64,000 bases of DNA, taken from NCBI RefSeq assembly GCF_030362835.1, contig NZ_JAUCGQ010000002.1, positions 372,001-436,000 of the forward strand, in the 5' to 3' direction. The notes under the pieces are model-generated. The model worked only from the letters and a program-made list of their open reading frames with translations, did not search any database and was not told the origin of the DNA. Positions 1-64,000 of this stretch are shown here, in pieces. How positions within the stretch are numbered: position 1 is the first letter of the stretch; every line of letters starts with the position of its first letter. Both the position numbers and the translations under genes were made by a program. Source of the stretch: Cellulomonas alba (GTDB lineage: Bacteria > Actinomycetota > Actinomycetes > Actinomycetales > Cellulomonadaceae).

Positions 1-442
1 GCGCCCCCGCGAGCGAGAACGCGTTCCACAGCAGGTAGACGCCGACGCCGGTCCACCAGAACCCGACGCGGCCGGCGGCGCGGTCACGCTGCGCGGTCCC
101 GACGGCGGTCGACTCGTCGATCGTCAGCTGCGCCGCGACGGGCCGCAGACGGCGGCTCACGCGCAGGATCGGTGTCACGAGCGGGCCGTACAGCGCGTTG
201 CGGACGCCCAGGAGCCCCGCGGTCGCGATCGCCGCACCGGCCGCGCCGCCGCCCGCGACGACGCCGACGAACGCGAACTGCGACCCGCCCGAGAACATCA
301 GCAGGCTGAGCGCCATGGTCTGCGGGATCGTCAGCCCGGCGGCAACGGCCAGCGCGCCGAACGAGATGCCGTACAGCCCCGTGGCGACCGAGACGGAGAC
401 CGCCTGGCGGACCGCAGCCCGCCGAGCGTCGTCCGTCGTCAC
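1..442 (-). CDS. azlC: AzlC-family branched-chain amino acid exporter subunit, N-terminal part
   Basis: Reading the minus strand from the GTG at 442 gives an uninterrupted 147-residue N-terminal fragment that runs off the left edge of the window. It contains [15 protein letters not shown], the family signature [15 protein letters not shown] and [13 protein letters not shown], all typical of AzlC, the large membrane subunit of the AzlCD export system for branched-chain amino acids. Several hydrophobic segments are visible. The partner azlD would be expected beyond the edge. It lies 36 nt downstream of gabD on the same strand and may be co-transcribed with it. The family assignment is firm; substrate specificity is inferred from the family only. 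Confidence 0.85.
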
Positions 443-478
443 GCCCGCTACTGTCGCACGGCCCTCGGACGGCCGCGT

Positions 479-1948
479 TCAGAGCGCGACGTACACCGGC
501 TCGAGGTACTCCTCGAGGCCCGCCTCGCCGCCCTCGCGCCCGAGTCCCGAGTGCTTGACGCCGCCGAAGGGCGCGCTCGCGTCCGAGACCATGCCACGGT
601 TGACGCCGAGCATCCCGGCCTCGACCCGGTCCGCGAGCCGCATCACGCGACCGATGTCGCGCGTGTACGCGTACGCGACGAGCCCGAACGGGGTCCGGTT
701 CGCGAGCTCGATCGCCTCCTCCTCGTCGCCGAACGTGACGACCGGCGCGACGGGCCCGAAGATCTCCTCGGTGACGATCCGGTGCTCGGGGTCCACGCGG
801 TCGAGCACCGTGGGCGCGTAGAAGTACCCGGTGCGGCGCGGGCGCTCACCCCCGACGTGCACGCGCGCGCCGGCGTCCACGGCCTGCGCCACCACCTCCT
901 CGACGCGGTCGACGGCCGCCTGTTCGATCAGCGGCCCGACCGTCGTGCCGGGCTCGGCGCCGTGCCCCACGACGAGCCCGCGGAACGCCTCGGCGAGTCC
1001 CTCGGTGAACTCCTGCGCGACCGAGCGGTGGACCAGGAACCGGTTGGCCGCGACGCACGTCTGGCCCGAGTTCCGCATCTTCGCGGCGAGCGCCCCCTGG
1101 ACGGCCGCGGGGATGTCGGCGTCCTCGAAGACGAGGAACGGCGCGTTGCCGCCCAGCTCCATCGACGTCCGCAGGATGTTCGGCGCGGCCGCCGCCAGCA
1201 GCTGCGCCCCGACCTCGGTCGACCCCGTGAACGAGAGCTTGCGCAACCGGCGGTCGGCGAGCAGCGGGGTCGAGATCGAGCTCGCGGACGACGACGGGAC
1301 GACGTTGACCACACCGGTGGGCAGCCCGCGCTCGGCGAGCTCAGCGCGGATGATCTCCGCCACGAACGCGGTCGTCAGCGGCGTCAGGCGAGCAGGCTTG
1401 ACCACCACCGTGCATCCCGCGGCCAGCGCGGGCGCGACCTTGCGGGCGATCATCGCGATCGGGAAGTTCCAGGGCGTGACGAGCAGCGCCGGACCCACCG
1501 CCCGCCGCAGGACGAGCTGGTGGTTGGACCCGGCGGGCGCCCGCCGAGCCAGGCCGGGGAACCGCACGGCTTCCTCGGCGTACCAGCGCACGTAGTCCGC
1601 GCCGTACGCGACCTCGGCGCGCGACTCGGCCAGCGGCTTGCCGCCCTCCGCCGTGATGAGGGCCGCGACGTCCTCGGTGCGCGCGGTCAGCGTCTCGAAC
1701 ACGGCGCGCAGCAGCTCGGAGCGCTCGCGGGGCGGCGTGGCGCGCCAGACGGGGAACGCCGCGTTCGCGGCGGTCAGCGCGTCGAGCGCGTCCCGCTCCC
1801 CGCCGTCGGCGACGTCGAACAGCGTGTCGGTGGTCGCCGGGTCCGCGACCTCGAACGTGCGGCCGCTCGAGGCGGGGCGCCAGTCGCCGTCCACGAGGAT
1901 CCCGGTCGGGACGTGGGAGGCGACGGTCGGCGGCAGGGCGATGGTCAT
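479..1948 (-). CDS. gabD: NAD(P)-dependent succinate-semialdehyde dehydrogenase
   Basis: A 489-residue aldehyde dehydrogenase, the normal length for the family. It should oxidise succinate semialdehyde to succinate in GABA catabolism. Visible motifs are the cofactor-domain [10 protein letters not shown], the Rossmann segment [11 protein letters not shown], the general-base region [16 protein letters not shown] and the nucleophile region [12 protein letters not shown], in which the Cys is catalytic. The C-terminal [15 protein letters not shown] is typical of the GabD subgroup. The open frame continues upstream, but the ATG at 1948 is the family-like N-terminus (MTIALPP...). A CAGACT hexamer lies 7 nt before it (1961-1956), suggesting a leaderless transcript. 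The gene is divergent from thyA. Another aldehyde substrate cannot be excluded. Confidence 0.88.
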
Positions 1949-2038
1949 GCGGCCCAGTCTGAACCGGCCGCGCTCGCCGCGCAGGCGGTTGCGCGTCGGG
2001 CCGCGGCGACGGGCTCGGCGCGACCTACGATGACGGCC
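1949..2038. promoter_or_regulatory. Divergent gabD/thyA promoter region
   Basis: This 90-nt spacer separates two divergent genes. On the plus strand TACGAT (2026-2031) ends 7 nt before the ATG at 2039. On the minus strand CAGACT (1961-1956) ends 7 nt before the gabD ATG. Both fit actinobacterial -10 elements of leaderless mRNAs. No convincing -35 elements are visible. Assignment is by pattern only. Confidence 0.45.
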
Positions 2039-2845
2039 ATGGCCGCGCCGATCGAGACCCCGTACGAGGACCTGCTCCGCCTGGTCCTGGAGACCGGGAC
2101 GCCGAAGGCGGACCGCACCGGCACGGGCACGCGCTCGGTGTTCGGGCACCAGATGCGCTTCGACCTGCAGTCGGGCTTCCCGCTCGTCACGACTAAGCGC
2201 GTGCACCTGCGCTCGATCGTGGGTGAGCTGCTGTGGTTCCTGCGCGGCGACTCGAACGTGCGCTGGCTGCGGGAGAACGGCGTGACGATCTGGGACGAGT
2301 GGGCCGACGCGGACGGCGAGCTCGGGCCGGTGTACGGCGTCCAGTGGCGCTCGTGGCCGACGCCCGACGGTCGGCACGTCGACCAGGTCACCGAGCTGCT
2401 CGCGAACCTGCGGCGCGACCCGGACAGCCGGCGGCACATCGTCTCGGCGTGGAACGTCGCCGACATCCCGTCGATGGCGCTCGCGCCCTGCCACGCGTTC
2501 TTCCAGTTCTACGTCGCGGACGGCCGGCTCAGCTGCCAGCTCTACCAGCGCAGCGCGGACCTGTTCCTCGGCGTCCCGTTCAACATCGCGTCCTACGCGC
2601 TGCTGACGCACATGGTCGCGCAGCAGGTCGACCTCGAGGTCGGCGACTTCGTGTGGACGGGCGGCGACTGCCACATCTACGACAACCACGTCGAGCAGGT
2701 GCGCGAGCAGCTCTCGCGCGAGCCGTTCGCGCCGCCGACGCTGCAGCTCCGCCGGGCGCCGTCGCTGTTCGACTACACCTTCGAGGACGTCGAGGTCGTC
2801 GGCTACCAGCACCACCCGGCGATCAAGGCGCCGGTGGCGGTGTGA
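2039..2845 (+). CDS. thyA: Thymidylate synthase
   Basis: A 268-residue ThyA (E. coli ThyA is 264). It methylates dUMP to dTMP with methylene-tetrahydrofolate and releases dihydrofolate. Visible features are the phosphate-binding start [19 protein letters not shown], the active-site [12 protein letters not shown] with nucleophile Cys about residue 151, [19 protein letters not shown], and a conserved C-terminus. An ATG at 2030 is also in frame, but it overlaps the TACGAT -10-like hexamer. The ATG at 2039 is preferred because it sits 7 nt after that hexamer. The stop overlaps the folA start by 4 nt (GTGA), so the folate product is recycled by the translationally coupled next gene. Confidence 0.97.
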
Positions 2846-3372
2846 CGCTGGGGCTCGTCTGGGCCCAGTCGCCCGCGGGGGTGATCGGCACGGACGGCAC
2901 GCTCCCGTGGCACGTCCCCGAGGACCTCGCGCACTTCCGGTCGCTGACGCGCGGCTGCCCCGTCGTCATGGGGCGCGCGACGTGGGAGTCCCTGCCCGAG
3001 CGGTTCCGACCGCTGCCGGGCCGGCAGAACGTGGTGCTGTCGCGTGCGCCCGGCTACGACGCGCCGGGCGCCGTGGTCGTCGGGTCCCTGGACGCCGCGC
3101 TCGAGCTCGTCGGGGATCGGGACGCGTGGGTGATCGGCGGGGGAGCGGTCTACGCGGGCGCGGTCGCGCTCGCCGACGTCGCGGTCGTCACGGTCGTCGA
3201 CCTCGACGTCGCGGGGGACACCCACGCCCCGGCGCTCGACGCGCGCGAGTGGGAGGTCGTGGACGACGGGCCGTGGCTGACGTCGTCGGCGGGCCCGCGC
3301 TACCGCTTCGTCACGAGCCGGCGCCGCACGCCGTCTGGCCGGCCTGCCCCTGGAGCAGCTTGGCCGGTGTGA
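2842..3372 (+). CDS. folA: Dihydrofolate reductase
   Basis: A 176-residue DHFR that regenerates tetrahydrofolate from the dihydrofolate made by ThyA. The N-terminus [16 protein letters not shown] and [16 protein letters not shown] carries the Met20-loop equivalent and the catalytic acidic residue in [26 protein letters not shown] and the NADPH-binding [12 protein letters not shown] follow. The GTG start overlaps the thyA stop. The fold normally ends near RYRFVTSRR; about 14 extra residues continue to 3372 and overlap the 3-prime end of the convergent minus-strand gene by 62 nt. That tail is Pro/Gly/Ala-rich and may be dispensable. Confidence 0.95.
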
Positions 3373-3832
3373 ACGCCGCAGGCAGCGCCTCGTCCCGGAC
3401 GGTGCCCAGCACCCCGATGGTCCGCACGGTGGCGCTGTCGCCGCACGCGTCGGCCCACCGGATGACGAGCCACGTCCGCTCGTCGCGGTGCAGGGCGGCC
3501 GGCAGCGTCCGGACGGGCGTCGCCGGGTCGGTGCCGAGCGGGTCGTTCGCGGTGAGCCAGGCCGCGGCGACGCCGGGACCGGTGACGGACTCGACCCGCT
3601 GCCACGCGGCCGCACCCTCGAGCTCGACCGTCGTGATCGGGCCGCCGGGTGCCGCCCCCTGCGCGCCACCGGCGGTCGATCCCGGGAGGACGCCCGGCCG
3701 GAACGCCGACGCGCCCGCCACGGCTGCGGCCATCAGCGCGACTCCGGCGGCGATGCCCACCGCGACGCGCCAGCGGGGTGTCACCGGCACGACGGCGTCG
3801 AGCGCGGCGTCGGCGACGGTTGTGCGGCTCAT
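3311..3832 (-). CDS. Hypothetical single-pass membrane protein
   Basis: A 173-residue protein I do not recognise. It has a short cytoplasmic N-terminus, one hydrophobic segment (WRVAVGIAAGVALMAAAVAG, about residues 20-40) and an Ala/Gly/Pro-rich linker. The remaining extracytoplasmic domain contains WLVIRWADACGDSATVRTIG and two cysteines that could pair. The ATG at 3832 is chosen over an in-frame GTG at 3838 because TACGTT (3844-3839) lies exactly 6 nt before it. The start codon is inside the left arm of a 12-bp inverted repeat shared with the divergent membrane protein/GntR genes, so joint control is likely. Its 3-prime end overlaps folA. Confidence 0.6.
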   Translation of the reverse strand: MSRTTVADAALDAVVPVTPRWRVAVGIAAGVALMAAAVAGASAFRPGVLPGSTAGGAQGAAPGGPITTVELEGAAAWQRVESVTGPGVAAAWLTANDPLGTDPATPVRTLPAALHRDERTWLVIRWADACGDSATVRTIGVLGTVRDEALPAAFTPAKLLQGQAGQTACGAGS

Positions 3833-3848
3833 TGGCACAACGTACTAT
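3820..3848 (+). promoter_or_regulatory. Promoter of the membrane protein-GntR operon
   Basis: TTGTGC (3820-3825), a 17-nt spacer, then TACTAT (3843-3848) form a recognisable sigma-70-like promoter. The start point is predicted near 3855, about 23 nt before the GTG at 3878. The -10 overlaps the minus-strand TACGTT (3844-3839) that would serve the divergent gene. Both are enclosed by the inverted repeat at 3826-3859. Confidence 0.6.
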
Positions 3849-3859
3849 GCCAATGAGCC
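3826..3859. promoter_or_regulatory. Perfect 12-bp inverted repeat, probable GntR operator
   Basis: GGCTCATTGGCA (3826-3837) and TGCCAATGAGCC (3848-3859) are exact reverse complements separated by 10 nt. They flank the two overlapping divergent -10 hexamers. The neighbouring operon encodes a YtrA-type GntR regulator, a subfamily that often represses its own promoter at long inverted repeats. Autoregulation is inference. Confidence 0.65.
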
Positions 3860-3877
3860 AATCCACCAGGGGGTCCC

Positions 3878-4726
3878 GTGTCCGCCGTACCCGTCGTGCT
3901 CGTCACCGTGCTCGCGCTCGTCGCGGGCCTCGTCGCGGCGGCGGTGCTCGCCCGCCCGGTGCGCGCGGTCGACGTGGCGTGGCTGGCGGGCGACGCCTAC
4001 CCGTCCGCGGACGAGGCGGCCGTCTACGAGCGGTACCTGCGGCGGCACCGGCGGCACCGGGCCGTCGGCGGCCTGTTCGGCGCCGCGTTCGCGGTGGTCA
4101 CCGGGGTGGCCTGGTACGGCTCGGTGCACGCCGGGATCGGCACGGGGAGCCCGTTCGCCGACGTGCTGTGGTGCGCGCTCGCGGGGATCGTCTGCGGTGC
4201 GCTCTCGGCAGAGACCTTCCGCTTCGACCGACCACGCCGGCCGTCCGCGCGGACCGCCGCGTCGCTCGAGCCGCACGCGCCGGCGGCCCGCGCCGACCTC
4301 GCGCGCGTCGCCCGCGTGCTGGTGGTGTGCTCGCTCATGGTCGCGGGGGTCGTCGTCGCGGTGCGCGGGCTCGGCTCGCTCGGGGTCCTCACGACGGCCG
4401 TCGCAGGTGCCGCGATGGTGGGCGTCGCCGAGGTCACGCGCGCCTCGATCGCCGGTCGCCGCCGGCCCGTCATGACGGACGCCGCGGCGCGCGTCGACGC
4501 GCGCATCCGGGCGTTCGCCGGCGTGGCGGTCGCGCGTCTGGAGCTCGCCGCCGCGGTGCTGACCGCCGGTTGGGTCGTCTCCGGGCTGCCCGACCAGGGC
4601 GGTGGCGGTGACGACGCCGTGCGCGTCGTGCTCGTGCTCGCGGCGCTCGTGGCGACGCTCGTGCTGCTGCACCGTGCCGCGCCCCGCGCACCGCGCGGCT
4701 GGCTGCCGCCGGGGGCGCTCGCGTGA
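3878..4726 (+). CDS. Multi-pass membrane protein encoded with a GntR regulator
   Basis: A 282-residue protein with roughly six hydrophobic segments. One is at the N-terminus (VVLVTVLALVAGLVAAAVLA), two are in residues 65-115, two in the middle (VLVVCSLMVAGVVVAV and following), and two near the C-terminus ending in VLVLAALVATLVLLHRAA. It has no ATPase or other catalytic motif that I recognise. The GTG start follows AGGGGG. Its end overlaps the GntR gene by 4 nt (GTGA). YtrA-type GntR regulators commonly sit in operons with membrane transport or envelope-stress genes, but no ABC ATPase is present here, so the function is unknown. Confidence 0.75.
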   Translation: MSAVPVVLVTVLALVAGLVAAAVLARPVRAVDVAWLAGDAYPSADEAAVYERYLRRHRRHRAVGGLFGAAFAVVTGVAWYGSVHAGIGTGSPFADVLWCALAGIVCGALSAETFRFDRPRRPSARTAASLEPHAPAARADLARVARVLVVCSLMVAGVVVAVRGLGSLGVLTTAVAGAAMVGVAEVTRASIAGRRRPVMTDAAARVDARIRAFAGVAVARLELAAAVLTAGWVVSGLPDQGGGGDDAVRVVLVLAALVATLVLLHRAAPRAPRGWLPPGALA

Positions 4727-5091
4727 TCGTCCACGTCGACGCGGACGCGCCGACGCCCGTCTTCGAGCAGCTGCGCTCGCAGATCGAGCGCCTGATCGTC
4801 TCGGGCCAGCTCGCGTCCGGCGCCCGGCTGCCTACCGTCCGGCAGCTCGCCACGGACCTCGGGCTGGCGCGCGGCACGGTCAACAAGGTGTACGAGCAGC
4901 TCGCACGTGACGGGCTCGTCGCGACGGCGGGCCGCCACGGCACGACGGTCCTGCCGGTGGCGCGTCGCCGGGCCCCCGCGTCCGCCGACGTCGACGCGGC
5001 GGCCGACACCCTCGCCCTCGTCGCGCGGCAGCTCGGGCTCTCCGACGCAGCCACGCACGCGGCGCTCGAGCGGGCGCTCGGCCGCTGGTGA
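4723..5091 (+). CDS. GntR-family transcriptional regulator, YtrA type
   Basis: A 122-residue protein: a winged-helix domain in the first 75 residues (PVFEQLRSQIERLIVSGQL, then LPTVRQLATDLGLARGTVNKVYEQLARDGLV), followed by only about 45 residues. The short C-terminus, lacking a ligand-binding FadR or UTRA domain, is typical of the YtrA subfamily, where the tail serves dimerisation. The GTG start overlaps the upstream membrane-protein stop by 4 nt, so the two are translationally coupled. The likely target is the inverted repeat at 3826-3859. The effector is unknown. Confidence 0.9.
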   Translation: MIVHVDADAPTPVFEQLRSQIERLIVSGQLASGARLPTVRQLATDLGLARGTVNKVYEQLARDGLVATAGRHGTTVLPVARRRAPASADVDAAADTLALVARQLGLSDAATHAALERALGRW

Positions 5092-5164
5092 CGGGGCGCG
5101 GCCGCCCGGCTCGCAGGGCGATATCGCGCGACGGCGCGTCCCACCCGGGCGGTACCGTTGCGGC

Positions 5165-6085
5165 ATGCCGCTGGTGACGTCGTCCGTCCGCCCGTTCGGG
5201 GCCGTGCTGTCCGCGATGGTCACGCCGATGACGGAGGACGGGGCGGTCGACCTGACCGCCGCCGTCGCCCTCGCGAAGCACCTCGTCGACGAGGCGGGGC
5301 ACGACGGACTCGTCCTCAACGGCACCACCGGCGAGGCGCCCACCACTCACGCGCCAGAGAAGGCCGAGCTCGTGGCCGCCGTCGTGGAGGCGGTGGGTGA
5401 CCGCGCCTACGTCGTCGCGGGCGCGGGCTCGAACGACACGGCGCACGCGGTCCGCATGGCCGAGCAGGCAGCCGAGGCGGGCGCGCACGGCCTGCTCGTC
5501 GTCAGCCCGTACTACTCGCGACCGTCGCAGCCGGGGCTCGTCGCGCACATCACGACCGTGGCCGGCTCCACCGAGCTGCCGGTCATGGTCTACGACGTTC
5601 CCGGCCGGGCGGGCGTGCGCATGGCGCCCGCCACGATCGACGCGCTCGCGTCGCACCAGCGGATCGTGGCGATGAAGGACGCGACCGGCGACGTCGCCGC
5701 CGCCGCGGACGCCATCGCGCGGACGGGGCTCGCCTGGTACTCGGGCGACGACGCGGTGACGCTGCCGTTCTTCGCCCACGGGGCGTGCGGCGTCGTCGGC
5801 GTCGCGACCCAGGTGGTCGGCCGTCAGTTCGCCGCCATGGTCGCGGCCTGGGACGCCGGCGACCACGCCGAGGCGCTGCGCCTCTTCCGCACCACGGTCC
5901 CCGCCGTCCAGGCGATCAACGGCTCCGGGTTCCAGGCGGTGTTCGCGAAGGCGGCGCTCCAGGTGCTCGGCCTGCTCGACTCGCGCGCCGTGCGGCTCCC
6001 GTACGTGCCCGCGTCCGACGACGACCTCGAGGGCATCCGTGCCGGCCTGCGCGCGGCCGGGCTGCTCGACTCCGCGCTGGCCTGA
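5165..6085 (+). CDS. dapA: 4-hydroxy-tetrahydrodipicolinate synthase
   Basis: A 306-residue TIM-barrel lyase, the usual DapA length, condensing pyruvate with aspartate semialdehyde in the lysine/diaminopimelate pathway. It shows LNGTTGEAPTT (pyruvate-binding Thr pair), VMVYDVPGRAGVRM with the catalytic Tyr about residue 143, and IVAMKDATGD with the Schiff-base Lys about residue 171. TACCGT (5153-5158) lies 6 nt before the ATG, suggesting a leaderless mRNA. RNase J follows after 33 nt on the same strand, as in other actinobacteria. A different aldolase of the NAL/DapA family is possible but less likely given this synteny. Confidence 0.93.
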   Translation: MPLVTSSVRPFGAVLSAMVTPMTEDGAVDLTAAVALAKHLVDEAGHDGLVLNGTTGEAPTTHAPEKAELVAAVVEAVGDRAYVVAGAGSNDTAHAVRMAEQAAEAGAHGLLVVSPYYSRPSQPGLVAHITTVAGSTELPVMVYDVPGRAGVRMAPATIDALASHQRIVAMKDATGDVAAAADAIARTGLAWYSGDDAVTLPFFAHGACGVVGVATQVVGRQFAAMVAAWDAGDHAEALRLFRTTVPAVQAINGSGFQAVFAKAALQVLGLLDSRAVRLPYVPASDDDLEGIRAGLRAAGLLDSALA

Positions 6086-6118
6086 GCGCCGGCCCCACGC
6101 CACCTCACCAGGAGACAC

Positions 6119-7804
6119 ATGAGCCACCCGCACCCCGAGCTGACGCTGCCGCCGGCGCTACCCGAGGGGGCCCTGCGGGTCGTCGCCCTCGGTGGCCTCG
6201 GCGAGGTCGGCCGCAACATGGCCGTCCTCGAGTACGCAGGCCGGCTGCTCGTCATCGACTGCGGCGTGCTGTTCCCAGAGGACCACCAGCCGGGCGTCGA
6301 CCTGATCCTCCCGGACTTCGACTACATCCGGGACCGGCTCGACGACATCGAGGCGATCGTCCTCACGCACGGGCACGAGGACCACATCGGCGCCGTGCCC
6401 TACCTGCTGCGGCTGCGGCGCGACATCCCGCTCGTCGGCTCGCAGCTGACGCTCGCGTTCGTCGAGGCGAAGCTCAAGGAGCACCGGATCGCGCCGCTGA
6501 CGCTCGCGGTGCGCGAGGGCCAGGTCGAGCAGCTCGGCGTGTTCGAGTGCGAGTTCGTCGCGGTGAACCACTCGATCCCGGACGCGCTCGCCGTCGCCGT
6601 GACCACCGGCGCGGGCACCGTGCTGCACACGGGCGACTTCAAGATGGACCAGCTCCCGCTCGACGGGCGCATCACCGACCTGCGTGCTTTCGCGCGCCTC
6701 GGCGAGCGCGGCGTCGACCTGTTCATGGTCGACTCGACCAACGCCGAGGTGCCGGGCTTCGTGGCGCAGGAGCGGGGCATCGGACCCGTGCTCGACTCGG
6801 TGTTCGCGGAGTCGACCAAGCGGATCGTCGTCGCCTCGTTCTCGTCCCACGTGCACCGCGTGCAGCAGGTGCTCGACGCGGCCGCCGCGCACGGGCGGCA
6901 CGTCGCCCTCGTGGGCCGCTCGATGGTGCGCAACATGGCGATCGCGTCGGAGCTCGGGTACCTCAAGGTGCCGGAGAACGTGCTGATCGACTCCAAGCGC
7001 GTCGACGAGCTGCCGGACGACGAGATCGTGCTGATGTGCACCGGCTCGCAGGGCGAGCCGATGGCGGCGCTCTCGCGCATCGCGAACAACGACCACAAGA
7101 TCACGGTCGGCCCGGGCGACACCGTGATCCTCGCGTCCTCGCTGATCCCCGGGAACGAGAACGCCGTGTTCCGCGTCATCAACGGGCTCACGCGGCTCGG
7201 CGCGCGCGTCGTCCACTCGGGCAACGCGAAGGTGCACGTCTCGGGCCACGCCAGCGCCGGCGAGCTCCTGTACTGCTACAACATCCTGCGGCCACGCAAC
7301 GTCATGCCCGTGCACGGCGAGGTGCGGCACCTCGTGGCGAATGCCGCGCTCGCGGTCCAGACCGGGGTGCCGGCCGACCGCGTCGTGCTCGCCGAGGACG
7401 GTGTCGTGGTCGACCTCGTCGACGGCAAGGCGTCGGTGGTCGGTGCGGTGCCCTGTGGCTACGTGTACGTCGACGGGTCGTCCGTCGGGGGCGTGACCGA
7501 GGCCGAGCTCAAGGACCGCCGGATCCTCGGGGTCGAGGGGTTCGTGTCGATCTTCGCGGTCGTCTCGTCCGCCGACGGGAAGGTGCTGGCCGGGCCGCAG
7601 ATCCACGCCCGCGGGTTCGCGGAGCAGGACGACGTGTTCGAGGACATCCTTCCCGAGCTGACCGCCGCCCTCGAGGACGCGGCCCGCGGGGGAGCGGTCG
7701 ACACGCACCAGCTGCAGCAGGTCATGCGCCGCGTGGTGGGTCGCTGGGTGTCCAACCGTCTGCGCCGCCGTCCGATGATCATCCCCGTGGTGGTCGAGGC
7801 CTGA
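6119..7804 (+). CDS. rnj: Ribonuclease J
   Basis: A 561-residue RNase J of the metallo-beta-lactamase/beta-CASP group, acting in mRNA decay and rRNA maturation as 5-prime exonuclease and endonuclease. The zinc motif THGHEDHIGAVPYLL places H84, H86, D88 and H89; HTGDFKMDQ supplies the later Asp. FSSHVHRVQQV, the motif HVSGHASAGELLYCYN and the C-terminal RNase J domain (residues about 450-560) follow. The start has a strong ribosome binding site (AGGAGA) 5 nt upstream. A 92-bp sequence repeated in tandem begins at its stop codon. Confidence 0.96.
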   Translation: MSHPHPELTLPPALPEGALRVVALGGLGEVGRNMAVLEYAGRLLVIDCGVLFPEDHQPGVDLILPDFDYIRDRLDDIEAIVLTHGHEDHIGAVPYLLRLRRDIPLVGSQLTLAFVEAKLKEHRIAPLTLAVREGQVEQLGVFECEFVAVNHSIPDALAVAVTTGAGTVLHTGDFKMDQLPLDGRITDLRAFARLGERGVDLFMVDSTNAEVPGFVAQERGIGPVLDSVFAESTKRIVVASFSSHVHRVQQVLDAAAAHGRHVALVGRSMVRNMAIASELGYLKVPENVLIDSKRVDELPDDEIVLMCTGSQGEPMAALSRIANNDHKITVGPGDTVILASSLIPGNENAVFRVINGLTRLGARVVHSGNAKVHVSGHASAGELLYCYNILRPRNVMPVHGEVRHLVANAALAVQTGVPADRVVLAEDGVVVDLVDGKASVVGAVPCGYVYVDGSSVGGVTEAELKDRRILGVEGFVSIFAVVSSADGKVLAGPQIHARGFAEQDDVFEDILPELTAALEDAARGGAVDTHQLQQVMRRVVGRWVSNRLRRRPMIIPVVVEA

Positions 7805-8024
7805 CCCGGAGCGGAGGCCCGGTGAGGGCCGTGCGCAGCGCGGCACTCGCCGGGCAGGAGCGCAGGGTCGGGCCGACCAGGCGCACGGAGGCCTGACCCG
7901 GAGCGGAGGCCCGGTGAGGGCCGTGCGCAGCGCGGCACTCGCCGGGCAGGAGCGCAGGGTCGGGCCGACCACGCCCACGGAGGCCTGACCCGGAGCGGAG
8001 GCCCGGTGAGGGCCGCGCGCAGCG
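7801..8024. repeat. 92-bp tandem repeat after rnj, about 2.4 copies
   Basis: Copies run 7801-7892, 7893-7984 and a partial third from 7985 to about 8024. Copies 1 and 2 differ at only 2 of 92 positions. The third matches for about 38 nt with one substitution and then degenerates. Each unit begins CTGACCCGGAGCGGAGGCCC and contains short self-complementary stretches. The first unit includes the rnj stop codon. No gene of its own is visible; it lies between rnj and the convergent EamA gene. Confidence 0.9.
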
Positions 8025-8034
8025 GTACTGAGGC

Positions 8035-8964
8035 CTAGGCCGAGGGCTCCCGCACGGCCGGCTCGTCGCAGGCGACGGCCGCCTCTGCGACGTCCGGCAC
8101 CGGCGTCTCCACCGGACGCGCGCGCCGCGACGCCGCCGCCGAGCCCGCGAGGATCAGCGCCATCCCGGCGAGCACGCCCCAGGTGATGGGCTCGTCGAGC
8201 ACGACTGCCCCGAGCGCGACCGCGACGACCGGGTTGAGGTACGCGACGAGCGTTGCGCGCGCACCGCCGACCTCGGCGATCAGGCCGAAGAACAGCACGA
8301 ACGCGAGCGCGGTGCAGACGACGCCGAGCCCGAGCAGCGACAGCAGCGCGTCCCGGCCGGGCATCGGGTGGGGACCGGTCGCGAGCACGACGGGCAGGTA
8401 GACCAGCGCGGACAGGCCGAGGCACGCCGCGGTGAGCGGGATCGACGGCACGCCGTGCAGCCGCCTCTCGGCGATCAGTGGCGCGACCGCGTACCCGACC
8501 GCCGCGAGGAGCACCTGGACGACGGCCCACGGGTCGTCGGCCGCGGCGCCGGGCCCGAGCAGCAGCGCGACACCGCCGAGGCCGACGACCAGGCCCGCCC
8601 ACCGCACGGCCGCGACGTGCTTGCGGTCGACCAGCCGGCCGACGACGACCGCGATGATCGGGACCGTCGCGACGAGCAGGCCGGTGGTCGAGCTCGTCAG
8701 CGTGCGCTCGGCGTTCGAGAGCAGGAACCACGGCCCGACGATCTCGAGCGCGGCGAACGCGACGACGGCGGGCCAGTGCCCGCGCAGGACGCGGAGGCCG
8801 CCTGCGCGCCACGCGAACGGGACGAGCAGCAGCGCGCCGACCGCGGTGCGCGCGAGCACGACGGTCGCCGGCGTCACCTCGCCCACCGCCACCTTGATCA
8901 GCAGGTACGGCACGCCCCAGATGACGCCCATCGCGCCGAGCAGGATCCAGCCGCGCCGGCTCAT
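8035..8964 (-). CDS. EamA/DMT-family metabolite exporter
   Basis: A 309-residue protein with about ten hydrophobic helices in two homologous halves, the architecture of EamA (DUF6) drug/metabolite transporters. The first half begins WILLGAMGVIWGVPYLLIKVAVG. The second contains VVCTALAFVLFFGLIAEVGGARA and YLNPVVAVALGAVVLDEPITWGV, which matches the typical end of an EamA repeat. A soluble acidic tail of about 35 residues follows. It faces rnj across the tandem repeat. Substrate cannot be predicted from sequence. Confidence 0.88.
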   Translation of the reverse strand: MSRRGWILLGAMGVIWGVPYLLIKVAVGEVTPATVVLARTAVGALLLVPFAWRAGGLRVLRGHWPAVVAFAALEIVGPWFLLSNAERTLTSSTTGLLVATVPIIAVVVGRLVDRKHVAAVRWAGLVVGLGGVALLLGPGAAADDPWAVVQVLLAAVGYAVAPLIAERRLHGVPSIPLTAACLGLSALVYLPVVLATGPHPMPGRDALLSLLGLGVVCTALAFVLFFGLIAEVGGARATLVAYLNPVVAVALGAVVLDEPITWGVLAGMALILAGSAAASRRARPVETPVPDVAEAAVACDEPAVREPSA

Positions 8965-9038
8965 GCCCGACCTCGTGCCACGTGGCGCGCCTCTGCCGGC
9001 GCACAGACCAAGACTCGTCCGGTGCTCACCGACAGAAC

Positions 9039-10034
9039 CTATGCCGGACCACCGACATCCACCGCCGCGCCCGCCGCGGGCTCGGCGCGGAAGGCCTGAC
9101 GGTGCCGCCGCGGGCTCGTCGCGAGGTGTGTCGCGAAGTGCTGGCGCAGGGTGACGGCGGTGCCGAACCCCGAGCGACGGGCGACCTCCTCGACTCCGAG
9201 GTCGGTCGTCTCGAGCAGCACTCGTGCTCGTGCGAGGCGCTGCGTCAGCAGCCACCGCCCGGGGCTGGTGCCGGTCCGCTCGCGGAACTGCCGCGTGAAC
9301 GTCCGCCGCGCGAGGTGGGCCGCCCCGGCCCACGCGTCGAGGTCGACGGGCTCGTCGAGGTGCTGCTCGGCCCAGGCGAGCGCGCGGTCGAGCGCGTCGT
9401 CTCCCGCGTGCTCCGCCACGGGTGCGGGGATGAACTGGCCCTGGTTCCCGTCGCGGTGCGGCGCGAGCACGAGCGACCGTGCGACGCGCGCCGCGAGGTC
9501 GGCACCCAGGTCCCGGCGGACGAGGTGGAGGCAGCAGTCGAGCGCGGACGCGACGCCCGCGGACGTCACGACGTCGCCGTCGTCGCACCACAGGACGTCG
9601 TCGCGCACGGCGACAGCGGGATATCGACGACGGAGCCGGTCCGCTGCGTGCCAGTGCGTCGCGACCTCGCGCCCGTCGGCGACGCCGCTCGCAGCCACGA
9701 CGAAGGCGCCCAGGCACAGGCCGACGACGCGCGCACCACGCGCGTGGGCCGTGCGGACCGCGTCGAGCAGGACGTCCGACGGCTCGACCGCCGTGTCCCA
9801 GCTCGGCACGACGACCGTGTCGGCCGCCGCGAACGCCTCGAGCCCGTGCTCCACCACGACCGCGTACCCGCCGGCGGTCGGCACGGCGCCGGGCCGCTCC
9901 GCGCAGACGGTGACCTCGTAGCCCGTGACCGGCGCCGATCCGCCGCCCGACGCGAACACGGCCGACGGCACGGCCAGGTGGAACGGGCTGATGCCGTCGA
10001 ACGCGAGGACTGCCACGCGGTGCCTCGGCTGCAT
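9039..10034 (-). CDS. GlxA/FtrA-type AraC-family regulator (DJ-1/PfpI plus AraC domains)
   Basis: A 331-residue regulator with two domains. Residues 1-180 are a DJ-1/PfpI class I amidotransferase-like fold (RVAVLAFDGISPFHLAVPS, the elbow VVGLCLGAFVVAASG, and THWHAADRLRRRYP). Residues 210-320 form a double helix-turn-helix AraC domain (LARRTFTRQFRERTGTSPGR and RSGFGTAVTLRQHF). The N-terminal domain is usually non-catalytic and effector-binding. TAGGAT (10046-10041) lies 6 nt before the ATG. The divergent neighbour, a metallo-hydrolase starting 71 nt away, is a plausible target. Confidence 0.92.
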   Translation of the reverse strand: MQPRHRVAVLAFDGISPFHLAVPSAVFASGGGSAPVTGYEVTVCAERPGAVPTAGGYAVVVEHGLEAFAAADTVVVPSWDTAVEPSDVLLDAVRTAHARGARVVGLCLGAFVVAASGVADGREVATHWHAADRLRRRYPAVAVRDDVLWCDDGDVVTSAGVASALDCCLHLVRRDLGADLAARVARSLVLAPHRDGNQGQFIPAPVAEHAGDDALDRALAWAEQHLDEPVDLDAWAGAAHLARRTFTRQFRERTGTSPGRWLLTQRLARARVLLETTDLGVEEVARRSGFGTAVTLRQHFATHLATSPRRHRQAFRAEPAAGAAVDVGGPA

Positions 10035-10104
10035 GGCCCGATCCTAGCGATGTGCGACCTCCAGGCCACTCGCCGCCTCGCGCCGACGGGAGCACGCTGG
10101 CTGC

Positions 10105-10854
10105 ATGACGACCACCACGCTCACCTGGGTCGGCGGACCGACGTTGCTGCTCGAGCTCGCGGGCCAGACGTTCCTCACCGACCCGACGTTCGACGCGGCA
10201 CCGGCGGAGTACCCCGGCGGCGCCACGCTCCGCAAGCTCGTCGGCCCCGCCGTGCCCGCCGCCGACGTCCGCCCGGACGTGGTGCTGCTCTCGCACGACC
10301 AGCACGCCGACAACCTCGACCACGCGGGTCGCGACCTGCTCTCGCGCGTCCCGACCGTGCTGTCGACGCCGACCGCGGCGGGACGGGTCCCGGGCATCCG
10401 GGGGCTCGAGCCGTGGGAGGTCACGGACGTCGGCGACGTCCGCGTGACGGCCGTGCCCGCGCAGCACGGGCCGCAGGGCGCCGAGGCGCAGAGCGGCCCG
10501 GTCACGGGGTTCGTGCTCGAGGCCGCGGGCGTGCCGACCGTCTACGTCTCGGGTGACAACGCGTCCGTCGACGTCGTCGACCAGGTCGCACGCCGGTTCC
10601 CGGACATCGGGCTCGCGGTGCTCTTCGTCGGCGGCGCGAACGTCGGGCGTTTCGGCGCCGAGCCGATGACGCTCGACGCGCGGCGCGCGAGCGCGGCTGC
10701 CGACCTGCTGGACCGCGCCAAGGTCGTGCCGGTGCACCACACCGACTGGGCGCACTTCGTCGACCCGCTGTCCGCGGTGCAGGAGCGGTTCGCCCGAGGG
10801 GGACGGGCCGAGCGGCTCGTCGTGCTCGACCGAGGGGTTCCGACCGCGGTCTGA
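10105..10854 (+). CDS. MBL-fold metal-dependent hydrolase (UlaG-like)
   Basis: A 249-residue metallo-beta-lactamase-fold protein. It has a short N-terminal strand pair (LTWVGGPTLLLELAGQTFLTDPTFD), the metal motif VLLSHDQHADNLD, PAQHGPQ and a C-terminal VPVHHTDWAHF. The pattern GGPTLLLE...TDPTFD resembles the L-ascorbate-6-phosphate lactonase (UlaG) subgroup, whose members have varied substrates. It is divergent from an AraC-type regulator. The exact reaction is not predictable. Confidence 0.8.
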   Translation: MTTTTLTWVGGPTLLLELAGQTFLTDPTFDAAPAEYPGGATLRKLVGPAVPAADVRPDVVLLSHDQHADNLDHAGRDLLSRVPTVLSTPTAAGRVPGIRGLEPWEVTDVGDVRVTAVPAQHGPQGAEAQSGPVTGFVLEAAGVPTVYVSGDNASVDVVDQVARRFPDIGLAVLFVGGANVGRFGAEPMTLDARRASAAADLLDRAKVVPVHHTDWAHFVDPLSAVQERFARGGRAERLVVLDRGVPTAV

Positions 10855-10955
10855 GCCCGGCCGCGGGGCTCTCGAGAGGCGTCGGGGGAGACCTCGCGCG
10901 CGACACGCGCCCGTGCGGCGCGGCGTCGTCGGACCCCGCCGCTAGGTTGAGGAGC

Positions 10956-13544
10956 ATGGCCAGCGGTCCGTCCACCACCCGCACGCGCTCCGGGACCCCC
11001 CGGCCCGCGCAGGCGCGCGCAGGCTCGTCGCGCCCCGGTGGCAGCCGCACGCCGCCGCCCAAGCGGCCCGCGCTCCCGGTGCGGATCGTCAAGGGCGTCT
11101 GGATGGGCTGTGCCCACCTCGTCGGCGGCACGGCGCGGCACATCGGCCGCGGCGCGCGCGACCTCGACCCCGCGCACCGGCGGGACGGCATCGCGTTCAC
11201 CCTGCTCGCGCTCGCGGTGGTCGTCGCGGCGCGCGAGTGGTGGAACCTGTCGGGCACGGCAGGCGACGCGGTGCACTCGGTCGTCGCCGGGACGTTCGGG
11301 CGGGTCGGCGTGGTCGTGCCGGTCGTGCTCGTCTACGTCGCGGTGCGGCTGATGCGGCACCCGGACCGCGTGCAGGCCAACTCGCGCATCGGCATCGGTC
11401 TGACCGCGATCGCGCTGGCCGTGTGCGGCATCCTGCAGATCGGCGCCGGGCTGCCGAGCACGGACGACTTCGCCGCGCTGCGCAAGGCGGGCGGCGTGGT
11501 CGGGTACGCCGTCGGCACGCCGCTCGCGAGCCTGCTCACCCAGCCGATCGCGGTCGTGCTGCTCCTGCTGCTCGCGTTCTTCGGCGTGCTGGTCGTCACG
11601 GCCACGCCCGTCAACCAGATCGTCCCGAGGCTGCGCGGCGCGTACCACCGCCTGACGGGCCGGCACGACGAGGTCGACGACGAGGACGCGCCGCTCGTCA
11701 TCAACGCGGGGCACACCGCGCTGCCGGAGACCGAGGTGCTGCCGAAGAAGCGTCGCCTCGGCCGCCGCCGCGCCGAACGCGCCGAGCACGCCGACGAGGC
11801 GGACGAGTCGCGGCTCGACGCGTACGAAGGCGACGAGGCCTACCTCAGCGCCGCGACGATCGAGGCCGCGCGGGGCGGAGCCGAGCCGGCGGCAGACACC
11901 GAGCCGACGGCGGTCGTCGCGCCCGCCGCGCGCCGGATCGAGGCGCCGCCCACGACGTCGGGCGTCCCGCGGGGCGAGCAGCCGATGCTCGAGGGCGACG
12001 TCCTGTACACGCTGCCGTCGGAGGACGCGCTCGCGAAGGGCGCGCCGCACAAGGTCCGCTCGGCGGCGAACGACCGCGTCGTCGAGGCGCTCACCAACGT
12101 GCTCGACCAGTTCGAGATCGACGCGCAGGTCACGGGCTTCACGCGCGGACCGACCGTCACGCGCTACGAGGTCGAGCTCGGCCTCGGCGTCAAGGTCGAG
12201 CGCGTCACGGCGCTGTCCAAGAACATCGCGTACGCCGTCGCGAGCGCCGACGTGCGCATCCTGTCGCCGATCCCCGGCAAGTCCGCGATCGGCATCGAGA
12301 TCCCGAACACCGACCGAGAGACGGTCGCGCTGGGCGACGTGCTGCGGTCCAGCGCGGCCAAGCGCACCGAGCACCCGATGGTCATCGGCGTCGGCAAGGA
12401 CGTCGAGGGCGGCTACGTCGTCGCGAACCTCGCGAAGATGCCGCACCTGCTCGTCGCGGGCGCCACCGGCGCGGGCAAGTCGTCGTTCGTCAACTCGATG
12501 ATCGTCTCGATCCTCATGCGCTCGACGCCCGACGAGGTCCGCATGGTGCTCGTCGACCCCAAGCGCGTCGAGCTGACGATCTACGAGGGCATCCCGCACC
12601 TCATCACGCCGATCATCACCAACCCGAAGAAGGCCGCCGAGGCGCTCGAGTGGGTGGTGCGCGAGATGGAGGCGCGCTACGACGACCTCGCCATGTTCGG
12701 CTTCAAGCACGTCGACGACTTCAACGTCGCCGTGCGCGCCGGCAAGGTCAAGCCGCTGCCGGGCTCCGAGCGCAAGATCGCGCCGTACCCGTACCTGCTC
12801 GTGATCGTCGACGAGCTCGCCGACCTGATGATGGTGGCGCCTCGCGACGTCGAGGCGTCGATCCAGCGCATCACGCAGCTCGCGCGCGCCGCAGGCATCC
12901 ACCTGGTGCTCGCGACGCAGCGGCCCTCGGTCGACGTCGTCACCGGCCTGATCAAGGCGAACGTGCCGTCGCGGCTCGCGTTCGCCACGTCGTCGCTCAC
13001 GGACTCGCGCGTCGTGCTCGACCAGCCGGGCGCCGAGAAGCTCATCGGCCAGGGCGACGCGCTGTTCCTGCCGATGGGTGCGGCCAAGCCGATGCGCACG
13101 CAGGGCGCCTGGGTCTCGGAGTCGGAGATCCACGCGGTCGTCGAGCACGTCAAGAAGCAACTCAAGCCCGTGTACCGCCAGGACGTGGCCGTCGCCGCCG
13201 CGAAGAAGCAGGTGGACGAGGACATCGGCGACGACCTCGACCTGCTGCTGCAGGCTGCCGAGCTCGTCATCACGTCGCAGTTCGGTTCGACGTCGATGCT
13301 TCAGCGCAAGCTGCGCGTCGGCTTCGCGAAGGCCGGCCGCCTGATGGACCTGCTCGAGTCGCGCGAGATCGTCGGCCCGTCCGAGGGCTCCAAGGCGCGC
13401 GAGGTCCTCGTCCAGCCCGACGACCTGCCGGGGACGCTCGCGATGCTGCGCGGCGACAGCGTGGACGACGGTCTGCCGGGCGACCCACCCGTCGCGGTCG
13501 ACTACTTCGACGACGCGGAGGACGACCGGGCCGGTCGCTGGTGA
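10956..13544 (+). CDS. ftsK: DNA translocase FtsK
   Basis: An 862-residue FtsK/SpoIIIE translocase that pumps chromosome ends across the closing septum. Residues 1-50 are basic and Pro/Arg-rich. Four to five membrane helices follow (residues about 75-210), then an acidic linker (residues about 225-340) and the motor domain with Walker A GATGAGKSS (about residues 502-510), VLVDPKRVEL and LVIVDELADLMMVAP. The C-terminal gamma winged helix (QFGSTSMLQRKLRVGFAKAG) recognises KOPS-type sites. The ATG at 10956 has GAGGAG before it and lies 7 nt after TAGGTT (10943-10948); a TTG at 10947 is less likely. Its stop overlaps the next gene by 4 nt. Confidence 0.97.
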   Translation: MASGPSTTRTRSGTPRPAQARAGSSRPGGSRTPPPKRPALPVRIVKGVWMGCAHLVGGTARHIGRGARDLDPAHRRDGIAFTLLALAVVVAAREWWNLSGTAGDAVHSVVAGTFGRVGVVVPVVLVYVAVRLMRHPDRVQANSRIGIGLTAIALAVCGILQIGAGLPSTDDFAALRKAGGVVGYAVGTPLASLLTQPIAVVLLLLLAFFGVLVVTATPVNQIVPRLRGAYHRLTGRHDEVDDEDAPLVINAGHTALPETEVLPKKRRLGRRRAERAEHADEADESRLDAYEGDEAYLSAATIEAARGGAEPAADTEPTAVVAPAARRIEAPPTTSGVPRGEQPMLEGDVLYTLPSEDALAKGAPHKVRSAANDRVVEALTNVLDQFEIDAQVTGFTRGPTVTRYEVELGLGVKVERVTALSKNIAYAVASADVRILSPIPGKSAIGIEIPNTDRETVALGDVLRSSAAKRTEHPMVIGVGKDVEGGYVVANLAKMPHLLVAGATGAGKSSFVNSMIVSILMRSTPDEVRMVLVDPKRVELTIYEGIPHLITPIITNPKKAAEALEWVVREMEARYDDLAMFGFKHVDDFNVAVRAGKVKPLPGSERKIAPYPYLLVIVDELADLMMVAPRDVEASIQRITQLARAAGIHLVLATQRPSVDVVTGLIKANVPSRLAFATSSLTDSRVVLDQPGAEKLIGQGDALFLPMGAAKPMRTQGAWVSESEIHAVVEHVKKQLKPVYRQDVAVAAAKKQVDEDIGDDLDLLLQAAELVITSQFGSTSMLQRKLRVGFAKAGRLMDLLESREIVGPSEGSKAREVLVQPDDLPGTLAMLRGDSVDDGLPGDPPVAVDYFDDAEDDRAGRW

Positions 13545-15724
13545 GCGACCTGTCGCCGGGCGAGCTCGTCGGTGGCCTGATCGCCGTCGTCGCGGTGCTC
13601 GCCCTCGTCGCGGTGCTCGTGCTGCTCGCGCGGCAGCGCGCGCACCTGCACCGGCAGGACGAGCTGCTGGCCCTCAGCCGCGAGCTGCGCCACCGCTACG
13701 ACGCGCTCCAGGCGGTGACGAAGGAGGGCGTGCTCGTCTCGTCGCTGCAGGGCCGCGTGCTCGACCTGTCCGAGCGGGCCGCCGCGATCCTCGGCGTCGA
13801 CGCCGCGGCGTCGGTCGGCAAGCCGCTCACCGACCTGCCCATCGTCCTGGTCAACGAGCAGGGGCTCGCCATGAACCCCGCGGCCGTGCTCGGCCACCGC
13901 ACCGCCCGCGCGGGGTTCACGGTCGACTCCGAGCTCGTCGGCGTGGCCGCCCCGGGGTCCGCGGGTGGCCAGGTGCGCATGGTCCAGGTCGCGAGCCAGC
14001 TGGTGCCCGCAGGCGACGGCGAGCAGGCAGCGGTGCTGACGACGCTCGTCGACGTCACCGGGCGACGCGAGGTCGAGGCCGCGCTGAGCCGCAGCGAGAC
14101 CCAGTTCCGCGTCGCGATGGAGAACGCCCCGATCGGCATGGCGCTCGTCGACCTCGACTGGCGGGTCGTCGAGGCCAACGCGGCGTTCGCCGAGCTGCTC
14201 GGCACGAGCGTCAACGCGCTGCGCGGCTACTCGATGGAGGACCTGTCGACGCCGGACACGCGCGCGGCCGAGCGGCTCGAGGTCGACCGCCTGCTCGGTG
14301 GTGGCCAGCACCGGTTCTCGCTCGAGAAGCGCTACCAGCGCGCCGACGGCCACCTCGTCTGGGTCGTGCTCGACACCGCACTCGTGCGGTCGCCCACGGG
14401 CGAGCCCGACCACTTCGTCGTCCAGGTGCGCGACTCGACGGAGTCCCGCCTGCAGGCGGAGATGCTGACGCACCGCGCGATGCACGACCCGCTGACGGGG
14501 CTCGCGAACCGGACGCTCCTGCAGGAGGTCCTGCAGTCCGTGCTCGAGCAGCCTGCGGCCGTCGACCGCGTCGCGGTGCTCGCGTGCGACCTCGACGCGT
14601 TCAAGGAGATCAACGACCGGTACGGGCACGCCGCGGGTGACGAGCTGCTCGTCCACGTGGCCGGCGTGCTGCGCGCGGCGACCGCGCGACGGGGGACCGT
14701 GGCGAGGCTCGGCGGCGACGAGTTCGTGGTCGTCGTCCAGGACCAGGACGGGCCCAAGGCGGTGTTCGAGGTCGCCGCGGCGATCCACGCGGGCCTCGCG
14801 GAACCGGTGCGGGTCGGCAGGCGGCGCCTCGGGGTGGCCGCGAGCGTCGGCATCGCGCTCGCCGACTCCGAGACGATCGCGGGTGGCGCGCCGACGCTCC
14901 TCGCCGCCGCCGACGCGGCGCTCTACAAGGCGAAGGGGGCAGGTCGCGGCCGCACGGAGATCTACGAGTCGTCGATGGGCATCGTCTCCAGCGCGGACGT
15001 GCACCGCGAGCTCTCGCAGGCGCTCGCCGCCGGCGAGCTCGTGGTCCACTACCAGCCGATCGTCGACCTGGCCGACTCGCGCCTGGTCGGGTACGAGGCG
15101 CTGATCCGCTGGGAGCACCCGTACCGCGGCCTGCTGCTCCCCGCGGCGTTCCTGCCGCTCGTGCAGGAGGCCGGGCTCGCCGTGCAGCTCGGACAGTTCG
15201 TCGCGACGTCCGTCGTCGCGTTCGTCGCCTCGGCGCCGGACTCCAAGCTCTGGGTCTCGGTGAACGTCTCCGCCGACCAGCTCGGGGACGGCGAGTTCGC
15301 GACGACGTTGCTCGCGGAGATCTCGCGGCACCGCGTCATGGCCGGACGCGTCGTGGTCGAGCTGACGGAGTCGTCGCTCGTGGCGTCGGGCACCCGGATC
15401 CGGCACGAGCTCACGCAGCTCTCGGCCGCCGGCGTCCCGATCCTGCTCGACGACTTCGGCACCGGCGTGTCGCCGCTGTCGTACCTGCGCGACCTGCCGG
15501 TGGCGGGCGTCAAGCTCGACATGTCGTTCACGTCCGGCATCCCGGACGACCCGACCGCGGGCAAGGTCGCGCGCGCCCTCGGTGCACTGGCACGTGAGCT
15601 CGCGATGGTGACGATCGCCGAGGGGATCGAGCACGAGGAGCAGGCCGACTACCTGCACCGCAACGGCTGGCGGTACGGGCAGGGCTGGCTGTACGGCGGC
15701 GCGCAGCCCGCGCCGCACGCCTGA
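13541..15724 (+). CDS. Membrane-anchored PAS-GGDEF-EAL cyclic-di-GMP enzyme
   Basis: A 727-residue signalling protein. One membrane helix (residues about 10-31) is followed by two PAS-like sensor domains (about 45-165 and 180-300), a diguanylate cyclase domain with intact RLGGDEF (G391-F395), and an EAL phosphodiesterase domain with YEALIRWEHP (E519), VNVSADQL, VELTESS, LLDDFGTG, KLD and IAEGIEHEEQ. All key metal and catalytic positions I can identify are present, so both synthesis and hydrolysis of c-di-GMP are possible. The GTG start overlaps the ftsK stop (GTGA), so expression should be coupled to the division translocase. Confidence 0.93.
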   Translation: MSDLSPGELVGGLIAVVAVLALVAVLVLLARQRAHLHRQDELLALSRELRHRYDALQAVTKEGVLVSSLQGRVLDLSERAAAILGVDAAASVGKPLTDLPIVLVNEQGLAMNPAAVLGHRTARAGFTVDSELVGVAAPGSAGGQVRMVQVASQLVPAGDGEQAAVLTTLVDVTGRREVEAALSRSETQFRVAMENAPIGMALVDLDWRVVEANAAFAELLGTSVNALRGYSMEDLSTPDTRAAERLEVDRLLGGGQHRFSLEKRYQRADGHLVWVVLDTALVRSPTGEPDHFVVQVRDSTESRLQAEMLTHRAMHDPLTGLANRTLLQEVLQSVLEQPAAVDRVAVLACDLDAFKEINDRYGHAAGDELLVHVAGVLRAATARRGTVARLGGDEFVVVVQDQDGPKAVFEVAAAIHAGLAEPVRVGRRRLGVAASVGIALADSETIAGGAPTLLAAADAALYKAKGAGRGRTEIYESSMGIVSSADVHRELSQALAAGELVVHYQPIVDLADSRLVGYEALIRWEHPYRGLLLPAAFLPLVQEAGLAVQLGQFVATSVVAFVASAPDSKLWVSVNVSADQLGDGEFATTLLAEISRHRVMAGRVVVELTESSLVASGTRIRHELTQLSAAGVPILLDDFGTGVSPLSYLRDLPVAGVKLDMSFTSGIPDDPTAGKVARALGALARELAMVTIAEGIEHEEQADYLHRNGWRYGQGWLYGGAQPAPHA

Positions 15725-15744
15725 TCCGCACGCCCGATCCGCAT

Positions 15745-15834
15745 CAGCCAGCGCGCGCTGGACCGCCGGTGCGCGTCAGCGTGCGCGCTGGCCACCGGTC
15801 CGCGTCAGCCGGCGCGCTGGACCACCACGGGCGG
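15745..15834. repeat. Three degenerate ~30-bp repeats at the capA 3-prime end
   Basis: Units starting at 15745, 15777 and 15806 share CAGC followed by variants of GCGCGCTGG and ACCACCGG. Spacing is 32 and 29 nt. The last unit lies within the end of capA and may have supplied its current stop codon. Low-complexity expansion is the simplest explanation. Confidence 0.5.
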
Positions 15835-17124
15835 CGGCCCGGTCGGGGTCTCGGGCTCGGTGCGCATCGGCGCGGCGTCGCCCGCCGCGTGCTCGACCCG
15901 GGCGAGCCGCTGCGACACCTGCGTCGCCGTCAGGTGCGTCGAGCCCTCCGGGATGTCGGTCAGTGCGTGCACCTGGTGGCCGCCGAGCCGGTCGACCGTG
16001 ATCGGCGTGTACTCCACCCCGGTCACGCGCGCCGGGCCGGCCGGTCTGCCGGTCGCGGGGTCCGCGGCGGGGCTCGTCACGTGCGCGGTCAGCAGGATCC
16101 CCGAGTCGGTGCTCGCGACGCAGCAGTCGCCGTCCTGGTTGGAGACGTAGTTGCCGAGGCCGTACGCGACCCACATGCCGGCACCGCCGGGGCCGCCCGC
16201 CAGCTTGACGACGGGCTGGGGCACGTGGGCGTGGTGGCCGATGACGAGGTCGAACTCGCCCGAGTCGGCGAGCTGCTGGTCGATGAGCTGCTGCTGCGAC
16301 GTGGGCGACGTCTGGTACTCGACGCAGCAGTGCACGCTCGCGACGACGATGTCCGCGCCCGCGGCCCGCGCCGCCTTGGCCTGCGCGACCATCGCCGGCA
16401 CGTCGATCATGTTCAGCGACCACGGCTTGTCCGCGTCGACCGGCATGCCGTTCGTGCCGTAGGTCGCGGAGACGTGCGCGACCGTGATCGTCTGGCCCGC
16501 GCGCTCCAGCTGGTAGAGCTGCGGCTGCGCCTGCTCGGCGGCGGTCCGCGCGGTGCCGTCGTGGCCGAGGCCGACGGCGTCGAAGGCGTCCAGCGTCGCC
16601 TTGACCCCGGCGAAGCCGCGGTCGACCGAGTGGTTCGACGCCGTGGAGCACCCGTCCCAGCCCTGCGCCTTCAGCGCCGCGGCGAGCTGCTTCGGACCGC
16701 CGAAGATCGGGTACCCGGTCGGCTTGCCGTTCGGCGCGATCGGCGTCTCCATGTGGCAGATCGCCAGGTCGGCGCCCTGGATCCACGGGTCCATCGGAGC
16801 GAGCAGCTTCGAGAAGTCGTACCCGCCGCCCTTCGTCCGGGCGTCGGCGACGACGCCGCCGTGCGGGAGGACATCACCGGCGGCGACGATGCTGAACTGC
16901 GCGTCGGGCAGGCGAGTGGGGGTCGGTGACGGCGTGGGCGTCGCGCCCGCGCCGGGGTGGCTGGCCGTCGCGCCGGCGGTCGGCGGCACCGCGGCCAGAG
17001 CCTCGTCGGCCCCGGAGGGTCGGAGCGCCGCAGCGGTCGCTCCGGCGCACGTCAGCAGAAGGGCGAGCACCGCCATCAGGACGATCTGGGGCGACCGCCG
17101 TGCCGAGCGGGCGTGGCGAGTCAC
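15805..17124 (-). CDS. CapA-family (poly-gamma-glutamate synthesis-like) surface protein
   Basis: A 439-residue protein with a signal anchor (IVLMAVLALLLTCAGATAAAL, about residues 14-34) and a Pro/Thr/Ser-rich linker. The CapA metallophosphoesterase-like domain shows FSIVAAGDVLPHGGVV, ADLAICHMETPI, STASNHSVDRGFAGV, VIGHHAHVPQPV and YGLGNYVSNQ. CapA proteins act outside the membrane in exopolymer metabolism. No capB/capC genes are nearby, so the partner pathway is unknown. TACAGT (17136-17131) lies 6 nt before the GTG start, suggesting a leaderless mRNA. It is divergent from pgsA. Confidence 0.88.
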   Translation of the reverse strand: MTRHARSARRSPQIVLMAVLALLLTCAGATAAALRPSGADEALAAVPPTAGATASHPGAGATPTPSPTPTRLPDAQFSIVAAGDVLPHGGVVADARTKGGGYDFSKLLAPMDPWIQGADLAICHMETPIAPNGKPTGYPIFGGPKQLAAALKAQGWDGCSTASNHSVDRGFAGVKATLDAFDAVGLGHDGTARTAAEQAQPQLYQLERAGQTITVAHVSATYGTNGMPVDADKPWSLNMIDVPAMVAQAKAARAAGADIVVASVHCCVEYQTSPTSQQQLIDQQLADSGEFDLVIGHHAHVPQPVVKLAGGPGGAGMWVAYGLGNYVSNQDGDCCVASTDSGILLTAHVTSPAADPATGRPAGPARVTGVEYTPITVDRLGGHQVHALTDIPEGSTHLTATQVSQRLARVEHAAGDAAPMRTEPETPTGPPPVVVQRAG

Positions 17125-17252
17125 AGGCGGACTGTAGTCGTTCGACTCAGGAATCCCGGGTGACGAGCGTCCCGGTTCACCCGTTCGTCAGGACGCGGCC
17201 TGGGTGGCAGCGCCTGGCGAGGTCGGCGTGGCGGCCCCCGTAGGCTGTCCGC

Positions 17253-17849
17253 GTGTCCGACGCCGTCCCCCTTGCCGCGCCGCGGTGGACCGTGGCGAAC
17301 ACCCTCACGGTCCTGCGCATCGCGGTCGTCCCGTTCTTCGTCTGGGCGCTCGTCGCGGCCGGGGACGACGGGGTGGGCCTCCGGCTGGTCGCGACGGCAC
17401 TGTTCGTCGCGGCGGCGCTGACCGATCGCCTCGACGGCTGGCTGGCCCGCCGGAACGGGCAGGTCACGGACCTGGGCAAGCTGCTCGACCCGATCGCGGA
17501 CAAGCTGCTGATGGGCGCTGCGCTCGTGACGCTGTCCGCGCTGGGCGACCTCCAGTGGTGGATCACCGTGGTGATCCTCGTGCGGGAGATCGGCATCACC
17601 GTGATGCGACTGTTCATGCTCCGCTACCTGGTGCTCCCCGCGTCGCGGGGCGGCAAGGCGAAGACGGTGCTGCAGTCCGTCGCGATCGGGCTCTACCTGC
17701 TGCCGCTCGGGCACCTGCCCGGCTGGTTGTCGGTCGTCGCAGCCGTGCTCATGGGCGCGGCGGTGGTCGTGACGGTCGTCACGGGCGTCGACTACCTGCG
17801 CGCCGCGGCGCGCATCCGGCGCGCGGCGCGCCGCGTGGGCCCGGCGTGA
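17253..17849 (+). CDS. pgsA: CDP-diacylglycerol-glycerol-3-phosphate 3-phosphatidyltransferase
   Basis: A 198-residue integral membrane enzyme of the CDP-alcohol phosphatidyltransferase family. The complete family signature D-x2-D-G-x2-A-R-x8-G-x3-D-x3-D is seen as DRLDGWLARRNG followed by GKLLDPIAD. Four to five further hydrophobic helices follow. It makes phosphatidylglycerol phosphate, the first committed step toward phosphatidylglycerol and cardiolipin. The GTG start is preceded by TAGGCT (17241-17246) with a 6-nt gap. The location between ftsK and cinA-clgR matches the conserved actinobacterial order. Confidence 0.93.
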   Translation: MSDAVPLAAPRWTVANTLTVLRIAVVPFFVWALVAAGDDGVGLRLVATALFVAAALTDRLDGWLARRNGQVTDLGKLLDPIADKLLMGAALVTLSALGDLQWWITVVILVREIGITVMRLFMLRYLVLPASRGGKAKTVLQSVAIGLYLLPLGHLPGWLSVVAAVLMGAAVVVTVVTGVDYLRAAARIRRAARRVGPA

Positions 17850-17928
17850 CGAGCCCGCACCCCCGGGGCCCGACGACCGGCACGGTCGATCGCGGCGAGG
17901 CGTCCGCGACTCGGCGCGCGGACCAGGC

Positions 17929-18399
17929 GTGACTAGCCTCCCGCGCGACGTGCTCGCCGCCCTCGGTGACCGCGGCTGGACGCTCGCCGTGGCCGAGTCG
18001 CTCACGGGCGGGCTCGTGTGCGCGACGCTCGTCACGGTGCCCGGCGCGTCGACCGTGCTGCGCGGCGGCGTCGTGGCGTACGCGACCGACCTGAAGGCGG
18101 CGCTGCTCGCGGTCGACGAGGCGCTGCTCGCCGAGCGGGGCGCGGTCGACGCGGACGTCGCGGTCGCGATGGCGGCCGGCGTCCGCGACCGGCTGACGGC
18201 CGACGTGGGCATCGCGACGACGGGTGTGGCCGGGCCCGACCCGCAGGACGGCAAGGCGCCCGGCACGGTGCACGTGGCGGTCGTGACGCCGGGCGGCGTG
18301 CACCAGCGCGAGCTGCAACTCGGCGGCGACCGGGCCGCTGTGCGCGCTGCGACGGTCGACGCCGCGCTCCGGCTCGCGCTCGAGTCGCTCCGCGCCTGA
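17929..18399 (+). CDS. cinA: CinA C-terminal domain protein (nicotinamide-nucleotide amidase)
   Basis: A 156-residue stand-alone CinA C-terminal domain of the PncC type. [36 protein letters not shown] and [20 protein letters not shown] are the recognised motifs. The family deamidates nicotinamide mononucleotide to nicotinate mononucleotide in pyridine-nucleotide salvage. It starts with GTG 79 nt after pgsA. The pgsA-cinA-clgR neighbourhood is widespread in actinobacteria. The N-terminal MoCF-like domain of longer CinA proteins is absent. Confidence 0.9.
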
Positions 18400-18677
18400 C
18401 GGGACGCCGCCCCCCGTCCTGCACCGCGCGTGCGTTCCCGGGTGAAGTTGCGGGCGGCCGCCAGGACGCGCGGCGCTGTGCCCGCTGGCGCGGGAACACG
18501 CGGGGGAGTCGGCACGTTGCAACGACCGTGATGAACTCCAGGCCGCCCGCCCGGCGGTACACCGCGCGCGTCAGTGGCGCACGGTACGGTGGAAGCCTCC
18601 CGGTGAAGGGACAACCGGGGATGGTCGCGGTGGCTCAAGGTCCCGGCAAGGTGCACGACACGAAGGGGGGAGCCCGC
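18400..18677. other. 278-nt leader/intergenic region upstream of clgR
   Basis: It contains the 10-bp palindrome CGTTGCAACG (18515-18524) and a -10-like TACGGT near 18583-18588. A strong ribosome-binding stretch (AAGGGGGGAG) sits just before the clgR ATG. ClgR-type regulators are known to autoregulate at short palindromes, but the palindrome here is not a known site. Confidence 0.35.
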
Positions 18678-19019
18678 ATGGTCGTTCTTCGTCGCGAGAT
18701 CGGCGACGTGCTGCGTGACGCGCGTCAGCGCCAGGGCCGCACCCTGCGTGAGGTGTCGTCGGCAGCGCGTGTGTCCCTCGGCTACCTCTCCGAGGTGGAG
18801 CGTGGGCAGAAGGAAGCGTCGTCAGAGCTGCTGAGCAGCATCTGCGAGGCGCTGGACGTCCCGATGTCGCTCGTGCTTCGCGAGGTCAGCGACCGGGTCG
18901 CGGTGGCCGAGGGTCTGCTGATCCCGGACACCATCCCGGCAGAGCTGGCCGCGTCGATCGGCGGCTCGTCGGACGGCGGGTGGGCGCGGTCGCGCTCCGA
19001 GCTCGCACCGATCGGCTAG
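18678..19019 (+). CDS. clgR: ClgR-like XRE-family transcriptional regulator
   Basis: A 113-residue regulator with an N-terminal XRE helix-turn-helix: [40 protein letters not shown] and [13 protein letters not shown]. This is very close to ClgR, which activates clp protease and other stress genes in actinobacteria. It follows pgsA and cinA as in other actinobacteria. ATG 18678 is chosen for its strong ribosome binding site. An upstream ATG at 18621 would add about 19 atypical residues. The C-terminus ends SELAPIG rather than the small-residue degradation tail described for some ClgR proteins. Confidence 0.85.
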
Positions 19020-19040
19020 TCGCCGATCGCCTGACGTCAC

Positions 19041-19068
19041 GGCCCGCGGACCTGGTGGTCCGCGGGCC
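19041..19068. terminator. Rho-independent-like terminator between clgR and nei2
   Basis: GGCCCGCGGACC (19041-19052) and GGTCCGCGGGCC (19057-19068) form a perfect 12-bp stem with a 4-nt TGGT loop. The tail GTCGTCGTTCCT is only weakly T-rich, as is usual in high-GC genomes. It sits 21 nt after the clgR stop and between convergent genes, so it may work both ways. Confidence 0.8.
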
Positions 19069-19150
19069 GTCGTCGTTCCTCGAGGCGCGGCCCGTCCCGC
19101 GGCCACGGCTCGGGGCGCGCTCCGGGCTCCACCCGAAGCACGGGCTCGGC

Positions 19151-19927
19151 TCAGCGCGCACCGCGGGCGGTGGGCTTCGGCTGGCACGTCGGGCAGGAGA
19201 AGATCGGCCTCTGCATCGGCGGCTGACGCGCCTGCCCGACGGCGATGGGCGTTCCGCAGCGGGGGCACGGCATCCGCAGCCGGCCGTGCACGTGCCCGGG
19301 CGCAGCGCCGGCGGCCACGGCGCGCTGCATCAGGTGCCGCGCGCGCAGCACGAGGCGACGCGGGTCGGGCACCTCGTCCGCGGCGAGCCACGGCCACAGG
19401 CGCTCCGCGAACAGGGACTCCGCGGTGTAGATCGTGCCGAGCCCGGCGAGCACCGTCTGGTCGAGGAGCACCTCGGCGACGGGCGTGGCGCCGCGTGCGG
19501 CGAACCGCCGAAGGATCTCGTCGAGGTCGAGCTCGTCCGCGAGCACGTCCGGGCCGAGGTGGCCGAGCAGCGAGCCCTCGTCGCGCGTGGGCACGACGTC
19601 CAGCATCCCGAGGTCGTGCCCCAGCGCGGTCCAGTCGGCTGCACCGAGCAGCGCGCGCGTGCGGGGCGAGCGGCCGGCCGCGGCGGACGAGCCGGTGCGG
19701 GCGATCTCCCAGCGGCCGTCCATGCGCAGGTGCGTGTGCAGCGTCCTGCCGTCGTCGAACCGCGTCAGCAGGTGCTTGCCGTACGGCACGTTGGCGAGCA
19801 CGGTCCGCCCGACCAGGTTCGTTCCGGCGGCGCTCGGCCAGCGCAGCTCGGCGCGCACCAGGGTCCGGCCGGCGAGCGCCTGGTCGAGGCGCGCGGACAC
19901 CCGCCGCAGGACGTCTCCCTCGGGCAT
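19151..19927 (-). CDS. nei2: Fpg/Nei-family DNA glycosylase (Nei2-like)
   Basis: A 258-residue base-excision repair glycosylase/AP lyase. The mature N-terminus PEGD carries the catalytic Pro2 and Glu3. GKHLLTRFDDGRTLHTHLRMDG holds the conserved Lys. The helix-two-turn-helix region is near residues 130-190. The C-terminal zinc finger shows CPRCGTPI and FSCPTC. It lies 7 nt after the lhr stop on the same strand, so the two form an operon. An lhr-nei pairing is also known in mycobacteria. Specificity for oxidised pyrimidines is inferred from the Nei-like features. Confidence 0.9.
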   Translation of the reverse strand: MPEGDVLRRVSARLDQALAGRTLVRAELRWPSAAGTNLVGRTVLANVPYGKHLLTRFDDGRTLHTHLRMDGRWEIARTGSSAAAGRSPRTRALLGAADWTALGHDLGMLDVVPTRDEGSLLGHLGPDVLADELDLDEILRRFAARGATPVAEVLLDQTVLAGLGTIYTAESLFAERLWPWLAADEVPDPRRLVLRARHLMQRAVAAGAAPGHVHGRLRMPCPRCGTPIAVGQARQPPMQRPIFSCPTCQPKPTARGAR

Positions 19928-19934
19928 CGCGTCC

Positions 19935-24791
<4,857 letters not shown>

Positions 24792-24878
24792 GCCGCCATT
24801 CTGGCGGCGCCCACCGACACCCACCCGTCAGGGGTGACGACCCGCCGACCACTGCCCGGCCGATGGCAGGCTGAGCCC

Positions 24879-25112
24879 GTGAGGTACCGAGAGTTCTGGC
24901 AGCTGGTCGACGAGGTGCTCGGCGAGGCGCAGGGGCGCGAGATCGTCCGCACGTTCGTCGTCGGCGCGCTCGGCCACCGCACCGCGCAGGCCGCGCTCGA
25001 CGACGGCGAGGAGCCGCGCACCGTCTGGCACGCGCTGTGCGACGAGCTCGCGATCCCCGAGTCCCGCCGCTGGGGCCTGGACCCGCACCGGCAGGCGCCG
25101 CCGCGCCGCTGA
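24879..25112 (+). CDS. DUF3046 protein
   Basis: A 77-residue protein matching actinobacterial DUF3046: YREFWQLVDEVLGEAQGREI, then a short helical pattern RTVWHALCDELAIPESRRW and a basic tail. These small proteins are usually found near recA in actinobacteria, as here; the function is unknown. The GTG start follows CAGGCT (24867-24872) by 6 nt, consistent with a leaderless mRNA. It is divergent from lhr. Confidence 0.85.
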   Translation: MRYREFWQLVDEVLGEAQGREIVRTFVVGALGHRTAQAALDDGEEPRTVWHALCDELAIPESRRWGLDPHRQAPPRR

Positions 25113-25160
25113 CACCCGACCGCCGCGCCGGGCGTCCGGCGCCCGCCGACGAGGAGCACG

Positions 25161-27203
25161 ATGGCCGCACGTGACTGGCGCCCGACGGTCGCCGACCTGA
25201 TCGACGCCGCGGTGGGTCTCGCGACGACGGCCCTCGGGCTCGGGGTCGCGGTCGCGCTCGTCGACGGCGTCTCGGCGTCCAGCTGGCTGCCCGTGATCGG
25301 TGCGGCGCTCCTCGTGGGCGTCGGCGACTGGCTGCTGCGCGCCCCGCTGCGGCTGCTCGCGGGCTGGGCGGGCGCGATGGGCGCGTTCGTGGCGGGCCTC
25401 GCGGCGCAGGTCGCGATCGTGTGGCTCGCGCTCGTCGTCATGCCGGGCATCGGCGTCCGGTCGGGGTGGTCGGTGCTGGCCGTCCTCGTCATCGCGGCGA
25501 TCGTGATGGCCGCCGCCCGCTGGGTGTGGGGCTCGAACGACAGCGAGTACGTCGTGGCCGACGTGCTGCGGCGCGCCCGCCGGCGGGCCCGGCGCGCCGG
25601 CGTCGACCCGCGGCCGGCGCACCGCGAGCCCGGGATGCTCGTCGTCCAGCTCGACGGCGTCGCCCACCCGGTGCTCGAGCAGGCCATCGAGGCCGGGCTC
25701 GCGCCGACCGTGCAGCGGTGGCTCGAGAGCGGCACGCACAGCCTCGAGCGCTGGTGGGCGCGCATCCCGTCGACGACGCCCGCGAGCATGGCGGGCCTGC
25801 TGCACGGCGACAGCACGCAGATCCCGGCGTTCCGGTGGTGGGACCGCGACCTGGCGCGGCTCGTCGTCACGAACCACCCGGCGGACGCCGCGCTCGTGGA
25901 GCGGCGGCTCACGACGGGCAAGGGGCTGCTCGCGGGCGGGGGCACGGCGGTGTCGACGATGTTCTCGGGCGACGCGGCGCAGACGTACCTCGTCATGAGC
26001 CGGACGCGCGCGAAGGGTCCGGACGGCGAGCCGTCGGGTCTGGGGCCGGGGCCGTCGTTCCTGCGGTTCTTCGCGAGCCCGTTCGTGCTCGCGCGCGCGG
26101 TGAGCCTGACGCTCGGCGAGATGGCGAAGGAGCTGTTCCAGGCGCGGGCGCAGCGCGTGCGTGGCGTCGAGCCGCGGATCGGCCGCGGTGGCTGGTACGT
26201 CGTGCTGCGCGGCGTGACGAACGTGCTGATGCGCGACCTGTCGACGTCGCTCGTCGCCGAGGCGCTGATGCGCGGCGACCCGACGGTCTACGTCGACCTC
26301 GTGGACTACGACGAGATCGCGCACCACGCGGGCCCGACGCGGCCCGAGTCGCTGCGCGCGCTCGAGGGGCTGGACCGCGTGCTCGGGATCTTCGAGCGCG
26401 TCGCCGCCGCCGCGCCGCGCGACTACGCGATCGTCGTCGTCTCCGACCACGGCCAGGCACTCGGCGCGCCGTTCGAGCAGCTCGGGGGAGCGTCGCTCCT
26501 CGACGTCGTGCGCGACCTCATGGCGGCGCCCGCGGCCTCCGGCGTGCACGCGGGTGACGGCGAGGACTGGGGCCCGCTGAACGCGCTGCTGACGAGCACG
26601 CTGCCGTCGGCGGGCGTCGGACCCGACCGTGACCGCGCCGACCCGGGCGCGCCCGGCGTGCCCGACGTGGTCACGGTGGCATCCGGCAACCTCGGCCTCG
26701 TGTGGTTCCCGCACGAGCCGCGCCGGCTGTCGTTCGAGGACCTGCAGGTGCGGTGGCCCGGGCTCGTGGCAGGGCTCGCGGCACGGCAGGGCGTCGGCGT
26801 CGTGGTCGTGGACAGCGCGCGCGGTCTCGTCGCGGTCGGCCGGTCGGGGCTCGTCCTGCTCGAGCACGACGACGCCGAGCCCGAGGGCGACGACCCGCTC
26901 GCCGGGTACGCGCCCCGGGCGCGCGCCGACCTGGCCCGGGCGGCGCGGCTCGAGCACAGCGGCGACCTGCTGGTGGTCTCCGCCGTGTCGCCGCGCGGCC
27001 ACGTCCACGCGTTCGAGGAGCAGGTCGGCTCGCACGGCGGGATCGGCGGCGACCAGAACTCGGCGCTCCTCCTGCACCCGGTCGCGTGGGAGGTGGCGGA
27101 CGAGCTGCGCACGCCGGTCGGGGACGGGGCGCTGCTCGTGGGCGCCGAGTCGGTGCACGCGCAGCTGGTCCGCTGGCTGGTCGACGCGGGCCTCCGCGCA
27201 TGA
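25161..27203 (+). CDS. Membrane-anchored alkaline-phosphatase-superfamily phosphodiesterase
   Basis: A 680-residue protein. About 120 N-terminal residues carry four hydrophobic helices resembling the four-helix phage-holin-like domain of actinobacteria. An alkaline-phosphatase/nucleotide-pyrophosphatase fold follows. It begins MLVVQLDGVAHPVLEQAIEAG (metal Asp), with IPSTTPASMAGLLHGD (nucleophile Thr/Ser), YDEIAHHAGPTRPES (Asp/His metal ligands), VVVSDHGQALG and SHGGIGGDQN. Most metal-binding positions appear intact, so hydrolysis of a phosphate or phosphodiester substrate is likely. The substrate is unknown. It overlaps the next gene by 4 nt (ATGA). Confidence 0.85.
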   Translation: MAARDWRPTVADLIDAAVGLATTALGLGVAVALVDGVSASSWLPVIGAALLVGVGDWLLRAPLRLLAGWAGAMGAFVAGLAAQVAIVWLALVVMPGIGVRSGWSVLAVLVIAAIVMAAARWVWGSNDSEYVVADVLRRARRRARRAGVDPRPAHREPGMLVVQLDGVAHPVLEQAIEAGLAPTVQRWLESGTHSLERWWARIPSTTPASMAGLLHGDSTQIPAFRWWDRDLARLVVTNHPADAALVERRLTTGKGLLAGGGTAVSTMFSGDAAQTYLVMSRTRAKGPDGEPSGLGPGPSFLRFFASPFVLARAVSLTLGEMAKELFQARAQRVRGVEPRIGRGGWYVVLRGVTNVLMRDLSTSLVAEALMRGDPTVYVDLVDYDEIAHHAGPTRPESLRALEGLDRVLGIFERVAAAAPRDYAIVVVSDHGQALGAPFEQLGGASLLDVVRDLMAAPAASGVHAGDGEDWGPLNALLTSTLPSAGVGPDRDRADPGAPGVPDVVTVASGNLGLVWFPHEPRRLSFEDLQVRWPGLVAGLAARQGVGVVVVDSARGLVAVGRSGLVLLEHDDAEPEGDDPLAGYAPRARADLARAARLEHSGDLLVVSAVSPRGHVHAFEEQVGSHGGIGGDQNSALLLHPVAWEVADELRTPVGDGALLVGAESVHAQLVRWLVDAGLRA

Positions 27204-28057
27204 CGAGCGGGGACGCCGAGGCACCCGGGCCGACGGCCGCGGAGCCCGGACGGGCGGCGCCGTCGTCGGTTCCCCGCGCCGACGCCGCCGGCCCCGCCCT
27301 CGTCGTCCGGTGGCTCGGCCACGCGACGGCCGTGCTCGACGTGGCGGGCGCGCGCCTCGTGACGGACCCGCTGCTGCGCCGGCACGCGGGGCTGCTGCGC
27401 CGGCGCGGGACGCAGCCGGACGCGCGAGGCTGGGCGGACCCGCACGCGGTGCTCCTGTCGCACCTGCACCACGACCATGCCGAGCTCGGCTCGCTCGGCC
27501 TCGTGCACGACGCGCCCGTGCTCAGCGGCGCGGCGAACGCGCGGTGGCTGCGTGCGCACGGTGTCGAGGGGGTCGCCGTCGGCGAGCGGTCCTGGTGGCG
27601 CGTGCCTGGGACGGCGGTGGAGGTGCGCCTGCTGCCGGCGGTGCACGCCCACCGGCCCATGCCGCACCGGCCCAACGCCGCGCACGGGTTCCTGGTGCGC
27701 GGCGGCGGGCGCGTCGTCTGGTTCCCCGGCGACACCGCGCGGTACCCGGCGATGGCGGACCTCCCGGCGCTCGCGGGCGGGGCGATCGACCTCGCGCTCG
27801 TCCCGGTTGGCGGGTGGGGGCCGCGGCTGTCCGGCGGCCACATGGACCCGGTCGAGGCGGCGCGTGCGTGCGCCGCGGTCGGTGCGCGCACGGCGGTGCC
27901 GGTGCACTGGGGCACGCTGCACGCGCCGGTCTCGGGGCAGCTGCCGCCGGGCTGGATGGACGAGGCGGGCCCGGCGTTCGCGGTCGCGGTCCGCCGGCTG
28001 GCGCCGCGCTGCCGGCCCGTCGTGCTGCGCCCGGGCGAGGCGTACGCGGTGCCGTGA
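27200..28057 (+). CDS. MBL-fold hydrolase (NAPE-PLD/UlaG-like)
   Basis: A 285-residue metallo-beta-lactamase-fold enzyme with a disordered Ala/Pro-rich N-terminus of about 30 residues. VRWLGHATAVLDVAGARLVTD is followed by the metal site LLSHLHHDHAELGSL, AVHAHRPMPHRP, WFPGDTARYP and VPVHWGTLH. The WLGHAT start and SHxHHDH motif are typical of the UlaG/NAPE-PLD-like group that cleaves phosphodiester or lactone bonds. It is translationally coupled (ATGA) to the upstream membrane phosphodiesterase, so the two may act on the same lipid or envelope substrate. That link is inference. Confidence 0.83.
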   Translation: MTSGDAEAPGPTAAEPGRAAPSSVPRADAAGPALVVRWLGHATAVLDVAGARLVTDPLLRRHAGLLRRRGTQPDARGWADPHAVLLSHLHHDHAELGSLGLVHDAPVLSGAANARWLRAHGVEGVAVGERSWWRVPGTAVEVRLLPAVHAHRPMPHRPNAAHGFLVRGGGRVVWFPGDTARYPAMADLPALAGGAIDLALVPVGGWGPRLSGGHMDPVEAARACAAVGARTAVPVHWGTLHAPVSGQLPPGWMDEAGPAFAVAVRRLAPRCRPVVLRPGEAYAVP

Positions 28058-28115
28058 GGCGGCTCGCCGATCGAGGGCGGACGCCTCCTGCGACACGACG
28101 GCGTGTCGCAGACAT

Positions 28116-28129
28116 CGAACACACGTTCG
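28116..28129. promoter_or_regulatory. LexA (SOS) box of recA
   Basis: CGAACACACGTTCG matches the actinobacterial/Gram-positive SOS consensus CGAAC-N4-GTTCG exactly. It is followed 2 nt later by TAGGGT (28132-28137), a probable -10 element, so bound LexA would cover the recA promoter. Confidence 0.93.
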
Positions 28130-28137
28130 TCTAGGGT

Positions 28138-28315
28138 GGTGCCCACGGGTGAGACGGCTGAGCCGCCCACAGCCCCGGCCGGACAGGTACCGGCCACAGG
28201 GGAGAGGCGGCCCGGACGGCATGTCGGTGGTCGGGCATAGCGTCACCCGCGACATCAAGGACCAGCCCCCGCAGGCGCAGCGACGCACGCTGCACGAGAC
28301 GACGAGGTGGGAAAC
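28138..28315 (+). other. Structured 5-prime leader of recA
   Basis: About 175 nt separate the predicted recA start point from its ATG. The strongest fold is a hairpin at 28173-28202: CCCC/GGGG outer arms, a 3-nt bulge, GGCCGG/CCGGCC inner arms and a 7-nt loop. No coding sequence or known riboswitch is apparent. GAGGTGGG just before the ATG is the ribosome binding site. Confidence 0.45.
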
Positions 28316-29356
28316 ATGCCCGCACCCCAGGACCGCGAGAAGGCCCTCGAGGCCGCCCTCAGCCAGATCGACCGCCAGTTCGGCAAGGGCTCGATCATGC
28401 GCCTCGGCGACGAGGGGCGCGCCCCCGTCGAGGTCATCCCCACCGGCTCGATCGCGCTCGACGTCGCGCTCGGCATCGGCGGGCTCCCGCGTGGCCGCAT
28501 CATCGAGGTCTACGGCCCCGAGTCCTCCGGCAAGACGACGGTCGCGCTCCACGCGGTCGCGAACGCGCAGCGCGCGGGCGGCATCGCGGCGTTCATCGAC
28601 GCGGAGCACGCGCTCGACCCCGAGTACGCCAAGAAGCTGGGCGTCGACACGGACGCGCTCCTGGTCTCGCAGCCGGACACGGGTGAGCAGGCGCTCGAGA
28701 TCATGGACATGCTGATTCGCTCCGGCGCGATCGACATCATCGTCATCGACTCGGTCGCGGCGCTCGTGCCGAAGGCGGAGATCGAGGGGGAGATGGGCGA
28801 CAGCCACGTCGGCCTCCAGGCGCGGCTGATGTCGCAGGCGCTCCGCAAGATCACGGGTGCGCTGAACCAGTCGGGCACCACCGCGATCTTCATCAACCAG
28901 CTGCGCGAGAAGATCGGCGTGTTCTTTGGCTCGCCCGAGACGACGACCGGTGGCAAGGCGCTCAAGTTCTACGCGTCGGTCCGCATGGACATCCGACGCA
29001 TCGAGACCCTCAAGGAGGGTACGGACGCGGTCGGCAACCGCACGCGCGTCAAGGTCGTCAAGAACAAGCTCGCGCCGCCGTTCAAGCAGGCCGAGTTCGA
29101 CATCCTGTACGGCGTCGGCATCTCCCGCGAGGGCAGCCTGATCGACCTCGGCGTCGAGCACGGGTTCATCCGCAAGTCGGGTGCGTGGTTCACGTACGAG
29201 GGCGACCAGCTCGGCCAGGGCAAGGAGAACGCGCGCAAGTTCCTGCGCGACAACCCCGACCTCGCCGAAGAGATCGACAAGAAGATCAAGGAGAAGCTCG
29301 GCATCGGTGCGCGCCTCGACGCGCCGGCCGACGTTCCCCCGCCGGTCGACTTCTGA
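28316..29356 (+). CDS. recA: Recombinase RecA
   Basis: A 346-residue RecA that coats single-stranded DNA, catalyses strand exchange and activates LexA self-cleavage. It shows [20 protein letters not shown], Walker [10 protein letters not shown] (about residues 67-75), the catalytic-Glu region [10 protein letters not shown], Walker [13 protein letters not shown], the L2 loop [20 protein letters not shown] and an acidic C-terminal region. No intein is present. The ATG at 28316 is preferred over a GTG at 28307 because of its ribosome binding site. An exact SOS box lies 187 nt upstream. RecX follows after 2 nt. Confidence 0.99.
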
Positions 29357-29358
29357 CG

Positions 29359-29952
29359 ATGGCGATGACGCACCGTCGGAGGCGGCCGGCTGACGAGCCG
29401 CCTCCGACGGGAGCGGCTGCGCTTGATGCGGAGCCCGACCAGGAGCAGGTCGCACGAGCGATCGCGCTACGCCTGCTGACGGGCGCACCGCGCAGCCGAG
29501 CCCAGCTCGAGGAGGCGATGGCGCGGCGCGACGTCCCTGAGGGGGTCGCATCGGCGGTGCTCGACCGGTTCACCGAGGTGGGCCTCGTCGACGACGCGGA
29601 GTACGCCCGGATGCTGGTCCGGACGCGGCACGCGGAGCGCGGGCTGTCCCGGCGCGCGCTTGCCGTCGAGCTGCGGCGCAAGGGGATCGGCGACGACCTT
29701 GCGGCTGAGGCGCTCGACGAGGTCGACGAGGACGACGAGGAGGCGACCGCGCGCCGCCTCGTGCGCCGGAAGCTCATGGCGACGGCCGGGCTCGACGCCC
29801 AGGTGCAGGCGCGCCGCACCTACGCGGCGCTCGGCCGCAAGGGCTACCCACCGGGACTCGTCGCCCGGCTGATCCGCGAGGAGCTCGCCACCGCCGGTTT
29901 CGCGGCGACGGGCTGGGACGCAGGCGAGGACGAGGTCAGCGGGGGACGCTGA
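29359..29952 (+). CDS. recX: Regulatory protein RecX
   Basis: A 197-residue RecX-family protein with repeated three-helix units. The core begins ARAIALRLLTGAPRSRAQLEEAM, then VGLVDDAEYARMLVRTRHAE, LSRRALAVELRRKGI and a final unit ALGRKGYPPGLVARLIREEL. RecX binds RecA filaments and restrains their activity. The ATG lies 2 nt after the recA stop, so it is co-transcribed and SOS-induced with recA. The first 25 residues are low in complexity and probably disordered. Confidence 0.93.
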   Translation: MAMTHRRRRPADEPPPTGAAALDAEPDQEQVARAIALRLLTGAPRSRAQLEEAMARRDVPEGVASAVLDRFTEVGLVDDAEYARMLVRTRHAERGLSRRALAVELRRKGIGDDLAAEALDEVDEDDEEATARRLVRRKLMATAGLDAQVQARRTYAALGRKGYPPGLVARLIREELATAGFAATGWDAGEDEVSGGR

Positions 29953-30109
29953 CCCGGCTCGCAGCGCCCCGTTCGAGACGGATGTCCGGAACCCCCGCGC
30001 GCTCGTTCGTGGCGGGCTCGGCGATGCGCGCAACGGTCCCGGTGGCGTGAGCGACAATGTGCGGGCACGGCGCCTCGACGGGCGCCTGCACGGCGCCCGG
30101 GGAGGTGCG

Positions 30110-31576
30110 ATGGACGAGGGCGTGATCGGCACGGTCATCGGCCTTCTGGGCGCATGCCTCGTCGCGCTGATCCTGGTGCTCGTGGCGCGCCGCGAGGCCA
30201 ACGCTCAGCGAGCGAAGGCGGAGCGCGACGTCGCGGCGATCAAGGACGAGGCGCGCGCCCTCCTGGTCGACGTCCAGCGCCGCGAGACCCGCCTCGCCGA
30301 GCGGGAGAACGTGGTCGCGACCGACCAGGCGCAGGTCGCCGAGCTCGAGCGCTCGGCGCGCGCACGCGTCGCCGACGTGGCCCGCGCCGAGGAGGACGTG
30401 GCGAAGCGCCTCGCGGAGGCGGATCGCCAGGCGGTCGCCGAGCTCGAGGCCGTGACGGGGCTGACGGCCGCCGAGGCGCGCGAGGAGCTCACCCGCCGCA
30501 TCGTGGACCAGGCGCAGAACGACGCGTCTGCGCGCGTCCGCCGTGCCGAGGCGCAGGCGCGCCGGACGGCCGAGAACCGCGCGAGGCGCATCGTGGCCAC
30601 GGCGGTGCAGCGCACCGCGGTCGCGACGAGCACGCAGTCCGCACTCACCGTGCTGCCACTGCCGTCGGACGAGATGAAGGGCCGCATCATCGGCAAGGAG
30701 GGGCGCAACATCCGCGCCTTCGAGGCGCTCACCGGCGTCAACGTGCTGATCGACGAGCAGCCCGAGTCCGTCGTCCTGTCGTGCTTCGACGCCGAGCGCC
30801 GCGAGGTCGCCCAGGTCGCGCTCGAGGCGCTCATGGCGGACGGCCGGATCCACCCCCAGCGGATCGAGGCCGCGTACGCGGAGGCGCTCGCGGGCGCCGA
30901 CGAGCGGACGGACGCCGCCGGCCACGAGGCCGCCGAGCGCGCGGGCGTCACCGGGCTGCACCCGTCCCTCGTCCGGACGCTCGGCCGGCTGCGTCTGCGC
31001 ACGTCGTACGGCCAGAACGTGCTCGAGCACCTCGTCGAGTCCGCGCTGCTGGCCGCGGCCGTCGCGGCGGAGCTGGGAGTGGACGTCGAGGTCGCGCGCC
31101 GCGCTGCGTTCCTGCACGACATCGGCAAGGCGCTCACCAACGAGGTCCCGGGGACGCACGCCGCCGTCGGGGCCGACCTCGCACGTCGCCACGGCGAGGA
31201 CGAGGCCGTGGTCAACGGCATCGCGGCGCACCACGACGAGGTCGCGCCCGAGACCGTCGAGGCGGTGGTCGTGCAGATCGTCGACGCCATCTCGGCGTCG
31301 CGACCCGGTGCGCGCCGCGAGGAGCTCGACCAGTACGTCGAGCGCATGGACAAGCTCGAGCGGCTCGTCACCGAGCACCCTGGCGTGCGTCGCGCGCTGG
31401 CGATGTCGGCCGGCCGCGAGGTGCGCGTGGTCGTCGAGCCGTCCGAGGTGGGGGACCGCGAGCTCCCGCAGCTCGCCGTCGCGATCGCCCGGCACATCGA
31501 GGCCGACCTCACGTACCCGGGCGAGATCACCGTCACGGTGGTCCGCGAGATCCGGGCCAGCGCCACGGCCGGCTGA
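30110..31576 (+). CDS. rny: Ribonuclease Y
   Basis: A 488-residue RNase Y, an endonuclease that starts mRNA decay. It has an N-terminal membrane anchor ([20 protein letters not shown], about residues 9-28) and a long charged coiled coil (about 30-170). A KH RNA-binding domain carries [17 protein letters not shown] (near residue 195). An HD-domain metal site sits in [15 protein letters not shown] (H336, D337) with AHHDEV downstream. The ATG has a GGAGG ribosome binding site. An in-frame GTG further upstream is less likely. It lies 157 nt after recX and is probably a separate unit. Confidence 0.94.
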
Positions 31577-31689
31577 GGCGCCGCGCGCCAGTTGCCGACT
31601 GCCCACGCCCACCGGCTCACGTCGCGCGGCCGACCCGGGCCGGGCGCTCGTTCGAGAGTCCCGCCACGGCGCACGTACCCTTGACGGTG

Positions 31690-33285
31690 ATGTCCACGAC
31701 CCTGTCCGCGCCTGCCCTGCCGACGACGACGCCGGCGGTCGACGCCCCGCTGCCCGAGCGTCCGCGCACGTACCTCGTCAAGACGCTCGGCTGCCAGATG
31801 AACGTGCACGACTCCGAGCACATGGCCGGGCTCCTCGAGCACGCCGGCTACGTCGCCGCGACGCCGGGCGACGCGGCCGCGGAGGACGCCGACGTCATCG
31901 TCATCAACACGTGCGCGGTGCGCGAGAACGCGGCCGACAAGCTCTACGGCAACCTCGGCCGGCTCGCCGGCATGAAGCGCGCGCGTCCGGGCATGCAGAT
32001 CGCCGTCGGCGGCTGCCTCGCCCAGAAGGACCGCGCGGGCATCGTCGAGCGTGCGCCGTGGGTCGACGTGGTCTTCGGCACGCACAACCTCGACGTCCTG
32101 CCGGTGCTCCTCGAACGCGCGCGCCACAACGCCCGCGCCGAGGTGGAGATCGCCGAGTCGCTCCAGGTCTTCCCGTCGACGCTCCCGACCCGGCGCGAGT
32201 CCGTCTATGCGGGCTGGGTGTCGATCAGCGTCGGGTGCAACAACACCTGCACGTTCTGCATCGTCCCGCACCTGCGTGGCAAGGAGCGCGACCGCCGGCC
32301 CGGCGAGATCCTCGCCGAGGTCGACGCGCTCGTGCAGCAGGGCGCCATCGAGGTGACGCTGCTCGGTCAGAACGTCAACAGCTACGGCGTCGAGTTCGGC
32401 GACCGGCAGGCGTTCGCCAAGCTGCTGCGCGCGGCCGGCGCGGTCCAGGGCCTGGAGCGGCTGCGCTTCACGTCGCCGCACCCCGCGTCCTTCACGGACG
32501 ACGTCATCGACGCGATGGCGCAGACGCCGACCGTCATGCCGCAGCTGCACATGCCGCTGCAGTCGGGTTCCGACCGGGTCCTGCGAGCGATGCGGCGGTC
32601 CTACCGGTCCGAGCGGTTCCTCGGGATCCTCGACCGCGTCCGCGCCGCGATGCCGGACGCTGCCATCACGACCGACATCATCGTCGGCTTCCCGGGCGAG
32701 ACCGAGGAGGACTTCGCCGAGACGCTGCGGGTGGTCGAGGAGTCGCGGTTCGCGTCGGCGTTCACGTTCCAGTACTCACCGCGCCCGGGCACCCCCGCGG
32801 CCGACCTGCCGGACCAGCTGCCCAAGGCGGTCGTGCAGGAGCGGTACGAGCGACTCGTCGCCCTCCAGGAGCGCATCTCGACCGAGGAGAACGTCGCGCA
32901 GGTCGGCCGGACGATCGAGGTGCTCGTCGCCGAGGGCGAGGGCCGCAAGGACGGCGCGACGCACCGCATCTCGGGACGTGCCGCGGACAACCGGCTCGTG
33001 CATCTCGCGCTCCCGCAGGGGCGTCACCCCGACGACGCGCCGCGCCCGGGCGACCTCGTCACCGTGGCCGTCACGCACGGCGCGCCGCACCACCTGGTTG
33101 CCGACTCGGCGCTCACCGGCGGACCGTTCGCGGTGCGCCGGACGCGCGCGGGCGACGCATGGGAGCGCCGGCAGTCGGGCGAGGACGAGCACAGCCACGG
33201 CACGGGCGACGCGTGCGGCACCGGTGCCGGGCCGGCGGGACCCGTGGTCCTCGGGCTGCCGACGATCGGCGTGCCCGCCCGCTGA
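31690..33285 (+). CDS. miaB: tRNA-2-methylthio-N6-dimethylallyladenosine synthase
   Basis: A 531-residue radical-SAM methylthiotransferase modifying A37 of tRNAs already isopentenylated by MiaA. The N-terminal UPF0004 domain holds three cluster cysteines ([25 protein letters not shown]). The radical-SAM site is CNNTCTFC (C183, C187, C190). A TRAM domain ends near residue 480, followed by about 50 low-complexity residues. TACCCT (31676-31681) lies 8 nt before the ATG. Its 3-prime end is 11 nt from the convergent YbjN gene. Confidence 0.96.
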
Positions 33286-33296
33286 CGCGACCGGCG

Positions 33297-33818
33297 TCAG
33301 TTGTCCGGCACGTCCGGGTCGCCGGCGTCGTCCTGCGGCAGCACGGAGTCGAGCGCGCTGAACATCTGCACGCCGGTCCCGAGCCCGCACGCGATGAGCT
33401 GCGCGAGCTGCTGGTCCGTCGCGCCGACCTCGAGGTCGCTCGACACCTCGGAGTACAGCGCGAGCTGGCCCTCCTCCTCGCGGACGTACGCCTTCGGCCA
33501 GATCCGGTCGCGGTTCCAGTCGTTGAGCGCGAGGGTGACGGCGCGGCGTTGCTCGAGCGGCATCGTGCGGTGCCACCGGCCGCGGACCTGCACGATCTCC
33601 TGGTGCTCGCCGAGGAGCAGGAACCAGAACCTCGAGCCGTCCCACGTGCCGGTCAGGTCCCCGTCGTCGTCGATGACGAACCGGTAGCCGCGCCCGAGCA
33701 GGTAGTCCGCGACCCGGTCCCGCGTCACGATGCGAGGCGGCTCGTCGTCGGCCCGCTTCGTGGGCTTGGGCATGCCGCCGAGCATGCGCAGGAGCCAGAG
33801 CCCGGACCGGTTGCTCAT
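33297..33818 (-). CDS. YbjN-domain protein A
   Basis: A 173-residue protein whose core (residues about 30-150) matches the YbjN/type III secretion-chaperone-like fold: VTRDRVADYLLGRGYRFVIDDDGDL, FWFLLLGEHQEIVQVRGRWH and LNDWNRDRIWPKAYVREEEG. No catalytic motif is visible. Its ATG overlaps the stop of YbjN-B by 4 nt, so the two are coupled. It has an acidic Asp/Pro-rich tail. YbjN relatives are linked to stress and surface phenotypes in enterobacteria; the role here is unknown. Confidence 0.85.
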   Translation of the reverse strand: MSNRSGLWLLRMLGGMPKPTKRADDEPPRIVTRDRVADYLLGRGYRFVIDDDGDLTGTWDGSRFWFLLLGEHQEIVQVRGRWHRTMPLEQRRAVTLALNDWNRDRIWPKAYVREEEGQLALYSEVSSDLEVGATDQQLAQLIACGLGTGVQMFSALDSVLPQDDAGDPDVPDN

Positions 33819-34435
33819 GGCGCGCTCCCGGCGGGGTCGGGGTACCGCTCGTCGAGCGAGTCGAAGAACATGCTGCCGGTCGACAACCCGCAGAACAGCG
33901 TCTGGCTCAGCTGCTCGTCCGTGGCGCCGTGCTCGAGGTCGGTCGCGACCTCGGCGACGACGTGCACGCGGCCGTTGTCGCGGACCCGCAGGTAGGCCTT
34001 GGGCCAGATGCGCTCGGCGTTCCACTCGTTGCAGATGTCGAGCACCTCCTCGAGCCGGTCGATGGAGACCTCGCGGTGCCACTGGCCGCGGACCTGGAGG
34101 ATCTCCGACTTCTCGCCGAACAGGAAGAAGTAGAACAGGCGCCCCCGCCACAGGCCGCCGAGGTCGCCGTCGTTGTCGACGAAGTAGCTGAACTCGTTCG
34201 CCGTCATCCACGCCGCGATCCGCGCGGGCGTCACCGGCGTCGGGTTCTCCTGCGCCGGCTCTGCGACGCCGAGCTCGCGCGCCAGGAGGGCCGCGACCTC
34301 GTCGTGCAGCTCGGCGTCGCTGACGGGTTCGGTGCGTGCCGGCCCGCGGCCGGACGGTGCACCGCGTCGAACCGCGCCACCGCGCCCGGCAGCCCCTGGC
34401 CGCCGGCGGCGGAAGCGGTCGACGAACGACGACAT
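33815..34435 (-). CDS. YbjN-domain protein B
   Basis: A 206-residue paralogue of its two neighbours, with an extra basic Arg/Gly/Pro-rich N-terminus of about 35 residues. The YbjN core shows VTPARIAAWMTANEFSYFVDNDGDLGGLW, ILQVRGQWHREVSID, ICNEWNAERIWPKAYLRV and LEHGATDEQLSQTLFCGLSTG. TAGGGT (34447-34442) lies 6 nt before the ATG, so the mRNA is probably leaderless. It is coupled to YbjN-A and divergent from YbjN-C. Confidence 0.87.
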   Translation of the reverse strand: MSSFVDRFRRRRPGAAGRGGAVRRGAPSGRGPARTEPVSDAELHDEVAALLARELGVAEPAQENPTPVTPARIAAWMTANEFSYFVDNDGDLGGLWRGRLFYFFLFGEKSEILQVRGQWHREVSIDRLEEVLDICNEWNAERIWPKAYLRVRDNGRVHVVAEVATDLEHGATDEQLSQTLFCGLSTGSMFFDSLDERYPDPAGSAP

Positions 34436-34440
34436 GCGCC

Positions 34441-34522
34441 GACCCTACCCGGCGCATCCGACACGAGGGGGAGCCGCGTCGGACGTCCGGCCGACGACCG
34501 CCGCCCCGTGCCGGGTAGGGTC
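34441..34522. promoter_or_regulatory. Mirrored promoter elements between YbjN genes
   Basis: GACCCTACCCGGC (34441-34453) and GCCGGGTAGGGTC (34510-34522) are perfect 13-bp inverted copies. Each carries a TAGGGT -10-like hexamer pointing outward toward YbjN-B and YbjN-C respectively. A related GCCGGGTACGGTTC lies at about 35143-35156, before the LigB-like gene. Confidence 0.6.
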
Positions 34523-34581
34523 CTCGGATCACTTCGTCCGGTCGCCGTGCCCCTCGGCGACCACGACCAGAACGGCGCCGC

Positions 34582-35100
34582 ATGGGACTCTTCAGCCGCT
34601 CCGAGCCCGATCCGCAGCCCGCGTCGGCGTCAGCGACACCGACGTCGGGGTCGCTCGCCCCGCTGACGCGCGACCGGATCGCGCGGGCGCTCGAGGCGCG
34701 CGGGTACACGTACGGCATCGATGCCGACGGCGACATCGGCGGGCGCTGGGACGACCACGTCTTCTACTTCCTGCGCATCGGGCCGCAGCGGGAGGTGCTG
34801 CAGGTGCGCGGCCGGTGGAACCGGTCGGTCCCCGCCACCGAGCTCGCGGCCGTGCTGGAGCTCGCCAACGCGTGGAACACCGACACGATCTTCCCCAAGG
34901 TCTACGTGCGCGTGGAGGCCGGCGAGCTGGGCGTGTACGGCGAGCTCGCCGTCGACTACGAGCACGGCGTGAGCGACGAGCAGATCGACCTGCACCTCGG
35001 CTGCGGGGTCTCGCTGACGCTGTCGTTCTTCGAGCGGCTCGACGAGCGCTACCCGGACGCCGTCGAGGCGGCGCGGGTCCGGTCCGCCGAGCAGGGCTGA
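34582..35100 (+). CDS. YbjN-domain protein C
   Basis: A 172-residue third YbjN paralogue: LTRDRIARALEARGYTYGIDADGDIGGRW, VFYFLRIGPQREVLQVRGRW, LANAWNTDTIFPKVYVRVEAG and EHGVSDEQIDLHLGCGV. It shares the VQVRGRW core and the W-N-x3-I-x-P-K pattern with the other two. Unlike YbjN-B, its predicted promoter (TAGGGT at 34516-34521) leaves a leader of about 55 nt. Function unknown. Confidence 0.87.
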   Translation: MGLFSRSEPDPQPASASATPTSGSLAPLTRDRIARALEARGYTYGIDADGDIGGRWDDHVFYFLRIGPQREVLQVRGRWNRSVPATELAAVLELANAWNTDTIFPKVYVRVEAGELGVYGELAVDYEHGVSDEQIDLHLGCGVSLTLSFFERLDERYPDAVEAARVRSAEQG

Positions 35101-35161
35101 CCGGGCGGCCCCGCGCCTGACGCGACCGGACCGACGAGCGGCGCCGGGTACGGTTCGGCCC

Positions 35162-35920
35162 ATGCTCGTCGCCGCGGCACTCGTGCCCGACACCGCCCTG
35201 CTCGTGCCCGGTGTCGCCGGTGCCGCCGACCCGGCTCGCACGCTCGCGGTGGCCGCCGCGCGGGCCGTCGAGGCCGCGACGCGGGAGGCCGACGTCGTGG
35301 TCGTGGTCGCGCCGGGGCCGACCGACCGGGAGCTCGTCGGCGACGTTCCCGGCACGTTCGCGCCGGTCGGAGTGCCCGATCGCGCGCTGCGCGCCCCGCT
35401 CCCCGTGCTGATCGCGGGCGCTGACGCGCCCGACGGCGGGCCACCGACGTCGACCGGCGTCCCCGCGCCCGCGACGGCGGTGGCGATCCACCTGCTCGCG
35501 GGTGCGGGCTGCACGCGGGCGCGCCTCGTCGAGGTCGCCCGCGGCTCCGCGGACGGTCGGGCGGACCGCCTCCACGCGCTGGGTCGCGAGCTCGCCGGCT
35601 CAGGCACGCGCCGGACCGCGCTCGTCGTGGTGGGTTCCGCGAGCGGCCGCCACGGTCCCGACGCGCCCCTCGCGGACGACCCACGCGCCCCGGGCTACGA
35701 CGCCGAGCTGCTGGCCGGTCTCGCGCAGGGCGGCGAGGAGGCGCGCGCGCGGCTCGCCACCCTCGACGCCGCGCTCGCCGTGGAGCTCGCGGTGACCGGA
35801 TGGGCACCCTGGCAGGTGCTCGTCGGCGCAGCCGCGGCCACCGCGGTCGCCGCGGAGCTCGTCCACGCCGAGGTCCTCGCGGGCGCCCAGCACGCGGTGC
35901 TGCTCTGGCGGTGCGCATGA
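35162..35920 (+). CDS. LigB-like (class III extradiol dioxygenase fold) protein
   Basis: A 252-residue Ala-rich protein placed directly before miaA, where actinobacteria typically carry a LigB-fold protein (Rv2728c in M. tuberculosis). The N-terminus MLVAAALVPDTALLVPGVAG and VVVVAPGP fit the fold, as does ALVVVGSASGRHGPDAPL. I cannot see the full metal-binding His/Glu set of active dioxygenases, so catalysis is doubtful. TACGGT (35149-35154) lies 7 nt before the ATG. The end overlaps miaA by 4 nt (ATGA). Confidence 0.75.
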   Translation: MLVAAALVPDTALLVPGVAGAADPARTLAVAAARAVEAATREADVVVVVAPGPTDRELVGDVPGTFAPVGVPDRALRAPLPVLIAGADAPDGGPPTSTGVPAPATAVAIHLLAGAGCTRARLVEVARGSADGRADRLHALGRELAGSGTRRTALVVVGSASGRHGPDAPLADDPRAPGYDAELLAGLAQGGEEARARLATLDAALAVELAVTGWAPWQVLVGAAAATAVAAELVHAEVLAGAQHAVLLWRCA

Positions 35921-36876
35921 CGCCGCTCGTCGTCGCCGTCGTCGGGCCGACCGCGACCGGCAAGTCGGACCTCGCGCTCGCGCTCGCCGAGCACCTGGGC
36001 GGCGAGGTGGTGAACGCCGACGCGCTGCAGCTCTACCGCGGCATGGACGTCGGCACGGCCAAGCTGACGCTCGCGGAGCGGCGCGGCATCCCGCACCACC
36101 TGCTCGACGTGCTCGACCCGCACGAGGAGGCGTCGGTCGCGGAGTACCAGGCACAGGCGCGTGCCGCCCTCACAGACATCGCGGACCTCGGTCACCGGGC
36201 GGTGGCGGTCGGAGGCTCCGGCCTGTACGTGCGGGCCCTGCTGGACCACCTCGAGTTCCCCGGCACGGACGCGACGGTCCGGGCCGAGCTCGAGGCGCGC
36301 GTCGAGGCCGAGGGTGCCCGCGCGCTGCACGCCGAGCTCGAGCGGCTCGACCCGACCGCGGCCGCGAACATCGGCCCTCGCAACGCGCGGCGGACCGTGC
36401 GCGCGCTCGAGGTGATCCGGCTGACGGGCCGCCCGTACTCGGCGAGCCTCCCGCAGCACGTGTACGAGGTGCCCGCGATCCAGCTCGGTCTCGACTGCGA
36501 CCGCGCGGTGCTCGACGCCCGGATCGAGTCGCGCGTCGCCCGGATGTGGGACCGCGGCCTGGTCGAGGAGGTGCGGACGCTGCTCGACGCCGGGCTCGGC
36601 CGCACCGCGTCGCGCGCCGTCGGCTACGCCGAGGTGGTGGCGATGCTGCGCGGGGAGCTCGACGAGGCGGGGGCGCGGGCCGCGATCGCGGCGGGCACCC
36701 GCCGCCTGGCGCGCAAGCAGATGGGCTGGTTCGGCCGCGACCCGCGCGTGCACTGGCTGGACGCGCAGGACCCGGACCTGGTGGAACGTGCGCTCGCGCT
36801 CGTCGCGGCGGCCGACTCGGGCACGCTCGGCACGGCCACGGACGACCCTGCGCCGCGCCGTAGTCTGGGTTCATGA
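35917..36876 (+). CDS. miaA: tRNA dimethylallyltransferase
   Basis: A 319-residue MiaA that transfers the dimethylallyl group to A37 of tRNAs, providing the substrate for MiaB. The P-loop VVGPTATGKSDLALALAE is at the N-terminus. NADALQLYRGMDVGTAK, GIPHHLLDVLDP, VGGSGLYVRALLD and the late RRLARKQMGWF are family motifs. It is coupled by ATGA overlaps both to the LigB-like gene before it and to dapF after it, so these genes form a tight operon. Confidence 0.96.
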   Translation: MTPLVVAVVGPTATGKSDLALALAEHLGGEVVNADALQLYRGMDVGTAKLTLAERRGIPHHLLDVLDPHEEASVAEYQAQARAALTDIADLGHRAVAVGGSGLYVRALLDHLEFPGTDATVRAELEARVEAEGARALHAELERLDPTAAANIGPRNARRTVRALEVIRLTGRPYSASLPQHVYEVPAIQLGLDCDRAVLDARIESRVARMWDRGLVEEVRTLLDAGLGRTASRAVGYAEVVAMLRGELDEAGARAAIAAGTRRLARKQMGWFGRDPRVHWLDAQDPDLVERALALVAAADSGTLGTATDDPAPRRSLGS

Positions 36877-37832
36877 CGACGACCGCGCCCGCCGCAGCCC
36901 CTGGCCGTACGGCGACGCTCCGCGTCACGAAGGGCCACGGCACGCAGAACGACTTCGTCCTGCTCGACGACCGCGACGCCGCGCTCGACCTGACGCCCGA
37001 GCTCGTCCGCGCGCTCGCGGACCGTCGGGCGGGCGTCGGCGGCGACGGCGTCATCCGCGTCGTCCCGTCGACGGCGCTCCCCGAGGGCGCCGACGTGCTC
37101 GCCGTCGAGCCGGCCGCCGCGTGGTTCATGGACTACCGCAACGCCGACGGGTCCGTCGCCGAGATGTGCGGCAACGGCGTGCGCGTCTTCGCGCGGTTCC
37201 TTGAGCAGCTCGGGCTCTGGGACGGCGCCGGCGAGCTCCCGGTCGGCACGCGCGCAGGCGTGGTGCGGCTCCGCCGCGTCCCCGCGCCGGACGGCACGCG
37301 CTGGTACGCGGCCGACATGGGCAGGTGGCACCTGCCGGGCGGTCAGCGCGCGGCGGACGACGGGTTCGACTCCGAGGTCGAGGTCGCGGGCCTCGACGTC
37401 GCGCGTCCTGCGCTGAGCGTCGATCTCGGCAACCCGCACACGGTGATCGCGCTGCGCGACGAGGACGAGCTCCGCGCCGTCGACCTCACGCGCGCCCCGC
37501 AGGTCAGCCCCCTCCCGCCGCACGGCACCAACGTCGAGCTCGTCGTCCCGCTCGGTGAGTCCACCGACGCCGACGGCCGCACGGTCGGCCGCGTGCGCAT
37601 GCGCGTGCACGAGCGCGGTGTCGGCGAGACGCGGTCGTGCGGCACGGGTGCGTGCGCGGCGGCGCTCGCGGTCCGCACCTGGGCGGGTGCCGGCGCTCCG
37701 GACGTCTGGTTCGTCGAGGTTCCGGGCGGCACGGTGCGCGTCACGTCGCTGCCCGACGGCCATGTCGAGCTCGCCGGACCGGCCGTGCTCGTGGCCGACG
37801 GCTCGGTCGACCTCGCGGCGATCGGCGCCTGA
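36873..37832 (+). CDS. dapF: Diaminopimelate epimerase
   Basis: A 319-residue DapF converting LL- to meso-diaminopimelate for lysine and peptidoglycan. The two catalytic cysteines are in AEMCGNGVRVFARFL and TRSCGTGACAAALAV. KGHGTQNDFVLLDD and the substrate-binding LGNPHTVIAL are also clear. It is slightly longer than the usual 275-290 residues because of an N-terminal Ala/Thr stretch and insertions. It is translationally coupled to miaA, and a thioredoxin gene follows with a 1-nt overlap (TGATG). Confidence 0.95.
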   Translation: MTTTAPAAAPGRTATLRVTKGHGTQNDFVLLDDRDAALDLTPELVRALADRRAGVGGDGVIRVVPSTALPEGADVLAVEPAAAWFMDYRNADGSVAEMCGNGVRVFARFLEQLGLWDGAGELPVGTRAGVVRLRRVPAPDGTRWYAADMGRWHLPGGQRAADDGFDSEVEVAGLDVARPALSVDLGNPHTVIALRDEDELRAVDLTRAPQVSPLPPHGTNVELVVPLGESTDADGRTVGRVRMRVHERGVGETRSCGTGACAAALAVRTWAGAGAPDVWFVEVPGGTVRVTSLPDGHVELAGPAVLVADGSVDLAAIGA

Positions 37833-38185
37833 TGGCAGGGCCCGACGCCGATCCTGCCGCCCAGCCGGTCCTCGGACCCGACGACCTGGGCATCCCGCTG
37901 GCCGAGGTCGCGACGCTCGTCCAGTTCTCGTCGACGTTCTGCGCGCCGTGCCGCAGCACGCGCCACGTGCTCGAGCGGGTGGCGGCGACCGCGCCGGGCG
38001 TCACGCACGTCGACCTCGACGTCGCCGATCACCTCGCGCTCGGCGAGCGGCTCGCGATCGACGTCACCCCGACAGTGCTCGTGCTCGACGCCGCGGGTCG
38101 CGTCGTGCGTCGCGCGACCGGTGTGCCGACGCTTGCGCACGTGCGTGCGGCGATCGACCAGGCCTCGGGGCGGCGCGCCGGCTGA
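37832..38185 (+). CDS. Thioredoxin-like protein
   Basis: A 117-residue thioredoxin-fold protein with a CAPC active site (QFSSTFCAPCRSTRHVLERV). The cis-Pro region DVTPTVLVLDAAGRVVRRATG lies after it. No signal peptide is visible, so it should act in the cytoplasm. The CxPC motif with Ala replaces the common WCGPC. Its start overlaps the dapF stop, so it belongs to the miaA-dapF operon. A specific partner is not evident. Confidence 0.85.
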   Translation: MAGPDADPAAQPVLGPDDLGIPLAEVATLVQFSSTFCAPCRSTRHVLERVAATAPGVTHVDLDVADHLALGERLAIDVTPTVLVLDAAGRVVRRATGVPTLAHVRAAIDQASGRRAG

Positions 38186-38195
38186 CGGGCCGCCC

Positions 38196-38813
38196 TCAGG
38201 ACCGGCTGCGAGCCGCGCGGGCCTCGAGCAGGCGGAAGCCCCTCGCCGACGCGACGCGGTCGACCTCGAGCCCGAGCTCGCTCGCGATCCAGCGCTGCAG
38301 CGAGTCGGCGCCGAGGTTGCGCCCGACGACGAGATGAGCGAGGCCGCCGTCGTCGAGCCGCGGCAGCCACCGCGCGAGCAGCCCGTGCAGCGCCTCCTTG
38401 CCGACACGGATCGGCGGGTTCGACCAGAGCGCCGCGAAGCGGACGTCGTCCGGGACGTCGTCGGGCAGGGCCGCCACCACCGTGGTGAGCCCGAGCCGCT
38501 CCGCATTGCGGCGTACCAGGTCGAGCGCGCGCTCGTTGACGTCGACCGCCCAGACCCGCGCCTGCGGCGCCTCGAGGGCCATCGTCAGCGCCAGCGGCCC
38601 CCACCCGCAGCCGAGGTCGAGCAGGTCGCCGTGCTGCGGCGGCGCCGGCACCTCGTCGAGCAGGACCCGCGTGCCGCCGTCCACGTGGTCGGGGGAGAAG
38701 ACGCCACCCGCCGTCTCGACGTCGACGTCGCGGCCGGCCAGCCGCACCCGGATCGTGCGGCGCTCGTCCGCCGAGGCCGGTCGCGCGGTGAAGTAGTGGT
38801 CCTGACCGGTCAT
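38196..38813 (-). CDS. RsmC-like class I methyltransferase
   Basis: A 205-residue SAM-dependent methyltransferase. Motif I is LDLGCGWGPLALTMA, the acidic loop is VWAVDVNERALDLVRRNAERL, and motif IV is LWSNPPIRVGK. The NPP[IFY] motif and the N-terminal FSPDHVDGGTRVLL are typical of RsmC-like enzymes, which methylate guanine N2 in 16S rRNA; shorter relatives lack the N-terminal pseudo-domain, as here. The ATG at 38813 gives a family-like start (MTGQDHYF). It converges on the thioredoxin gene and diverges from hflX. Confidence 0.85.
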   Translation of the reverse strand: MTGQDHYFTARPASADERRTIRVRLAGRDVDVETAGGVFSPDHVDGGTRVLLDEVPAPPQHGDLLDLGCGWGPLALTMALEAPQARVWAVDVNERALDLVRRNAERLGLTTVVAALPDDVPDDVRFAALWSNPPIRVGKEALHGLLARWLPRLDDGGLAHLVVGRNLGADSLQRWIASELGLEVDRVASARGFRLLEARAARSRS

Positions 38814-38909
38814 GACGGCCGAGGCTACCGCTCGGCCCGCAGCGAAACCCGTCGCTCGGGCCGCACAGGCGTGCGACCCTGGTGGGGTACCCGACAGCGA
38901 AGGACCCGT

Positions 38910-40430
38910 GTGAACGACCCGCAGCCCACCACCCGCGAGACGCAGGCGTTGCCCGCGCGCACTCCGCAGGAGGTGGCCGACGACGTGGTCGCCCGGGTCC
39001 TGGCCCGGGCCGGCACCGCGCTCCAGGCGGGCGGCACGGTCCACTCCACGTACGACGGCGACCAGCTCGACCTCGAGGAGCGCAGCTCGCTGCGTCGCAT
39101 CGCCGGCCTGTCGACCGAGCTCGAGGACGTCACCGAGGTCGAGTACCGCCAGCTGCGCCTCGAGCGCGTCGTGCTCGTCGGCCTCTGGAGCGGCGGCTCG
39201 ATCGAGGAGGCCGAGATCTCGTTGCGCGAGCTCGCGGCGCTCGCCGAGACCGCCGGCTCGCAGGTGCTCGACGGTCTGCTCCAGCGCCGCCGCACGCCGG
39301 ACCCCGGCACCTACCTCGGCTCGGGCAAGGCGGCCGAGCTCGCGGGCGTGGTCACGGCGGTCGGCGCCGACACCGTGGTCGTCGACGGCGAGCTCGCGCC
39401 CTCGCAGCGCCGCGCGCTGGAGGACATCGTGCGCGTCAAGGTGGTCGACCGGACCGCGCTCATCCTCGACATCTTCGCCCAGCACGCCAAGTCGCGAGAG
39501 GGCAAGGCGCAGGTCGAGCTCGCGCAGCTCGAGTACCTGCTGCCGCGCCTGCGCGGCTGGGGCGAGTCGATGTCCCGGCAGGCCGGTGGCCAGGTCGGCG
39601 GCGCGGGCGCCGGCATGGGCTCGCGTGGTCCGGGCGAGACGAAGATCGAGCTCGACCGCCGTCGCATCCGCAACCGCATGGCCAAGCTGCGGCGCGAGAT
39701 CGCGGCGATGGAGCCCGCCCGGCTGACGAAGCGCGCGTCCCGCAAGAAGCACGCGATCCCGTCGGTCGCGATCGCCGGGTACACGAACGCGGGGAAGTCG
39801 TCGCTGCTCAACCGGCTGACGAACGCGGGCGTGCTCGTCGAGAACGCGCTGTTCGCGACCCTCGACCCGACCGTGCGCCGCGCCGAGACGCACGACGGCC
39901 GCGTGTACACGCTCGCCGACACGGTCGGCTTCGTCCGTGCGCTGCCGCACCAGCTCGTCGAGGCCTTCCGGTCGACGCTCGAGGAGGTCGCGGACGCCGA
40001 CCTCATCCTGCACGTCGTCGACGTCTCGCACCCCGACCCCGAGGGGCAGCTCGCGGCCGTGCGCCACGTGTTCGCCGACATCCCCGGCGCGATGGACGTG
40101 CCCGAGATCGTCGTGCTGAACAAGGCGGATCTCGCGTCGCCCGAGGCGATCGCCCGGCTGCGCTCGCGCGAGGCCGGCTCTGTCGTCGTGTCGACGCACA
40201 CGGGCGAGGGCATCGATCACCTCAAGGCCGTCATCGCCGACCAGCTGCCGCGGCCCGGGGTCATCGTCGACGTCGTGGTCCCGTACCACCGCGGCGACCT
40301 GGTCAGCCGCGTGCACGAGCACGGCGACATCGACCACCAGGAGCACACGCCCGACGGCACGGCCCTGCGTGCGCGCGTCGACGAGGCGCTCGCGGCCGAG
40401 CTCGAGGCCGCCGCCGTCCGCCCCGCCTGA
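38910..40430 (+). CDS. hflX: Ribosome-dissociating GTPase HflX
   Basis: A 506-residue HflX. The N-terminal domain contains PDPGTYLGSGKAAEL, then a Gly-rich linker GGQVGGAGAGMGSRGPGETK. The GTPase domain has VAIAGYTNAGKSSLLNRLT (G1), FATLDPTVR (G2), LADTVGFVRALP (G3) and VVLNKADL (G4). The C-terminal domain starts near residue 430. HflX rescues stalled ribosomes under stress. The GTG at 38910 is the only start that avoids an immediate stop. It lies downstream of miaA-dapF as in other actinobacteria. Confidence 0.95.
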   Translation: MNDPQPTTRETQALPARTPQEVADDVVARVLARAGTALQAGGTVHSTYDGDQLDLEERSSLRRIAGLSTELEDVTEVEYRQLRLERVVLVGLWSGGSIEEAEISLRELAALAETAGSQVLDGLLQRRRTPDPGTYLGSGKAAELAGVVTAVGADTVVVDGELAPSQRRALEDIVRVKVVDRTALILDIFAQHAKSREGKAQVELAQLEYLLPRLRGWGESMSRQAGGQVGGAGAGMGSRGPGETKIELDRRRIRNRMAKLRREIAAMEPARLTKRASRKKHAIPSVAIAGYTNAGKSSLLNRLTNAGVLVENALFATLDPTVRRAETHDGRVYTLADTVGFVRALPHQLVEAFRSTLEEVADADLILHVVDVSHPDPEGQLAAVRHVFADIPGAMDVPEIVVLNKADLASPEAIARLRSREAGSVVVSTHTGEGIDHLKAVIADQLPRPGVIVDVVVPYHRGDLVSRVHEHGDIDHQEHTPDGTALRARVDEALAAELEAAAVRPA

Positions 40431-40494
40431 CGCGTCCCGCTCCGTCGCCCGGACGGGCGGCCGGGGCGTCGGTCGGCGCCGTTAGGCTGTCGCG

Positions 40495-42663
40495 GTGCCA
40501 GCCGAGGACGACCCTGACGACTCCGTCGACAACCTGCTCGACGTCGCGGTCGCGGCCCTCGGCGGGGCTCGGCGCGACGGTCAGCACGCGATGGCGGTCG
40601 CCGTCGCGGAGACGCTCGACGCGGGCACGCACCTGCTCGTCCAGGCCGGCACGGGCACCGGCAAGTCGCTCGGCTACCTCGTCCCCGCAGCGCGCCACGC
40701 GGTGCTCGCCGACGAGCGCGTGGTCGTGTCCACGGCGACGCTCGCGCTGCAGCGCCAGGTCGTGACGCGCGACCTGCCGCTCGTCGCCGACGCGCTCGCC
40801 CCGCACCTGCCGCGGCGGCCGGAGATCGCGCTGCTCAAGGGCTGGCACAACTACCTGTGCCTGCACAAGGTCGAGGGCGGGTACCCCGACGACGAGCCCG
40901 GGACGCTGTTCGACCTGGGGGAGCGTGACGCGGGCGACCATCCGCGCCCCGATGCCGGTCCGCGTGACGGCGGCGAGAGCCTCGGCGCGCAGGTCGTGCG
41001 CCTGCGCGAGTGGGCCGACGAGACCGCCACGGGCGACCGCGACGACCTCGTGCCGGGGGTGAGCGACCGCGCCTGGCGCCAGGTCTCGGTGACGGCGCTC
41101 GAGTGCCTGGGCCAGCGCTGCCCGAAGCTCGACGAGTGCTTCCCCGACCGAGCCCGTGGGCGGGCGCGCGAGGCGGACGTGGTCGTGACGAACCACGCGA
41201 TGCTCGGCATCGCGGCCTCCGGGTCGCCCAACGTGCTGCCCGAGCACCAGGTGCTCGTCGTCGACGAGGCGCACGAGCTCACCGACCGCGTCACCGCGCA
41301 GGCGACCTCCGAGCTCTCGCTCGCGACGATCGAGCACGCCGCGCGCCTCGCGCGGCGCCACGGCGGCGTCCCGACCACCGACCTCGACGCGGCGGGGCAG
41401 GCGCTCGCGGCGGTCCTGGTCGAGCTGCCCGAGGGTCGCTTCCCCGCGGGGCTTCCCGAGCCGGCGAGGCTCGCGGTGGCGGCGGTGCGCGACGCGACGC
41501 GCACCCTGATGAGCGTCGTCAAGCCCGAGCCCGGCGCGAAGGCCGACGCCGGCATGGCGGGCACCAAGATGGCGCAGGCGACGCTGCTCGCGCTGTTCGA
41601 GGTCGCCGAGCGGATGGCCGCCGACCCGGAGGACAACCGGTACACGGTGCTCTGGTGCGCGCGTGGAGAGGACCGCCGCGGTGGTTCGCTGACACGCCTG
41701 CACGCGGCGCCGCTGGCGGTCGGTGGCCTGATCCGGGGCCAGCTGCTCGCGGGGCGCTCGACCGTGCTCACGTCCGCGACGCTCGAGCTGGGCGGTTCGT
41801 TCGACCCGCTCGCGCGGGCCGTGGGGCTCGAGGCGCGAGCCGACGCCGAGCCTGTGGGTCCCGAGCGCCTCGTCGGTGGGGAGGCGGCCGCCGCGGAGCG
41901 CGAGGCCGGCTCACCCGGCAGTGCCGGCGCGACCGCCCGCCAGGAGCCGTCCGCCCGTGAGCCGGACGGGTCCGCGCTCGCATCGGGGCGTCTGCCGTGG
42001 CGGGGCCTCGACGTGGGCAGCCCGTTCGACTACGGGAAGCAGGGCATCCTCTACCTCGCGCGACGGCTGCCGCCGCCCGGTCGAGAGCCCGCGACCGACG
42101 CGCAGCTCGACGAGATCGCCGCGCTCGTCGAGGCGGCGGGCGGCCGGACCCTCGGCCTGTTCTCGTCACGACGCGCGGCGATCACCGCGGCCGCCGCGAT
42201 GCGCGAGCGACTCGACGTCCCCGTGCTCCTGCAGGGCGACGACCAGCTGCCGACCCTCGTGCAGCAGTTCGCCGCCGACGAGCGGACGTGCCTGTTCGGC
42301 ACGCTCTCGCTCTGGCAGGGCGTCGACGTGCCGGGCCCCGCGTGCCGGCTCGTCGTCATCGACCGCATCCCGTTCCCGCGGCCGGACGACCCGGTTCGGT
42401 CCGCGCGCTCCGACGCGGTCGCGCGCGCGGGGGGCAACGGGTTCATGGCGGTGTCCGCGACGCACGCCGCGCTGCTGCTCGCGCAGGGCGCCGGACGGCT
42501 CATCCGTAGCGGCACTGACCGCGGCGTCGTCGCCGTGCTGGACCCGCGGCTCGCGACCGCGCGGTACGGCGAGTTCCTGGTCCGATCGCTGCCACCCTTC
42601 TGGCAGACGACCGACCGCGGCGTCGCCGAGCAGGCGCTGCGGCGGCTCGCCGCGGACGGATAG
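40495..42663 (+). CDS. dinG: ATP-dependent helicase of the DinG/XPD family
   Basis: A 722-residue superfamily 2 helicase. Walker A is QAGTGTGKSLGYLVPAA and the DEAH box is VVDEAHELTDR. Four cysteines fit an iron-sulfur cluster: one in NYLCLHK and three in LECLGQRCPKLDEC. The C-terminal motor has RTCLFGTLSLWQGVDVPG and AQGAGRLIRSGTDRGVVAVLDPR. It should unwind DNA 5-prime to 3-prime and resolve R-loops or quadruplexes. The GTG start follows TAGGCT (40483-40488) by 6 nt. No SOS box is visible in front of it. Confidence 0.92.
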   Translation: MPAEDDPDDSVDNLLDVAVAALGGARRDGQHAMAVAVAETLDAGTHLLVQAGTGTGKSLGYLVPAARHAVLADERVVVSTATLALQRQVVTRDLPLVADALAPHLPRRPEIALLKGWHNYLCLHKVEGGYPDDEPGTLFDLGERDAGDHPRPDAGPRDGGESLGAQVVRLREWADETATGDRDDLVPGVSDRAWRQVSVTALECLGQRCPKLDECFPDRARGRAREADVVVTNHAMLGIAASGSPNVLPEHQVLVVDEAHELTDRVTAQATSELSLATIEHAARLARRHGGVPTTDLDAAGQALAAVLVELPEGRFPAGLPEPARLAVAAVRDATRTLMSVVKPEPGAKADAGMAGTKMAQATLLALFEVAERMAADPEDNRYTVLWCARGEDRRGGSLTRLHAAPLAVGGLIRGQLLAGRSTVLTSATLELGGSFDPLARAVGLEARADAEPVGPERLVGGEAAAAEREAGSPGSAGATARQEPSAREPDGSALASGRLPWRGLDVGSPFDYGKQGILYLARRLPPPGREPATDAQLDEIAALVEAAGGRTLGLFSSRRAAITAAAAMRERLDVPVLLQGDDQLPTLVQQFAADERTCLFGTLSLWQGVDVPGPACRLVVIDRIPFPRPDDPVRSARSDAVARAGGNGFMAVSATHAALLLAQGAGRLIRSGTDRGVVAVLDPRLATARYGEFLVRSLPPFWQTTDRGVAEQALRRLAADG

Positions 42664-42697
42664 CCTGCAAGGACGTTCGCCCGACCTGGGAGCACCG

Positions 42698-43702
42698 ATG
42701 ACCGAGAACCTCGACACCGACGACGACCTCGACCTCGCACCGGCCACGCCGACCCGCCGGACCTCGAAGCTCGCGATCGTCGGCGCGGGGGCCGTGGGCT
42801 CGACGATGGCGTACGCGGCCCTCATGCGCGGGGCAGCGCGATCCGTCGCGCTGTTCGACATCAACACCGCCAAGGTCGAGGCCGAGGTGCTCGACCTCGG
42901 GCACGGGATCCAGTTCATGCCGATGGCGGAGATCGTCGGCTCCGACGACATCTCCGTGTGCGCGGACGCCGACGTCGTGGTCTTCACCGCGGGCGCCAAG
43001 CAGAAGCCCGGGCAGACTCGCCTCGACCTCGCGGGGGCGACGATCTCGCTCGTCTCGAAGGTGCTGCCGTCCGTCGTCCAGGTCGCGCCGAACGCGACGT
43101 ACGTCATGGTGACGAACCCCGTCGACGTCGTGACGTACGCGGCGCTGAAGATCTCGGGCCTCCCGTCGAACCAGCTGTTCGGCTCCGGCACGGTGCTCGA
43201 CTCCTCGCGGCTGCGCTACCTGATCGCGCAGCGCACCGGGGTCGCCGTGCAGAACGTGCACGCGTACGTCGCGGGCGAGCACGGCGACAGCGAGCTCCCG
43301 CTGTGGAGCTCGGCGTCGATCGGCGGCGTGCCGCTCCTCGAGTGGGGTGGCATCGGCGTCCGAGGGCCGCTGACGTCGGAGGTGCGCGACGAGATCGCGC
43401 ACGAGGTCGTCGAGTCGGCGTACCGGATCATCGCCGGCAAGGGCGCGACGAACTACGCGATCGCGCTGGCCGGCTCGCGCATCATCGAGGCGATCCTCAA
43501 GGACGAGGACCGGGTGCTGCCGGTGTCGTCGCTGCTCAACGACTACCACGGCATCAGCGACGTCTGCCTGTCGGTGCCGACGTTGGTCGGCCGGCGGGGC
43601 GTCACCGACCAGCTCGAGGTGCCGATGTCGGTTGACGAGCTCGCCGGCATGCGGAAATCGGCCGACGCCGTCCGCGCGGTCGCGCGTCAGTTCGGCTACT
43701 GA
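42698..43702 (+). CDS. ldh: L-lactate dehydrogenase
   Basis: A 334-residue NAD-dependent lactate dehydrogenase. The Rossmann motif is AIVGAGAVGSTMAYAAL. GAKQKPGQTRLDL holds the substrate Arg and VMVTNPVDVVTY the Asn. The active-site His is in YVAGEHGDSELPLW (H195). Q in the KQKPGQ loop, rather than the R of malate dehydrogenases, supports lactate/pyruvate. The N-terminal 20 residues are acidic and probably disordered. It is in the same direction as dinG after a 34-nt gap and converges on lexA. Confidence 0.94.
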   Translation: MTENLDTDDDLDLAPATPTRRTSKLAIVGAGAVGSTMAYAALMRGAARSVALFDINTAKVEAEVLDLGHGIQFMPMAEIVGSDDISVCADADVVVFTAGAKQKPGQTRLDLAGATISLVSKVLPSVVQVAPNATYVMVTNPVDVVTYAALKISGLPSNQLFGSGTVLDSSRLRYLIAQRTGVAVQNVHAYVAGEHGDSELPLWSSASIGGVPLLEWGGIGVRGPLTSEVRDEIAHEVVESAYRIIAGKGATNYAIALAGSRIIEAILKDEDRVLPVSSLLNDYHGISDVCLSVPTLVGRRGVTDQLEVPMSVDELAGMRKSADAVRAVARQFGY

Positions 43703-43777
43703 CGCTCGACGTCCGCGTGCTCGCGCAGCCGCCGGCGCTCGCGCCAGGGCGCGGCCCGACCCCCGGCGGAGGAGGGC

Positions 43778-44479
43778 TCAGAGGCTGCGGAGGACGCTCA
43801 CCACGCGGCCCAGGACGACCGCGTCGTCACCGGGGATCGGCGGGTACGCCGCGTTGTGCGGCAGCAGCCACACGTGGCCGTCGGCGCGCTTGAGCGTCTT
43901 GACCGTGGCCTCGCCGTCGATCATCGCCGCGACGATCTCGCCGTTCTCGGCGACCGGCTGTCGCCGGACGACCACCCAGTCGCCGTCGCAGATGGCCGCG
44001 TCGATCATCGAGTCGCCCTGGACCTTGAGCAGGAAGAGCTCGCCGTCGCCGACCAGCTGGCGCGGCAGCGGGAAGACGTCCTCGACGACCTGCTCGGCGA
44101 GGATCGGACCGCCCGCGGCGATCCGTCCGACCACGGGCACGTACGAGGGCGCCGGCAGCTGCTCGTCGTCGCCGACGGGCGCCACGGTCGCGGCCGACGG
44201 CGCGAGCGGACGCGCCGTCCGGGAGTCGTCGGGGTGCACGACCTCGATCGCGCGGGGGCGGTTGGGGTCGCGGCGGAGGTAGCCCTTGCGCTCGAGCGCC
44301 ACGAGCTGGTGCTTGACGCTCGACGGGCTCGTCAGGCCGACCGCCTCGCCGATCTCGCGCATGCTCGGCGGGTAGCCCCGGCTCTCGACGGACTCCCGGA
44401 TCGTGTCGAGCACGCGGCGCTGGCGAACCGTCAGACCGCGCTCCGGGCGCGCGCCCGGGAGCGTGTGGACCGTCGCCAT
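43778..44479 (-). CDS. lexA: SOS repressor LexA
   Basis: A 233-residue LexA from the ATG at 44479. The winged-helix domain contains [34 protein letters not shown] and [16 protein letters not shown]. The self-cleavage site is Ala122-Gly123 in [10 protein letters not shown]. The catalytic dyad is Ser157 in KVQGDSMID and Lys194 in ATVKTLK. The frame stays open upstream to a TTG at 44632, which sits 5 nt after the predicted -10; a 284-residue form with an unusual N-terminal extension is therefore possible. An SOS-box-like site overlaps the -35, which gives autoregulation. Confidence 0.96.
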
Positions 44480-44637
44480 GCCCTCGTCAGCCGTCGTGTC
44501 GCGTGCGTCGCCCACTGCGTGCTCCTCGTGTCGTCCGTCTCGTTCGGTGCCCGTCGCGCTGCGTGCCGTCCGGTGGCCGCAGTGCTGGTCGGACGCCGAT
44601 GTCAGTGCCTCGTGGTGCGCTTCGTCCTGCAACCGAC

Positions 44638-44677
44638 AGCGTAGGGGCGCAGCGGGGACAGATCAAACATCTGTTCG
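44638..44677 (-). promoter_or_regulatory. lexA promoter with overlapping LexA box
   Basis: On the minus strand TTGATC (44666-44661), a 17-nt spacer and TACGCT (44643-44638) form a good promoter. CAAACATCTGTTCG (44664-44677) matches the SOS consensus CGAAC-N4-GTTCG at all but one fixed position and overlaps the -35. Confidence 0.8.
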
Positions 44678-44706
44678 ACGTTTCTCTGGACGCGTGTCGG
44701 AGCCCG

Positions 44707-44722
44707 GTGCTAGAACTAGCAC
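44707..44722. promoter_or_regulatory. 16-bp palindrome upstream of the LysM gene
   Basis: GTGCTAG and CTAGCAC are exact inverted copies with a 2-nt AA centre. The palindrome lies between the two SOS boxes and includes TAGAAC and TAGCAC, either of which could be a -10 for the LysM gene. It does not match the LexA consensus, so another regulator may bind. Confidence 0.45.
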
Positions 44723-44732
44723 AGGCGTACGA

Positions 44733-44746
44733 CGAACAGGCGTTCG
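44733..44746. promoter_or_regulatory. LexA (SOS) box of the LysM gene
   Basis: CGAACAGGCGTTCG matches CGAAC-N4-GTTCG exactly and lies 54 nt before the ATG at 44801, downstream of the lexA-proximal box. Damage-inducible expression of the LysM gene follows from this. Confidence 0.9.
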
Positions 44747-44800
44747 AACCGGCGGCCCCGATGGGCGGCGGCAGGACGCCGAGACGAGAGGACGAGTGAC

Positions 44801-45214
44801 ATGAGCGCGATGGTCCTGAGCCCCGCACCGCGGACGACGGCCCTCACCCCGGCGCGGACGCAGCGGCGTGCGGCGGCGGATGCGCGAGTCGTCCCGACGG
44901 CGGGTGGCCGCGAGCCGCGCCCGGCGGCGCTGCGCCTCACGCTCCGCGGTCGTCTCGTCCTTCTCCTGCTGGCTCTCGCCCTCGGGGTCGGCGCCGTCCT
45001 GTTCGCGTCCCAGGCGAGTGCCGATGGCACGGTCTCGGCTCAGGAGGTGCAGCGCCACGTCGTCGCGCCGGGCGAGACCCTGTGGCGGATCGCCGCGGGC
45101 ATCACCCCGCCGGGGCACGACGTCCGCGACACCGTCGACCGCCTCGTGCGGCTCAACCACCTTCCGAGCGCAGGTCTGATGGCCGGCCAGATCATCGTGG
45201 TGCCCGTCGGCTGA
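44801..45214 (+). CDS. LysM-domain protein, probable SOS-induced division inhibitor
   Basis: A 137-residue protein with a basic cytoplasmic N-terminus (about 50 residues), one membrane helix (LVLLLLALALGVGAVLFA) and an extracytoplasmic LysM domain (RHVVAPGETLWRIAAGI ... LVRLNHLPSAGLMAGQIIVVPVG). Its size, topology, place between lexA and nrdR and exact LexA box match the SOS-induced division suppressors of actinobacteria (Rv2719c/ChiZ, DivS) and YneA of Bacillus. Those proteins delay septation while DNA is repaired. Primary sequence outside LysM is poorly conserved in the group, so the role is by context. Confidence 0.82.
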   Translation: MSAMVLSPAPRTTALTPARTQRRAAADARVVPTAGGREPRPAALRLTLRGRLVLLLLALALGVGAVLFASQASADGTVSAQEVQRHVVAPGETLWRIAAGITPPGHDVRDTVDRLVRLNHLPSAGLMAGQIIVVPVG

Positions 45215-45244
45215 CGGCGCGCGGGGCGTCGGGGGCGATCGTCC

Positions 45245-45273
45245 TTGCACGTGGTCGGACGGTGGCCTAGCGT
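45245..45273 (+). promoter_or_regulatory. nrdR promoter
   Basis: TTGCAC (45245-45250), a 17-nt spacer and TAGCGT (45268-45273) predict a start point near 45280. This leaves a leader of about 50 nt before the GTG at 45331. I see no clear NrdR-box pair in this interval. Confidence 0.55.
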
Positions 45274-45330
45274 CGGTTGGTCGTCCAGCGGTGCATGGTG
45301 CGCCGCCCGCCACGTTCGAAGGAGCGCGCG

Positions 45331-45996
45331 GTGCACTGTCCGTTCTGCCGTCACCCGGACTCCCGAGTCGTCGACTCGCGCACGTCCGACGACGGATCGT
45401 CCATCCGCCGCAGGCGCCAGTGCCCGAACTGCAACCGGCGCTTCACCACCGTCGAGACCGCCAGCCTCTCGGTGGTCAAGCGTTCGGGCGCGACCGAGCC
45501 GTTCAGCCGCGAGAAGATCGTCAACGGCGTGCGCAAGGCGTGTCAGGGGCGGCCGGTCAGCGAGGACGACCTGGCGATCCTCGCTCAGCGCGTCGAGGAG
45601 ACGCTGAGATCGTCCGGTTCGGCGGAGATCGACGCCTATGAGATCGGGCTGGCGATCCTCGGTCCGCTGCGCGATCTTGACGAGGTCGCCTACCTGCGCT
45701 TCGCGAGCGTCTACCAAGCCTTCGAGTCGCTCGAGGACTTCGAGGCCGCGATCACCGTGCTCCGCGCCGAGCGCGGCCAGGAGGACGAGGACGGCGACGC
45801 CGGGGAGGGTGCGCCCGGCGCCGGTGACGGCGTCCCCCGCGACGACGACGCGTCCGGGGGGAGTGACAGCTCGAGGCTGGCAGCTGGCACGGGTGATGCG
45901 GCAGACGGCGGCGCGCAGGCGCCGCCCGGTGCCGGTGCGGGGCCGGGCGCGACGCGATCGTCAGAACCGAGCGAGGAGCGCACGACGGTCGGTTGA
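45331..45996 (+). CDS. nrdR: Ribonucleotide reductase repressor NrdR, extended
   Basis: A 221-residue NrdR. The zinc ribbon [17 protein letters not shown] and [14 protein letters not shown] has C3, C6, C31 and C34. The ATP-cone domain follows ([20 protein letters not shown] ... [15 protein letters not shown]). It senses ATP/dATP and represses nrd genes. The GTG start has an AAGGAG ribosome binding site. NrdR normally ends near residue 150-165; here about 65 further residues rich in Asp, Gly, Ala, Ser and Glu form a disordered acidic tail. It sits after the lexA-LysM pair as in other actinobacteria. Confidence 0.95.
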
Positions 45997-46150
45997 GCCG
46001 TCCGAGGGGCCGCGACCGTCGCCGGTGGCGGGCGCTGCGATCGAGTGAGTAGCAGGCCCGGCGGCGGCGTCGGGAAGGGTGCCGTGTGGCACGCAGCAGG
46101 CGGGTCCGCCAGTCTGGCGGGACGACCCGGTGACGACGACAGGAGGACCC

Positions 46151-46348
46151 ATGGCCGAGCAGCAGGATGCTGCGGCGTCGACCGCCCCGAGCGAGGACGC
46201 CAAGGCGAAGTTCCGCGAGGCGCTCGAGCGCAAGAAGGGCGCGAGCCACCGCTCGGCGGACGGCTCGACGAACACCGGCCACGTGCACGGGTCGGAGACG
46301 ACGGGACCCGCCCAGCGGCGCTTCCAGCGGAAGTCGGGCTCGTCCTGA
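46151..46348 (+). CDS. DUF5302 small protein
   Basis: A 65-residue hydrophilic protein matching the actinobacterial DUF5302 family: EDAKAKFREALERKKGASHRS, then GHVHGSETTGPAQRRFQRKSG. It has no membrane segment and is probably largely disordered. An AGGAGG ribosome binding site precedes the ATG. A strong terminator follows 110 nt downstream. The function of the family is unknown. Confidence 0.8.
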   Translation: MAEQQDAAASTAPSEDAKAKFREALERKKGASHRSADGSTNTGHVHGSETTGPAQRRFQRKSGSS

Positions 46349-46457
46349 CACCGCACGGGCGGTGAAGTGCGCCGACCGCGACGGCCGGGCATCCCGACCC
46401 CGCGGGGGAGTGAGCGCCGACCCGACGAGTGGGCGATCGCGCACCACTCGATGACGC

Positions 46458-46494
46458 ACGAAGGCGGCCCCGCAACGAGCGGGGCCGCCTTCGT
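46458..46494. terminator. Strong bidirectional hairpin terminator
   Basis: ACGAAGGCGGCCCCGC (46458-46473) and GCGGGGCCGCCTTCGT (46479-46494) form a perfect 16-bp stem with a 5-nt AACGA loop. It lies between the DUF5302 gene and the convergent serA and can end transcription from both sides. Confidence 0.9.
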
Positions 46495-46516
46495 CGTACG
46501 ACAGGTGGAGCGGCGC

Positions 46517-47716
46517 CTAGGAGAGCAGGCGCAGACGGACCGACTCGGGCCGCGACCGGAGCGCCGCGATCGCCGCCTCGTCGACCGGCGACCCGGCGTC
46601 GGTGACGACGTACCCGATCTCGCCGCGCGTCGCGAGCAGCTGGCCCTCGATGTTCACGCCGTGCTCGGCGAGCGTCGCGTTGACCGCGGCCAGCACCCCC
46701 GGCACGTTGCGGTGCAGGTAGGCGACGCGGTGCACGCCAGGCGTCGTGTCGAGCGCGAGGTTCGGCAGGTTCACGCTGAGCGTGGTCGAGCCGGTGGCGA
46801 AGTAGTCGCGCACCTTGTTCGACACGAAGATGCCGATCGCCTCCTGCGCCTCCTCGGTCGAGCCGCCGGTGTGCGGCGTGAGGATGACGTTCGGCAGGCC
46901 GCGCAGCTCCGACTCGAACGGGTCGCCCTTGCGCTTCGGCTCGACCGGGAAGACGTCGATCGCGGCACCGGACAGGTGGCCGGACACGATCGCGTCACGC
47001 ACCGAGGCGGGGTCGACCACGAACCCGCGCGAGAGGTTCAGCAGGATCGCGCCCGGCTTCATGCGCGCGATCTGCTTGGCGCCGAACAGTCCGGCGTTGC
47101 CCGCGCGGCCGTCCACGTGCAGCGTGACGACGTCCGCCGTCTCGAGCAGCTCGTCGAGCGTGTCCATGCGGCGCGCGTTGCCGAGCGCGAGCTTCTCGGC
47201 GGTGTCGTAGAACACGACGCGCATGCCGAGGTTCTCGGCGAGCACCGAGAGCTGGGTGCCGATGTTGCCGTAGCCGATGATGCCCAGCGTCCGGCCGCGC
47301 ACCTCGTGCGCACCCGTCGCCGACTTGTTCCAGATGCCGTCGTGCATCTCGGCGTTGAACACGGTCAGGCGTCGCGTCAGCGAGATGATGTCGGCGATCG
47401 CGACCTCGACGACGGACCGCGTGTTCGAGAACGGCGCGTTGAACGTCGCGATGCCGCGGTGCGCGGCGCCGGCGAGGTCGATCTGGTTGGTCCCGATGCA
47501 GTACGCGCCGACAGAGACGAGGTCGGGCGCGTTCTCGAGCACCGTCTGCGTCACCTGGGTCTTGGACCGGATGCCGAGCAGGTGCACGCCCTCGAGCGCC
47601 TCGATCAGCTCGGACTCGTCGAGCGCCCCGGTGCGGGTCGTCACGTCGAACCCGGCCGCCTCGAGGATCGAGCGGGCCTGGGGATGGAGGTTCTCGAGCA
47701 GAAGGGCCTTGGGCAC
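46517..47716 (-). CDS. serA: D-3-phosphoglycerate dehydrogenase
   Basis: A 399-residue SerA of the E. coli type: a substrate/nucleotide-binding core plus one C-terminal ACT domain (about residues 325-399). It catalyses the first step of serine synthesis. Motifs are VGAYCIGTNQIDL, the Rossmann RTLGIIGYGNIGTQLSVLAE, LNLSRGFVVD, and the active-site Glu/His region ending in ILTPHTGGSTEEAQEAIG. The start is GTG (PKALLLENLHPQA). The ACT domain VNIEGQLLATRGEIGYVVTD should mediate serine feedback. Two-hydroxyacid relatives are excluded by the ACT domain. Confidence 0.94.
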   Translation of the reverse strand: MPKALLLENLHPQARSILEAAGFDVTTRTGALDESELIEALEGVHLLGIRSKTQVTQTVLENAPDLVSVGAYCIGTNQIDLAGAAHRGIATFNAPFSNTRSVVEVAIADIISLTRRLTVFNAEMHDGIWNKSATGAHEVRGRTLGIIGYGNIGTQLSVLAENLGMRVVFYDTAEKLALGNARRMDTLDELLETADVVTLHVDGRAGNAGLFGAKQIARMKPGAILLNLSRGFVVDPASVRDAIVSGHLSGAAIDVFPVEPKRKGDPFESELRGLPNVILTPHTGGSTEEAQEAIGIFVSNKVRDYFATGSTTLSVNLPNLALDTTPGVHRVAYLHRNVPGVLAAVNATLAEHGVNIEGQLLATRGEIGYVVTDAGSPVDEAAIAALRSRPESVRLRLLS

Positions 47717-47839
47717 GTCCCTATGGTGCGCCCCACGGCAAGCGACTTGTCGGGAGGTCCGTCCTACGGACAGCCGTCTCGGTGTGCGAGGGCCGCGGAT
47801 CGCGCGGGATCACGCCGAAGCCGAGCGCCGGGACCGCCA

Positions 47840-50068
47840 TCAGGCGGCCCACCCGTCCGGCAGCGGCGCGGCGTGCAGCACGTGCAGCGCGTGCGTCGGA
47901 CGCGTCATCGCGACGTAGAGGTCGCCCGCTCCGCCGGCCAGCACGTCGGCCGGCTCGAGCAGGACGACGGCGTCGAACTCGAGGCCCTTCGCCTCGTCGG
48001 GCGCGAGGAGCACCAGGGACGCGTCGAGGTCGACGACCCCGGTACCGGCGCGCGCGGCGACGAGCCCGTCCTCGCGCAGCGCGGCGTCGATCGCGTCGAG
48101 CGACGCCCGCACCGCGATCACCGCGACGCGCCCCGCACCGGACTCGTCGCGGACCTCGTCCACGGCCTTCGAGGCGCGCCGCACGGCCGCGGCGACCACC
48201 GCGTCCGCGGGGACACGCTCGGTGACGAGCGCGTCCGGCACGTCGCGCGCGGACGTCAGCGGGCTGACGGGCAGCCCTGCCGCGACCGCGACACGGCGCG
48301 CGGTCTCGGCCACCGTCGCGGGCGTCCGGTAGTTGACGGTCAGCTCCGCGAGGCGCCATGACGAGCGGAGCAGCGGGTCGAGCTGCGCGCGCCAGCTGCG
48401 CGCACCGGCGGACGCCGTCGTCTGCGCGACGTCGCCGACGATCGTGAGCGACCGCGTCGGGACGCGCCGGAGCAGTGCGCGCCACGCCATGGGGGAGAGC
48501 TCCTGGGCCTCGTCGACCACCACGTGCCCGTAGGTCCACGTGCGGTCCGACGCGGCGCGCTCGGCGGTCGTCAGGGTGGGGCCGGTGCCCGCGAAGCGGT
48601 CGGCGAGCATCTCGGCCGAGACGTACGGCGCGCTGCCCGTCTGCTGGAGCACCTGCCGCGCGTACTCGAGCTCGCTCGCGCGGCGGTCGGCGTCGGCCTT
48701 GGCCTGGGCACGCTGGGCCTGGTCGTCCTCGCCGAGCAGCTCGGCCGCCTCGTCGAGCAGCGGGACGTCGGCGGGGGTGAACGGCGCGTCGGGGTCACGC
48801 CGGAGCAGCTCGCGCTCGCGCGGCGTCAGGTCGGGCGCCGCCGCCTCGAGGCGCCACGGCTTCGCGTAGAGGTCGGCGAGCAGCTTCTGCGGCGTCAGCG
48901 GCATCCACGCGAGGTTCAGCGCGACGCGGATGTCGCGGTGCGAGCGCAGGTCCTCGACGATCTCGCCGCGCTCGTCGGGCGGCACGTCGAACGCGAGCTG
49001 GCGCACGTACTGCTCCGCGAGCCGGCCGAGCATGTCGCGCACGAACGCGACGCGCGCCAGGTTGTGCGGCCGGTGGTTGCGGCGCGCGCGGGCGATCGCG
49101 GACGCGACGTCGCCGGGGCGGACCACGACCGTGCGACCGTCGACACGCACCCGGACCGGCTCGGCCGGCACGCGCTCGCGCTGGCGCACCGCGCGGGCGA
49201 TCAGGTCGGCCCAGAGCGCGCGGCCCTTGATCTCGGCGACCTCGTCCGGCTCGCTCCCGATCGCCTCGACGCCGGGCACGAGCTCCGCGACGGTCGAGGT
49301 CACGACCCCGGTCTCGCCGAGGGAGGGCAGCACCTGGTCGATGTACCGCAGGAAGGTGCGTGACGGGCCGACGAGCAGCACGCCCGAGCGCTCGAGCGTG
49401 CGGCGGTGCGCGTACAGCAGGTAGGCGGCGCGGTGCAGCGCCACGGCGGTCTTCCCGGTGCCGGGACCGCCCTGGACGACGAGGGCCCCGCCGAGCTCGG
49501 ACCGGATGATCGCGTCCTGCTCCGCCTGGATGGTCGCGACGATGTCGCCCATGCGACCCGTGCGGCCCTCGGCGAGCGTGGCGAGCAGAGCGCCCTCGCC
49601 GGTCAGCATGCCGACGTCGGTCGCCGAGTCCAGGTCCAGGAGCTCGTCCTCGACGCCGGTCACGGTGCGGCCGCGCGTCACGACGTGGCGGCGACGCACG
49701 ACGTCGTCGGGGTGGGCCGCGGTCGCCCGGTAGAACGCCTGCGCGGCCGGCGCGCGCCAGTCGGTGAGCAGCGACGTGCGCTCCTCGTCCGTCAGCCCGA
49801 GCCGGCCGATGTACCGCCGCGAGCCGTCGGTCAGGTCGAGCCGCCCGAACACGAGCCGCTCCTCCACCGCCTCGAGCTGCGCGACGCGGTTCTCGTACAA
49901 CGTGGCGAACGCGTCGCGCTCGCTGCGGTTCTGGGGCGACCCGCTGGGGCCCTGACGCCGGACGTCCGCCAGCCGCGACCGGGTCTCCGCCCGCAGGTCG
50001 TCGAGCCGGCCGTAGAGCCGGTCCACGACGTGCTGCTCGTCGGCCAGCTCCGCGTCGATGCCTGTCAC
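47840..50068 (-). CDS. helD: HelD-family RNA polymerase-recycling ATPase
   Basis: A 742-residue UvrD-like superfamily 1 protein of the HelD/HelR type. The N-terminal coiled coil (DAELADEQHVVDRLYGRLDDL) is the arm that enters RNA polymerase. The 1A domain has VVQGGPGTGKTAVALHRAAYLLY, then LLVGPSRTFLRYIDQVLPSLGE. Later motifs are VVVDEAQELSPMAW, IVGDVAQTT and LTVNYRTPATVAE. The C-terminus ends DLYVAMTRPTHALHVLH. HelD removes stalled polymerase from DNA, and some actinobacterial homologues confer rifamycin tolerance. The start is placed at GTG 50068; upstream residues are not family-like. Confidence 0.9.
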   Translation of the reverse strand: MTGIDAELADEQHVVDRLYGRLDDLRAETRSRLADVRRQGPSGSPQNRSERDAFATLYENRVAQLEAVEERLVFGRLDLTDGSRRYIGRLGLTDEERTSLLTDWRAPAAQAFYRATAAHPDDVVRRRHVVTRGRTVTGVEDELLDLDSATDVGMLTGEGALLATLAEGRTGRMGDIVATIQAEQDAIIRSELGGALVVQGGPGTGKTAVALHRAAYLLYAHRRTLERSGVLLVGPSRTFLRYIDQVLPSLGETGVVTSTVAELVPGVEAIGSEPDEVAEIKGRALWADLIARAVRQRERVPAEPVRVRVDGRTVVVRPGDVASAIARARRNHRPHNLARVAFVRDMLGRLAEQYVRQLAFDVPPDERGEIVEDLRSHRDIRVALNLAWMPLTPQKLLADLYAKPWRLEAAAPDLTPRERELLRRDPDAPFTPADVPLLDEAAELLGEDDQAQRAQAKADADRRASELEYARQVLQQTGSAPYVSAEMLADRFAGTGPTLTTAERAASDRTWTYGHVVVDEAQELSPMAWRALLRRVPTRSLTIVGDVAQTTASAGARSWRAQLDPLLRSSWRLAELTVNYRTPATVAETARRVAVAAGLPVSPLTSARDVPDALVTERVPADAVVAAAVRRASKAVDEVRDESGAGRVAVIAVRASLDAIDAALREDGLVAARAGTGVVDLDASLVLLAPDEAKGLEFDAVVLLEPADVLAGGAGDLYVAMTRPTHALHVLHAAPLPDGWAA

Positions 50069-50308
50069 CTGCGCGTTCTCCCGTCCGACGACGTCTGGTG
50101 CCGAGCGCTCGGGCCCTCCGTGGCGGGCGCCTGCGCAGTGCACGGCACCCGCCCGGCGTGCCGAGCGGCCGTCCATTATCCGCCTCCGGCGGGGCGCCGG
50201 CACACGTCCGTCCGAGTGGCTGACAGCCGCCGGGCGGCCGTGAGCGCCTGTCGCACCTACGCTTCGGTAGCGCGCGTCCCCCCTCCGCCGCGCAGGACGA
50301 AGGAGCTC
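50069..50308. promoter_or_regulatory. Divergent helD/response-regulator intergenic region
   Basis: This 240-nt region holds a perfect 12-bp palindrome CCGAGCGCTCGG (50101-50112). On the minus strand it has a -10-like GATAAT (50180-50175), which would give helD a leader of about 100 nt. AAGGAG precedes the plus-strand GTG. I cannot confirm a rifamycin-associated element by eye. Confidence 0.45.
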
Positions 50309-51547
50309 GTGACTCACGCCACCGCCCCAGGGCACGCCTCGGCGCCCGGTCGACGGGACCCCCTGCGTGACGACGCCATCCGGCTGCTGCTCGTCGAGGA
50401 CGACGACGGTGACGCGCTGCTCGTGCGCGAGCACCTCGAGGACGCCGGGCTGACGGTGGACCTCGACTGGGTGCGCACGCTCGACGAGGCGGTCGCGCGG
50501 CTCGACGTCGACTGCGTCCTGCTCGACCTCGGCCTGCCGGACGCGGTCGGCCTGCCGGCGCTCGAGCGGCTCCTCGCCGCCGGCGCACCCGCCGTCGTCG
50601 TCCTCACGGGGCTCGCCGGCACGGAGGTGGGCCTACGCGCTCTCGCCGCCGGCGCGCAGGACTACCTGGTCAAGGGCGAGGTCGACGGGGAGACGCTCGG
50701 CCGCTCGGTCCGCTACGCGATCCAGCGCCGCCGCCTGGACCTCACGGACCGTGAGCTGTACCGCAGCCTCGTGCGCGCGGAGGAGACGAACCGCCTCGAG
50801 CGTGCCCTGCTGCCGAAGCCGATGGTCTCCGACGCGGGCCTGGACGTGCGCGTCGGCTACCGCGCCGGGCGCGACGGCCTGCTGGGCGGCGACTTCTACG
50901 ACGTGGTCGAACGGCCCGACGGCACCGTCCTCGCGCTCGTCGGGGACGTCTGCGGCCACGGGCCGGACGAGGCGGCGCTCGGTGCGACGCTGCGCACCGC
51001 GTGGCGCACGCTCGTGATCGCGGGGACGCCCGCGGGCGAGATCTTCGGGCTGCTCGAGCGGGTCCTCGCGTCCGAGCGGCACCGCCCGGAGGTGTTCACG
51101 ACGGCGGCGATGCTCGCCGTGGCGCCCGACCGCGAGTCCGCCGACCTCTACCTCGCGGGTCACCCCGTGCCGTTCCTGCTCGACCCGAGCGCCGAGCTGC
51201 TGCCGACCGGCCACCGCGGCCGCGCACTCGGGATCCCGGTCACGGGCGGGTGGGAGCCGGCGAGGCTGCACCTCGGGCCGCGCTGGCGCGTCCTGCTCTA
51301 CACGGACGGCCTGCTCGAGGCGACGATCGGCGACGGACGGGAGCGGCTCGGCAAGGCCGGCCTGTGCGCGGTGGTCGACGAGGTGCAGCGAGCCACGGAG
51401 CCGGCCGTGACGACGTCGTCCGACGACCAGGCGGCCGCCCAGGACGGGACGGACCTCGTGCACCGCGTGCTGGCGCGCGTACGCGAGATCCACGGCGGCG
51501 ATCTCGTCGACGACGCGGCCGTCGTGCTCGTGGGGTGGGGCGGATGA
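50309..51547 (+). CDS. Response regulator with SpoIIE-type PP2C phosphatase output
   Basis: A 412-residue protein: receiver domain (residues about 22-145; IRLLLVEDDDGDALLV, phospho-acceptor D73 in CVLLDLGLPDAVG, YLVKGEVDG), a short coiled linker, and a SpoIIE/RsbU-like phosphatase domain (about 175-412; GGDFYDVVERPDG, GDVCGHGPDEAALG, LLYTDGLLEA). Such proteins dephosphorylate anti-sigma antagonist proteins in partner-switching stress pathways. The cognate kinase overlaps its stop by 4 nt. The anti-sigma target is not in this window. Confidence 0.92.
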   Translation: MTHATAPGHASAPGRRDPLRDDAIRLLLVEDDDGDALLVREHLEDAGLTVDLDWVRTLDEAVARLDVDCVLLDLGLPDAVGLPALERLLAAGAPAVVVLTGLAGTEVGLRALAAGAQDYLVKGEVDGETLGRSVRYAIQRRRLDLTDRELYRSLVRAEETNRLERALLPKPMVSDAGLDVRVGYRAGRDGLLGGDFYDVVERPDGTVLALVGDVCGHGPDEAALGATLRTAWRTLVIAGTPAGEIFGLLERVLASERHRPEVFTTAAMLAVAPDRESADLYLAGHPVPFLLDPSAELLPTGHRGRALGIPVTGGWEPARLHLGPRWRVLLYTDGLLEATIGDGRERLGKAGLCAVVDEVQRATEPAVTTSSDDQAAAQDGTDLVHRVLARVREIHGGDLVDDAAVVLVGWGG

Positions 51548-53109
51548 GCCTCGCGCCGACCTCGACGCGCGGCGCCGCCACCCTGCGGCGTCGCCTGCGC
51601 TCGCTCCTCGTGGCGTGTGCCGTGGTGCTGGGCCTGATCCTGGTGCTCACCGCGGCCGTGTTCGCGCGGCTCGTCGACCGGCAGACGGCCGTGACCGACA
51701 CGTACTTCGGCGCGATCACGACGGCGAACGACGTCTACCTCCAGCTCGTCGACGCGGAGACCGGCGTGCGTGGCTACGCGCTCACGGGCGACGACGTCAC
51801 GCTCGAGCCGTGGAACCGCTCGGTCGCGTCCAGGACGTCGTTCGCCTCGGTCGCGGACGAGCTCGCCAAGGTCAGCGGTGACGCGAGCCTCGGCCAGGTC
51901 GCACGCGCGGCCGACACCGCGGCGCAACGGTGGCAGGACGAGTTCGCGCGCCCTCTCATCGCGCAGGTGGCCTCCCAGGGCCGTCAGTCGGTGACGACCG
52001 ACCAGGTCGAGGGCGGCAAGAAGCTGTTCGACGACGCGCGCGCGGCGGCGAACGCGTACCTCGCCCAGCTCGACGACGCGCGGGACGCGGCGAAGTCGGA
52101 GCTCCACCTGTGGACGCGCGTGGCCTCGGCGATCGTCGCGGTCCTCGTGCTGGCGGCCCTCGCGGTGGGCGTGGTCCTGTGGGTCGCGCTGAAGCGGTGG
52201 GTCCTCGAGCCGCTCGACCGACTCGCCCTCGACGCGCAGCAGGTCGCGGACGGCGACCTCGCGCACCCCGTGGTGCCGACCGGGCCCGGCGAGATCCGCG
52301 CGCTCGGCACGGACGTGGAGCGCATGCGCGGCACGCTGCACGCGCAGGTCCGGCTCGTCGAGGCGTCGCGGGCCGAGATCGAGGCCGCGCACGACCGCCT
52401 CGCGGACCAGGCGGAGGAGCTGCGTCGGTCGAACCGCGACCTCGAGCAGTTCGCGTACGTCGCGTCGCACGACCTCCAGGAGCCGCTGCGGAAGGTCGCG
52501 AGCTTCACGCAGCTCCTCGCCAAGCGGTACGGCGACGAGCTCGACGAGCGCGGTCAGCAGTACGTCGCGTTCGCGGTCGACGGCGCGAAGCGCATGCAGC
52601 GCCTGATCCAGGACCTGCTCGGCTTCTCCCGCGTGGGCCGGGTGGGCGGCGAGGTCACGGACGTCGACCTCGAGCAGTCGCTCGCGCACGCGCTCGACAA
52701 CCTCGAGGAGTCGATCACCGAGGCGGGTGCCGTCGTCACCCACGACCCGCTGCCCACGGTGCGCGGCGAGGCGGCGCTGCTCGACCAGCTGTTCCAGAAC
52801 CTCGTCGGCAACGCCGTGAAGTTCCGGGACCCGACGCGTGCCCCTCGCGTCCATCTGAGCGCGCGGCGGGTGGCAGACTCCTGGGAGCTCGAGTGTCGGG
52901 ACAACGGCATCGGTATCGACCCGCAGTACGCGGAACGCGTCTTCGTGATCTTCCAGCGGCTGCACCCCAAGGACGTGTACGACGGCACCGGCATCGGACT
53001 GGCGCTCTGCAAGAAGATCATCGAGTTCCACGGCGGCCGGATCTGGATCGCCGACGACACCGTCGAGGGCACCAGCATCCGCTGGACCCTGCCCGCCGAG
53101 GACGACTGA
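51544..53109 (+). CDS. CHASE3-HAMP sensor histidine kinase
   Basis: A 521-residue membrane kinase. Two membrane helices (about residues 20-42 and 193-218) bracket a CHASE3-type extracellular sensor ([16 protein letters not shown]). A HAMP linker follows, then a HisKA domain with H309 in [14 protein letters not shown] and an ATPase domain with [20 protein letters not shown] and [18 protein letters not shown]. The [10 protein letters not shown]-box type is common in phytochrome-like kinases paired with small response regulators. It is translationally coupled to the PP2C regulator and followed by a stand-alone receiver. Confidence 0.93.
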
Positions 53110-53144
53110 CGCCGCCCGCAAGGGCCCGGACACGGAGGCCACCA

Positions 53145-53585
53145 GTGCCGAACGACCGCAAGATCATCGACGTGCTGCTCGTCGAGGACGACCCGGGCGA
53201 CGTGCTCATGACGCGCGAGGCGTTCGAGGACAACAAGCTGAACAACCGGCTCGCGGTCGTGCCCGACGGCGTCACCGCGATGGAGTTCCTCCGCAAGGAG
53301 GGCGAGTTCGTCGACGCACCGACCCCGGACCTCATCCTGCTCGACCTCAACCTGCCGCGCATGGACGGCCGCGAGGTGCTCGCCGCTCTCAAGGCCGACG
53401 CCGACCTGCGCTCGATCCCGGTGGTCGTGCTCACGACCTCGGAGGCCGAGGAGGACGTGGTGCGCAGCTACGCGCTGCACGCCAACGCCTACGTGACGAA
53501 GCCCGTCGACTTCGACGCGTTCATCAACGTGGTGCGGCAGATCGACGACTTCTTCGTCGAGGTCGTCCGGCTGCCCGCGCGCTGA
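53145..53585 (+). CDS. Stand-alone receiver protein (Rcp1-like)
   Basis: A 146-residue single-domain response regulator: [20 protein letters not shown], phospho-acceptor D67 in [34 protein letters not shown] and the Lys in [18 protein letters not shown]. It has no output domain. This DLNLPRMDG type commonly pairs with the histidine-kinase class just upstream. The start is GTG, 35 nt after the kinase stop. It may act as a phosphate sink or relay between the kinase and the PP2C regulator. Confidence 0.92.
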
Positions 53586-53672
53586 GGCCGGGAAGAGCGG
53601 GCGCTGCCGCCGCGTTGCAGGACGCAGAGGGGCCCGTGCGGGCCGAGGCGACGACGAGGGGTCGGACGATCG

Positions 53673-54605
53673 ATGCTCAACCCGAGCGACATCTACGAGG
53701 TCGACGAGCAGACCGCTGCGCAGCTCGCCGAGCGGACGGCTGAGGGCCGCGGCCCGGTGCTCGTCCACGCGGTGCGCGGCTTCGTCGACGCGGGCAACGC
53801 GGGCCAGCTCGCCGCGGGCCACCTGCTCGAGGAGCTCCCCGCGGCGCGGCTCGCGACGTTCGACGCCGACCAGCTGCTCGACTACCGCTCGCGTCGGCCC
53901 ACGATGACGTTCGACCGCACCGGCTGGACCGAGTACGGCGACCCCGAGCTCGCGGTGGACCTCGTCGAGGACGCCACGGGGCTGCCGTTCCTGCTGCTGC
54001 ACGGCGTCGAGCCGGACGTGCAGTGGGAGCGGTACGTCGCCGCGGTGCGCCAGATCGTCGAGCGGTTCGACGTGCCGCTGACGGTCGGGCTGCACGGCAT
54101 CCCGATGGGCGTGCCGCACACGCGGCCGATCTCGGTGACGGCCTCCGCGACGCGGCCCGAGCTGGTGGCGGACCACCCGTCATGGTTCGGCACGGTCCAG
54201 GTCCCGGCGAGCGCGAGCGCGCTCCTCGAGCTGCGGCTGGGGCAGTCCGGCCACGACGCGGCGTCGTTCGCGGTGCACGTGCCGCACTACCTGGCGCAGT
54301 CGGCGTTCCCGCAGGCGGCGGTCGCGGGGCTCGCCAACGTCGAGCGGCTGACGGGCCTCGACCTGCGGGTCGCGGCGCTCGGCTCCGCCGCGGACGACGC
54401 GCTCGAGGAGATCGAGCGCCAGGTCGCGGGCTCGACCGAGGTCGCCGCCGTGGTGCACGCGCTCGAGGAGCAGTACGACGCGTTCTCGCGGAACATCGGG
54501 CGCACCAGCCTGCTCGCGAGCGCGACGGAGCTGCCGACCGCGGACGAGCTGGGCGCGGAGTTCGAGCGGTTCCTGGCCGAGCAGACGGACGACGGCGACT
54601 CCTGA
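53673..54605 (+). CDS. PAC2-family protein
   Basis: A 310-residue actinobacterial PAC2 (proteasome assembly chaperone 2 fold) protein: VLVHAVRGFVDAGNAGQLAAGHLLEEL, YRSRRPTMTFDRTGWTEY, LLLHGVEPDVQWERYVAAV, LHGIPMGVPHTRPI and HYLAQSAFPQAAV. The C-terminal 80 residues are helical and acidic. PAC2 relatives are related to proteasome assembly chaperones, but their bacterial role is unsettled. It stands alone after the two-component operon. Confidence 0.85.
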   Translation: MLNPSDIYEVDEQTAAQLAERTAEGRGPVLVHAVRGFVDAGNAGQLAAGHLLEELPAARLATFDADQLLDYRSRRPTMTFDRTGWTEYGDPELAVDLVEDATGLPFLLLHGVEPDVQWERYVAAVRQIVERFDVPLTVGLHGIPMGVPHTRPISVTASATRPELVADHPSWFGTVQVPASASALLELRLGQSGHDAASFAVHVPHYLAQSAFPQAAVAGLANVERLTGLDLRVAALGSAADDALEEIERQVAGSTEVAAVVHALEEQYDAFSRNIGRTSLLASATELPTADELGAEFERFLAEQTDDGDS

Positions 54606-54864
54606 CCGCGACCGTCGCGTGACGTGACCTTTACCGGATCGTTGTCCGGACACGGCCTCCGCCGTGCGCGAAAGCGTGGCGCGCCCCACAGCCACGTGCG
54701 AGGATGCCGTCGTTGCAGTGACGTACTCGCTTGACCGGGGCCGCTTCCGCGGTACCCGCCAGCCGTCCCGGCTGGGCCGCCCGGTGCAGGACGTGAGGCA
54801 TTGCGGCACGGTGCGAGCACAGTGCTCGACGCCGTCACCGGATGGAACAGAAGGAAACAGGGAC
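54606..54864 (+). promoter_or_regulatory. Promoter and long leader of the cold-shock gene
   Basis: TTGACC (54731-54736) and TACCCG (54753-54758) with a 16-nt spacer are a candidate promoter, giving a leader of about 100 nt. Long leaders are usual for cold-shock mRNAs. Farther upstream lies the palindrome TGTCCGGACA (54644-54653). No other gene is visible in this 259-nt stretch. Confidence 0.4.
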
Positions 54865-55068
54865 ATGGCACAGGGTGCTGTCAAGTGGTTCAACGCCGAG
54901 AAGGGCTATGGCTTCATCGCCCAGGACGGCGGCGGCGCGGACGTCTTCGTGCACTACTCCGCGATCGACTCGCAGGGCTACCGGAGCCTCGAGGAGGGCC
55001 AGCGCGTCGAGTTCGAGATCACGCAGGGCCAGAAGGGCCCGCAGGCGGAGCACGTCCGCCCGCTCTGA
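54865..55068 (+). CDS. cspA: Cold-shock protein (CspA family)
   Basis: A 67-residue OB-fold cold-shock domain: [20 protein letters not shown] (RNP1, KGYGFI), [11 protein letters not shown] (RNP2, VFVHY), then [20 protein letters not shown]. It binds single-stranded RNA and DNA and acts as RNA chaperone and antiterminator. The length and motifs are canonical. It has a long 5-prime leader and two consecutive hairpin terminators downstream. Whether it is cold-inducible or constitutive cannot be told from sequence. Confidence 0.96.
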
Positions 55069-55088
55069 TCGTCTGACGATCTGCCCGC

Positions 55089-55156
55089 AGGGCCGCACCC
55101 CGACCAGGGGTGCGGCCCTGCTGCTTCGTGGCCGCGCCCCGAGCAGGGGTGCGGCC
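55089..55156. terminator. Twin hairpin terminators after cspA
   Basis: Hairpin 1: AGGGCCGCACCCC (55089-55101) pairs perfectly with GGGGTGCGGCCCT (55107-55119) around a 5-nt loop. Hairpin 2: GGCCGCGCCCC (55130-55140) pairs with GGGGTGCGGCC (55146-55156) with one G-T wobble. The two are a diverged tandem copy about 40 nt apart. They separate cspA from a convergent gene. Confidence 0.8.
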
Positions 55157-55227
55157 TCACCGCTTCGGGCGTGCGGCTCCGCTACGCGCGCGGCTCTGCT
55201 GGACGCCCGGCCCTCGCGGCGGTCGCG

Positions 55228-56124
55228 TCAGGCCGCGGCGTCGGGCGGGGGGGCCGGGTCGCGCAGCACGGTGCCGCCGGCGCGGAATGCTCGCGCCTCG
55301 TCCCCGTGCAGGAGCCGCGCGGGCGCCGGCAGGTTCCGGATGGTGCGCTCGAGCCCCGCATCGTCGAGCAGGTCCGTCCGGTCGGTCGCCGCGAGCACCA
55401 CGTTGCCGTAACCGCGTCCCCGCAGCAGCGCCGGCTCGGCGACGACCGCCACGTCGGAGAACACGTCGGCGAGCGTGGCGGCCTCGGCGCGCGCGAGCGT
55501 GAGCGGGGGCCGGTCGGCGCAGTTGACGAGGTAGAGGCCGTCCGGACGCAGCACGCGCGCCACCTGCTCGACCATCTCGCGCGTGCAGACGTGACCGGGC
55601 GTCCGGTCGCCGGCGAACACGTCGCGGACGACGACGTCCGCCGACGCGCTCGCCAGCCTGGTCAGCTCCGCACGCGCGTCGCCCGCCCGGATGCGCAGGG
55701 CGGGGGAGCGCGGCAGGTCGAACCAGCGACGCACGAGCTCGGCGAGCGCGGTGTCGAGCTCGACGGCGAGCTGGTGCGAACCGGGCCGGGAGGCGTCGAA
55801 CGCGCGCGCGAGCGCGCACCCCGCGGCACCGAGGTGCACGACGTCGACGGGCTCGCCCCGCGGTGCGACGCGGTCGACGAACGCGGCCATCTGCTGCATG
55901 TACTCGAAGTCGAGACGCGCCGGGTCGGACAGGTCGAGGAACGAGCTCGGCACGCCGTTGACCACGACGGTCACGCCGTCAGGGTCGTCGGGGTCACGCA
56001 CGAGCTCGACCGTGCCTGTCGGGATCGCGACGGGTCCGGTGGGCCACGGTCCCGCGGCCGGCCGGCGTGTCGGTGCGCGGTGGGAGGCTGAGCCCTGCCG
56101 GGCTGGTCGGCTGCGTCCTGGCAC
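55228..56124 (-). CDS. Spermidine-synthase-like methyltransferase-fold protein
   Basis: About 298 residues of the spermidine synthase/Rossmann methyltransferase fold typical of actinobacterial fused-MFS relatives, but without the membrane part: ATGTVELV-like start (PTGTVELVRDPDDPDGVTVV), LDFEYMQQMAAFVD, VVHLGAAGCALARAF (motif I, Gly-rich), AVELDTALAELVRRWFDLP, DVVVRDVFAG and RPDGLYLVNCAD. A polyamine product is doubtful because such stand-alone proteins are uncharacterised. The start is uncertain: GTG at 56124, 56133 or 56154 are in frame and the region before PTGTVELV is Arg/Pro-rich. Confidence 0.75.
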   Translation of the reverse strand: MPGRSRPARQGSASHRAPTRRPAAGPWPTGPVAIPTGTVELVRDPDDPDGVTVVVNGVPSSFLDLSDPARLDFEYMQQMAAFVDRVAPRGEPVDVVHLGAAGCALARAFDASRPGSHQLAVELDTALAELVRRWFDLPRSPALRIRAGDARAELTRLASASADVVVRDVFAGDRTPGHVCTREMVEQVARVLRPDGLYLVNCADRPPLTLARAEAATLADVFSDVAVVAEPALLRGRGYGNVVLAATDRTDLLDDAGLERTIRNLPAPARLLHGDEARAFRAGGTVLRDPAPPPDAAA

Positions 56125-56154
56125 GCGCCCCACCGTACGGCGGGCCGAGAGCAC

Positions 56155-56184
56155 TTGACGCGGATCGAACAGACGTTCGATACT
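56155..56184 (+). promoter_or_regulatory. SOS promoter of the HEPN-dinB operon
   Basis: TTGACG (56155-56160), an 18-nt spacer and GATACT (56179-56184) form the promoter. The exact SOS box CGAACAGACGTTCG (56166-56179; TCGA-flanked on both sides) fills the spacer, so LexA and RNA polymerase cannot bind together. Confidence 0.9.
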
Positions 56185-56207
56185 GGTCGGACACGAAGGA
56201 GGCAGTC

Positions 56208-56657
56208 ATGACGCAGCACGCGACGCACGCCGCCGCCGACGCGCCGACGCGTCGGTCGACCGACCTCCTCGTGCGGGCGGACTCCGAGCTCCTGGCCGCG
56301 CAGTACTCGTCCGAGCCGTGGGAGCAGTTCTCGCACGCCCACCTCGCCGCGCTGCGCGCGGGTGCCGCGCTCGTCGCCTCGCGTGGGCGGCCATCCGGTC
56401 GCCGGACGCCGCGGTCGGTCTGGGGGATGGTCGAGGCGGTCGCACCGGAGCTGTCACGCTGGGCCCAGCACTTCGCCGACGCGGCGCGTCTGCGCTCGGC
56501 CGTCGAGGCCGGCCGCTTCGACGCCGTGACGGCCGAGCGCGCCGAGCAGGCGCTGTGTGACGCCGAGGACTTCGTCGACGCCGTGCGCGACGCGGTCGAG
56601 GCGCCCCACGAGCACGCCGCGCGCACGCCGCGCATGCTCGCCGTCCGCGCGTCATGA
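56208..56657 (+). CDS. SAV_6107-family HEPN-domain protein
   Basis: A 149-residue helical protein of the SAV_6107 HEPN family: LLVRADSELLAAQYSSEPWEQFSHAHLAALRAGAALVASRG, then SVWGMVEAVAPELSRWAQHFADAARLRSAVEAG. The canonical R-x4-6-H RNase motif of toxin HEPNs is not obvious, so it may be non-catalytic. AAGGAGG precedes the ATG. It overlaps dinB by 4 nt (ATGA) and is controlled by an exact LexA box, so it is made with DNA polymerase IV during SOS. The functional link is unknown. Confidence 0.85.
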   Translation: MTQHATHAAADAPTRRSTDLLVRADSELLAAQYSSEPWEQFSHAHLAALRAGAALVASRGRPSGRRTPRSVWGMVEAVAPELSRWAQHFADAARLRSAVEAGRFDAVTAERAEQALCDAEDFVDAVRDAVEAPHEHAARTPRMLAVRAS

Positions 56658-57928
56658 GCCGCGGGCCACGCTCGGAGCTCGCTCGTCGGAGCTGGGGCAC
56701 CGAGGAGGACGGCTGCTCGATCCTCCATGTCGACATGGACGCGTTCTTCGCGTCCGTCGAGCTCGCCCGGCGCCCTCAGCTGCGCGGCCTGCCGGTGATC
56801 GTGGGCGGTGCCCAGCGCGGCGTCGTGCTCGCGGCGACCTACGAGGCGCGCGCGTTCGGCGTGCACTCGGCCATGCCGATGGCCGCGGCGCTCCGGCTGT
56901 GTCCGCAGGCGGTCGTCGTGCCGCCGGACCACGCGACGTACCGCGAGGTGTCGAAGGGCGTGATGGCCGTTCTCGGCGACGTCACCGCTCTCGTCGAGCA
57001 GGTGAGCGTCGACGAGGCGTTCCTCGACGTCGCGGGCGCGCGCCGGCGGCTCGGCCCACCCACGGTCATCGGCGAGGCCATCCGGCGCCAGGTGCGCGAG
57101 CGGTTCGGCATCACGTGCTCGGTCGGGATCGCGGCGAACAAGTTCGTGGCCAAGCTGGCGTCCGGCCACGCGAAGCCCGACGGACTGCTGCTCGTCCCGC
57201 GTGCCGCGACGATCGACTTCCTCCGCGTCCTGCCCGTCGGTGCGTTGTGGGGGGTCGGAGAGCGCACGGAGGCATCGCTGGCGCGCTGGGGCATCCGCAC
57301 CGTCGCGGAGCTGGCGGACAGCGACGTCGCCACGGTGCAGCGGGCGGTCGGCAAGGTGGCCGGCAAGCACCTGTTCGATCTCGCGTGGGGCCGTGACCCA
57401 CGGCCCGTCGAGCCGCGGCGCGACGAGAAGTCGATCGGCGCGGAGGAGACGTTCGTCGTCGACGTCGCGGACCCCGCCGTCGTCGAGGCCAAGGCGCTCG
57501 AGCTCGCGGACCGGTGTGCCGCGCGGCTCCGCGAGCGTCGGCTCGTCGCGCGCACCGTGAGCATCAAGGTTCGCACCGCCGACTTCCGAACGCTCAGCCG
57601 CTCGCGCACGCTCACCACGCCGACCGATGTCGCGCGGGAGATCTACCTGGCCGCGCGCGACCTGCTCGCCGGCGTGGACCTGCGCGGGCTGCCGGTCCGG
57701 CTGATCGGCGTGCGCGCCGAGGGGCTCGACGACGCGTCCGCGGCAGTGCACCAGCCGACGCTCGACGAGGCCGTCGACGCACCGGTGGCCACTCGTCGCG
57801 AGGCCGAGAAGGCGATGGACGAGGTGCGCGCGAAGTTCGGCCGGGCCGCGATCCGGCCCGGCTCGACGGAACCGACCGCGGCCGCCACGCGCTCGACTAC
57901 CACCTTCGTTCCAGCCGATCTATCCTGA
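56654..57928 (+). CDS. dinB: DNA polymerase IV
   Basis: A 424-residue Y-family translesion polymerase. The catalytic motifs are ILHVDMDAFFASVELARRP and EQVSVDEAFLDV (acidic metal ligands), with AATYEARAFGVHSAMPM and the HhH region LWGVGERTEASLARWGI. The little-finger domain spans about residues 250-365. The tail of about 50 residues is Ala/Thr-rich and I see no obvious QLxLF beta-clamp motif, though QPTLDEA is a weak candidate. It is translationally coupled to the HEPN gene under an SOS promoter. Confidence 0.95.
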   Translation: MSRGPRSELARRSWGTEEDGCSILHVDMDAFFASVELARRPQLRGLPVIVGGAQRGVVLAATYEARAFGVHSAMPMAAALRLCPQAVVVPPDHATYREVSKGVMAVLGDVTALVEQVSVDEAFLDVAGARRRLGPPTVIGEAIRRQVRERFGITCSVGIAANKFVAKLASGHAKPDGLLLVPRAATIDFLRVLPVGALWGVGERTEASLARWGIRTVAELADSDVATVQRAVGKVAGKHLFDLAWGRDPRPVEPRRDEKSIGAEETFVVDVADPAVVEAKALELADRCAARLRERRLVARTVSIKVRTADFRTLSRSRTLTTPTDVAREIYLAARDLLAGVDLRGLPVRLIGVRAEGLDDASAAVHQPTLDEAVDAPVATRREAEKAMDEVRAKFGRAAIRPGSTEPTAAATRSTTTFVPADLS

Positions 57929-57967
57929 ACCCGACGATGGTTCCACAAGGTAGTGACGGGGGTCGTG

Positions 57968-58375
57968 ATGCCTCTCTCGGAGTACGAGCAGCGCGTCCTC
58001 GAGCAGATGGAACGTCAGCTGACGTCTGACGACCCCCGGCTCGCGAACACGCTCACCCAGCGCGGACGGCGGCCCTTCGGCCGCTACGTGATCGCCGGTG
58101 TCGGCGCCGCGCTCGGACTGCTCCTGCTGGTGCTCGGCGCTGCGGGCGGCCGCGCCTGGCTCGGCGTCGTCGGCTTCGTCGTCATGTTCGCCGCGGTGGC
58201 GTTCGCGTTCGCCGACCCGCACCGCGGCCGCCGCTCGGGGCCGCAGGGCGTCGTCCAGGAGGACGGCGCGGTGCGTCAGCCCCGTCCGGCGCGGCCCGCG
58301 AAGCCCGCGAAGCACGGCTTCATGAGCCGGCTCGAGGACCGCTGGGAACGGCGGCGCGGCGAGTCCGGTCGCTGA
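57968..58375 (+). CDS. DUF3040 membrane protein
   Basis: A 135-residue actinobacterial DUF3040 protein. The conserved start is MPLSEYEQRVLEQMERQL, with ATG 57968 chosen over a GTG at 57953 for that reason. It is followed by SDDPRLA, two membrane helices (VIAGVGAALGLLLLVLGAAG and AWLGVVGFVVMFAAVAFAFA) and a basic Pro/Arg tail ending SRLEDRWERRRGES. This family commonly lies near dinB and mraZ in actinobacteria; function unknown. Its last 56 nt overlap the 3-prime end of the convergent transglutaminase gene. Confidence 0.88.
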   Translation: MPLSEYEQRVLEQMERQLTSDDPRLANTLTQRGRRPFGRYVIAGVGAALGLLLLVLGAAGGRAWLGVVGFVVMFAAVAFAFADPHRGRRSGPQGVVQEDGAVRQPRPARPAKPAKHGFMSRLEDRWERRRGESGR

Positions 58376-60674
58376 GCGCCTCGCGCGCCCCGCTCTCGAG
58401 CTCCCCGACCCACCGGTCGAGCGTCGCCGCGTCGACCTCCGGCCGCTGCGGCGCGTACCGCTCGCGTTCGACCGTCCGCGCCAGCGAGGCGAGGGCGGCG
58501 TCCGCGGTGTCGCCGAGCGGCTGCCCCGACAGCTCCTCGACCTGACGCCGCACGCCCGCCGCAGCCACGCGCGGCGTGTCCGAGTCGGCCCACACCACGT
58601 CGAGCGCGGCGAGGCGTCGCCGGGCGCGCGCCCACGCGAGCTCCGGGGTCAGCACGGGTCCGCGACGCACCTGCCGGCGCACCACCAGCACCGCCACGAG
58701 GATCGCGATCAGCAGCACGCCCACGGTCGTGACGACGACCGCGAGCCACGGCGACTTCTCGGCCTGCACCGTGGGCGTCGTCGTCGTCTCGTTCGACGTC
58801 GCCTCGGGTCCGCCGCTCGCCTGGCCGCCGTGGGGGACCTGGTTGTCGGGACGGCTCGTGCCGCCCTGGCCACCGGCGAGCGGGTCGCTCCACACCGGCG
58901 GTGAACCGGTCTGGACCGCGGGCGTCGGCTCGAACCGCACCCAGCCGTGACCCGCGAAGTAGAGCTCGGGCCACGCGTGCGAGTCGTGCCCCGTCACGGC
59001 GTACGTCTTGCCGTCCCCGGTGGACTGGCCGGGCAGGAAGCCGACCGCGAGCCGGGCGGGGATGCCGAGGTCGCGAGCCATGATGACCATCGAGGTCGCG
59101 AACTGGACGCAGTAGCCCTTGCGGCTCTGCAGGAAGTCCCACACGGCGTCGTCCGTGCGGGCGGGCGCGACCTTCGTGTCGTACGTGAAGTTCTGCGTCG
59201 ACCGGAAGTACGTCTGGAGCTCGAGCGCCTGCTCGTACGGCGTCGTCGCGGTCGAGGTGACCTCGTGCGCCTTCGCCGCGATGTCGTCGGCGTGCGAGCT
59301 CGGCGGCACGGCCAGGCTCGCGCCGTCGTCCCCGGGGTCGCCGATCGACGCGCTCTTCAGCTCGGCCGCCGTGAGGCTCGGGATCTCGACGACCATGCCG
59401 TACTTCATCCCGTCGGACGTCGCGCGCGCACCGGTGACGGTGTCGGTCGAGGCCGCGTAGCGCCATGGACCGTCGGCGTCGAGCGCGCGCGGGAACGTCG
59501 AGATCGGCAGGTGCCGGTCGCGCAGCGCGTTGACGGTCAGCGAGACGTCGGCGATCGTGCCGCGCGTCGCGTCGGGCGCCGTGCCGGCGATGTGGGCGTC
59601 GGGGGAGAGGATCGCGCCCGGCGCCGTCCGGGTCGAGGGCGCGGTGTTGTCCGGCGGCGACCACTGCCGGCCGTCGAACGTCGTCAGGGTGAACGCCCGG
59701 AGGGGCCCGACGGCCTGTGCGGAGACGGACGGACCGACGGCGGCGGTGCTCGTGGGCGTCGACGTCGGGGAGGCGGTGGCTCCGCGCGGGATCGGGGTTC
59801 CCGCGGGGCTCGCGTCGTCCTTCTTCGCGGCCTTCGGGTCGGTCACGGTGTACGTGAGCACGCGCTGCTGCGAGCGCTGTCCGAGGCTCTCGCGGAGGTC
59901 GAGGTCGTCCGAGAGGCGCATCGGGCCGACGGGTCCGGAGCCGAGGTCCGGCAGCGCGACCGACGCCCACCCGGGGAACGCCGCGACGGCCGGACCGACG
60001 ACGAGCGTCACGACGACCACGCCGACGGCGGCGCTCGCGGCGACCGACACGCGCCGGGTCCGGTCGGACGCGAGCGCGGCCGACGTGGGCGAGACGCTGA
60101 GGGCGAGCAGCAGCAGGTAGGCGAGCGCGGTCAGAGCGAGCGGCCATCCGCTCGCCGGGAAGCCCAGCACGATGGCCGGGACCCAGAGCGTGGCGTACGC
60201 GAGGCCGGCCAGCGCGGGGACGCCGAGCGCGACGGCCAGCGCGTCCGCGAGCAGGAAGACCGCGACCGCGCCGATGACCACGAGCAGCTCTGCCGGCCGG
60301 ACGGACGGCATCGGCACGAGCGAGGCGTTGATGACGACGGTGCCCTCGTGCGCCGCCGCGACGGTCCGCCGCAGCGAGCCCAGGTCGGGCAGCACCTGGA
60401 TGCGTCCCGGCGGCGCGCCGTACCGGATCAGGAGCCCGCACACGGCCACGACGACCCCGACGAGGCTCGGCATCCACGAGGTGCGGGCGACGGAGCGGAC
60501 GCCCGCGACCACGGCGGCGACGAGGATGACGGACAACCAGCTCGCGGCGAGCCACGGCCCGGGCTGGATCAGGCCCTTCAGCGCGAGGACGCTGGTGCAC
60601 GTGCCGACCGCCACGAGGGCGGTCGCCAGCAGGGCGCGCGGCCCGCGCGGGATGTGCACGGCGACGGCGTTCAT
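58320..60674 (-). CDS. Transglutaminase-like membrane protein (TgpA family)
   Basis: A 784-residue protein: about six N-terminal membrane helices (residues 10-220), a large extracytoplasmic domain with a transglutaminase core, one late membrane helix (WLAVVVTTVGVLLIAILVAV) and a cytoplasmic helical tail. The core has the nucleophile C522 in RKGYCVQFATSMVIMARDLG and H566 in TGHDSHAWPELYF. At the third triad position the sequence reads VRFEPTP, Glu rather than the usual Asp. It is the last gene of the moxR-DUF58-tgpA operon, with a 4-nt overlap with the DUF58 gene. Substrate unknown. Confidence 0.9.
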   Translation of the reverse strand: MNAVAVHIPRGPRALLATALVAVGTCTSVLALKGLIQPGPWLAASWLSVILVAAVVAGVRSVARTSWMPSLVGVVVAVCGLLIRYGAPPGRIQVLPDLGSLRRTVAAAHEGTVVINASLVPMPSVRPAELLVVIGAVAVFLLADALAVALGVPALAGLAYATLWVPAIVLGFPASGWPLALTALAYLLLLALSVSPTSAALASDRTRRVSVAASAAVGVVVVTLVVGPAVAAFPGWASVALPDLGSGPVGPMRLSDDLDLRESLGQRSQQRVLTYTVTDPKAAKKDDASPAGTPIPRGATASPTSTPTSTAAVGPSVSAQAVGPLRAFTLTTFDGRQWSPPDNTAPSTRTAPGAILSPDAHIAGTAPDATRGTIADVSLTVNALRDRHLPISTFPRALDADGPWRYAASTDTVTGARATSDGMKYGMVVEIPSLTAAELKSASIGDPGDDGASLAVPPSSHADDIAAKAHEVTSTATTPYEQALELQTYFRSTQNFTYDTKVAPARTDDAVWDFLQSRKGYCVQFATSMVIMARDLGIPARLAVGFLPGQSTGDGKTYAVTGHDSHAWPELYFAGHGWVRFEPTPAVQTGSPPVWSDPLAGGQGGTSRPDNQVPHGGQASGGPEATSNETTTTPTVQAEKSPWLAVVVTTVGVLLIAILVAVLVVRRQVRRGPVLTPELAWARARRRLAALDVVWADSDTPRVAAAGVRRQVEELSGQPLGDTADAALASLARTVERERYAPQRPEVDAATLDRWVGELESGAREALSDRTRRAAVPSGPRAGS

Positions 60675-61939
60675 CGCGCGCTCCCCAGCAGTCGCAGCCA
60701 GCAGTCCACGATCGGCTCCCCGGGCGTCACGCCGCAGGCCCGCCAGCCGGCGCGGCGCAGCGCGTTGATGGTGTGCTCGGCCTCGCGCTCGTGCGCGGGT
60801 GAGGGTCCGTCGGCGCGGACGACCGCCCACGCCTGGGCGTCGTCGGCGATGTGGGCCAGCGACGCGCGTGCCTGCGCGCCGAGCGGCCCGACCACCGCGA
60901 GGACGATCTCGCCGCCCGCCTGCGTCGTCTCGAGCAGGTGCGCGCCGGCGACGAGCTCCGCCTCGCCCTCCGCTCCGCTGCGCGGACCCTCGAGGTCGAT
61001 GGTGCGGTCGAGGATGGCGGCACGCGCCGTGGGGCCGAGCCGGTTGTGCACGAACGCGAGCGGGTACGGCCCGGCGTCGGGGCTGTCCGGCACGTCGTGC
61101 GCGGGCGCGCCGCCGACGAGCCGCACCGGGTGGCCGCCGTCGAGCATCGCGAGCGCCATCGAGGCCGCGAGCGAGATCGTCCACTCGAGGCTCGACGCGC
61201 GCACGGGAAGGTCGAGCAGCACGGAGACGGGTCGCATGCCGGCGCGCTCGTCGGAGCGGACCATGAGGGTGCCGCGGCGCGCGCTGCTGGTCCAGTGCAC
61301 GCGGCGCAGGTCGTCGCCCTCGCGGTAGTCGCGCAGCTGGGAGTCGTCGGTGGACGGCGTCCGGGCGCCGAGCGCGACCCGGTCGGGCTCGCCGACGAGC
61401 ACGTCGCTCGGCGTCGGCAGCGGCACGACGGCCGGCCAGACGGCGACCTCCGCGCTCGTGCCGAGCGTCGCGGTGGTCCGCGCGACGCCGAACGGGTCGG
61501 AGCGCGTCACGACCAGCGGGCCGAGCGGCCACCGGCCGCGGCGCCCGGGCTGGACCTGGTACGCGACGGTGACGGCGCGCTGGCCGCGCGTGACGCGCGC
61601 GCGCAGCGGCCGGCCGCCCGACAGCTCGGTCGCGGCCTGCTCCGCGAACTTGAGCCCCGCGAGCTGCAGGCGGCCGCTCATGCTCAGCGCGGAGATGGTG
61701 ACCTCGACGTTGGCCTGCTCGCCCGCGTGGACCGGGTTCGGCGCCGACGAGCGCACGACCTCGAGCTGGTCGCGCCGCCGGCTCGTGAGCGCGAGCACGA
61801 CGCCCGCGCCGACCACGAGCACGAGCAGCAGCGTCGCGAACCGCACGAGGTCCACCGCGCCGAGCCCGATGCCGACCTGGAGCAGCACGACGCCCGCGAC
61901 GAGCAGACCCCAGCCGCGCCTGGTCGGACGCAGCCGCAT
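60671..61939 (-). CDS. DUF58 (vWA-like) protein
   Basis: A 422-residue protein with two membrane helices at the N-terminus (WGLLVAGVVLLQVGIGLGAV and LLLVLVVGAGVVLALT). A beta-rich middle domain follows, then the DUF58 signature TDDSQLRDYREGDDLRRVHW with TSSARRGTLMVRSDE, and a von Willebrand A-like region. DUF58 proteins accompany MoxR ATPases and are thought to help assemble or activate envelope complexes. Its stop overlaps the tgpA start (ATGA), and its start overlaps the moxR stop by 1 nt, so the three are tightly coupled. Confidence 0.93.
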   Translation of the reverse strand: MRLRPTRRGWGLLVAGVVLLQVGIGLGAVDLVRFATLLLVLVVGAGVVLALTSRRRDQLEVVRSSAPNPVHAGEQANVEVTISALSMSGRLQLAGLKFAEQAATELSGGRPLRARVTRGQRAVTVAYQVQPGRRGRWPLGPLVVTRSDPFGVARTTATLGTSAEVAVWPAVVPLPTPSDVLVGEPDRVALGARTPSTDDSQLRDYREGDDLRRVHWTSSARRGTLMVRSDERAGMRPVSVLLDLPVRASSLEWTISLAASMALAMLDGGHPVRLVGGAPAHDVPDSPDAGPYPLAFVHNRLGPTARAAILDRTIDLEGPRSGAEGEAELVAGAHLLETTQAGGEIVLAVVGPLGAQARASLAHIADDAQAWAVVRADGPSPAHEREAEHTINALRRAGWRACGVTPGEPIVDCWLRLLGSAR

Positions 61940-62937
61940 CAGCCGATCGCCCGCCGACCGCGCGCTGCGGCGGAGGCGGGCAGCGGGATCCGGTCGACGA
62001 TGTCCGCGACGATCGCGTCGGTCGTGCGCCCCGAGAGGCGCGACTCCGTGCTCGGCAGCAGGCGGTGTGCGAGCACGGGCACGGCGAGGAGCTGCACGTC
62101 GTCGGGCAGCACGTGGTCGCGGCCGTCCATCGCGGCGAGGGACTTCGCGGCGCGCAGCAGCTGGATGGCGGCGCGCGGCGACGCCCCGAGGCGCAGGCCG
62201 TGGTCCGCGCGGCTCGCGCCGACGAGGTCCACGACGTACTGCTTGACGGCGGGCGCGGCGTACAGCCGGCGCGTGGTGTCGATCAGGTGCGCGACGTGCG
62301 CGGCGTCGGTCACGGGGGAGAGCCGGTCGAGCGGGTCGGCGGACTCCTGGATCTCGAGCATCTCGAGCTCCGCCTCGACGCTCGGGTAGCCGACGGTCAG
62401 GCGCGCCATGAACCGGTCGCGCTGCGCCTCGGGCAGCGGGTACGTGCCCTCCATCTCCACCGGGTTCTGCGTCGCGACGACGAGGAAGGGCCGCGGCAGC
62501 GGGTAGCTGTGGCCGTCGACCGTCGCCTGCGCCTCCTGCATGCACTCGAGCAGCGCCGACTGCGTCTTCGGCGAGGCGCGGTTGATCTCGTCGCCGATCA
62601 CGACGTGCGCGAACACCGGGCCCGGCCGGAACTCGAACTCGTGCGTCTGGCTGCGGAAGATGTTGACCCCGGTGAGGTCGCTGGGCAGCAGGTCCGGCGT
62701 GAACTGGATGCGGCCGACCGTGCAGTCGATCGACCTGGCGAGCGCCTTGGCGAGGGTGGTCTTGCCGACGCCCGGCACGTCCTCGAGCAGCAGGTGCCCC
62801 TCGGCGAGCAGGACGGCGAGCGTCACGCGCACCAGCTCGGGCCTGCCCGTGACGACGCTCTCGATGCCGGCCCGCATCCGGCCCGCGGTCTGGACGACGT
62901 CGTCGAGCTCGTTCGACGACGGTACTGCCTGCAGCAT
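61939..62937 (-). CDS. moxR: MoxR-family AAA+ ATPase
   Basis: A 332-residue AAA+ chaperone. Walker A is LLEDVPGVGKTTLAKALAR, Walker B VVIGDEINRASPKTQSALLE, sensor 1 VVATQNPVEMEGTYPLPEAQ, arginine finger region QRDRFMARL, and sensor 2 GASPRAAIQLLRAAK. The ATG at 62937 has a perfect AAAGGAGG ribosome binding site; longer in-frame starts lack family similarity. TAGGCT (62969-62964) is its probable -10. GTGGAG direct repeats in its promoter region suggest that MraZ may control this operon. Confidence 0.95.
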   Translation of the reverse strand: MLQAVPSSNELDDVVQTAGRMRAGIESVVTGRPELVRVTLAVLLAEGHLLLEDVPGVGKTTLAKALARSIDCTVGRIQFTPDLLPSDLTGVNIFRSQTHEFEFRPGPVFAHVVIGDEINRASPKTQSALLECMQEAQATVDGHSYPLPRPFLVVATQNPVEMEGTYPLPEAQRDRFMARLTVGYPSVEAELEMLEIQESADPLDRLSPVTDAAHVAHLIDTTRRLYAAPAVKQYVVDLVGASRADHGLRLGASPRAAIQLLRAAKSLAAMDGRDHVLPDDVQLLAVPVLAHRLLPSTESRLSGRTTDAIVADIVDRIPLPASAAARGRRAIG

Positions 62938-63003
62938 GACGCCTCCTTTGGCGATCTGGTCCGAGCCTACGGGGCGCCCGGGGGTGCCACATGGATACCG
63001 GCT

Positions 63004-63019
63004 CTCCACTTCGCTCCAC
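63004..63019 (-). promoter_or_regulatory. GTGGAG pair upstream of moxR (array 1)
   Basis: On the minus strand GTGGAG occurs at 63019-63014 and 63009-63004, exactly 10 bp apart, 67-82 nt before the moxR ATG and just upstream of its probable -35. The 19-bp block 63004-63022 recurs at 63130-63148 with one mismatch. A lone GTGGAG is at 63053-63048. Confidence 0.6.
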
Positions 63020-63129
63020 CGGATCAACGCGCCGGGCCTCCCGCGCACTCCACGAGGCGGACACGTGTCCGGTTCGAACCGTACCGAGGTCACGACACGC
63101 GGTGACAGCCCCGGGTCTCGCACGGCTCC

Positions 63130-63145
63130 CTCCACTCCGCTCCAC
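63130..63145 (-). promoter_or_regulatory. GTGGAG pair upstream of moxR (array 2)
   Basis: GTGGAG occurs on the minus strand at 63145-63140 and 63135-63130, again 10 bp apart, pointing toward moxR. It is a near-identical copy of array 1, 126 bp away. Confidence 0.55.
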
Positions 63146-63193
63146 CGGTGCTGACGTGCATCGACGCTCGCTCAGACGGGTGAAAGACGGCTC

Positions 63194-63242
63194 TTGACCG
63201 GTGCTGGTGGAGGGAAGTGGAGTACCGTGGAGGCACGTGGTG
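63194..63242 (+). promoter_or_regulatory. mraZ promoter with MraZ-type repeat array
   Basis: GTGG starts at 63207, 63217, 63227 and 63237: four direct repeats phased at exactly 10 bp (GTGGAG three times, GTGGTG once). MraZ proteins are known to autorepress by binding short G-rich direct repeats with this periodicity. TTGACC (63194-63199) is a candidate -35; the -10 is unclear, with TACCGT (63223-63228) as an option. Confidence 0.8.
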
Positions 63243-63284
63243 AGGCGGGGAGGCCGAGCCCGGGTGAAGAGCGGGGAGGCGGGC

Positions 63285-63761
63285 ATGGCACTCGAGCCGT
63301 CCTCGGGCCTGCTCGGTTCGCTCGCGCCGTTCCTGGGCACCTACACGCCGCGTCTCGACGAGAAGGGCCGGCTGATCCTCCCCGCGAAGTTCCGTGCGCA
63401 GCTCGCGCCCGGCCTCGTCATGACGCGCGGCCAGGAGCGCTGCCTCTTCCTGCTGCCGTTGGACGAGTTCCGCGTCATGCACGACCAGCTCCGTCAGGCG
63501 CCCGTCACGAGCAAGCAGGCGCGCGACTACCTGCGCGTCTTCCTGTCGGGGGCGAGCGACGAGCTGCCGGACAAGCAGGGCCGCGTCTCGATCCCGCCGA
63601 TGCTGCGCAAGTACGCCGGCCTCGACCGCGACGTCGCCGTGATCGGCGCCGGCACGCGCGTCGAGATCTGGGACCTCGCGGCCTGGGAGACCTACCTCGC
63701 CGAGCAGGAGGCGGGCTACGCCGACACCGCGGAGGAGGTCTTCCCGAACGGACCGTTCTGA
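63285..63761 (+). CDS. mraZ: Transcriptional regulator MraZ
   Basis: A 158-residue MraZ, first gene of the division and cell wall (dcw) cluster. Two SpoVT/AbrB-like repeats are seen: [22 protein letters not shown] with [15 protein letters not shown], and [21 protein letters not shown] with [19 protein letters not shown]. The usual start would be at FLGTY. Here the ATG with GGGGAGG ribosome binding site adds about 15 residues ([12 protein letters not shown]...). No better start is visible between. It should repress its own operon through the repeats at 63207-63242. Confidence 0.96.
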
Positions 63762-63983
63762 CGCACGACACGCACCACGCACGACATGCACCACGCACCA
63801 CGCACCACAGGCCCGCAAGGCCGTACGGCGAGACCTCCTCCCGTCGCTGCGACGCACTTCCCCGGCGTCGCAGGGTCGGTGGGGGATCTGGTCGGACGGC
63901 GGAGGGGCCGCCCGACCACCAACCACGCACCACACGACGCCCGCGGACCACGCGGGCGCGGCACGGCAGAGGAAGGAGCCGGA
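63762..63983 (+). other. Leader region before the next dcw gene, with two hairpins
   Basis: After a run of CGCACCA/CGCACGA short repeats (63763-63808), two stem-loops follow. CTGCGACGC/GCGTCGCAG (63847-63855 with 63865-63873, 9-nt loop) is the first. GGTCGGACGGC/GCCGCCCGACC (63890-63900 with 63907-63917, one mismatch) is the second. A conserved structured RNA, the mraW motif, is known upstream of mraW/rsmH in actinobacteria; whether this is an instance is not proven. Confidence 0.45.
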
Positions 63984-64000
63984 GTGGACAAGATCGACGC
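63984..64000 (+). CDS. rsmH: Start of a gene cut by the window edge, probably rsmH
   Basis: GTG at 63984 preceded by GGAAGGAG opens a frame (start codon then Asp-Lys-Ile-Asp) that continues past the window. By dcw cluster order the gene after mraZ is normally rsmH (mraW), the 16S rRNA m4C1402 methyltransferase. Only 17 nt are visible, so identity rests on position alone. Confidence 0.4.

Follow-up and report, generated by a model that had tools for sequence, protein, structure and literature searches.

Conserved, helically phased GTGGAG pairs upstream of mraZ in Cellulomonas alba and its relatives: probable auxiliary MraZ operators that face moxR

MraZ boxes and distant operators in described systems

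MraZ is an AbrB-like ring protein that ranks among the most conserved bacterial regulators, and the reason for its multi-subunit ring is unclear. For LacI, GalR and AraC, one oligomeric repressor acts at a main operator and at distant operators in a manner that depends on helical phase, and sites whose spacing varies but keeps to the helical phase are the usual comparative sign that binding is cooperative via looping or wrapping. The locus described here resembles these systems in combining a putative main operator with distant putative operators in helical phase, whereas it differs from them in having a regulator of the AbrB-like ring type, sites made up of short direct-repeat arrays, and a loop that is putative.

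In the available text of PMC8475190, the MraZ of E. coli and that of M. genitalium are described as repressors of their own cluster. The mraZ operator of B. cenocepacia consists, according to the available portion of PMC7761207, of four repeats of 7 nt each that are separated by 3-nt spacers and carry a GTG motif, and these repeats lie downstream of the − 10 element and over the start site. The MraZ boxes of E. coli, mycoplasmas and Burkholderia cenocepacia are, as far as the accessible parts of these sources go (PMC8475190, PMC7761207), direct repeats at the mraZ promoter, like the primary array found here (array F); inverted, distant and phased auxiliary pairs, unlike here, are not mentioned in those parts. 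No report of MraZ looping or of distant inverted auxiliary MraZ operators was found in the open-access literature among the matches listed. The MraZ entries of the PDB among those listed are 1n0e, 1n0f, 1n0g, 9qlg, 9r4j, 9sx6, 9sz7 and 9qlr, and no paper was found for the last five. MraZ boxes at mraZ as such are known.

The mraZ–moxR intergenic region and its repeats

The window, i.e., the whole stretch of 64,000 nucleotides that was analysed, contains a divergent mraZ–moxR arrangement close to its right end (Table 1), with a gap of 347 bp between the two start codons. The encoded MraZ carries a duplicated PF02381 domain, and the next gene is mraW/rsmH (PF01795), which extends past the end of the window, as is found at the head of a dcw cluster. 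A generic sigma-70 consensus scan of positions 62900–63330 found no promoter, and the − 35 and − 10 assignments in Table 1 therefore depend on conservation and position. The moxR − 10 hexamer proposed by the first-pass annotation is indeed present on the minus strand, and most relatives among those listed have a TA[GC]GCT-like hexamer some 30 nt ahead of moxR; its status as a promoter element, however, gained no backing from the scan. The putative mraZ − 10 falls inside array F, so that initiation should be blocked when MraZ occupies F; this agrees with the description of MraZ as a repressor in the available text of PMC8475190 and with the operator position given in that of PMC7761207.

Table 1. 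Genes, putative promoter elements and repeat elements around the mraZ–moxR divergent region (window coordinates)
Feature	Position	Strand	Remarks
DUF3040 gene	57953-58375	+	far side of the moxR operon in the window
moxR, AAA ATPase (AAA_3)	61939-62937	-	first gene of the moxR-DUF58-transglutaminase operon
Putative moxR -10, TAGGCT	62964-62969	-	from sequence and recurrence in relatives
Pair B, putative inverted distal auxiliary MraZ operator	63004-63019	-	repeat scan; conserved
Weak extra pair	63038-63053	-	contains the single GTGGAG at 63048-63053; looser scan; 34 bp from B
Pair A, putative inverted auxiliary MraZ operator	63130-63145	-	77 bp from the start of F
Box TGACCTGC (in the window TGACGTGC)	63152-63159	+	conserved in loci of the order
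Box GGGTGAA	63178-63184	+	conserved in loci of the order
Putative mraZ promoter	63194-63223	+	TTGACC 63194-63199, 18 nt, TGGAGT 63218-63223; from sequence and conservation
Array F, putative primary MraZ operator	63207-63242	+	four GTGG[A/T]G boxes, 10-bp period
mraZ	63285-63761	+	PF02381, two stretches, E=6.4e-35; putative start codon

The tandem GTG-core boxes at the mraZ promoter start at 63207, 63217 and 63227 (GTGGAG) and at 63237 (GTGGTG). Pairs A and B, on the opposite strand, both read GTGGAG-N4-GTGGAG, and the block common to them (CTCCACTTCGCTCCACCGG / CTCCACTCCGCTCCACCGG) is identical at 18 of 19 positions. In the window, B lies 126 bp (12 × 10.5) from A and 203 bp from F. The coordinates and strands that had been reported for the plus array and for both minus pairs were all reproduced, as was the 18/19-bp shared block. 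The copy of GTGGAG that had been described as single is present as well and, in a looser scan, forms half of a weak pair. This weak pair scores 10.2 of 12.7 and is by itself near chance, given that block-shuffled sequence contains 1.17 such pairs per kb at threshold 9.3; its step to B fits a spacing of 33–34 bp, one of the two commonest between successive minus-strand pairs.

The pattern GTGGWG-N4-GTGGWG has five matches in the window, compared with 0.03 expected from shuffles. The whole genome holds eight matches, five of which are at this locus, and the backward pattern gives six, showing that the genome total is unremarkable and that it is the clustering at the locus which is remarkable. 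With the stricter motif GTGGRGNRAAGTGGRG and at most one mismatch, the 3.8-Mb genome yields three matches, one each in F, A and B, and its backward control yields one. Chance or low complexity as the origin of the pairs is rejected on the basis of the shuffles, the genome-wide counts and the backward controls.

Conservation and helical phase of the inverted pairs

A family set was assembled from 80 named relatives (Cellulomonas, Sanguibacter, Oerskovia, Actinotalea, Cellulosimicrobium, Isoptericola and a few unclassified), 29 further loci (30 minus L089, the window's own locus) and the window, giving 110 loci and, after dereplication, 84, of which the 80 with a divergent moxR provided the intergenic regions counted. 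Using the expression GTGG[AGT]G-N4-GTGG[AGT]G, a minus-strand pair was found in 76 of the 80 family regions, against a mean of 0.04 and a maximum of 1 per 80 in dinucleotide shuffles, thus confirming the conservation in relatives on which the first-pass annotation had made its proposal depend. A is present in 72 of the 80 regions, B in 58 and both in 55; the A and B of the window are ordinary members of this family pattern, in which extra sites of the same motif are conserved away from the promoter. A plus-strand pair of the array F type occurs in 79/80 regions and, together with the four-box array at the promoter, fits the mraZ autoregulation that had been expected from the boxes.

An order-wide set of 178 loci was reduced by dereplication to 173, comprising 141 with a divergent moxR and 32 without. 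At threshold 11, A is missing in 40 of the 173 loci, and B is likewise missing in 40. Plus-strand pairs occur in the A zone of none of the 173 loci and in the B zone of one, which leaves hardly any exception to the inverted orientation. Of 63 class-level loci sampled outside the order, 18 have A or B, and in five of these A lies at 76–78 bp (five same-order loci were left out of this count, and L257, with 61 bases, had been dropped at an earlier step), suggesting that the architecture belongs chiefly to this order and is sporadic outside it. Two further arrangements were seen upstream of mraZ. In six class-level loci (L221, L226, L229, L231, L236 and L237), the inverted A is lacking and another plus-strand pair lies 52 bp upstream of F; DUF3040 was found upstream in all of these except L231. 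Five other loci (L152, L182, L187, L143 and L197) carry several minus-strand pairs in trains, mostly in steps of 22–25 bp.

The exact motif GTGGRGNRAAGTGGRG has 92 matches in 65 of 81 family genomes, compared with five for the backward control, and is absent in the other 16. Seventy-one of the 92 matches are placeable, i.e., lie in genomes with an mraZ position listed (the remaining 21 are in other genomes), and 70 of these 71 fall in the 600 bp that precede mraZ, with 45 on the same strand and 25 on the opposite one. The one exception among the placeable matches (G026:C240:3276-3291) is an exact pair about 150 bp past the end of the mraZ match. All nine sampled genomes of family f34, which may be Streptomyces (G352, G370, G384, G397, G409, G418, G427, G436 and G445), are without an MraZ match, and eight of the nine are without a GTGGRGNRAAGTGGRG match; the remaining one has two overlapping matches. 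Since the strict two-box motif is found almost only at mraZ, the direct MraZ regulon in these actinobacteria may be narrow, as far as this motif is a guide to it. The same distribution bears on the identity of the protein that would occupy A and B. A protein other than MraZ could be considered, as MraZ is assigned to these pairs by inference and each pair has two boxes instead of the four of the primary array. However, the box, the N4 spacing and the linker bias are the same as in F, and the motif is almost confined to the neighbourhood of mraZ and is absent in eight of nine MraZ-less genomes, which makes such a binder very unlikely.

The distances between the sites are variable and follow the helical repeat. 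From the start of F, A lies at 75–79 bp in 108 of 133 loci, at 85–90 bp in 6, at 97–101 bp in 14 and at 108–111 bp in 5; the alternatives are thus about 1–3 helical turns beyond the main class, and the phase is imperfect, as values of 85, 89–90, 101 and 110–111 occur. The distance from A to B is 48–172 bp among cluster representatives and reaches 196 bp with the best-scoring B. With A–B spacers clustered by similarity and one value taken per cluster (106 loci, 78 clusters), the distances are phased at 10.5 bp with R=0.68 (Rayleigh p ~2e-16). The best period is 10.75 (R=0.71), and 5000 jitter nulls, for which the period scan was coarser than for the observed distances, never rose above 0.44. 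The phasing is R=0.69 with the far B instead of the B nearest A, R=0.80 (n=17) in the moxR-less loci alone, and, when each distance value is counted once, R=0.48 (37 values; Rayleigh p ~2e-4 by our own arithmetic). Of 37 spacings between successive minus-strand pairs, 27 measure 22–23 or 33–34 bp, the loci not being independent. An artefact of threshold or of the choice of B is rejected, as the A–B phasing is stable across thresholds of 10–12.4 and across three choices of B; shared ancestry as its source is reduced by taking one value per spacer cluster, related loci not being fully independent. The helical phasing of the operator spacing is a comparative result, with exceptions in four Cellulomonas-like loci (L055, L057, L058 and L059), where the A–B distances are 150, 151, 162 and 162 bp, second pairs lie at 184–196 bp, and the register is broken.

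Two more boxes are conserved between A and F. The box TGACCTGC occurs with at most one mismatch in 141 of the 173 loci (one mononucleotide shuffle per region gave 7), including 15 of the 32 moxR-less loci. Its distance to F is 54–57 bp in 125 loci, 65–67 bp in 15 and 76 bp in one, with position ties settled towards 55, and its gap to A is 5–6, 15–18 or 26–27 bp; the box moves in steps of about 10.5 bp with both A and F. GGGTGAA is found exactly in 78 of the 173 loci, in 75 of them 28–30 bp from F and in the other three about one turn off the usual place. By scan and alignment inspection, TGACCTGC does not fit a sigma-70 element, either as a − 35 or as a − 10, and neither was a fitting minus-strand promoter seen beside A. 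In Dietzia, MtrA binds the mraZ promoter, as stated in the available part of PMC9602371; it represents another input to an actinobacterial mraZ promoter that could explain one extra box, and by this analogy MtrA may be taken as a lead only for the binder of TGACCTGC or GGGTGAA.

Helical phasing over variable distances is a sign of looping or wrapping, and A and B are therefore read as auxiliary operators. With the sites on one face of the helix, the intervening DNA would be looped or wrapped in one complex. The gap of 61 bp between A and F in the window is short for a free loop, such that wrapping or a bending protein would be needed. Alternatively, MraZ could bind A, B and F cooperatively along one face of the DNA, the bound units being contiguous or stacked with no true loop, perhaps together with RNA polymerase or putative factors at TGACCTGC and GGGTGAA, and such an assembly might even activate. 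The movement of TGACCTGC in ~10.5-bp steps with A and F would suit this arrangement; A–B distances of up to 196 bp, however, are long for direct contact, and the overlap of the array with the putative − 10 suggests repression instead of activation. We regard this stacked alternative as unlikely.

Relation of the pairs to mraZ and moxR

The first-pass annotation had predicted from the orientation of the pairs that MraZ, through A and B, directly controls the divergent moxR-DUF58-transglutaminase operon. Three observations bear on this prediction. First, where moxR is divergent (141 loci), A is present in 112 loci and B in 111; where moxR is absent at mraZ (32 loci), A is still present in 21 and B in 22, with at most 0.7 expected from shuffles. 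The pairs are somewhat rarer without moxR, which speaks mildly for the prediction, but the difference is not significant (Fisher p 0.11 for A and 0.25 for B), and no dependence of the pairs on the presence of moxR is seen. Sanguibacter loci L063, L066, L068 and L074 are examples in which the pairs are kept without moxR. DUF3040 is the recognised upstream gene in 29 of the 32 moxR-less loci, reading towards mraZ; some relatives have the moxR-DUF58-transglutaminase operon (within 57953–62937 in the window) between DUF3040 and mraZ, and others do not. Since the pairs are kept in the moxR-less loci, it appears that the moxR operon comes and goes, whereas the pairs stay with mraZ.

Second, the pairs were not found at the moxR-type genes checked elsewhere in the genome. 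The 13 genomes without a moxR match beside mraZ have 53 such genes listed, and none of the 30 checked (29 with sufficient upstream sequence) has a pair within 700 bp upstream. These genes are candidates for a moved orthologue, with orthology unproven and 56–65 percent identity for the closest; L287 and L296 are two places in one genome (G267) with the same identity. Third, among 76 loci with a measured distance, B is 28–168 bp upstream of the moxR − 10, and in 24 of them the distance is 46–51 bp (76 of the 111 loci with B; the 35 without a − 10 hexamer found were excluded). This location upstream of a conserved hexamer, and the fact that the pairs face moxR where both are present, are what favour direct control of moxR. 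However, the position of B relative to the − 10 is neither fixed nor phased (R=0.17, n=76, using the B nearest moxR), and this distance serves as an internal control for the phasing between A and B.

No conserved promoter-like motif adjoining A or B on the minus strand was found, which likewise argues against direct control of moxR. It also bears on another possible target, i.e., a conserved upstream or antisense transcript that runs away from mraZ and is controlled by A and B. The minus orientation of the pairs and their retention without moxR would accord with such a transcript, but as no conserved minus-strand promoter element was found to keep register with either pair, we consider it highly improbable. 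Control of moxR as the main role of the pairs is unsupported by the loci without moxR, by the moxR-type genes elsewhere and by the phasing to the − 10; the claim that the minus-strand pairs exist to control moxR is likewise not supported, and a model of direct moxR control through A and B is improbable. As the pairs persist without moxR, are not found at the moxR-type genes checked elsewhere, and have B phased with A and not with the − 10, the simplest account of their orientation towards moxR is that auxiliary mraZ operators are inverted here. B may have a secondary effect on moxR, given that it precedes the − 10 in loci that have both, and control of moxR would be a by-product at most.

We therefore favour the reading that A and B are probably auxiliary MraZ operators of mraZ and the dcw cluster, acting in a phased looped or wrapped complex, and not moxR operators. 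From the comparative data we infer that MraZ is the bound protein, that its binding is cooperative, that the DNA is looped or wrapped, and that the effect is repressive. An MraZ ring with many DNA-binding faces would occupy the four boxes of F and, further upstream, at least one inverted two-box pair, as a ring with more such faces than F uses could also hold A and B. The DNA between the sites would be looped or wrapped into one complex, and this complex would repress the mraZ promoter or fine-tune its repression. More tentatively, and with somewhat less than even confidence, we suggest that one or more MraZ rings might serve as an architectural repressor that holds F and the inverted pairs on one face and folds ~75–300 bp as a gate of the dcw cluster, with the proteins of TGACCTGC and GGGTGAA built in and operons of this region, moxR-DUF58-transglutaminase among them, under the same gate.

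The locus corrects a natural misreading, in that repeats may face a divergent gene without regulating it. If the favoured reading is true, the conserved, inverted and phased auxiliary operators would give the MraZ ring a concrete job.
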